Positions 1 to 35,657 of a DNA stretch of 35,657 nucleotides are shown piece by piece. Made by a program: the position numbers and the translations under genes. Below the pieces are notes generated by a model that had not been told where the DNA came from, did not search any database, and saw only the letters and a list, made by a program, of their open reading frames with translations. Numbering within the stretch: position 1 is the stretch's first letter; each line of letters begins with the position of its first letter. Source of the stretch: Caulobacteraceae bacterium (GTDB lineage Bacteria > Pseudomonadota > Alphaproteobacteria > Caulobacterales > Caulobacteraceae); the NCBI GenBank assembly GCA_025359665.1, contig JANYFU010000410.1, positions 1-35,657 on the forward strand, written 5' to 3'.

Positions 1-104
1 TGTTGACGGGCAGGCTACAGCCGGCGCGCGCGTTCCGCCACCGGGCGCTAGCTTGCCCGGCAATGCTGCGCCCGCTAAGTGGCTCCGCTGACGAGGGCGA
101 GCAT

Positions 105-920
105 ATGGCTGAAACCGAGAACCTGATCGACACCCTGGCGCTCGAGCGCATCGAGGTGAATCTGTTCCGTGGCGTCGCGCCGCGCAACCAGGGTCCGCGC
201 ATCTTCGGCGGCCTGGTCATCGCCCAGTCGCTGCTGGCCGCCTACCGCACGGTCGAGACGCGGCACTGCCATTCACTGCACTGCTATTTTATCCGCCCCG
301 GCGACCCGTCAGTACCGATCCTCTACGACGTCGACCGCGCGCGCGACGGCAAGAGCTTCACTACCCGCCGGGTGACGGCGATCCAGCACGGCGCCCAGAT
401 CTTCAACCTGGCGGCTTCGTTCCAGGAACCCGAAGAGGGCATGGAGCACCAGGACCCGATGCCGGACGTGCCGCGCCCCGAGGCCCTGGCCGGCGAGGAT
501 GAGGACTCCGGGTGGCTGCGGGCGATCGAGATGCGCTGGATCGACAGCCGCAATGTCGAAAACCCGGCTCCGGCTCCCCCGACGCAGAATGTCTGGATGC
601 GCGCCGTGACGCCGCTGCCCGCCGACGTCGCCACCCAGCAGGCGGTGCTGGCCTATGCGTCGGACATGTCACTGCTCTCCACCTCCATGCGGCCGCATGG
701 CGTCAACTGGCGCACGCCGGGTTTCCAGTCGGCCAGCCTCGACCACGCGATCTGGTTCCACCGCCCGTCGGATTTCAACGACTGGCACCTCTATGCCCAG
801 AAGAGCCCGTCGGCCTCCGGCTCGCGCGGCTTCAACCTCGGCGAGATCTACAACGCCGACGGCCGGCTGGTGGCTTCCACCGCCCAGGAGGGCCTGACGC
901 GGATGCGCGTCGGCGGCTAG
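105..920 (+). CDS. tesB: Acyl-CoA thioesterase II (TesB-like)
   Basis: Translation from ATG at 105 (MAETENLIDTLALERIEVNLFRGVAPRNQGPRIFGGLVIAQSLLAAYRTV...HSLHCYFIRPGD) matches the TesB double-hotdog pattern. The ORF track starts at 3, but the TesB-like protein begins at 105. Confidence 0.88.
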   Translation: MAETENLIDTLALERIEVNLFRGVAPRNQGPRIFGGLVIAQSLLAAYRTVETRHCHSLHCYFIRPGDPSVPILYDVDRARDGKSFTTRRVTAIQHGAQIFNLAASFQEPEEGMEHQDPMPDVPRPEALAGEDEDSGWLRAIEMRWIDSRNVENPAPAPPTQNVWMRAVTPLPADVATQQAVLAYASDMSLLSTSMRPHGVNWRTPGFQSASLDHAIWFHRPSDFNDWHLYAQKSPSASGSRGFNLGEIYNADGRLVASTAQEGLTRMRVGG

Positions 921-926
921 GCGACG

Positions 927-2006
927 CTATTTCCCCGGCGCCACCAGGATCTTGATCTGGCTCTTGTCGGTCTGCAGCCGCACGAACGCGTCGGGTGTCT
1001 CGTCCAGGCTGACGATGCCGGTGATCACGTTGGCATATTTGGTCACGCCTTCGGCCAGGTTGCGCAGCGAGGCCGCGAACTCCTCGGGCGTATAACCCAG
1101 CACATAGCGCAGCTCGATCTCCTTGCTGATCAGCACCAGGGGCTCGATATGGTCGGTCTCCATGCAAACCCCGGCCACCACGATGCGCGTGCCGCCGGGC
1201 GCTGCGAGGGCCAGCGCCTGCACCACACCCGGCGCGCCGACGCATTCAAAGATCAGCGGCCGGCGCATGCCCTTGCCCTGAGCCGCAGCGATCACCCCCT
1301 CGGCCTGGCTGCCGGGCACGCCCAGTTCCGCCCAGGAGTCGTGCGGAGACACCTGGGCCGGATCGATCACCCGGTCGGCGCCCATCAGCTGGGCCGCCGC
1401 GCGGCGCTCGGGGGAGAAATCGGCGGCGACGATCGGACCAAGTCCGCGCGCCTTCAGCGAGGCGATCACCGCCAGGCCGACGGGTCCGCAACCGACCACC
1501 ATCAGCACATGGTCGCCCTCCACATCGCCCTTGACCACCGCGTGTTCGCCGACGGCCAGGGGTTCGGTCAGGGCGGCATGCTCGGCGCTCAGGCCGTTGG
1601 GAACCTCCAGCATCAGCATTTCGCTGAGCAGTATGGTCTCCGCGAAGCCGCCGGGGATGCGGCTCGAATAACCCACGGTCTCGAACCCCGCCGGTGTCAT
1701 CAGACCAGGCACGGAAACCACCCGGGCTCCGGGCTTGAACCGGCCCGAGGTGTCGGGACCCGATTCCATCACCTCGCAGCAGAATTCGTGGCCGAATACC
1801 GTGTCCGCGCCCTTTTTCATGTGGCTGATCCCGCCGATCCGCGTGGTCAGGTCGATCATGTGGTCATAGTGGTCGAGCGCGTGCAGGTCGGAGCCGCATA
1901 TGCCGCAAACCAGGGTCTTGCACAGCACCTGTCCGGCCTCCAGAGCCGGCGTCGCCATCTGGTCCACCACAAGCGCGCCACCGCGCCGAATAACCGCCCG
2001 CATCAT
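927..2006 (-). CDS. Zinc-dependent alcohol dehydrogenase (MDR superfamily)
   Basis: Catalytic Zn/NAD pattern: CGICGSDLHALDH, GHEFCCEV, VVGCGPVGLAVIASLKARG. Confidence 0.85.
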   Translation of the reverse strand: MMRAVIRRGGALVVDQMATPALEAGQVLCKTLVCGICGSDLHALDHYDHMIDLTTRIGGISHMKKGADTVFGHEFCCEVMESGPDTSGRFKPGARVVSVPGLMTPAGFETVGYSSRIPGGFAETILLSEMLMLEVPNGLSAEHAALTEPLAVGEHAVVKGDVEGDHVLMVVGCGPVGLAVIASLKARGLGPIVAADFSPERRAAAQLMGADRVIDPAQVSPHDSWAELGVPGSQAEGVIAAAQGKGMRRPLIFECVGAPGVVQALALAAPGGTRIVVAGVCMETDHIEPLVLISKEIELRYVLGYTPEEFAASLRNLAEGVTKYANVITGIVSLDETPDAFVRLQTDKSQIKILVAPGK

Positions 2007-2047
2007 TCTCTCCCTTTTTTCCGCCGCCCAAGGCTTTACGGAACCCT

Positions 2048-2890
2048 ATGAACTATCGCCACGCCTTCCACGCCGGAAATTTCGCCGATCTGCTCAAGCA
2101 TGCGATTTTGACCCGACTGCTGCGGGACCTGACGGTGGGCGCGGCGCCGTTGACGGTGATCGACACCCATGCGGGGGCGGGGCTCTACGACCTGCGCGGC
2201 GACCTCTCCCGGCGAACCGGGGAGGCGGAGGCGGGGATCGGCCGCCTGATGGCCGACGCTGACGCGCCCTCTGTGTTTGATGATTTGAAGGCGGCCGTTG
2301 GACGGGTCAACGCTCCGAAAGAGGGGCGATACTATCCTGGCTCGCCAGTCCTGATCGCCAATGCGCTAAGGCCGCGCGATCGCTACATCGCCTGCGAACT
2401 ACGACCCGACGATCATGCGGCGCTCAAGCAGGTGCTGCCCCGCGAGTTGGGCGCGGTCGTCCACAAGGGCGATGGCTGGGTGCATGCGCCGACCGTGGCG
2501 CCGCCATCGCCGGCCGCGCTATTGGTTCTGGTCGATCCCCCGTTCGAACAGGGCGACGACTACGTGCGGGCGCTCGACCTTCTGACCGCCATTCTCGCGG
2601 TCAATGGCCGGGCGACTTTGGCGATCTGGCTGCCGATCAAGGATCTGGCCACGTACGACGGCTTCCTCGGAGATGTCGAAGACGCCGCCGCCGGCCACGC
2701 CGTGCTGGCGGTGGAAATCCGCCTTCGACCGCTCACCGATCCGATGCGTCTGAACGGCTGCGCCGTGATCGTCGTCAATCCGCCTCCCGGCCTCGAAATC
2801 CCCGCGCGGGCCGCGGCCGAATGGATCGCTACCAAGATCGGAGAGGATGGCGCTCTGGGACGCGTGACCATGGTTGGCGGCGGCGCGTGA
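2048..2890 (+). CDS. rlmJ: 23S rRNA (adenine(2030)-N(6))-methyltransferase RlmJ
   Basis: Family N-terminus MNYRHAFHAGNFADLLKHAIL and motif VLVDPPFEQGDDY. Confidence 0.93.
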   Translation: MNYRHAFHAGNFADLLKHAILTRLLRDLTVGAAPLTVIDTHAGAGLYDLRGDLSRRTGEAEAGIGRLMADADAPSVFDDLKAAVGRVNAPKEGRYYPGSPVLIANALRPRDRYIACELRPDDHAALKQVLPRELGAVVHKGDGWVHAPTVAPPSPAALLVLVDPPFEQGDDYVRALDLLTAILAVNGRATLAIWLPIKDLATYDGFLGDVEDAAAGHAVLAVEIRLRPLTDPMRLNGCAVIVVNPPPGLEIPARAAAEWIATKIGEDGALGRVTMVGGGA

Positions 2891-2972
2891 CCGACGTTGA
2901 TTTTTCAGGTGGTCCCGGCGCTCAAATGCGCTATGCTGCACTGCAACAATTTCAGCTTTCAGGAGTAGCACC

Positions 2973-3527
2973 ATGTCTTGGCTGACCGAAACCCAGACCC
3001 CTTCGGTTCTTCGGGACCGCGCACTCAGGTCCCTCAGCCTGCCCATCGGCTTGGCCAATCCTCTGTGGCTCGCCTTCGGCGCCGCCGCCAGCGCCGGCGC
3101 GGCCTGGTGGCTGATGACCCGCTGGACCCGGCCGGTGAACCTGGAGGCGATGGCGCTGCCGCCAACCCCCGAGGTGCTCGCCATAGAGGCGGCGCCTGAA
3201 GCTGTAATCGAAACGCCGGCCGTCGAAATCATCGCCATCGAACCGGAGCCCGAAGCGCCCGCCCTGGAAATGACGCCCACTCCGGAAGTGGAGGTGTTGA
3301 GCGTCGCCGCTGATATCCCGCTCGCCGATGACGACCTTACCCAGCTCGTCGGTGTCGGTCCCCGCAGCGCCGCCGCCCTCGCCGAGCGCGGCGTCACCCG
3401 TTTCGCCCAGCTGGCCGATTGGACGGCCGAACAGATGGCGGCCTTCGACGCCGAGCTGAAGCTCAAGGGCCGCAGCCTTCGCGACGCCTGGCTCGATCAG
3501 GCGAAGCGCTTGGCGGCGGCCAACTGA
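2973..3527 (+). CDS. Membrane-anchored helix-hairpin-helix domain protein
   Basis: Hydrophobic N-terminal segment (PLWLAFGAAASAGAAWWLM), Pro/Glu-rich linker, C-terminal HhH-like LTQLVGVGPRSAAALAERGVTRFAQLADWT. Confidence 0.7.
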   Translation: MSWLTETQTPSVLRDRALRSLSLPIGLANPLWLAFGAAASAGAAWWLMTRWTRPVNLEAMALPPTPEVLAIEAAPEAVIETPAVEIIAIEPEPEAPALEMTPTPEVEVLSVAADIPLADDDLTQLVGVGPRSAAALAERGVTRFAQLADWTAEQMAAFDAELKLKGRSLRDAWLDQAKRLAAAN

Positions 3528-3606
3528 GGTTGCAAGGCCAAGGCCGGTAGCCTCGGGCGCCGGCGACCTGTTAGTCTCTCCGCAAAACACCAACGGAGAA
3601 GCGCTC

Positions 3607-4155
3607 TTGGCCAGAATACCCTACTACGACCCCGCCCTCGCCACCGGCCGGGCGGCCAAGGCCTATGCGGGTCTGCCGGCGCTGAACATCTTCAAGATGC
3701 TTGGCCATACGGGCGACCTGCTCGAAGGTTTCAGCCGGTTCGGCGGCTTGTTGTTGAATAAGACCAGCCTGGACCCAGTGCTGCGCGAGATCGCCATCGT
3801 GCGGGTCGGCGTACTGTCCAAGGCCAGCTACGAAGTCTATCAGCACGAAGCGATCTCGCGTCGGATCGGCATGTCGGACGACCTGATCAAGGCCATCCAC
3901 GAAGGCCCGGAGGCCGGCGCCTTCGACGCCACGCAGCGCCTGGTGATGGCGTTCACCGACGATGTCGTGACCAACGTCAGGGCCAGCGACACGACGTTCC
4001 TGCCGATGCGCGAAGCGCTGGGCGACAAGGCGCTGCAGGAGCTGACCATCGTCATCGGCTTCTACATGCTGGTCTCGCGGTTCCTGGAGACCTTCGACGT
4101 CGATATCGAAACGGGCGAGGCGCCGGTCGTGAAGGTGGGCGGAGATCCCGCCTGA
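3607..4155 (+). CDS. Carboxymuconolactone decarboxylase (AhpD-like) family protein
   Basis: TTG start. LNIFKMLGHTGDLLEGFSRFGGLLL...LREIAIVRVGVLSKASYEVYQHEAISRRIGMSDDLIKAI follows the CMD fold pattern. Confidence 0.8.
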   Translation: MARIPYYDPALATGRAAKAYAGLPALNIFKMLGHTGDLLEGFSRFGGLLLNKTSLDPVLREIAIVRVGVLSKASYEVYQHEAISRRIGMSDDLIKAIHEGPEAGAFDATQRLVMAFTDDVVTNVRASDTTFLPMREALGDKALQELTIVIGFYMLVSRFLETFDVDIETGEAPVVKVGGDPA

Positions 4156-4159
4156 TCGC

Positions 4160-6328
4160 TTAGGCGGCCGTTTCGGTCTGGGCGTAGCCGAGGTCGGCGT
4201 TCAGGGCGTCCAGGATCGCCACGGCCGCGTCGGCGACCACCGTGCCCGGTGGGAAGATCAGCCGGGCGCCGGCGGCTTTAAGCGCGTCGAAGTCGCCTTT
4301 GGGGATCACCCCGCCGACCACAATCATGATGTCGCTCCGGCCAAGCTTCTTCAGCTCGGCGCGAAGTTCCGGGATCAGGGTCAGATGGCCCGCCGCCAGT
4401 GAGCTGGCGCCGATCACGTGAACGTTCTTTGCTACGGCCTCCTGGGCGGCCTCGGCCGGGGTTGCGAACAGCGGACCCACATCGACTGCGAACCCCAGGT
4501 CGTCGAAGCCGGTGGCGATCACCTTCTGGCCCCGGTCATGACCATCCTGGCCCATCTTGGCCACCAGAATGGTCGGCGCCCGCCCCTCGGCCTCGGCGAA
4601 GGCGGTGATCATCTGGCGCGCCCGGGTCACCTTGGGCTGCGCGCCCACCGCTGCCGCATAGACCCCGCGAACCACCTCGGGCTTGGCCTGATGGCGGCCA
4701 AAAGCCCGCTCGAGCGCCAGACTGATCTCGCCGACCGTTGCCTTCGCCCGGGCCGCCTCGACCGCCAGGGCGACCAGATTGGCCTTGCCGCGCGCGCCGG
4801 CTTCCAGCGCCACTAGCGCCGCTTCCACCGCGGCGGGATCGCGCTCGGTCCGTAGCTGGGCGAGCTTGGCGATCTGGCTGGCCAGGACCGCGGAATTGTC
4901 CACGGTCAGGATGGGAATATCGTCGGCATCATCGTTCAGATAGCGGTTCACGCCGACCAGGGTCTGGGCGCCGCTGTCGATCCGGCCCTGGGTGCGGGCG
5001 GCGGCTTCCTCGATACGGCGTTTCGGCAGGCCCAGGCTGATCGCCTTGGCCATGCCGCCGGCGGCTTCCACCTCGGCGATATGGCCCAGGGCGCGGGCCG
5101 CGAGGTCATGGGTCAGGCGCTCGACGTAATGGCTGCCGCCCCAGACATCGATGACATCCGTCAGGCCGCTCTCGATCTGCAGAAATAGCTGGGTGTTGCG
5201 GGCGATGCGGGCCGAAAAGTCGGTGGGCAGCGCCAGGGCTTCGTCGAGAGAGTTGGTGTGGAGGCTTTGGGTCTGTCCGCCGACCGCCGCCATGGCTTCG
5301 ATCGTGGTGCGGGCGACGTTGTTGAACACATCCTGAGCCGCCAGGCTCCATCCGCTGGTCTGGGTATGGGCGCGCAAGGAGAGGGAGCGGGAGTCCTTCG
5401 GATCGAAGTTCTCGCGCAGCAGTTTCGCCCACAGCAGACGGGCGGCGCGCTGTTTGGCGACCTCCATGAAGTAGTTCATGCCCGCGCACCAGAAGAACGA
5501 CAGGCGGGGCGCGAACGAATCGACGCTCATGCCCGCGGCGACCCCCGCCCGGACATAGTCGACTCCATCAGCGAGGGTGTAAGCCAGCTCCAGATCCAGC
5601 GAAGCCCCGGCCTCCTGCATATGGTAGCCGCTTATCGAGATGCTGTTGAACCTGGGCATCTCCTTGGCTGTATAGGCGAAGATATCGGAGATGATCCGCA
5701 TCGAGGGGTCGGGCGGATAGATATAGGTGTTCCGCACCATGAACTCTTTGAGGATATCGTTCTGGATGGTGCCGGAGAGGGCGGCGTGTGCGACGCCCTG
5801 TTCCTCGGCCGCCACGATGTAGAGAGCGAGGATCGGCAGCACCGCGCCGTTCATCGTCATCGAGACGCTCATCTTATCCAGCGGAATGCCGGAAAACAGC
5901 GTGCGCATGTCCAGGATGGAATCGATGGCGACCCCGGCCATGCCGACGTCACCCCTTACCCTTGGGTGGTCTGAGTCATAGCCGCGGTGAGTGGCGAGAT
6001 CGAAAGCCACGGAAAGGCCCATCTGACCCGCGGCCAGATTGCGCCGGTAGAAGGCGTTGGAATCCTCGGCCGTGGAAAACCCGGCGTACTGTCGGATCGT
6101 CCACGGATTGGTGCGGTACATCGTGGGGTAGGGGCCCCGAAGGAAGGGTGCGAGACCGGGATAGCCGCCGGTGAAGTCGAGGTCTTGCGAATCCGCCGGG
6201 CCATAGTGGGGCTTAAGGACGATGGCTTCGGGTGTCTGCCAGCCAGGTTGGTCGGCGGTCGCGGGAAGGCGCGGTGACGCGCCTTGGTCGTCAAGCGCCA
6301 AGGTTGTGAAGTCCGGGAACGCGGTCAT
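4160..6328 (-). CDS. mutB: Methylmalonyl-CoA mutase large (B12-binding) subunit
   Basis: [58 protein letters not shown] and C-terminal cobalamin motif [17 protein letters not shown]. Confidence 0.97.
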
Positions 6329-7764
6329 TAGACGAGCCCTTCAAGATGAACCGCCGACAGCGGCGCGCATCGACTGTCGTCTCCGGCCTGGCGCGGATCG
6401 GGTGGCGTTCCCTGGAGCGTGAGATCAACGGGTTGCGGGTCCGGCGTCGGCTCGGCGCTTTTGAAATCGGTGACACCGATCACGCGCAAGGCTCCGCTGG
6501 CCAGAGCGGCCCGAAGTGTTTCGCGGTTCTGGCTTACCGCCGCGGCCACGACGCCGGAGCGCAACGCCTCGACGAGCCCGCCCGCCGCCTCGATCGCGAC
6601 GAAGGCGTTCCACGCCGCCCTGGCCAGATTGGCGGTCTGGGCTTCCATGGCCCAGGATCCGCCGGCCGGGTCGGAAACCCGCCCCAGATGGGCTTCCTCC
6701 ATCAGGATCAGCTGGGCGTTCCGGGACATACGAGAGGCGAAGGCGTCTGGCGGTCCCAGGGCGTCGGTAAAGGCCCCCAGCACGATGGCGTCGGCGCCGC
6801 CCACGGCGGCCGCGAAACCCGCACTGGTCAATCGGATCAGATTGGTCCAGCGGTCGGCGCGGGTGAGCATCCGCCGGGACGATCTGGCTTCCACTCGGGC
6901 CGGCATATCGACGGCGCAGGCCTCGGCGATCCGTGTCCAAACCACCCTGGTAGCCCGTAGTTTGGCAATGGCGCCGAGCGGTTCGGCGTCAACGGAGACG
7001 CCGAGAGCTATTCGCGCGAACGCTTCGCTCATCGTCAGCCCAGCGCCGACCAGAGCCTTGCCGTAGGCGACAGCCGACGCCGCGGTGACGGCAATTTCCC
7101 AGGCTGGCGATCCCCCGGCCTCGTGAACGACGGAGCCGCTGGCGAGGAACTGGTTCGCCCTCGGATAGGCCTCGCAAAGTCGGGCAGCGACCGACGCCGC
7201 CGCATTGATATGGGCCTCTATCGGCCCGGGGCTGACCCCGGAAGCGGCGAACGCCGACAGCGGGTCAAGGTGCAAAGACAACGGAGCCCCAGGTGACGCC
7301 TTGGCGACCGAGCCAAGCCAGCGGGCCGCGTCGGGACCCAGAAATCCGGCGTCCAGCGCTATTGGAGCCAGGTCGGTAAGGACGCCGTCCAGCACCTTTT
7401 CGAGATCGTCCGCATTGTGGACCGCAAGCCCGGAGCCATCGCCGGCGTCGATCTTGAGCAAGAGTGAGTCGGCGCCACTGTCCAGGGCCGCCAGGGCCTC
7501 GGTATTGGCCTGGACGAGATTGGCATCGGCCACAAAGGCCCGCACATCCCAGCCGCGCTCGGAGATCCGCGATCCCGGCGTCAAGCGGAGCGGCGTGAGG
7601 CGGTTCTCGGCGGTGTAAAGCGGCGCAACCGGCAGGCCGTCGGCGGTTTGCCGTTCCAGAGACTCAGGCCCAGCCCCTTTCAGGGTCTTGGCGACCAGGG
7701 CGAGCCATTCGGCGCGGGTGGCGGCGCTGAAGCCGTCGGCGAGAGGGGTAACCGGTGATGACAC
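6328..7764 (-). CDS. mutA: Methylmalonyl-CoA mutase small subunit
   Basis: Paralogous mutase N-domain ([34 protein letters not shown]); TAATG 1-nt overlap with mutB. Confidence 0.92.
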
Positions 7765-7835
7765 GCTTGGCTGTTCCTTAGGGACCCGGTTCTTGCACCT
7801 CAGGGCGCGCCGCAGGTCAAGCCGTTCACCGAGGT

Positions 7836-8552
7836 TTAGACGTCCAGGGAATAGCCCGCCGAGCGTACCGTACGGATCGGATCTTCGTCACCTTCTACGT
7901 TCAGCGCTCTGCGCAGACGGCCAATATGAACGTCCACGGTACGGGTTTCCACATAGACATCCGAGCCCCAGACCGCGTCGAGCAGTTGTTCGCGGGAGAA
8001 CACCCGCCCCGGATGCTGCATGAAATAATCAAGCAGTCGAAATTCGGTGGGACCCAGGTGCACCTCCTGATCGCCACGCTTCACCCGATGGGCGACGCGA
8101 TCGATCAGCAGATTGCCATGCTTTACCCGGTTTTCCGCCAGGCCCGGTCGAATCCGCCGCAGCACCGCCCGCACGCGCGCGCACAGTTCAATCATCGAGA
8201 AGGGTTTGACCACATAGTCATCGGCTCCGGTGTCCAGCCCCCGGATGCGATCGGTTTCCTCTCCCCGGGCCGTGAGCATGATTATCGGCAGGTTTCGCGT
8301 ATCCGCCCGTTGCCGCAGGCGCCGACAGACCTCGATCCCCGACACCGTCGGCAGCATCCAGTCGAGTATGACAAGGTCTGGCTGTTTCTCCTCGATATTC
8401 ATCAAGGCTTCCTCGCCGTCCGCGCATTGGGCGACGCGATAGCCTTCCTTGTCGAGGTTGTACTGCAGCAAGGTACCAAGCGCATCCTCGTCCTCGACCA
8501 CCAGAATATAGGGGCGCAGGGCGTTGGCCGGTTCGGTCGCCGACGTGTTCAA
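7836..8552 (-). CDS. phoB: Phosphate regulon response regulator PhoB
   Basis: Receiver domain (VVEDEDALGTLLQYNLDKEGY, VILDWMLP) plus winged-helix OmpR-type output (RVFSREQLLDAVWGSDVYVETRTVDVHIGRLRRAL); adjacent to phoU/pst. Confidence 0.94.
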   Translation of the reverse strand: MNTSATEPANALRPYILVVEDEDALGTLLQYNLDKEGYRVAQCADGEEALMNIEEKQPDLVILDWMLPTVSGIEVCRRLRQRADTRNLPIIMLTARGEETDRIRGLDTGADDYVVKPFSMIELCARVRAVLRRIRPGLAENRVKHGNLLIDRVAHRVKRGDQEVHLGPTEFRLLDYFMQHPGRVFSREQLLDAVWGSDVYVETRTVDVHIGRLRRALNVEGDEDPIRTVRSAGYSLDV

Positions 8553-9247
8553 AAGGTTTGCAGACTTAAGGCATCCGACTTCGGACGTTCCTCGGTAAGT
8601 TCTACGCCAGTGATCTCGTAGTGCAGAATTTCCGCTATATTGGTCGCATGGTCGCCAATGCGTTCAAGGTTCTTGGCCACGAACAACAAGTGGGCACAGG
8701 CCGTGATCATCCGCGGATCGCCCATCATGTAGGTCAGGAGCTCTCGAAAGATCGCATCGTAGTGTTCATCGACTTCATGGTCCTGCTGCCACACGGCGAT
8801 AGCTTGGTCGACCTCTCGTGAGCTCAGGGCGTCGAGGACGTCTTTCAGCCGCGTTGTGACCAGTTCCCCCATGCGCTCGATCGAACTGGTGAGCGGAGCC
8901 AGGGGTTCCGATTCCGCTATTACGAGCGCGCGCTTGGCGATGTTCTTGGCGAGGTCGCCGCACCGCTCAAGGTTCATGCTGATCTTCATCGCCGCCACTG
9001 TACGGCGCAGGTCGTCGGCGACCGGTTGGCGCAGGGCGATCAGCCGGACAGCCTTGCGCTCGATGTCCATCTCAAGGCCATCCAGTTTCGCGTCCCGCAG
9101 GATGACGGACGTCGCCAGAGCCATGTCGCGGGTGGCGATGGCCTTGATGGCGTCCGCGACCTCTGATTCGGCCAGACCGCCCATTCTCGCCAACTCCGCG
9201 GTGATGGTGTCGAGTTCCTGGTCGTAAGCTCTGACGGTGTGTTCCAT
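8549..9247 (-). CDS. phoU: Phosphate transport system regulator PhoU
   Basis: Two PhoU repeats (MGGLAESEVADAIKAI..., MGELVTTRLKDVLDAL..., NLERIGDHATNIAE); 4-nt overlap with phoB. Confidence 0.95.
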   Translation of the reverse strand: MEHTVRAYDQELDTITAELARMGGLAESEVADAIKAIATRDMALATSVILRDAKLDGLEMDIERKAVRLIALRQPVADDLRRTVAAMKISMNLERCGDLAKNIAKRALVIAESEPLAPLTSSIERMGELVTTRLKDVLDALSSREVDQAIAVWQQDHEVDEHYDAIFRELLTYMMGDPRMITACAHLLFVAKNLERIGDHATNIAEILHYEITGVELTEERPKSDALSLQTF

Positions 9248-9355
9248 GGTTCTAGGCGCCGATTCTACAAGAGTCTCTGATTCCGGACCATACGGTTCGA
9301 TTGTGACGGTTACTTGTTTCCAATTGTGCCACTGGGGGACTGGATCGAAGGCTCT

Positions 9356-10168
9356 CTAGCCGAAACGGCCTGTAATATAGTCGGAACCTCGGGTTGTGAC
9401 CGGTTTGGTGAACATTTCAGCGGTCTGTCCGAATTCGACCAGTTCTCCCAGATACATGAAACCAGTGTATTTCGAAATGCGCGCCGCCTGGCCAAGGTTG
9501 TGGGTAACTATGACAATTGTGTAGTCTTGCTTGAGCTGGGTGACTGTTTCTTCAAGTTTTGCGCTTGATATGGGATCGAGAGCCGAGGTGGGCTCGTCAA
9601 GCAGCAGAATCTCAGGTTTGACGGCGATGCAGCGCGCCACGCAGAGGCGCTGTTGTTGACCCCCCGAAAGCCCGAGACCAGAGGTCTGGAGCTTGTCCTT
9701 TACCTCTTCCCATAGCGCCGCGCGGCGAAGGGATTCCTCAACCCTCTCGCTCATGTCGGTCTTGTTCAGCGTCTCATAGAGGCGGACACCAAAAGCCACA
9801 TTGTCATAGATCGACATGGGGAAGGGTGTCGGCTTTTGGAACACCATGCCGATCTTGGCGCGGAGCATGGAGAGATTGACCCCCGGGCGAAGGATGTCTT
9901 CTCCGTCCAACATGATTTTGCCCGTCGCTCTTTGTCCCGGGTAAAGCGCGTACATCCGGTTCAAGGTTCGCAGGAGGGTTGATTTCCCGCAACCGGATGG
10001 TCCGATCAAGGCGGTGACCGCGTTGGCCTCAAAGGGGATGGAAACCGATTTGAGCGCGCGGTTCTTGCCGTAGAAGAAATCAAGATTCTGGACGTCCAGC
10101 TTTACCTGCGACGCATCGATTTTGGCGATCGATACGTCTGGGATCGCGTGTGTGGCCGACAGGGGCAT
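9356..10168 (-). CDS. pstB: Phosphate ABC transporter ATP-binding protein
   Basis: Walker [18 protein letters not shown], signature [33 protein letters not shown]. Confidence 0.97.
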
Positions 10169-11016
10169 TAGCGTTTGGGCTCCTTGGCGAAGGCGCGGGC
10201 GATTATGGTCACGCCCAGGACGGAACCGGCGATCAGCAGCGCGCCGGCCCAGGCCAGGCGATTGAGGTCTGGATAGGGCGTCAGGGCGTCCTGGAAGATC
10301 ACTACAGGCAGGCTCGACATCGGGTGGGCCATATCCCAGCTGAAGAACTGATTGTTGAGGGCGGTGAACAACAGGGGAGCGGTCTCGCCGCTGATCCGCG
10401 CGAACGCCAATAGCGCGCCGGTCAGGATTCCGCTGGTCGCCCCTCGCCAGAGAATATTGCGGATGACGTGCCAGACCGGAGAGCCCAGAGCCACGCCCGA
10501 TTCTCGCAGAGCGATGGGTTGCAGCTTCAGAACGTCTTCCGTCGTTCGAGTAATCACCGGGGCTGCCAGCATGGCCAGCGCCACGCCCCCCGCGAAACCC
10601 GAGAAGGTTTTGAAAGGAAACACCAAAATTTCATAGACAAACAGGCCGATCAAAATTGACGGCGCCGACAACAGCACGTCGTTCAGGAACCGCACGACGG
10701 CTCCAAAGCGGCTCTCGCCCGCGTATTCGGCCAACCATGTGCCGGCGAGTATGCCGATCAGAAGGGCGATAAACATGCCGACCACGGACATCATGATTGA
10801 ACCGACAATGGCGTTTATCAGCCCACCCGGCGTGCCGGCTGCTGGCGTGGATTTGGTGAAGATATCAAGGTTCATTCCACCAATTCCCTGGGTCACCAGG
10901 GAGTAAAGGATCAGCGCGAGCGCGGTCAGTGCTATCGCCGTAACCACGCCGCAGAAAGCCACAAAAACCAGATTCGACAGGCGGCGTGTGGCCACCAGGC
11001 GGGCGGAGACAGCCAT
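10168..11016 (-). CDS. pstA: Phosphate ABC transporter permease PstA
   Basis: Permease TM pattern with [13 protein letters not shown] and [16 protein letters not shown]; next to pstB. Confidence 0.95.
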
Positions 11017-11019
11017 GCT

Positions 11020-11979
11020 CTAGGCCTTCACTTGATTGCGCAGCAGCAGGCGCGCCAGCGCAAGAACGATGAAGGTGATCACAAACAAAAGCAGACCGAG
11101 CGCGATCAACGACGACGATTGCAGACCACTGGCTTCATTGAATTCGTTGGCGATCGTCGAGGCGATCGTCGAACCGGAGTCGAACATGCCTTTCGGAAAT
11201 CCGTGCGAATTGCCGATGATGAAGGTCACGGCCATCGTCTCGCCCAAGGCGCGCCCAAGTCCAAGCATCACGGCGCCAATCGCCCCGCGTTGGACGTAGG
11301 GAAGGGTAACTTTCATCACGACTTCGCCTGTCGTGGCGCCCAAGCCATAGGCGCTTTCGCGAACTTGAGCGGGTACCGTGCTGAGCAACTCCCGCAAGGT
11401 CGCCGCCATGAACGGTAGGATCATGATCGCCAAGATGATCGAAGCCGCCAGAATGCCCGATCCGTTGGGGATTCCCGAGAACACCGTCTCCCAGATACTA
11501 CCCGCAGGGGCCGCACTCATCAGAGGTGTTTCGACGTGGCTGGCGAAGAACGGGGCGAATACGAACAGTCCCCACATGCCGTAGACAATCGAGGGAATGC
11601 CGGCGAGTAGTTCCACCGCCGTGCCGATGGGACGGCGAAGGAAGGTTGGACATAGTTCGACCAGAAAGAAAGCCACGCCGCCCGCGACCGGCAGGGCCAT
11701 CAGCAGGGCAAGGGCGGAAGTAAGCAGGGTTCCGACAATCGGGCCGGCCGCGCCATAAACCTCATGCTCGGGATTCGGGTCCCACGTGACGCCGGTGATG
11801 AAATCCAGTCCGAATTTGGAAAACGCCGGCCACCCCCCGATCGTCAGGGCGACCAGCACCCCTCCGAGGGCGATGAGCAACATCGTGGCGGCGCCAAAAC
11901 ACAGCCCCTCGAAGATCGGCTCGAAGGCGAAACCATGAGGGGTCGAGCGGCGGCGCACAGCGTTCAACTCTATCGACAT
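11020..11979 (-). CDS. pstC: Phosphate ABC transporter permease PstC
   Basis: GIPSIVYGMWGLFVF, LGLGRALGETMAVTFIIGNS. Confidence 0.95.
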   Translation of the reverse strand: MSIELNAVRRRSTPHGFAFEPIFEGLCFGAATMLLIALGGVLVALTIGGWPAFSKFGLDFITGVTWDPNPEHEVYGAAGPIVGTLLTSALALLMALPVAGGVAFFLVELCPTFLRRPIGTAVELLAGIPSIVYGMWGLFVFAPFFASHVETPLMSAAPAGSIWETVFSGIPNGSGILAASIILAIMILPFMAATLRELLSTVPAQVRESAYGLGATTGEVVMKVTLPYVQRGAIGAVMLGLGRALGETMAVTFIIGNSHGFPKGMFDSGSTIASTIANEFNEASGLQSSSLIALGLLLFVITFIVLALARLLLRNQVKA

Positions 11980-12020
11980 TGACCCTCTCGAACAGATCTC
12001 AGGCGCCAGGAAACATCAAC

Positions 12021-12061
12021 GAGGGGAGGCCGCCACTGACTGGCCGCCGCAGTCTCCCCTC
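12021..12061 (-). promoter_or_regulatory. Intercistronic stem-loop between pstS and pstC
   Basis: GAGGGGAG ... CTCCCCTC outer stem with inner GGCCGCC/GGCGGCC complementarity in the 92-nt gap between the pstS stop and pstC start. Confidence 0.55.
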
Positions 12062-12071
12062 AGGTCTTGAG

Positions 12072-13109
12072 TCAGGGATAAACCGGCTTCCCGTTCGGGC
12101 CAACAATCGACTTCCAGGACTTGCGGACCAGCGCCTTCACCGGATCGGGCAGGGTAACGTAGTCAAGCCCGGCGGCGGCCCCGTCGCCATTTTTGTAGGC
12201 CCAATCAAAGAACGACAGGACGTCGTGGCCCGACTGGGCGTTGGTCTGTTTGCTGTGCATCAGGATGAAGGTCGCGCCCGTGATTGGCCAGGCGTTCGCG
12301 CCAGGCTGATCGAGGAGGAGGAGGTAGAAGCCCGGGGCCGCATTCCACTTGGCGCCGGCCGCCGCCGCCGCGAAATTGGCGGCGGTCGGCATGACCCATT
12401 TGCCAGCCTTATTGCGCATGACCGCATAGTCCATGTTGTTCTGCTTGGCGTAGGCGTATTCGACATAGCCGATCGCGCCAGTGGTTTGTTTCACGAAGGC
12501 CGCGACACCATCATTGCCTTTGCCGCCAAGACCCGCGGGCCAATTCACGGCGTCATTGGCGCCCGGTCCGGCCTGCCATTTCGGTTCTTCCATGCTCAGG
12601 TAGCTGGTGAACAGGAAACTGGTGCCCGACCCGTCAGACCGATGCACCACGGTGATCGGCAGGTTCGGGAGCGCGACGCCCTTGTTCCAGGAGGCGATCA
12701 CCGGATCGTTCCATTTCTTGATCAGGCCGAGATAGATGTCCGCGAGCACCTGTCCGGTGAGGCGGACCTGGCCGGCCTTGATGCCGGGGAGGTTCATCAC
12801 CGGAACGACGCCGCCGACCACTGTCGGGAACTGCTGAAGGCCGTTAGCCGCCAGTTCCGCCGACGTCATCGGCTTGTCGGATGCGCCAAAATCCACGGTG
12901 TTGGCGATAATTTGCTTTTTGCCGCCGCCCGAGCCAATGGCTTGATAATTGAGCGCGTTGTTGGTCTGGGCCTTATAGGCCTCGGCCCACTTCGCGTAGA
13001 CCGGCGCGGGGAAGGTGGCGCCCGCGCCCGAGATGTTCGCAGCGACAGCCATACCGGCTCCGGCGACCATGGCTGTCACCGCGGCCGCGGTGACGATTGT
13101 CTTGATCAT
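12072..13109 (-). CDS. pstS: Phosphate ABC transporter substrate-binding protein PstS
   Basis: Signal peptide, then ISGAGATFPAPVYAKWAEAYK, GSGGGKKQI, FGASDKPM, VVHRSDGSGTSFLFTSYLS. Confidence 0.96.
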   Translation of the reverse strand: MIKTIVTAAAVTAMVAGAGMAVAANISGAGATFPAPVYAKWAEAYKAQTNNALNYQAIGSGGGKKQIIANTVDFGASDKPMTSAELAANGLQQFPTVVGGVVPVMNLPGIKAGQVRLTGQVLADIYLGLIKKWNDPVIASWNKGVALPNLPITVVHRSDGSGTSFLFTSYLSMEEPKWQAGPGANDAVNWPAGLGGKGNDGVAAFVKQTTGAIGYVEYAYAKQNNMDYAVMRNKAGKWVMPTAANFAAAAAGAKWNAAPGFYLLLLDQPGANAWPITGATFILMHSKQTNAQSGHDVLSFFDWAYKNGDGAAAGLDYVTLPDPVKALVRKSWKSIVGPNGKPVYP

Positions 13110-13153
13110 GATAGTCTCCCGAATCGAGCCGACCCTCGGGCCGCTCGCGTTTT

Positions 13154-13192
13154 TGTGACCTTAGCGATGACGCTTGTAGGTTTCGTGACAAT
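13154..13192 (-). promoter_or_regulatory. Possible Pho box upstream of pstS
   Basis: Minus strand TTGTCACGAAACCTACAAGCGTCATCGCTAAGGTCAC carries three TGTCA-like half-sites; spacing is imperfect. Confidence 0.35.
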
Positions 13193-13223
13193 CGCCCGGT
13201 GCGTCCGGATGCGGGCGATTCTG

Positions 13224-13264
13224 AAAAACGCGCCGTGGTCTATATTCCGATCGACCACGGCGCC
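13224..13264 (-). terminator. Rho-independent terminator after the porin gene
   Basis: Minus strand GGCGCCGTGGTC-loop-GACCACGGCGCG followed by TTTTT; 11-bp perfect stem just downstream of the porin stop. Confidence 0.8.
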
Positions 13265-13275
13265 AAAAATCAACT

Positions 13276-14730
13276 CTAGAACTTAACCTGGGTAAAGAGA
13301 CCGACCTCGTCGTAGGTTCCCTTGCCCGCGGTCGCGCCTGTCGGGATACCAATGAAGCCATTTCCCGTCGAGAACGAGCCGTTGACCACTTCGTCGCGCT
13401 TGTAGACGATGGCAAAATCGAGGGGTCCAATTGGTTTGTAGGAGACGCCGATATTGAAATAATTGTCGTTTTCGCCGGGAACAGTATTGGCCTTGGGCTT
13501 TACCCACTCGTATTTGCCGAAGGCGGCAATCTTTGGCGTGAAGTTGTATGAGGCAAACACGGAGTAGCCGTCGGTGGTGTTGGTCTTCGCCGGATTGGAT
13601 TGAGTGACGTCCGCCCAGTAGCGAGCGTAGAGATATTCAAAACCGAGGCGAACTTTTGGGGTCGTGTAGGCGATCAAAGCGTTGAACCGCTCGGCGTCAT
13701 GGAAAGTTGGAACGTTCTCGACGGCCTTGCCGAGTTTTCCGTCGTAGCCGCCAACTGCAACGGTGACGTTCTTGTAGGTGGCGCTGAGGCGACCTTCCAC
13801 GTCCACAGCGTTGGTTCGGTTCACATTTCCAAGAGAAGGCTGACGATAGCCTTCGCCATCCACGACCGAAATCGCATAGCTGACGATGTGATTGAGGAAA
13901 TTGCCATATACGTGCACGCCCCAATCCGCGGATGTGCCGAACTTGGTGCGATCGATGAGGGTTTGCTCCACATAGCGATAGCCATAGATCCCTTCAACGA
14001 AAGGCACCCAGGGCAAGTCGGCGGAACCGAGGCGGACATTGAGGGCATCGGCGTAGTGCGCCTGAAGATAGGCTTTCTTGATATAAAGTTGTGTCGTTTT
14101 GATCCCACCCGCCGTGTTGGCGCCGCCTGCTTCATTGGCGGTCGGTGAACTTGCTCCGCTCGGAGACGTCAGATTGTTGTCGAAGTTGAAATCGGTTGTG
14201 AAATTGAAGGAGTAAGTGTTGTTGAATTTATGATCGACCACCAGATAGAGGCGCTTGATATCAAAATTCGTGCCGCTTTGACCGCTTTTTCCCGCGCTAT
14301 TCTTGTTGCTGATGTTGGTCGCATCGGCGAACATCGTCGCTCCGACTTTGGTGTCGTTCCACCAGCCGGGCTTGGGCGCGGCCTTCTTGGTGGCGGTGTC
14401 GACCTGCGTCGGGATGGTCAGGATTTGCGATTGCTCCGCCTGCACCTGCGTCGCCGCGGCCTGAGCGGTGGATTGAGCCGCTTGGGCCTGGGATTGGGCG
14501 GCTTGAGCCTGGACCTGAGTTTGCTGTTGCGCTTGCGCCTGCGCGTCAAGCCGCGCGGTCAAGGCTTGTAGCTGGGCTTTTAGATTCTGAACCTCTCCTT
14601 GGAGCTCCAAGGTTTCCTTTGATGGGGTAGCGGGGTGTTTGTGATGGATGGGCTTCGCCTCGACAGTAGCGCCGGACATAACAATGGCGCCCAATGCCGC
14701 GCCAGCGACCAGGGCGTTGCGCTTTCTCAT
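13276..14730 (-). CDS. Porin, phosphate-selective OprO/OprP-like
   Basis: Signal peptide, Ala/Gln-rich coiled-coil segment, alternating beta-barrel segments, C-terminal VKF; divergent family pattern LPWVPFVEGIYGYRYVEQT; next to pstS. Confidence 0.75.
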   Translation of the reverse strand: MRKRNALVAGAALGAIVMSGATVEAKPIHHKHPATPSKETLELQGEVQNLKAQLQALTARLDAQAQAQQQTQVQAQAAQSQAQAAQSTAQAAATQVQAEQSQILTIPTQVDTATKKAAPKPGWWNDTKVGATMFADATNISNKNSAGKSGQSGTNFDIKRLYLVVDHKFNNTYSFNFTTDFNFDNNLTSPSGASSPTANEAGGANTAGGIKTTQLYIKKAYLQAHYADALNVRLGSADLPWVPFVEGIYGYRYVEQTLIDRTKFGTSADWGVHVYGNFLNHIVSYAISVVDGEGYRQPSLGNVNRTNAVDVEGRLSATYKNVTVAVGGYDGKLGKAVENVPTFHDAERFNALIAYTTPKVRLGFEYLYARYWADVTQSNPAKTNTTDGYSVFASYNFTPKIAAFGKYEWVKPKANTVPGENDNYFNIGVSYKPIGPLDFAIVYKRDEVVNGSFSTGNGFIGIPTGATAGKGTYDEVGLFTQVKF

Positions 14731-14791
14731 TCTTGGGTTCCTTACCGATGGCGGCCCTCCAAATGGCCACCCTTCCGTGGCCGGAGCATCT

Positions 14792-14820
14792 AGTCACGTT
14801 GTGCGACAGTTTTGTGAATC
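14792..14820 (-). promoter_or_regulatory. Possible Pho box upstream of the porin gene
   Basis: Minus strand GATTCAC-AAAA-CTGTCGC-ACAA-CGTGACT: 7-4-7-4-7 spacing, with the middle unit close to CTGTCAY. Confidence 0.35.
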
Positions 14821-14959
14821 GGACCTTTTTGGACCTGTGCCTGCCCGCCGTTTGAGGCGGGCCGTTGCCTAATTGCCACCGGGTCCTTAATGGCGCTGTC
14901 ATAATCGACACGTCGCCGCCTGACTACGGGCGGCGGCGATACCCTGGAGGATTGATCCC

Positions 14960-15967
14960 TTGGCTCTGCCGCCCGTGCTTCGTGACCGTCTACGCCTGCC
15001 GGTGATCGCCTCGCCGCTTTTCATCGTGTCAGGCCCCGATCTGGTGATCGCCCAGTGTAAGGCCGGCGTCGTGGGGTCCTTCCCGTCTCTAAACGCCCGG
15101 CCCCTATCGCAACTGGACGAGTGGCTGGCGCGAATCACCGAGGAACTCGCGGCCTGGGACAAGGCCAATCCGGACACGCCGGCGGCGCCATTTGCCGTCA
15201 ATCAAATCGTCCACAAGACCAACAACCGCCTCGAGGACGACGTCGAACTCTGCGCCAAATATAAGGTCCCGGTGGTCATCACCTCGCTGGGCGCCCGCGA
15301 GGATGTCAACGCCGCTGTCCACGGTTGGGGCGGCGTGATTCTCCACGACGTGATTTCCAACTTCTTCGCTCACAAGGCGATCGAAAAGGGTGCCGACGGC
15401 CTGATTCCCGTCGCGGCGGGCGCGGGTGGTCATGCTGGACGGCTGTCACCCTTCGCGATGGTCCAGGAGCTCAGAGAGTGGTTTGACGGCCCCATCGCCC
15501 TGTCGGGCGCGATCGCCAATGGCGCCGCCATATTGGCGGCCCAGGCCATGGGCGCGGATCTCGCCTATATCGGCTCGGCCTTCATCGCCACCAAGGAAGC
15601 CAACGCCGTCCCTGGCTACAAGGAGATGATCGTCGAGCGTGGCGGCGAAGACATTATCTACACCAACCTCTTCACTGGGATTCACGGCAACTATCTACGG
15701 CCCAGCGTCGAGCGCGCCGGACTTGACCCGGACAACCTGCCACAGGCCGATCCCTCCAAGATGAACTTCGCCTCCGGCGGCAACCAGGACGCCAAGGCCT
15801 GGAAGGATATCTGGGGGTGCGGCCAGGGCATCGGCGCGGTGAAGGAAGTGCTGGGCGCCGGCGATCTGGTGGCTCGCCTGGCCGCCGAATATGAGGCGGC
15901 CAAGGCTTCCCTGGCGACAAAGACCGGCTACACGGCCGGCAAGACGCTGTCATTCATGGATGCCTAA
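14960..15967 (+). CDS. Nitronate monooxygenase (2-nitropropane dioxygenase-like)
   Basis: TTG start. LPVIASPLFIVSGPDLVIAQCKAGVVGSFPSLNAR, GAGGHAGRLSPFAMVQELR, IGSAFIATKEANAVPGYKEMIVE. Confidence 0.9.
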   Translation: MALPPVLRDRLRLPVIASPLFIVSGPDLVIAQCKAGVVGSFPSLNARPLSQLDEWLARITEELAAWDKANPDTPAAPFAVNQIVHKTNNRLEDDVELCAKYKVPVVITSLGAREDVNAAVHGWGGVILHDVISNFFAHKAIEKGADGLIPVAAGAGGHAGRLSPFAMVQELREWFDGPIALSGAIANGAAILAAQAMGADLAYIGSAFIATKEANAVPGYKEMIVERGGEDIIYTNLFTGIHGNYLRPSVERAGLDPDNLPQADPSKMNFASGGNQDAKAWKDIWGCGQGIGAVKEVLGAGDLVARLAAEYEAAKASLATKTGYTAGKTLSFMDA

Positions 15968-16048
15968 GGCCGGGATCTGAAGAGCGGAAACCGGCCCAGC
16001 TTTCATCGGACCGAAATTGAGTAGGCTTGAAGAACCACCGGGACAGGT

Positions 16049-16076
16049 AGATAGTTAGGTTAACTAATAACTATCT
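16049..16076. promoter_or_regulatory. Probable MarR operator
   Basis: AGATAGTTA-ggttaactaa-TAACTATCT, 9-bp perfect arms with internal TAGTTAGGTTAACTA, ending 8 bp before the MarR start codon. Confidence 0.75.
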
Positions 16077-16084
16077 GACTGCCC

Positions 16085-16537
16085 ATGACCTCGCTCAACC
16101 CCGATCTAGAAGATGACGTGCTCGGACTGGCCGAGGCTCTCCGCCCCGCGCTGTTGCGCGTGTCTCGCCGACTGCGGCAGGAAGCCTTGAAGGCCGGTGT
16201 TTCGGCGCTCGACGCTCAGCTTCTGATGATCATCTGCAAAAACCCCGGAATCGGTGGCGCTGAACTCGCCGAGCGGGAACAGATGACCAGGCCTTCGATG
16301 AGCGCCCAGCTGAAGCGCCTTGAGGCGACAGGTTGGATCGCGCGCGATCCAACCTGCGAAGCGGATCGACGAAGGGTCGGTGTCCGGCTGACCGCGAACG
16401 GGGAGTTCGCCTTGGAGGCGATCCGTCGCCGACGGAATGACTGGCTCGCGGCGCGTCTCGCGGACCTTTCGCCGGAGGCTCGGAGAGCCCTGGACGCGGC
16501 TGTGGGACATTTGGCGCGATTGGCGGATGTCATCTGA
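16085..16537 (+). CDS. MarR family transcriptional regulator
   Basis: wHTH pattern NPGIGGAELAEREQMTRPSMSAQLKRLEATGWIARDPTCEADRRRVGVRLTANG. Confidence 0.88.
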   Translation: MTSLNPDLEDDVLGLAEALRPALLRVSRRLRQEALKAGVSALDAQLLMIICKNPGIGGAELAEREQMTRPSMSAQLKRLEATGWIARDPTCEADRRRVGVRLTANGEFALEAIRRRRNDWLAARLADLSPEARRALDAAVGHLARLADVI

Positions 16538-17988
16538 TGGACGACGCCGCGCCAGTTCACGCCGCCGTCGGCGCCGATCCGGCGGTCGACGTCCAGCAGC
16601 CATTTTCATCGCTTGTCCCGGCCATCATCGGCGCGGCTCTGATGATGCAAACCCTGAACGCCACGGTTCTGGCCAACGCTCTGCCGACCATGGCGCGCTC
16701 GCTGCGGGAGGATCCCGTCCATCTCAACACGGCCATCACTGTCTATCTTCTAGCCGCCGCGATCTTCCTGCCGATCAGCGGTTGGGCGGCTGACCGGTTC
16801 GGCGCCAAGAAGGTCTTCCTGTTCGCGATCGTCGGCTATGCTTCGGCCTGCGCTGGCTGTGGATTCGCGCGCACCTTGCCGCAACTTTTGATGGCGCGGT
16901 TTTGCGCCGGGGCGGCGGGCGCGATGATGGGTCCAGTAGGGCGTCTGGTCCTGCTCCGATCCACGCCGAAGCATGATCTGGTGCGCGCCATGTCCGTCCT
17001 GACCATGCCGGCTCTTCTGGGGCCGGTGCTCGGGCCACCTATCGGCGGACTGATCGTCACCTACGGTTCCTGGCGCTGGATTTTCTTTCTCAACCTGCCC
17101 CTAGCGCTTCTCGGTGTAGTTCTAGTGACGCGATTTATTCCAAACGTGCGCGAGGAAGGCGTCAGGCCTCTGGATTGGATCGGCCTCATCCTGACCGGCG
17201 TGGGCATGGCCGGAGTGGTCTATGGTTTCGAGAATCTTGGTCGTGACGGCCTGCCCGCCTGGGTGGTGGCGGCGATGATGGGTGTCGGGGGCCTGTGCCT
17301 GGCCGCCTACGTATGGCATGCGCGTCGCGTCGAGCACGCCATACTCGACTTGGACTTGCTGAAGATCCGAACCTTTACGGCGTCCGTTGTCGGCGGGGCG
17401 TTCATGCGCATGGGAATGGGCGCCTCGCCCTTTCTGCTGGCGCTGCTGCTGCAGGTCGCCCTCGGACTATCCGCCCTTCAGGCGGGGCTGATGACTTTCG
17501 CCAGCGCCGCCGCGGCTCTGGTCATGAAGACCTGCGCGCCGCCAATTTTGGCCCGCTTCGGGTTTAAACTGACGTTGAGTGTCAATTCCGTGATCGTGGC
17601 TTTTACATTCATGGCCTACGCTCTTTTCAACCCGGCGACGCCCCATTGGGTAGTCTATGGCACGTTGCTGACTGGCGGCTTCTTTCGATCGCTGCAATTC
17701 ACCAGCCTCAACGGGATGGCGTTCGCAGACATTGATTCCGCGCAGATGAGCCGCGCCTCGACGATGTCCACCATGGGGCAACAGCTGGCGCAGAGCATCG
17801 GGATCGGCTTTGCCGCCACTCTTCTGCGTCTGTTGATGGCGCACGCTCACGCCAGCCACCTAACGGCCACGGCTATCGCACCTGTTTTCCTGGCTATCGG
17901 CGGTGTCGCTCTGATCTCGACGCTGTTCTTCGTTGGGTTGCCGACCAACGCGGGCGCGGGGCTACACGGCGTCCGTCGCCGCCAATAG
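16537..17988 (+). CDS. MFS transporter, DHA2/EmrB-type drug efflux
   Basis: LNATVLANALPTMARSLREDPVHLNTAITVYLLAAAIFLPISGWAADRFGAKKVF; GPVLGPPIGGLIVTYGSWRWIFFLNLPLALLG; 1-nt overlap with marR. Confidence 0.92.
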   Translation: MDDAAPVHAAVGADPAVDVQQPFSSLVPAIIGAALMMQTLNATVLANALPTMARSLREDPVHLNTAITVYLLAAAIFLPISGWAADRFGAKKVFLFAIVGYASACAGCGFARTLPQLLMARFCAGAAGAMMGPVGRLVLLRSTPKHDLVRAMSVLTMPALLGPVLGPPIGGLIVTYGSWRWIFFLNLPLALLGVVLVTRFIPNVREEGVRPLDWIGLILTGVGMAGVVYGFENLGRDGLPAWVVAAMMGVGGLCLAAYVWHARRVEHAILDLDLLKIRTFTASVVGGAFMRMGMGASPFLLALLLQVALGLSALQAGLMTFASAAAALVMKTCAPPILARFGFKLTLSVNSVIVAFTFMAYALFNPATPHWVVYGTLLTGGFFRSLQFTSLNGMAFADIDSAQMSRASTMSTMGQQLAQSIGIGFAATLLRLLMAHAHASHLTATAIAPVFLAIGGVALISTLFFVGLPTNAGAGLHGVRRRQ

Positions 17989-17991
17989 TCC

Positions 17992-18255
17992 TTACAGCTG
18001 AGAGTTCAGAGCGTCTGCTGCCTCTGGATTGGTCCAGCCCGCGGCGCGTCGCCATTTTTCCGCGGCTTCGGCCGCTTCAAGCAAGGCGGTCGCGCGTTGC
18101 TCACAGATGCAAGGGAATCGCTTGCCGTCTGACGATGACCAGCACCGCGCCTCGGAATGGTAGAAATTCGCCAGCTCGCGAGCCGCGACCAGGGTTAATG
18201 GCCCGTGATCGGCTAAAACCGTTCCGGCAATATGCCGAAAGGGCGCGCCGATCAT
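17992..18255 (-). CDS. Small hypothetical protein (87 aa)
   Basis: Complete ORF, ATGA overlap with the upstream gene; no family recognised. Confidence 0.55.
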   Translation of the reverse strand: MIGAPFRHIAGTVLADHGPLTLVAARELANFYHSEARCWSSSDGKRFPCICEQRATALLEAAEAAEKWRRAAGWTNPEAADALNSQL

Positions 18256-18581
18256 GAGCGTGACAGGGCTATATCCAAGGCGCCCCCCAGCACGGACGAG
18301 GCCGTTGGCGTAAGCGCCTCCTCCATAATGCTTTCAACTATCAGCCGGCTCGCTCGACAGGGCGCGAAGGGTTCCTGGATCGCAACGTCCATTGATCGGA
18401 ACAAGCTAGCCCAGGCGACAAGATCGTCCGCCAACCGTTCGGCTAGGACTCTCAGGAACCCAATGTCGCGATCCGCCAGCATTGCCCCGGTTTCGAACCT
18501 TAGGGTGCAGTCTTCGCGGAAATCGAGGATCGAGGCGTCGAGAGCCGCCAATAGCACCCTCGGCTCGTCGGAACTTTGCAT
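18252..18581 (-). CDS. Small hypothetical protein (109 aa from ATG at 18581)
   Basis: The ORF track starts at 18689, but that start lies across the palindromic operators; the internal ATG at 18581 (MQSSDEPRVLLAALDASILDF...) is more plausible. Coupled to the downstream gene. Confidence 0.55.
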   Translation of the reverse strand: MQSSDEPRVLLAALDASILDFREDCTLRFETGAMLADRDIGFLRVLAERLADDLVAWASLFRSMDVAIQEPFAPCRASRLIVESIMEEALTPTASSVLGGALDIALSRS

Positions 18582-18606
18582 ATCGGAGCCTCTTTTGGGC
18601 GGGAGC

Positions 18607-18633
18607 AATAATATTGCATAATGCGATATTATT
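18607..18633. promoter_or_regulatory. Palindromic operator copy 1
   Basis: AATAATATTGCAT-A-ATGCGATATTATT: 13-bp arms with a single mismatch; core TTGCATAATGCGA. Confidence 0.7.
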
Positions 18634-18646
18634 GTCAATCGCGGAA

Positions 18647-18663
18647 AATTGCATAATGCAATT
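18647..18663. promoter_or_regulatory. Palindromic operator copy 2
   Basis: AATTGCAT-A-ATGCAATT: perfect 8-bp arms about a central A. Confidence 0.72.
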
Positions 18664-19513
18664 ATTTTGTTGTTTGCTTCCTGAACCATCTTGCGAAAGG
18701 GCCGCCCCGGTTAGATTCGCGGAATAGAAAATCGAGACGCTGCGAATGCGGCGCTTGAAAAGGGGCGGTGCTTCGGTCCTTCGGGAGACCGATTGGTCCT
18801 GTCTCAGGAGCCTCCATCGGCCGCGTGGCGCCGCTCGTCGAAATGGACGGGCTTTAGCTGGACGGCGCGACCACACACACTCTGGACTTGGCGCTTGAGC
18901 GGTTCTCAGGAGAGGCGCGATGTCGATGGTAGGTCGATCGTAGGGGAGGGGGCTCGTCTGCCGGGGCTTCTGGCTCTCCGGCCAGCGCCTCGGGGCTCAT
19001 CGTCGAATCCGAAGCCCTAGCCTCATCTGTCGCGGCAATCATGAGCCGCTGGACGATATTCCGCCTGGGGCGGGGGCGGCCGACTCAGGGGCGAACATAG
19101 GGCCTAGAGGTGCGCCCCATGGCTGGAGCGCTGCGCACGGCAAGGCCAGTCCGACTTGATGACCGGCTTGCTTTGGGCGGTATGACAGTCGTCGGCTGTG
19201 GAAAGTCGCCAGGATCCCGCCGAATTCGCGTTTGCGATTTCAACATTCACGCGTTGAGAGGTGGTCGGGGTCCCCGACGCGATCGCTGTAGCGGCGGCCA
19301 TTTGCACGCCGCGCCGCTGGTTGGCCTTCTGGCTCGCTAGAACGGGAGCCCCCTATTGGTGGGCGTGTTTGGCCGGCCTATTGCGTTCGGGCTGGCGCCC
19401 CTCGCCGTTGGGTCGCTAGCGGAGCCGTTCTGATGGTGGGCCTTGGCGGCCAGCACTGAACTTAGACTCGGCTTGTCGGCCACCATATGGCGACGACCGC
19501 CGATTTCGGTGAG

Positions 19514-19915
19514 CTAAACCCCTTTTGGACCTTTGCGGCCGCGGGTGGCGTCGGATTTCTTGGGCTCGTCTGGCGGCGATGGTGTCTTCGGGCTCGTTGG
19601 TAGCGGCCGAACGTTATTACCGAAGGTTTTCAGGACCTCGCGAGCCAGGTCTCGCTTGTCCTCGGGCACGGTGGCCCAGATATCGAGAATGTCGCTCGAA
19701 GCCTCATTCGGGTTGACATCCAGCAGGTGGCCAGGCGTCGTGCCCAAAACCGGCGCTAGCCGCCGCAGCCACTTGTCGGACAGCCCTCGCTGTCCCGACT
19801 CAAGTAAGCTGATTACCGCGCCAGTTGTGTCGACGGCCTCGGCTAAATGACCTTGAGTCATGCGACGATATTCGCGCCAAGCGCGAAGAAAATTCTTCTC
19901 GGGTACTCTGGCCAT
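19514..19915 (-). CDS. XRE-family helix-turn-helix transcriptional regulator
   Basis: LRAWREYRRMTQGHLAEAVDTTGAVISLLESGQRGLSDKWLRRLAPVLGTTPGHLLDV is a classic HTH_3 domain; Pro/Lys-rich C-terminal tail. Confidence 0.88.
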   Translation of the reverse strand: MARVPEKNFLRAWREYRRMTQGHLAEAVDTTGAVISLLESGQRGLSDKWLRRLAPVLGTTPGHLLDVNPNEASSDILDIWATVPEDKRDLAREVLKTFGNNVRPLPTSPKTPSPPDEPKKSDATRGRKGPKGV

Positions 19916-20050
19916 CGGGTTTACCTTCCGCGCTGTAAATTGATCAAAGCTGACGATAGATGGCCAATGGAACGGCTATGCGCTCTCCAAATCAAGCGGA
20001 GGCGTTCTTGTCGTTGAGTTGGCGGCTATCGATCTGAGGCTCGAAACATA

Positions 20051-20063
20051 ACGCATTATGCAA
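20051..20063. promoter_or_regulatory. Palindromic operator copy 3
   Basis: ACGCATTATGCAA, reverse complement TTGCATAATGCGT; followed by AAATATT, giving GCAAATATT as also seen at copy 5. Confidence 0.65.
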
Positions 20064-20077
20064 ATATTTGGCGCGCG

Positions 20078-20090
20078 ACGCATCACGCAA
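20078..20090. promoter_or_regulatory. Palindromic operator copy 4
   Basis: ACGCATCACGCAA, reverse complement TTGCGTGATGCGT. Confidence 0.55.
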
Positions 20091-20118
20091 TTTGCAATTT
20101 TTTCACTTTACAAATCAA

Positions 20119-20131
20119 TTGCAATACGCAA
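20119..20131. promoter_or_regulatory. Palindromic operator copy 5
   Basis: TTGCAATACGCAA, reverse complement TTGCGTATTGCAA; ends 9 bp before the ATG at 20141. Confidence 0.6.
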
Positions 20132-20140
20132 ATATTGGGA

Positions 20141-20389
20141 ATGACAAATCCACCATCCCTCTCCACCCTATCCATAATTCCCTTGGCCGCCCGGCACTGG
20201 CTGACTCGTGTCGATGGTGAGTGCGCCTTTCCGGTGGGTGGCGAGGGAAAGGCGACGATCTCCTGTTGCAACCCTTCTGGAGAGGCTCGCTACTGCGGGG
20301 CTCATGTTGATGTGATGCGAGGTCCAAGGGTCACGTCGGCCGCGCAGTTTGAGAAAAATATGATGCGTTTTCTGGAGCAAAGGCCATGA
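20141..20389 (+). CDS. Small protein resembling the GcrA C-terminal Cys/His region
   Basis: HWLTRVDGECAFPVGGEGKATISCCNPSGEARYCGAHVDVMRGPRV resembles the GcrA tail (C-x-[FW]P-x-G ... FCG ... YCxxH); ATGA overlap with the next gene. Confidence 0.6.
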   Translation: MTNPPSLSTLSIIPLAARHWLTRVDGECAFPVGGEGKATISCCNPSGEARYCGAHVDVMRGPRVTSAAQFEKNMMRFLEQRP

Positions 20390-20982
20390 CCCGCAAACAC
20401 AAGGCCATCCGACCTTCCGACCCAATGGAAATAGTCCGCCGGCGCGCGGCTGAGCGAGCCTCCGGGCGCGACCCCGCGAATTGGGGCTTGGATAACGAAA
20501 TGCTTCGTCTTTCCGCCAACAAGGATGTGGAGACCGCGACGGACCAATCCGGAAGGATCTTACGCGCCCGTCGCCAGGACATATTCGATCTGATGAGTGG
20601 CCGCGGCCGTCTAAGCCCGTCCGCGGTGAATGCGGTTCGTCGATTGCAAGACGACATCGCCTGCCTGCACAGGACCGCGAACGGGAGCGTGGCGTTCGCT
20701 CCAAGGGTTGATCGCTCTCCCGATACCGAAGGTTTCAGCGAATCCCGCCGCCGTGCCGGCGCGCGGATCGAACTGGTCTTGTCGCTCGCCGGCGCGGCCA
20801 ACGCCCGTCTACTCGCGGCGCTTTGCGAACCGGAGGTGGTCCTTGGCCGCGCCAGCGACTGGCGCGCCGTGGTAAAGCGGGAAACAGGCGAAGGACTGTC
20901 CGATGCTCAGGGCGCAATTCTGCGCATGGCCTGCGAGAATCTGGCTGGGGCCTATGACATGGTTGATCGCCGAAGGGCTTAG
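20386..20982 (+). CDS. Hypothetical protein, DUF6456-like helical C-terminus
   Basis: Long ORF coupled to the GcrA-like gene; C-terminal SRRRAGARIELVLSLAGAANARLLAALCEPEVVLGRASDWRAVVKRETGEGLSDAQGAILRMACENLAGAYDMV. The family call is tentative. Confidence 0.55.
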   Translation: MTRKHKAIRPSDPMEIVRRRAAERASGRDPANWGLDNEMLRLSANKDVETATDQSGRILRARRQDIFDLMSGRGRLSPSAVNAVRRLQDDIACLHRTANGSVAFAPRVDRSPDTEGFSESRRRAGARIELVLSLAGAANARLLAALCEPEVVLGRASDWRAVVKRETGEGLSDAQGAILRMACENLAGAYDMVDRRRA

Positions 20983-20996
20983 GCCTCAATCAGCTT

Positions 20997-21422
20997 TCAG
21001 CGGTCGATCTTGGTGGACAGCACGATCGATGATGTCGTCCTTTCCACACCGTCGATTGCGCCAAGGGCGTCGATCAGAGCGTCCATGTCGTTGACGGTGG
21101 GCGTAACGGCGCGGGCGATAAGGTCGAACGGGCCACTTACTGATTGTAGCGATCGCACGGCGGACAAGCGGCGAACCGCCGATGTGACGGCGGCCGCCTG
21201 TTTGTGCGACACCGTCATCATCACATAGGCGTGGATTTGTCCGCGCTCGTGGGCATCGGACAAGCGCACGGTATATCCGGCGATCACGCCCTGGCGCTCC
21301 AGCCGTTCAAGGCGGCTCTGCACGGTGGTGCGCGACAGGCCCAGGGTCCGCGCCAGCGCTGCCGTCGGAGCGCGAGCGTCTTCGCGCAGAGCGTCTATAA
21401 GGCGAAGGTCTATGTCGTCCAT
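20997..21422 (-). CDS. Lrp/AsnC family transcriptional regulator
   Basis: MDDIDLRLIDALREDARAPTAALARTLGLSRTTVQSRLERLERQGVIAGYTVRL plus RAM-like C-terminal domain. Confidence 0.92.
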   Translation of the reverse strand: MDDIDLRLIDALREDARAPTAALARTLGLSRTTVQSRLERLERQGVIAGYTVRLSDAHERGQIHAYVMMTVSHKQAAAVTSAVRRLSAVRSLQSVSGPFDLIARAVTPTVNDMDALIDALGAIDGVERTTSSIVLSTKIDR

Positions 21423-21436
21423 ATGTTTAAATGACT

Positions 21437-21449
21437 CGGCAATTTGCCG
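21437..21449. promoter_or_regulatory. Possible Lrp/AsnC operator
   Basis: CGGCAA-T-TTGCCG perfect palindrome in the divergent intergenic region, 14 bp from the asnC-type gene start. Confidence 0.45.
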
Positions 21450-21541
21450 TAATTAGATCGGCGTTTCGTCGGTCTTGCAATGGAAAACGACGGAGCCTGG
21501 TGTCATCCTGAGTCGTCGCCAAACATGCGGGAGCTCAATTT

Positions 21542-22666
21542 ATGAAACACGTCGTCGTCATCGGCGCGGGCCACATCGGTTCGACCATAGCCAGCCTGCT
21601 AAGCGAAACCGGTGATTACCGGATCACCGTGGCCGATCAGTCCGCCGAACAGCTAGCGGCTCTAGGCGATCAAGCCCGCGTGGATCACGCTGTCCTGGAC
21701 GTCACGGATGGCCCGGCCCTTCGCGCTCTTTTGTCCGGCAAGTTCGCCGTGCTGAGCGCTGCGCCTTACCATTTGACTTTTCACGTGGCGGAGGCCGCCA
21801 AGGTGGCGGGCGCCCACTATCTGGACCTGACCGAGGACGTCGCCTCCACGCGCAAGGTCAAAGCCTTGGCCGCCGACGCCACCACGGCCTTCATTCCCCA
21901 ATGCGGCCTGGCGCCAGGGTTCATCTCCATCGTGGCGGCCGATTTGGCCCAGCACTTTGACACATTGCATGATGTGCGGCTGCGGGTCGGCGCCCTGCCG
22001 AAATATCCGTCCAATGCCCTGAATTATAACCTGACCTGGTCCACCGACGGCGTGATCAATGAGTATTGCGAACCTTGCGAGGCCATCGTCGATGGCCTGC
22101 CGCGCCAGACCCGGGCGCTGGAAGAGCTGGAAGCCTTTTCCCTGGATGGAGTCACATATGAAGCCTTCAACACGTCGGGGGGCCTGGGCACGCTTTGTGA
22201 GACTCTGGAGGGAAAGGTGCGTAACCTGAATTACCGTACTATCCGCTATCCAGGGCACGCCGCGATCATGAAGGCTCTGCTCAACGACCTTCGGCTACGT
22301 GACCGTCGCGACCTGCTGAAAGATATTCTGGAAAACTCCGTCCCGGCCACATTGCAGGACGTGGTGATCGTGTTCGTGACCGTCTCGGGCCTGAAGGGCG
22401 GTCACCTGGTCCAGGAAACCTACGCCAACAAGATCTACGCCCGCGAAATGGGTGGCCGAGTGGTCAGCGCCATTCAAATCACGACCGCCTCGGCGATCTG
22501 CGCGGTATTAGATATGCTCGCCGACGGCGCTCTGCGCGCGGTTGGCTTTGTTCGCCAAGAGGAAATCACCCTGAACGACTTTATCGCCAACCGTTTCGGC
22601 GCGGCCTATACGATGGCCGAAACCGGCGCGCCGGCGCGGATGTCCGTGGTGGGAGCGGTCGCATGA
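21542..22666 (+). CDS. Saccharopine dehydrogenase-fold oxidoreductase, candidate lysine 6-dehydrogenase
   Basis: VVIGAGHIGSTIASLLSETGDYRITVADQS Rossmann motif; AAPYHLTFHVAEAAKVAGAHYLDLTEDV; QCGLAPGFISIVAADL. Confidence 0.82.
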   Translation: MKHVVVIGAGHIGSTIASLLSETGDYRITVADQSAEQLAALGDQARVDHAVLDVTDGPALRALLSGKFAVLSAAPYHLTFHVAEAAKVAGAHYLDLTEDVASTRKVKALAADATTAFIPQCGLAPGFISIVAADLAQHFDTLHDVRLRVGALPKYPSNALNYNLTWSTDGVINEYCEPCEAIVDGLPRQTRALEELEAFSLDGVTYEAFNTSGGLGTLCETLEGKVRNLNYRTIRYPGHAAIMKALLNDLRLRDRRDLLKDILENSVPATLQDVVIVFVTVSGLKGGHLVQETYANKIYAREMGGRVVSAIQITTASAICAVLDMLADGALRAVGFVRQEEITLNDFIANRFGAAYTMAETGAPARMSVVGAVA

Positions 22667-24180
22667 GCGGCGGGGCTCGCCTTAGCGATGAGACCGCCGC
22701 CTTGCTGGGGCGTATGGGCGTCGAAAGCGCGGCGTTCAGCCATGGCGACCGGCCCGTGGCCTCGCCGATTACCAGCGAAATCGTCGCCACGGTGCATGAC
22801 GCCGGCGAGGCGGACTGCGTCCGCGCCATCGAGGCGGCCCATCAGGCGTTCCTGACCTGGCGGGCGGTTCCGGCCCCGCGGCGAGGCGAACTCGTAAGAT
22901 TGCTCGGCGAGGAGTTGCGGGCGGCCAAGAGCGATCTAGGCCTGCTGGTGACGATCGAAGCGGGCAAGACACTTTCCGAAGGCCTCGGCGAGGTTCAGGA
23001 AATGATCGACATCTGCGACTATGCGGTAGGCTTGTCGCGGCAGCTGTTCGGCCTGACCATCGCCACGGAGCGGCCGGATCATCGGATGATGGAAACCTGG
23101 CATCCGCTGGGCGTGGTTGGCGTGATTTCAGCGTTCAATTTCCCGGTCGCGGTCTGGTCCTGGAACGCGGCCCTGGCCCTGGTTTGCGGCGATGCGGTCG
23201 TCTGGAAGCCTTCGGAGAAGACGCCTCTGACCGCATTGGCGGTGCAGGCGTTGTTCGAACGGGCCGCGCGGAGGTTCGGTGACATTCCGACGGGTCTTTC
23301 CAAGGTGCTGATCGGCGGTCGTGAGGTCGGCGAGGCTCTCGTGGCCAACCCGCTCGTCCGGCTGGTCTCGGCCACTGGCTCCACCGCCATGGGCCGGGTC
23401 GTCGCGCCTGTTCTGGCCGCCCGGTTCGCCCGGGCTCTGCTGGAGTTGGGCGGCAACAACGCCGCTATCGTCTGCCCATCCGCCGATCTGGATCTTACCC
23501 TGCGGGGCGCGGCTTTCTCGGCCATGGGCACGGCCGGCCAACGCTGCACCACCCTGCGTCGATTGTTCGTGCACGACAGTATCTATGATGCGCTTTTACC
23601 CCGTCTGAAGGCCGCCTACGCCTCCGTGCGTATTGGCGATCCTCGCGAGGCCGACACACTGATCGGGCCGCTGATCGACGCGGCCTCTCACGCGGCGATG
23701 GACCGAGCCTTGACCGACGCCACGGCCCAAGGGGGCAGGGTGCATGGCGGCGAGCGGGTCGCCGGGCCGGGGGAGGGAATCTATTTGCGCCCTGCCCTTG
23801 TTGAGATGCCCGGCCAGACCGCCGTGGTGCTGCGCGAGACTTTCGCGCCAATACTATATGTGTTGCGCTTCTCCAGCCTTGATGAAGCGATAGCTCTGAA
23901 CAATGACGCGCCTCAGGGCTTGTCATCGTCGATCTTCACCAACGACGTGCGTGAAGCCGAGCGTTTCTGTTCGGCGGTGGGTTCGGACTGCGGCATCGCC
24001 AACGTCAATATCGGCCCCTCGGGCGCCGAGATCGGCGGAGCTTTCGGCGGCGAGAAGGAAACCGGTGGGGGCCGCGAGGCCGGTTCGGATTCCTGGAGGG
24101 CCTATATGCGCCGGGCGACCAATACGGTGAACTACGGATCCTCACTGCCTCTGGCCCAGGGCGTGAGGTTCGAAATCTGA
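22663..24180 (+). CDS. ALDH7-like aldehyde dehydrogenase (alpha-aminoadipic semialdehyde/piperideine-6-carboxylate dehydrogenase)
   Basis: WHPLGVVGVISAFNFPVAVWSWNAALALVCGDAVVWKPSEKTP, LELGGNNAAIV, GTAGQRCTTLRRLFVH catalytic Cys motif. Confidence 0.88.
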   Translation: MSGGARLSDETAALLGRMGVESAAFSHGDRPVASPITSEIVATVHDAGEADCVRAIEAAHQAFLTWRAVPAPRRGELVRLLGEELRAAKSDLGLLVTIEAGKTLSEGLGEVQEMIDICDYAVGLSRQLFGLTIATERPDHRMMETWHPLGVVGVISAFNFPVAVWSWNAALALVCGDAVVWKPSEKTPLTALAVQALFERAARRFGDIPTGLSKVLIGGREVGEALVANPLVRLVSATGSTAMGRVVAPVLAARFARALLELGGNNAAIVCPSADLDLTLRGAAFSAMGTAGQRCTTLRRLFVHDSIYDALLPRLKAAYASVRIGDPREADTLIGPLIDAASHAAMDRALTDATAQGGRVHGGERVAGPGEGIYLRPALVEMPGQTAVVLRETFAPILYVLRFSSLDEAIALNNDAPQGLSSSIFTNDVREAERFCSAVGSDCGIANVNIGPSGAEIGGAFGGEKETGGGREAGSDSWRAYMRRATNTVNYGSSLPLAQGVRFEI

Positions 24181-24269
24181 GGCGTTGCTCGATTGGATGG
24201 TCTTTTGACCGTCACCACGTTAGCCTTCGTCTCGGATGGCCCCTAGAGGCTCGCGAGAGAGGAAACCCT

Positions 24270-25118
24270 ATGAAAGACTTGGCTGGCAAAGTCGCCTTCG
24301 TGACCGGGGCTGCTTCGGGCATTGGCCTTGGCGTCGCCACGGCCTTGGCTCAGGCGGGGGTTAAGGTGATGCTCTGCGATATCGAGCAGGCGGCGCTGGC
24401 CAAAGCGGTCGAGGGGTTGAAACTGACCAATGCCGACGTTGATGGCGTGCTGGCCGATGTTTCGTTGAAGTCCGAACTCCAGGCCGCGGCGGCCGCGGTG
24501 ATCGCTCGCTATGGCAAGGTTCATATCGTGGTGAACAATGCGGGAGTTACGGGTGGCGGTGGCTATGGGGCCTGGACCGACGCGTCCTGGAACTGGACCA
24601 TCGGGGTCAATCTCATGGCGGTGATCTGGGGCGTGGAAATCTTCGGTCCATTGATGGAAAGCCATGGCGAGGGTGGACAGTTCGTCAACACGGCCTCGAT
24701 CGCCGGCATGATCTCCGGTAACGGCGGTCCTTACAATGTGACCAAATACGGTGTGGTCGCCCTGTCCGAAGGGCTGCGTAACGAGCTTGGACCCAGGGGA
24801 ATCAGGGTCTCCGTCCTGTGTCCCGGATTCATCCGCACCCAGATTATCGACTCGACCCGTAACCTTCCCGACCGGTTCGCGGGCGTCACCGACGCCAGTC
24901 CGGCCGCGGGCCCGGCCCCGGAGGCGTTGAAGATGATCCGCGACCGGATCGCGGGCGGTATCGACCCGCTCTATGTCGGCGAACTGGTGCGCGAGGGCGT
25001 TGAGAACGACTGGCCCTATATCTTTACCGACAATGAGTTCGAGCCGTTCATCGAGGCCCGGTTCGCGCGGATCAAGGAAGGCTTCGACCAGGTCCGCGGG
25101 CGCGAACCGCGACGGTAG
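24270..25118 (+). CDS. SDR family NAD(P)-dependent oxidoreductase
   Basis: GKVAFVTGAASGIGLGVATALAQAG, NNAG, YNVTKYGVVALSEGLRNELGPRGIRVSVLCPGFIRT. Confidence 0.92.
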   Translation: MKDLAGKVAFVTGAASGIGLGVATALAQAGVKVMLCDIEQAALAKAVEGLKLTNADVDGVLADVSLKSELQAAAAAVIARYGKVHIVVNNAGVTGGGGYGAWTDASWNWTIGVNLMAVIWGVEIFGPLMESHGEGGQFVNTASIAGMISGNGGPYNVTKYGVVALSEGLRNELGPRGIRVSVLCPGFIRTQIIDSTRNLPDRFAGVTDASPAAGPAPEALKMIRDRIAGGIDPLYVGELVREGVENDWPYIFTDNEFEPFIEARFARIKEGFDQVRGREPRR

Positions 25119-25133
25119 ATTTTCCGTGGCGGA

Positions 25134-25607
25134 TCAGCTTCCGCCGTTGACTTGCCGGTGGAATTCCAACGGCGCGGCGACATCTGCGATCGGCTCAAGA
25201 CCGGACCCGACACCCCGGATGATGATTGTGCCATAGTCCAGAATTCGGCCCACGATCCCCTGGTTGACCATCACGCTCTCGACCTTGTCGAGGTTCATCT
25301 CGATGGAGTTGCGCCCGATCAGGCCCGTCTTCAGAATGATCCGGCGGTTGGTGACGATGATCTCGGTGGAAAGCCGCCGCAGCCAGGCCCGCAGCAACAT
25401 CGTCCCGCCGATCAGGAAAAGGACGAGAGAGACCCCCAGCAACCCCATGCGCAGATCCGCCGTCGCCTTAACCGCCGCCACGATGCTCAGGGAACCGGAA
25501 ATCACGGTCAGGGCTATGCCCGGCGCCATCAGCATCCAATGCAGTTTTCCCCGGTAGGCGATGGTCTCTCCGAGTTGAAGGACGCGTTCGACATAGCCCA
25601 CGGCCAT
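25134..25607 (-). CDS. PH domain-containing (bPH2/YdbS-like) membrane protein
   Basis: Two TM segments followed by STEIIVTNRRIILKTGLIGRNSIEMNLDKVESVMVNQGIVGRILDYGTIIIRGVG. Confidence 0.88.
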   Translation of the reverse strand: MAVGYVERVLQLGETIAYRGKLHWMLMAPGIALTVISGSLSIVAAVKATADLRMGLLGVSLVLFLIGGTMLLRAWLRRLSTEIIVTNRRIILKTGLIGRNSIEMNLDKVESVMVNQGIVGRILDYGTIIIRGVGSGLEPIADVAAPLEFHRQVNGGS

Positions 25608-25614
25608 GGATCCC

Positions 25615-26448
25615 TCAGCCTTCCGTCTTCGCGCCCGTCCGATAGTCGCCGAAGGTAGAATCCCGCGCGTCCAGCGCCGCCTTCACCCCTTCGCGGAACT
25701 TGCCCATATACTCTCGCGACGCGTCGGTATGCCAGCCCAGCGCATGCAAATCGGTACCGGCGCGCAGGCCGGCGCGCATGCCCATCGCCTCCATCTGCCG
25801 GTGAACCAGGCGCTTGTTGAGCTGGGCCAACTCCGGGTCGACCTTGGCGATGCGGCAGGCCATGGCCAGGGTCTCGGCCTCCAGCTGTTCCAGCGGCCAG
25901 GCCCGATTGGCGTAGCCCAGGCGCACGGCCTCCAGGCCAGTGATCGAATCCCCGGTCAGCATCAGCTCCATGGCCGCCCGCATGCCCATGATCCAGGCGT
26001 GGTACTGGTTGTCGGGGGGCGACATGGTGCGCACGGCCGGATAGCCGATCTGGGCGTCATCGGCGACGTAGACGAGGTCGCAGGCGAAGGCGAGTTCGCT
26101 GCCACCGGCCAGGCACCAGCCGTGCACCTGCGCGATGATCGGCTTGGCCAGGTCCCACATGCGAAAACACCCTTCCACCACATGCCGCGCCCACTGGCCC
26201 TGGTTTCCGGCGGTGTGGAAGGGCAGGCGTCCCACGCCCGCCAGGTCGTAGCCGGAAGAGAAGCAGGTCCCGGCCCCGCGGATCACGATCACCCGTACCT
26301 CGGAATCCCGATCAGCCGCTTCCAGAGCCGCGAACAATTCGCCGCGCAGAGGGTTTGAAAGAGCGTTGCGCTTGGCGGGGCGGTTCAGGGTCAGGCGGCG
26401 CACATGGGGCGCCGGATCATCGGCAAGGATCAGAGCTTCATCGGTCAT
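25615..26448 (-). CDS. Enoyl-CoA hydratase/isomerase family protein
   Basis: LNRPAKRNALSNPLRGELFAALEAADRDSEVRVIVIRGAGTCFSSGYDLAG; AQVHGWCLAGGSELAFACDLVYVADDAQIGYP. Confidence 0.92.
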   Translation of the reverse strand: MTDEALILADDPAPHVRRLTLNRPAKRNALSNPLRGELFAALEAADRDSEVRVIVIRGAGTCFSSGYDLAGVGRLPFHTAGNQGQWARHVVEGCFRMWDLAKPIIAQVHGWCLAGGSELAFACDLVYVADDAQIGYPAVRTMSPPDNQYHAWIMGMRAAMELMLTGDSITGLEAVRLGYANRAWPLEQLEAETLAMACRIAKVDPELAQLNKRLVHRQMEAMGMRAGLRAGTDLHALGWHTDASREYMGKFREGVKAALDARDSTFGDYRTGAKTEG

Positions 26449-26532
26449 CAGACGTTTCCTTCGGTTTCCGCGCCGCCGTCGAGAAGAACGACGCGGTGCG
26501 TTTTCTCCGGCTTAGCGAATTTCCTGCCCTCT

Positions 26533-27831
26533 TCAATGATAAGCGGGAGGTAGATCCGTCGGGTGCAGGTAGCGATCGCGCAGATCCAGGTCACGGCTGC
26601 GCAAGGGTTGTTCCACACCTTTGATCATGATCGCGGTGGGGGCGCTCATGGGTTCTAGAGGATCCCCACTCCAGATCACGATGTCGGCGTCCTTGCCGGG
26701 TTCCAGAGAGCCGATGCGATCAGCCACCCCCCAGATTCGGGCTGGATTGATGGTGATCGAGGCCAGGGCCGCGGCGAACGGCAGGCCGTGAGCGACCGCC
26801 CTACCGGCGTCGATGCGCGGGGTTCGTCCGCCTTCATAAATCGGCGGGTTCTCGATGCCGATCAGAACCCCGGCGGCGTTCAGACGGGCCGCGTTCTCAA
26901 GCGTCGAACCGATCATGTCGAAGCTCTGGGGCAGGTCGGCATAGCCGCTCAGAAGCACTGGTACCTGGGCGGCGGCGATTTCCGGAGCCAGGCTCCAGGC
27001 CTCCTCGGCGCCTTCGAGGATGATTTTCAGTTTCTGATCCTTGGCCAGCCTCAGAACCTGGCGGATATCGGCGGCTCGGTGGACGCTGATCATCAGCGGC
27101 TCGCGACCCTCGACGACCGGGATCAAGGCCTCCAGATCCTGGCGGGACAACCCGTAGGCGCGGCTGTGACCGAGGTCGTAGTTGGCCAAATTGTGAACAT
27201 AGGCGCGCACATCCTCAACAAGTCCGGCCAGCAGGACGAACTCCGCGGCACGGGAGCCGCCGGCGATGCGCGCACCGTCCTCGCCCATCACCAGCACCAT
27301 GCCAGCATGGGTCTTTTCCAACAGGTCCGGCCCCTGGCCCAGATGAATAACCGCCGCCTGGCCAGCGAAGATCATGTTCTTGCGCTCATGCCGCCCGCTC
27401 AGCGTGGGGGTGATCACGGCGTCGGTGACACCGCCGAGGCGAGCGATAGGGATCAGAACAGAATTGGGATTCACGGCATATTGAACGTCGAATGCGGCGC
27501 TGATCACGCCGCTGGCGGTGGCGTTGTCATTGGTCTCCTCGACGCCCTCGGCGATCTCTACCGTGGAGAGGGGGGTGTTGGTGGCCACCAAACCTGGGGT
27601 CACGACATCGCCGTGGGCGTCGATGATCCGAGCTCCGTCGGGGATTCGCGCCGAGGCGCCGACCGCGGTGATCCGACCGCCGGATACGACCACCACGCCG
27701 GATGCGATCTCGCCGGACGGACCCATCGAATAGATGTGGGCATTGGTGATGGCCACTGTCTCGGCCAGGGCTATCGCCGGAGGAGCGGCGAGCCCCAGCA
27801 TCACCAGGACCGGGGCAAGGAGCCGCGCCAT
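26533..27831 (-). CDS. Exported amidohydrolase family protein
   Basis: Signal peptide MARLLAPVLVMLGLAAPPAIALAETV, then AITNAHIYSMGPSGEIASGVVVVSGGRITAVGASARIPDGARIIDAHGDVVTPGLV; C-terminal GSLEPGKDADIVIWSGDP. Start trimmed from the ORF track. Confidence 0.85.
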   Translation of the reverse strand: MARLLAPVLVMLGLAAPPAIALAETVAITNAHIYSMGPSGEIASGVVVVSGGRITAVGASARIPDGARIIDAHGDVVTPGLVATNTPLSTVEIAEGVEETNDNATASGVISAAFDVQYAVNPNSVLIPIARLGGVTDAVITPTLSGRHERKNMIFAGQAAVIHLGQGPDLLEKTHAGMVLVMGEDGARIAGGSRAAEFVLLAGLVEDVRAYVHNLANYDLGHSRAYGLSRQDLEALIPVVEGREPLMISVHRAADIRQVLRLAKDQKLKIILEGAEEAWSLAPEIAAAQVPVLLSGYADLPQSFDMIGSTLENAARLNAAGVLIGIENPPIYEGGRTPRIDAGRAVAHGLPFAAALASITINPARIWGVADRIGSLEPGKDADIVIWSGDPLEPMSAPTAIMIKGVEQPLRSRDLDLRDRYLHPTDLPPAYH

Positions 27832-29318
27832 CAGCGTTGACCTCCGACGGCGGGCTGGCCGAGCATGAAATCGGACTTGGGCTGGTAAGCTGGGTCGTGA
27901 GCGTCCCAGGCGAGGCCGCCGTCGATATAGACCTGATCGGGAATGGCGTAGACGCTGAACGGATCGGCGCTCCAAAGCACCACATCCGCCATCTTTCCCA
28001 CCTCCAACGAGCCGGTCTTGGCGTCTATGCCCAGCGCCTTGGCGGGATTGAGCGTTATCCAGCCGATCGCCTCGGGCCGGGTGATATTGAGGCCGGCGCG
28101 GTTGCCCGCCGCCATGGCTAGAGCGGCTTCCACATTCAGATGCTGCACCAGGTTCTCGTCGTCGGAGGACAGGGTCGCGCAGGCGCCGGCGCGCTGCAGC
28201 ATGGCGACATTCTCCTCGATGCCGTCGAAGGACTCCATCTTGAAGCCCCACCACTCGGCCCAGGTCACTGAACAGATTCCCTCGCGCCGCAGCAGGTCGG
28301 CGATCTTGTAGCTCTCCGAGGCGTGGTGGAAGGCGGCGATGTGGAAGCCGAACTCATGCGAGATGTCGATCATCTGGGCCATTTCATCGGCGCGATAGCA
28401 GTGGTTCTGAATGCGAATCTCGCCCCTCAGAACCCCACTGAGCGTATCGAGCTGAAGGTTGCGCAGCGGGGCGTCGGCTTTTTCGCCCTTGGCGACCTTG
28501 GCGCGGTAGTCGTCCCATTTGCGCTGATAGTCGCGGGCGGCGATCCAGGCGGCCCGATAGCCGGCCACATTGCCCATGTTGGTCGAGGGTGCGCGGCCCT
28601 TGCCGCCGTAGACCCGCTTGGGGTTTTCGCCGCAGGCCATTTTCAGATCATAGGGCGCGCCTGGAAATTTCATCGCTTGGACCGTCGTCGCGGCGACATT
28701 CTTCAAGACCACCGACCTGCCGCCGAACAGGTTCGCCGATCCGGGCAGGATTTCCAGGGTCGTGACGCCGCCGGCCAGAGCATGGGCGAAGCCTGGATCC
28801 TGCGGCCACACCGAGTGCTCGGACCAGACCTGGGCCGTGTTGGGATCGGTCGCTTCGTTGCCGTCCGACATCGCTTCGACCCCAGGGGAGGGATAGACGC
28901 CCAGGTGGGAGTGCGGATCGATGATGCCCGGCGTGAGCACGCGGCCATGGGCGTCGATGATCGTGGCGCCGGGCGGCGGTTTGACGTCGGCGCCGACAGC
29001 GGCGATCTTACCACCATTCATAACCAGCCCGCCTTGACGGATCTCCGGCGCGCCTGGAGACAGAATGCGGGCGTTGACGATCGCTGTCGTGGCGGACGGC
29101 AAGGGCCGATAGGTGGACGGATAGGGATCGGGGTTGACCGAAGGGTCCAGGCCTGGCGGCAGAACCTTGGCTTCAGTGGTCTTTTCGGGTCCAGGCCCCG
29201 CCGCCACTGGCTTCGGGTTCACGGCCTGCGTCTTTGGAGGCGCCGGCATCTGCGTGGCGCACCCCGCGGCGCACGCTATCGCCGTGGCGCTGACCACAAG
29301 CAAAACGAATCTTCTCAC
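27831..29318 (-). CDS. Amidohydrolase family protein, possible lipoprotein
   Basis: GTG start giving MRRFVLLVVSATAIACAAGCATQ; ARILSPGAPEIRQGGLVMNGGKIAAVGADVKPPPGATIIDAHGRVLTPGIIDPHSHLG; GSLEVGKMADVVLWSADPFS. 1-nt overlap with the downstream paralogue. Confidence 0.85.
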   Translation of the reverse strand: MRRFVLLVVSATAIACAAGCATQMPAPPKTQAVNPKPVAAGPGPEKTTEAKVLPPGLDPSVNPDPYPSTYRPLPSATTAIVNARILSPGAPEIRQGGLVMNGGKIAAVGADVKPPPGATIIDAHGRVLTPGIIDPHSHLGVYPSPGVEAMSDGNEATDPNTAQVWSEHSVWPQDPGFAHALAGGVTTLEILPGSANLFGGRSVVLKNVAATTVQAMKFPGAPYDLKMACGENPKRVYGGKGRAPSTNMGNVAGYRAAWIAARDYQRKWDDYRAKVAKGEKADAPLRNLQLDTLSGVLRGEIRIQNHCYRADEMAQMIDISHEFGFHIAAFHHASESYKIADLLRREGICSVTWAEWWGFKMESFDGIEENVAMLQRAGACATLSSDDENLVQHLNVEAALAMAAGNRAGLNITRPEAIGWITLNPAKALGIDAKTGSLEVGKMADVVLWSADPFSVYAIPDQVYIDGGLAWDAHDPAYQPKSDFMLGQPAVGGQR

Positions 29319-29491
29319 CGCGCCCCCTCGATGGTGCCGCCGAAAACGCAAACTCACGTCGGTACTTGAGCCTGGATCGCCCCGCCTGTCCATCGCCTCA
29401 GCGCCGCGCCGAGGCGGCGTGCGCGATAATTGGACTGTTCGGTGGCCAAACCGCAATGAGGGACTAGACAGCGGCTTCCGAAAGCTGACGA

Positions 29492-30946
29492 TTGCTGATA
29501 GTTGAGGGCAACGTCCGGTCAAAAAGGGCTGGATCTGCCGGGGGCGTGCGGGTGGGGACGTCGGTTGCATTTCTGAATAGAGGGGGTTGGTTAGAACGGC
29601 TATGGGCCGGTTTGGCCTTGCTCGTTCTTGGGCTCGGCGCCCTGGGTTTTCCGATCGCCGCGATATCGGCCGACGCCGGCCAGATGCATGTCCACGAAGG
29701 CGTGGCGTCCTGCGGCGGATCAGCTTGCCATGGCCGGCAAGTCGCCACCCCGCCAGACATTCGCCACAACGAAATTCTGACCTTGCAGGACGACACCGGT
29801 CCCGCGGGCGCCCACAGCAGGGCTTGGCGTGTGCTAACACAACCGCGCGCTCAAGCCATAGCCACAAGACTCGGTCTCGGTCGGGCTCAGGACGCGCCGG
29901 CTTGTCTTGGATGCCATTCCGAGCCCGCGGCGATGCGCGGCGAGTCTTTTCAGCGATCCGACGGGGTGGGTTGTGAGGCCTGTCATGGCGGCTCCGGCGG
30001 TTGGCTGGCCAGCCACTATGCCGCGGGCGTAAAACACTCTGACAGCGTGGCCAGAGGCATGATCCCGCTCGAAGACGCCAAGGCCCGCGCCGGGGTTTGC
30101 CTAGACTGTCACTTCGGCGGCTCGGCCAAGGGACAGTTCGTAACCCATGAGATCATGTCGGCTGGGCATCCCCGGATCGCCTTTGAACTCGACTTGTTCA
30201 GCACGCTTCAGAAGCATTACGACCTGGGCGAGAACTATGCTGGCCGCAAACCGATCCCCTCGGGGGTGAAGCTGTGGGCTGTTGGCCAGGCCATGGCGCT
30301 CGAGCGCTCACTGACCCTGTTTGGCGACTCCCGCCATGGTCAGGAAGGGGCGTTCCCTGAATTCTACTTCTTCGACTGCCACAGCTGTCATCGCGCGATA
30401 TCCGATGATCCCAAGGCCCGGCCGACCGCGATCGTAAACCCTGGCAGGCCGATCCTAGGCGGCATGCCGCCCTACAACGATGAGAACATGATCATGCTGT
30501 CGGCGGCGGCGAAGGTAACGGCGCCAAAATTGGCCTCGACTTTCGAAGCCAACAGCCGCGCCTTCCACAAGGCCCTGACTACCGACCGCGCCGCCGCGGT
30601 TCGCGCTGGCGCTCAACTGGCCGGCTCCGCGAAGGCGCTCTCGACCACCTTCTCCAGTCACGATTTCACCCGTGACGAGACGCTCGCGATCCTGGGTCAG
30701 GTGGTGGGGAACGCGCAGGCCGAGCGTTATACAGACTACACCGGTAGCGCCCAGTCGGTAATGGCTATCGACACTCTACTCAACGCGCTGGTGACCGCCG
30801 GTCAGGTCGACCGCGCCAAGGCCGCCGCCATGCGTCCTGATATCGATCGCGCCTATAGAGCGGTTAGTGACCCCAACGCATATCGTCCCGCGGAATTTCG
30901 GGGCTCGATAAGCCGCATCGCCGCGACGGTCAGGGCGCTTCGCTGA
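29492..30946 (+). CDS. Exported multiheme c-type cytochrome (cytochrome c554-like)
   Basis: Heme-binding motifs CGGSACH (CX4CH), CLGCH, CEACH, CLDCH, CHSCH; N-terminal hydrophobic signal. True start could be GTG at 29546. Confidence 0.85.
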   Translation: MLIVEGNVRSKRAGSAGGVRVGTSVAFLNRGGWLERLWAGLALLVLGLGALGFPIAAISADAGQMHVHEGVASCGGSACHGRQVATPPDIRHNEILTLQDDTGPAGAHSRAWRVLTQPRAQAIATRLGLGRAQDAPACLGCHSEPAAMRGESFQRSDGVGCEACHGGSGGWLASHYAAGVKHSDSVARGMIPLEDAKARAGVCLDCHFGGSAKGQFVTHEIMSAGHPRIAFELDLFSTLQKHYDLGENYAGRKPIPSGVKLWAVGQAMALERSLTLFGDSRHGQEGAFPEFYFFDCHSCHRAISDDPKARPTAIVNPGRPILGGMPPYNDENMIMLSAAAKVTAPKLASTFEANSRAFHKALTTDRAAAVRAGAQLAGSAKALSTTFSSHDFTRDETLAILGQVVGNAQAERYTDYTGSAQSVMAIDTLLNALVTAGQVDRAKAAAMRPDIDRAYRAVSDPNAYRPAEFRGSISRIAATVRALR

Positions 30947-32988
30947 TGGCGCGCGCTAATCCCATTCTGGCGGTCGTCGCCAGTCTGGCCCTTGCGCTTG
31001 CCGGTTGCGGCGGAGGTGGCGGGAGCAGCCCCACGCCTACGCCGCCGACGACACCTGTCAGTGTGTTTACCGCCCCGGCTCAATTGGCTTTGAGCGTCAC
31101 GGATGTGAAACAGGTGATCGCCCAGTCGGTGGCCGAGGCGCAGGCGCGCGGGACACCGGCGGTGATTTCCGTGACTGATCGGGTCGGCAACGTCCTGGCC
31201 GTCTACCAGATGACCGGTGCGCCCACGACGCTATTAATCAGGCATGGGCCTGGCTACACGCCTCCCAATGGCGGCGAGTCTGATATCCAGGGCGTCCTGA
31301 TCACGCCCTCGACGACGGCCGGGGCTCCGGGGCCGAGGGAAATTCGCACTCTTCTGGGGTCTCCCGCGGCGCTCGGCGCGATCGCCAAAGCCATAACCGG
31401 CGCCTACCTGTCGTCGGGCGGCAACGCCTTCTCCACCCGTACCGCCAGCGAGATCGTCCAGGACACTTTCCCGCCAAATCCCGCCACCGTCGGCCTGGGG
31501 AGTGGCCCACTGTTCGGCGTTCAGTTCAGCCAGCTGCCTTGCTCGGACCTGGAGATTCCCGCGCTCGGCAAGCCGATCGGTCCACACCCGTCGCCGCTTG
31601 GCCTTTCGGCTGATCCGGGCGGCTTCCCGCTGTACAAAAATGGCGTTCTGGTTGGCGGTATCGGTGTCAAGACCAACAGTGACTACAGCCTCGACCCGGA
31701 CGTAACGACCAACAATCCGACCCAGGTCGGTGAGGAAGCAATCGCTCTGGCCGGCACAGTGGGATTCGATCCGCCCACAGGCGTCACCGCCGACTTCATC
31801 ACTGCCGGTGGCAATTCCCTGATCTATACGGTGGCGACCAAGGCGATCCTGAAATCCTCGCCCGGGGCCGCGCCGGGCTTTGATACTCTAGGCGCTGGTG
31901 TCGGCGCCCTGATCCCAGTGCTTGCCTTCTATCCGAACCCGACGATCCTCGCCGGTCAGGCCTATGGCTCGGAATCGTCCGGAATACGTAAGTCGACAAC
32001 GGCGGAGTTCAGCAATCCCGACGCCTATATTCTGACTGATGGCGCCGGCGCCAATAGGTTCCCGGTGATCGGCGGCACCGATTCTCCAAGCGGCGCCGCG
32101 CCGCTGTCAGCGACCGAGGTTCAATCGGTGCTGCAGAACGCCTTCACGATCATGAGTAACGCCCGCGCCCAGATTCGCAGTCCGCTCGACAGTCGCGCCC
32201 AGGTCAGCATTACCGTGGTGGACACCAAGGGCGTGCCTCTCGGTCTGGTCCGGGCTCCCGATGCCCCGATTTTCGGCATCGATGTCGCCCTGCAAAAGGC
32301 GCGCACGGCCAACTTCTTTTCACATCCGTCCGCCGCCTCTGACCTGATGAACAACGCCGATCCTGGTCCCAACCCGGATAGCGCCACGCTAACCCGAAGC
32401 CAGGATATCAAGAACTTCGTGATCGCCATGCAGGCTTTCCTGGGCGACCCGAGCGCCTTTACCGGCAAGACCGCCTTCACGGATCGCGCCATCGCCGGCT
32501 TTTCCCGGCCAAGGTTTCCCGATGGGCAGGTTAATGGCGCTCCGGGGCCACTGTCGCGGCCGCCGGCGAACTGGAGCGTGTTCGCCACCGGCCTGCAGAC
32601 GGCGCTGGTGGACACCAATCTCATTCATGCCTTGCTGGGCGCCCCGGATAGTCGCTGCACCTTTGTGCCGAACGTCACCGCCGGCCAGAACCGCCTCCAG
32701 AACGGGATTCAGATCTTCGCCGGGGGAGAGCCGATCTATCGCAACGGCGTGCTGGTCGGGGCGATCGGCGTCTCGGGTGACGGCACGACTCAGGACGATA
32801 TGATCGGCTTTCTGGGTGCGGACGGCGCCCACAACGCACTCGGCACGATCGGTAACGCGCCGGTGGCGATTCGCGCCGACCAGCTAGTGATTAGCCAAGG
32901 GGGCGGGGCCAATCGAGTTCTCTATGTCAGTTGTCCGCCTGATCCGTTCGTAACGTCCCACGTTCAAGACGCCTGTTCGGGCAAATAA
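30946..32988 (+). CDS. Lipoprotein with two GlcG/HbpS-like heme-binding domains
   Basis: Lipobox LALAGC plus GGGGGSSPTPTPP linker; SVTDVKQVIAQSVAEAQARGTPAVISVTDRVGNVLAVYQM; two copies of the C-terminal element (FPLYKNGVLVGGIGV and EPIYRNGVLVGAIGVSG). 1-nt overlap with the upstream cytochrome. Confidence 0.75.
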   Translation: MARANPILAVVASLALALAGCGGGGGSSPTPTPPTTPVSVFTAPAQLALSVTDVKQVIAQSVAEAQARGTPAVISVTDRVGNVLAVYQMTGAPTTLLIRHGPGYTPPNGGESDIQGVLITPSTTAGAPGPREIRTLLGSPAALGAIAKAITGAYLSSGGNAFSTRTASEIVQDTFPPNPATVGLGSGPLFGVQFSQLPCSDLEIPALGKPIGPHPSPLGLSADPGGFPLYKNGVLVGGIGVKTNSDYSLDPDVTTNNPTQVGEEAIALAGTVGFDPPTGVTADFITAGGNSLIYTVATKAILKSSPGAAPGFDTLGAGVGALIPVLAFYPNPTILAGQAYGSESSGIRKSTTAEFSNPDAYILTDGAGANRFPVIGGTDSPSGAAPLSATEVQSVLQNAFTIMSNARAQIRSPLDSRAQVSITVVDTKGVPLGLVRAPDAPIFGIDVALQKARTANFFSHPSAASDLMNNADPGPNPDSATLTRSQDIKNFVIAMQAFLGDPSAFTGKTAFTDRAIAGFSRPRFPDGQVNGAPGPLSRPPANWSVFATGLQTALVDTNLIHALLGAPDSRCTFVPNVTAGQNRLQNGIQIFAGGEPIYRNGVLVGAIGVSGDGTTQDDMIGFLGADGAHNALGTIGNAPVAIRADQLVISQGGGANRVLYVSCPPDPFVTSHVQDACSGK

Positions 32989-32991
32989 CCG

Positions 32992-34821
32992 ATGAGGCTC
33001 GCAACGTTCCTGCTGGCTTCGGTTGCGGTTCTTGGGCCGAGCTTGGCCCTCGCCGCCGATCCGGCGCCTGCTCACGAGAAGTTCCCATCCGTCACACCAG
33101 TGATTGAACAGGTCCCGCCGGCCAAGGACCCTGAACTGATCGAGGGCAGGCAGCGGCCTGGTTTGCAACCATCCTATCCTCCGGCCTTTGTACAGACCAA
33201 CCCCGGCGCCGTACTGCCGCCCCAGGCAAGTTCGTTTCCGACAGATCAGATTCCGGTGCCCGATCGATGGCGTCTGTCAGCCGCCCTTGGGTTGGTGCAC
33301 CCTCGGCGATTTGATCCCTACAACCAGAATACGCTGAAAGGCGACCGGCCATTGAAGGGAACCGAAGACTGGTTCCTGGTTCTGAACGGTATCTCCGACA
33401 CGGTCGTCGAGCCGCGATCCTTTCCCACCGGCATCACCCCTCAATCAACCGAGCGTCCAGGCACGCTCGACGCCTTCGGCCGGTCGAACAGTCTCGGCCT
33501 TTCGCAAACCTTCATCGCCGGCGCCTCGCTGATTAAAGGCTCAACCGCCTTCAAGCCATCGGAGTGGGACTTCACGGTCTCGGTGGCGTTCAATTTCAAT
33601 TTCGCCTCGGCTTCAGAGCGTCAGTTGTTATCGGTCAATCCCAGCAGAGGGCTTGAGCGCATCGACGGTTTCGTCGGCCTTCAGGAATTCTTCGTCGAGC
33701 GGCACCTGCGCAATGTCTCGGATCGCTATGACTTCGACGCGGTGCGGATTGGCATCCAGCCGTTCACCACCGACTTTCGGGGCTTTCTGTTCCAGGACAG
33801 CCAGCTGGGTATCCGCCTGTTCGGCGACCGCGACGGCAACCGGTGGCAGTACAATCTGGCGTTCTTCGACCGGCTGGTGAAGGACACCAATTCCGGCCTC
33901 AACGACGTCACCCAGGCGCCGCGCAAGGACTATGTCGCGATCGCCAATGTCTATCGCCAGGACTTCCCGTTTCCAGGCCTCACCTCCCAACTGACGGTGG
34001 TCTACAACGCCAGCCGCGAAGGCGATGACGTCGTCTTCAACAAAAATGGCTTTCCGGTGATCCCCGCCATCATTGGCAATGATCGGGCGCGCGACTACGA
34101 TGTGGTCTACCTCGGCTATAACGCCGATGGCCATATCGGTCGGTTCAATATTACGGCCTCGACCTATCTGGCTCTGGGTCAGGATCGCAACAACATCTTC
34201 ACCGGCAAACCGTCCGATATCAGGGCATGGTTCGCCGCGGCCGAGCCCAGCTACGACTTCGACTGGTTCCGGGTTCGCCTGTCGGGTCTTTACGCTTCCG
34301 GCAACCATGATCCACGCGGCCACACCGAGACTGGCTTCGACTCGATCATGGAGAATCCGCAATTCGCGGGCGCTGACGCCAGCTATTTCGTCCGCCAGTC
34401 GATCCCCTTTATCGGTGGCGGCGGCGTGGGCCTCAACGGCCCCAACGGCATTCTTCTGGATCTGCGGTCTTCAAAGGATGAGGGTCAGTCGAATTTCAAC
34501 AATCCTGGCACGGCACTGTTGGGCGTGGGCGCGGATTTCGACGTGCTTCCGCAACTGCGGATTACAACCAACATTAACCACGTTTGGTTCGCCGACACTA
34601 ATGTGATCAAGGCCTTGCGCCAGCAGGGAACAGTCTCGAATGACCTGGGCTGGGATTATTCGGTCTCGACCATCTGGCGCCCGCGAATGACCCAGAATAT
34701 TATTTTCCGGTTGTCGGGCGCGATCTTCGAGCCCGGCGCGGGGTTCAACGATCTGTTCACGTCGGTGGGGCATGACTCGGTATTCTACTCTATTCTGCTG
34801 AACACCGTATTGGCTTTCTAG
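32992..34821 (+). CDS. Outer-membrane beta-barrel protein, no family assigned
   Basis: Signal peptide (MRLATFLLASVAVLGPSLALAAD), many amphipathic beta-strand-like stretches, C-terminal SILLNTVLAF with terminal Phe; 3 nt after the HbpS-like gene. Confidence 0.65.
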   Translation: MRLATFLLASVAVLGPSLALAADPAPAHEKFPSVTPVIEQVPPAKDPELIEGRQRPGLQPSYPPAFVQTNPGAVLPPQASSFPTDQIPVPDRWRLSAALGLVHPRRFDPYNQNTLKGDRPLKGTEDWFLVLNGISDTVVEPRSFPTGITPQSTERPGTLDAFGRSNSLGLSQTFIAGASLIKGSTAFKPSEWDFTVSVAFNFNFASASERQLLSVNPSRGLERIDGFVGLQEFFVERHLRNVSDRYDFDAVRIGIQPFTTDFRGFLFQDSQLGIRLFGDRDGNRWQYNLAFFDRLVKDTNSGLNDVTQAPRKDYVAIANVYRQDFPFPGLTSQLTVVYNASREGDDVVFNKNGFPVIPAIIGNDRARDYDVVYLGYNADGHIGRFNITASTYLALGQDRNNIFTGKPSDIRAWFAAAEPSYDFDWFRVRLSGLYASGNHDPRGHTETGFDSIMENPQFAGADASYFVRQSIPFIGGGGVGLNGPNGILLDLRSSKDEGQSNFNNPGTALLGVGADFDVLPQLRITTNINHVWFADTNVIKALRQQGTVSNDLGWDYSVSTIWRPRMTQNIIFRLSGAIFEPGAGFNDLFTSVGHDSVFYSILLNTVLAF

Positions 34822-34845
34822 GGGAGCGGGGCCACGAAACGCGTG

Positions 34846-35657
34846 ATGAAATCGTGGGTATCCTGGGTTCTGGCGTTGGTCGCGCTGGTGGTGATCTTGC
34901 CATGGGCGGTCGCCGCCAACGATGAGGAAAAGCCTGTCGAGCGTCACTATGTGACCGCGCCGGCCGCGCCGACCGGCGAGACCGTGGAACAGGCAGAGGC
35001 CAAGAGCGCCGGCTGCAAGAGCTGTCACACGTCGTCCGACACCTGGACGATGCACAAGTCCAAGGCGGTGGTTCTTGGATGTGTCGATTGCCATGGCGGC
35101 AACGCCTCGGTGACGGCGCCGGCCGGCCTCGCCAAGACTGATTCTCAATATGCCAGGCTGCGCGATCAGGCCCACGTTCTGCCGCGCTTCCCCAAGGCCT
35201 GGGGCTTCCCCCATTCGGCCAAACCCAAGGAAAGCTACACCCTGTTAAACCGCGAGGCGCCGGAGTTCGTGCGTTTCGTCAATCCGTCGGACTATCGCGT
35301 GGCGCGCTTGTCGTGCGGCGGCTGCCACCTGGCGCAGATTCAAGTCAGCGAGCGATCGATCATGTCGACCGGCGCGATGCTGTTTGGCGGTGCGTCCTAT
35401 AACAACGGCATCTTGCCCTATAAGCACTACGTTCTTGGCGAGGCCTACACAGACAAGGGCGAACCCGCGAAGTTGCTGTCGCCAGGCACGGCGCCGGGGT
35501 CGAAACCTGGAACAGTGACGGATGCGGAAAAGGCGCGTGGCGCCCTCTCGGTGCTCTACCCGCTGCCGACCTGGCAGGTTGACCCGCCAGGCGACAATTT
35601 CCGGGTGTTCGAGCGTGGTGGCCGGACCATCGGTACGCAGTTCCCTGAAATCGGCCT
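34846..35657 (+). CDS. Multiheme c-type cytochrome, truncated by the window end
   Basis: Translated by hand from ATG at 34846: MKSWVSWVLALVALVVILPWAVAANDEEKP... with CKSCH, CVDCH, CGGCH; open to the last base. Not in the supplied ORF track. Confidence 0.82.
   Translation, partial: MKSWVSWVLALVALVVILPWAVAANDEEKPVERHYVTAPAAPTGETVEQAEAKSAGCKSCHTSSDTWTMHKSKAVVLGCVDCHGGNASVTAPAGLAKTDSQYARLRDQAHVLPRFPKAWGFPHSAKPKESYTLLNREAPEFVRFVNPSDYRVARLSCGGCHLAQIQVSERSIMSTGAMLFGGASYNNGILPYKHYVLGEAYTDKGEPAKLLSPGTAPGSKPGTVTDAEKARGALSVLYPLPTWQVDPPGDNFRVFERGGRTIGTQFPEIG

Follow-up and report, generated by a model that had tools for sequence, protein, structure and literature searches.

An XRE-family regulator, its probable dispersed palindromic operator and a candidate domesticated phage switch in a genus of Caulobacteraceae

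What is governed by a small, phage-like regulator whose gene lies among five copies of one palindrome? The question is raised by the window, the whole stretch of 35,657 nucleotides analysed here, which comes from an uncultured soil/freshwater bacterium. Its genus is an uncultured one of the Caulobacteraceae, from which 16 genomes, all fragmented draft MAGs, were compared. The first-pass annotation had offered the simplest answer, a single XRE regulator controlling itself and two adjacent operons. The clade footprint, the synteny and the −35/−10 position of the sites uphold that answer as far as it goes, but it is too narrow for a regulon that is genome-wide.

The palindromes and the XRE locus

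Operators 1 (TTGCATAATGCGA, 18614-18626) and 2 (TTGCATAATGCAA, 18649-18661) are read on the plus strand, and operators 3 (TTGCATAATGCGT, 20051-20063), 4 (TTGCGTGATGCGT, 20078-20090, overlapped by a weaker match at 20085-20097) and 5 (TTGCGTATTGCAA, 20119-20131) on the minus strand. When coordinates and mismatches were checked, all five cores were found where they had been reported, with 0 mismatches at 18614, 18649, 20051 and 20078 and 1 at 20119, operator 5 being a perfect TTGCR-NNN-YGCAA palindrome. The core of operator 2 does sit within a perfect 17-bp palindrome, AATTGCATAATGCAATT. The longer palindrome around operator 1 has the single mismatched pair attributed to it but extends over 29 bp, not the 27 bp first given. 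The AT-rich patches described around the sites are likewise present, with GC contents of 35% and 40% against 63% for the window.

The five palindromes are real and far above chance. The 4.5-Mb genome (634 contigs) holds 11 copies of the exact consensus TTGCRTRATGCRW and none of the reversed control pattern; four of these copies fall inside the 1.5-kb window segment. The degenerate form TTGCR-NNN-YGCAA is found 13 times in the genome versus 11 for its control; the centre is all A/T in 11 of those 13, and when the centre is fixed as A/T the counts become 11 versus 0. With 2 mismatches allowed, the window holds 11 matches against 7.3 expected, which is not significant, so that the strength of the case rests on the near-exact sites and their conservation. 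Operator 5 is kept in most orthologous loci.

The XRE gene (19514-19915, minus strand) encodes 133 residues with an HTH_31 match above the cut-off and a match to phrog_7241. HTH families are its sole domain matches, an S24 peptidase domain being absent, and a structure search returned no close solved structure. On the far side of operators 1 and 2 lies gene Y (18252-18581, minus strand), whose 109-residue product matches no known family; its relatives in further species of the genus likewise adjoin operator sites beside the XRE locus. Divergent from XRE are two overlapping genes on the plus strand. The first, GcrAC (20141-20389), encodes a cysteine-rich protein of 82 residues that resembles the C-terminal part of GcrA; alone it has no Pfam match, since the N-terminal HTH of full GcrA is missing and the cysteine-containing C-terminal part is all that is present. 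At a different operator site the relative is longer, a full GcrA with a PF07750 match.

The second gene, R (20386-20982), encodes a putative phage regulator of 198 residues, akin to the DUF6456 type. The Pfam DUF6456 comparison is marginal (E = 1.8, with one of five members matching). An AlphaFold model of mean pLDDT 78 matches phage proteins, including a DUF6456 phage protein (E 2e-3, probability 1.00, TM 0.46), and a PDB fold search with the same model gave no confident or usable match. Homologues of R on phage contigs lie upstream of the terminase genes: those of viral contigs L374 and L376 precede TerS–TerL–portal, and in the distant phage L522 (45% capsid identity) an R-like gene stands ahead of TerS–TerL–portal–scaffold–capsid.

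XRE, GcrAC, R and usually Y are syntenic in several species, within the same housekeeping genes (NPD, MarR and MFS on one side; Lrp, a saccharopine dehydrogenase-like gene and aldehyde dehydrogenase on the other), and this shared setting identifies a fixed chromosomal locus and not a recent prophage. In several species (L176, L177, L179, L187) XRE and Y are separated by a pair of chromate-transporter (chrA-like) genes, which the window lacks.

The palindrome was followed through relatives by scanning up to 300 bp upstream of each XRE homologue, in identity classes of at least 54% (n = 16, window included) and at most 48% (n = 9). A perfect 10/10 TTGCR-NNN-YGCAA stands upstream of the XRE gene in 14 of the 16 closer homologues; of the other two, one has a 9/10 site and one is the second member of a tandem XRE gene duplication (G014:C291, L045/L061) whose first copy is preceded by a perfect site. 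None of the nine more distant homologues reaches even a 9/10 site. In about half of the homologues the palindrome ends 68-70 bp ahead of the XRE start. The rule is valid in other Caulobacteraceae genera, and in a prophage-like locus (L052) of another family of the order. On a viral contig with a 72% identical XRE the same palindromes are present; at viral XREs that are 61% identical, their position is taken by the sister form ATGCA-NNN-TGCAT. At one further locus (L189, 5490-6297) the operator-like TCGCATATTGCGA lies between a 51%-identical XRE and a divergent neighbour gene with DnaA domain IV-like sequence, reminiscent of GafY.

The phylogenetic footprinting proposed by the first-pass annotation was thus informative: the palindrome follows the XRE clade and none other, and its place within the syntenic locus is shared by related species. 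This tracking, within the genus, in other genera and on a viral contig, makes the XRE protein the likely binder of the palindromes. The features by which XRE-family phage repressors are recognised, a Cro/C1-type HTH and an inverted-repeat operator at the gene's own promoter, are both present, and the protein is predicted, very likely correctly, to be an autoregulated repressor. One clear XRE homologue is found in most genomes of the genus; protein distances of this short protein do not track those of LexA (rho −0.25).

The operator across the genome and its promoters

A search of the 16 genomes of the window genus gave 101 copies of TTGCRWWWYGCAA and 6 of its reversed control, compared with 25 and 12 in the family's other genera. 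The whole-genome motif search suggested at the outset therefore gave sites that are enriched and located at promoters, not scattered at random, and because of this the spread of the operator over the genome does not refute the XRE reading. The families found directly downstream are FamA (17 proteins), TerS-like proteins (12), XRE, Y, R and portal proteins. To avoid circularity, target families were searched again by protein instead of by motif, and a site of at least 9/10 was then found at 20 of 25 TerS paralogues, where 0.45 would be expected from shuffles. By protein search, sites also precede 8 of 9 portal operons (0.24 expected) and 13 of 16 terminase operons (0.80 expected). The same operator before many dispersed, mostly phage-derived genes amounts to a genome-wide regulon. 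The exact motif string does not appear in the literature searched.

Several individual sites deserve mention. In G010:C178 (L400, 1403-2187) one palindrome is common to two divergent TerS-like genes. In the window genome (G000:C171, L021, 2741-3609) an NYN-domain protein (PADLOC HEC-09) and a small ORF each have an XRE operator some 10-75 bp upstream; defence-system libraries returned nothing specific for the regulon genes, the matches being generic HTH ones and HEC-09 for the NYN protein. A site at C321 was considered as a control element of MqsRA and dropped, a TerS remnant starting 53 bp away on its opposite side.

By consensus match, a putative −35 element TTGACA of the gene Y promoter lies at 18633-18638 on the minus strand, between operators 1 and 2, and a putative TTTACA of the operon spanning 20141-20982 lies at 20107-20112 on the plus strand. 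In both window promoters the −35 (18638-18633 and 20107-20112) starts 12 bp ahead of the palindrome (operators 1 and 5, respectively). Elsewhere, TTGAC precedes the palindrome, with a preference for distances of 5, 12 and about 20 bp, and hardly ever has the reverse orientation. These fixed offsets mean that the operator overlaps the −35/−10 region, a position typical of a repressor site, and the dispersed operators thus overlap what are, as judged from such elements, σ70-type promoters of phage-derived genes.

The structural promoters carry a second element. In a set of 23 portal promoters, some of the genus and others of IMG/VR soil contigs, the palindrome follows TTGAC at a distance of 21-23 bp, and CCGG is found between the two in 22 of the 23, versus 1 of 41 FamA and TerS promoters. 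The element falls in the −35/−10 spacer of the structural promoters, upstream of portal (L419-L425, L477-L524). A putative GafZ element has been placed between −10 and −35 of the Caulobacter crescentus GTA promoter (PMC11150451), and by analogy R may act at CCGG.

Structural operons and readings of the regulon

In the window genome (G000) TerS–TerL adjoin lysS and an operator site precedes TerS by 23 bp, an arrangement that G008 shares; TerS–TerL in G011 and TerL in G015 are also neighbours of lysS, which places terminase there in four species. A second operon encodes portal (PF16510), a scaffold-like protein, capsid (PF13252), a virion protein, a head-completion-like protein, a lysozyme/glucosaminidase and a tailspike-like protein; in the window genome the capsid operon is interrupted by a contig end (L469). 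TerL is present in 13 of the 16 genomes of the genus, portal in 9 and capsid in 11, the capsid gene appearing in 0 of 63 genomes outside it. G004, a 100% complete genome, has XRE, FamA and 11 sites, and gave no match for terminase, portal or capsid. Host genes directly flank the structural operons on both sides, and no integrase or replication gene was seen among the ORFs read there in these fragmented assemblies. On four IMG/VR "viral" contigs (L494, L523, L524, L518) the capsid operon lies directly beside host genes, namely purA, accA or an oxidoreductase gene that also adjoins the operon in G002. These contigs are probably host chromosome rather than virus, and so some soil contigs catalogued as viruses are suggested to be host-encoded.

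The best reading of the data, and one that we consider probable, is that the XRE–GcrAC–R locus and gene Y together form a domesticated phage switch whose operators define a regulon spread over the whole genome. The XRE repressor would bind TTGCR-NNN-YGCAA where it falls within the −35/−10 region of a target promoter and so repress its own gene, the divergent GcrAC–R operon and gene Y. It would also repress distant promoters, namely those of TerS–TerL beside lysS, of orphan TerS paralogues, of the multicopy FamA and of the portal–scaffold–capsid–head protein–lysozyme–tailspike operon. Were repression lifted, R would be produced and, perhaps with GcrAC, would probably drive the structural operons through the CCGG spacer element, in a manner like the late-gene step of a phage. 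The predicted output is a podovirus-like particle made from split host loci, a candidate gene transfer agent that would carry DNA between cells. This last step is put forward tentatively, the balance of our judgement lying a little on the side of doubt: the genus may make a new, independently domesticated podovirus-type gene transfer agent with its genes at separate loci under one XRE operator, and with CCGG as the label by which a late activator or antiterminator of the R type would recognise the structural operons. Several observations weigh against the switch reading: the genomes are all fragmented MAGs, XRE distances do not follow those of LexA, G004 and G010 break the co-occurrence of XRE and structural genes, and a clear site is present at no more than about half of the FamA copies.

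If, instead, the structural genes were decaying remnants of ordinary prophages, with XRE as a surviving repressor, nothing would be packaged and no host function served. XRE, R and the head genes have clear phage relatives, and broken copies exist in some genomes (a portal frameshift in G002, a terminase fragment in G009). The host neighbours of the structural operon differ between lineages, a variability that fits mobility as well as domestication. Decay, however, sits poorly with head genes that are single-copy, mostly intact and 70-84% identical in 11 of the 16 species and absent outside the genus, with terminase fixed beside lysS, and with operons in which neither integrase nor replication genes were read. 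Distances of TerL (rho 0.82, Mantel p 0.0025) and of R (rho 0.88, Mantel p 0.0005) track those of LexA, and hence the host; tracking is weak, with few genomes, for portal (rho 0.12, p 0.35) and capsid (rho 0.49, p 0.10). Promoters with two conserved elements have also been maintained across species, and on this evidence we regard the remnant explanation as unlikely, if the most serious of the alternatives.

The multicopy family FamA, of unassigned function, bears on a second alternative. It has up to 25 copies in the window genus and up to 15 in a sister genus. By protein search the XRE palindrome is found at 21 of 39 FamA genes in the former and 0 of 19 in the latter (Fisher 2e-5), and the SOS box GTTC-N7-GTTC at 11 of 19 in the sister genus (G034, G046; L254-L273) versus 0 of 39 in the window genus. 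FamA is thus plausibly under DNA-damage control in the sister genus, and the family has probably changed over between two repressors, LexA and XRE, a change that hints at a regulon answering stress. XRE could on the other hand be a host silencer, a captured phage repressor conferring immunity by repression, whose targets derive from phages of the same immunity group. A phage-type XRE with its own operators does occur on a viral contig, and some targets belong to multicopy families, which may carry their own promoters along as they spread. The SOS boxes of the sister-genus FamA promoters indicate, against this, that the operator was not simply inherited with the gene. The locus is moreover syntenic with R and GcrAC, which are activator-like rather than immunity genes, and the structural operons are single-copy and genus-wide; a silencer is accordingly judged unlikely, slightly more so than prophage remnants.

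That the palindromes are bound by some different regulator, for instance a second HTH protein, is very improbable. Sites without an XRE match are found in G010 and G013, genomes that are incomplete or fragmented (G010, 97% complete, does have the structural genes), but the palindrome follows the XRE clade across genera and into phages while the rest of the genome differs. LexA was considered as a regulator that had switched to the palindrome and was rejected, as the lexA promoters of the window genus retain ordinary SOS boxes. Least probable of all is local autoregulation only, with distant sites bound by other regulators or non-functional, for although the local footprint is very strong, the distant sites share its sequence and geometry (TTGAC 12 bp upstream, as in both window promoters) and are confined to the genus that has the window XRE.

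The domesticated switch, if true, would illustrate how a regulatory circuit of phage origin can come to control genes dispersed over its host's chromosome; FamA, whose promoters have LexA-type boxes in one genus and the XRE palindrome in the other, is part of that case. The operator also offers a sequence tag by which every member of the regulon may be found, including the unknown families FamA and Y.

Comparison with known gene transfer agents and phages

Accepted families of gene transfer agents are few. Three independent origins are recognised (PMC9662315), and a P22-like agent in a Caulobacteraceae genus without RcGTA would, if true, be a further one. The RcGTA marker GTA_TIM (PF13547) is found in 0 of the 16 genomes of the window genus; the Caulobacter vibrioides control has it, as do 16 relatives that belong to other genera. 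The phage-derived gene set for terminase, portal, scaffold, capsid, lysozyme and tailspike, borne by the host chromosome and with no integrase or replicase among the ORFs read, is of the kind that a gene transfer agent in the functional sense would have. A literature search for a P22-like Caulobacteraceae agent found no paper.

The nearest regulatory parallel is in the same bacterial family. In C. crescentus the phage-like HTH repressor RogA, which has an S24 peptidase-like domain (PMC9632790), stands on top of the GTA hierarchy and represses the activators GafYZ, binding essentially the gafYZ promoter (PMC9632790, PMC11150451). The proposed switch is similar in having a phage-like HTH repressor above dedicated activators, in the response of phage-derived genes at several chromosomal loci, and in an element placed in the −35/−10 spacer of the chief structural promoter. 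It differs in that the window XRE is without the S24-like domain, in that its operator stands at every target promoter and not essentially at one, and in structural genes that are P22-like podoviral, not RcGTA-like. Regulation of the classic RogA type was rejected on the grounds that XRE lacks S24 and the RcGTA marker is absent.

With the LexA/SOS regulons of alphaproteobacteria the likeness lies in the GTTC-N7-GTTC of FamA promoters in the sister genus, and the difference in the XRE palindrome that the window-genus FamA promoters carry in place of an SOS box. BaGTA of Bartonella is, like the candidate described here, an alphaproteobacterial agent independent of RcGTA whose production genes extend beyond one structural cluster (PMC9662315). 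Its genes, however, are gathered in a single ~79-kb region that has an origin derived from phage (PMC9662315), whereas those of the window genus occupy well-separated chromosomal loci joined by one operator. The structural genes themselves are most like those of P22-like phages (portal PF16510, coat-type capsid PF13252), with the order TerS–TerL–portal–scaffold–capsid–head completion–tailspike; in the window genus, in contrast, the terminase is often apart from the head operon, and the operons read are without integrase, replication genes or an immunity region and are flanked directly by genes of the host.
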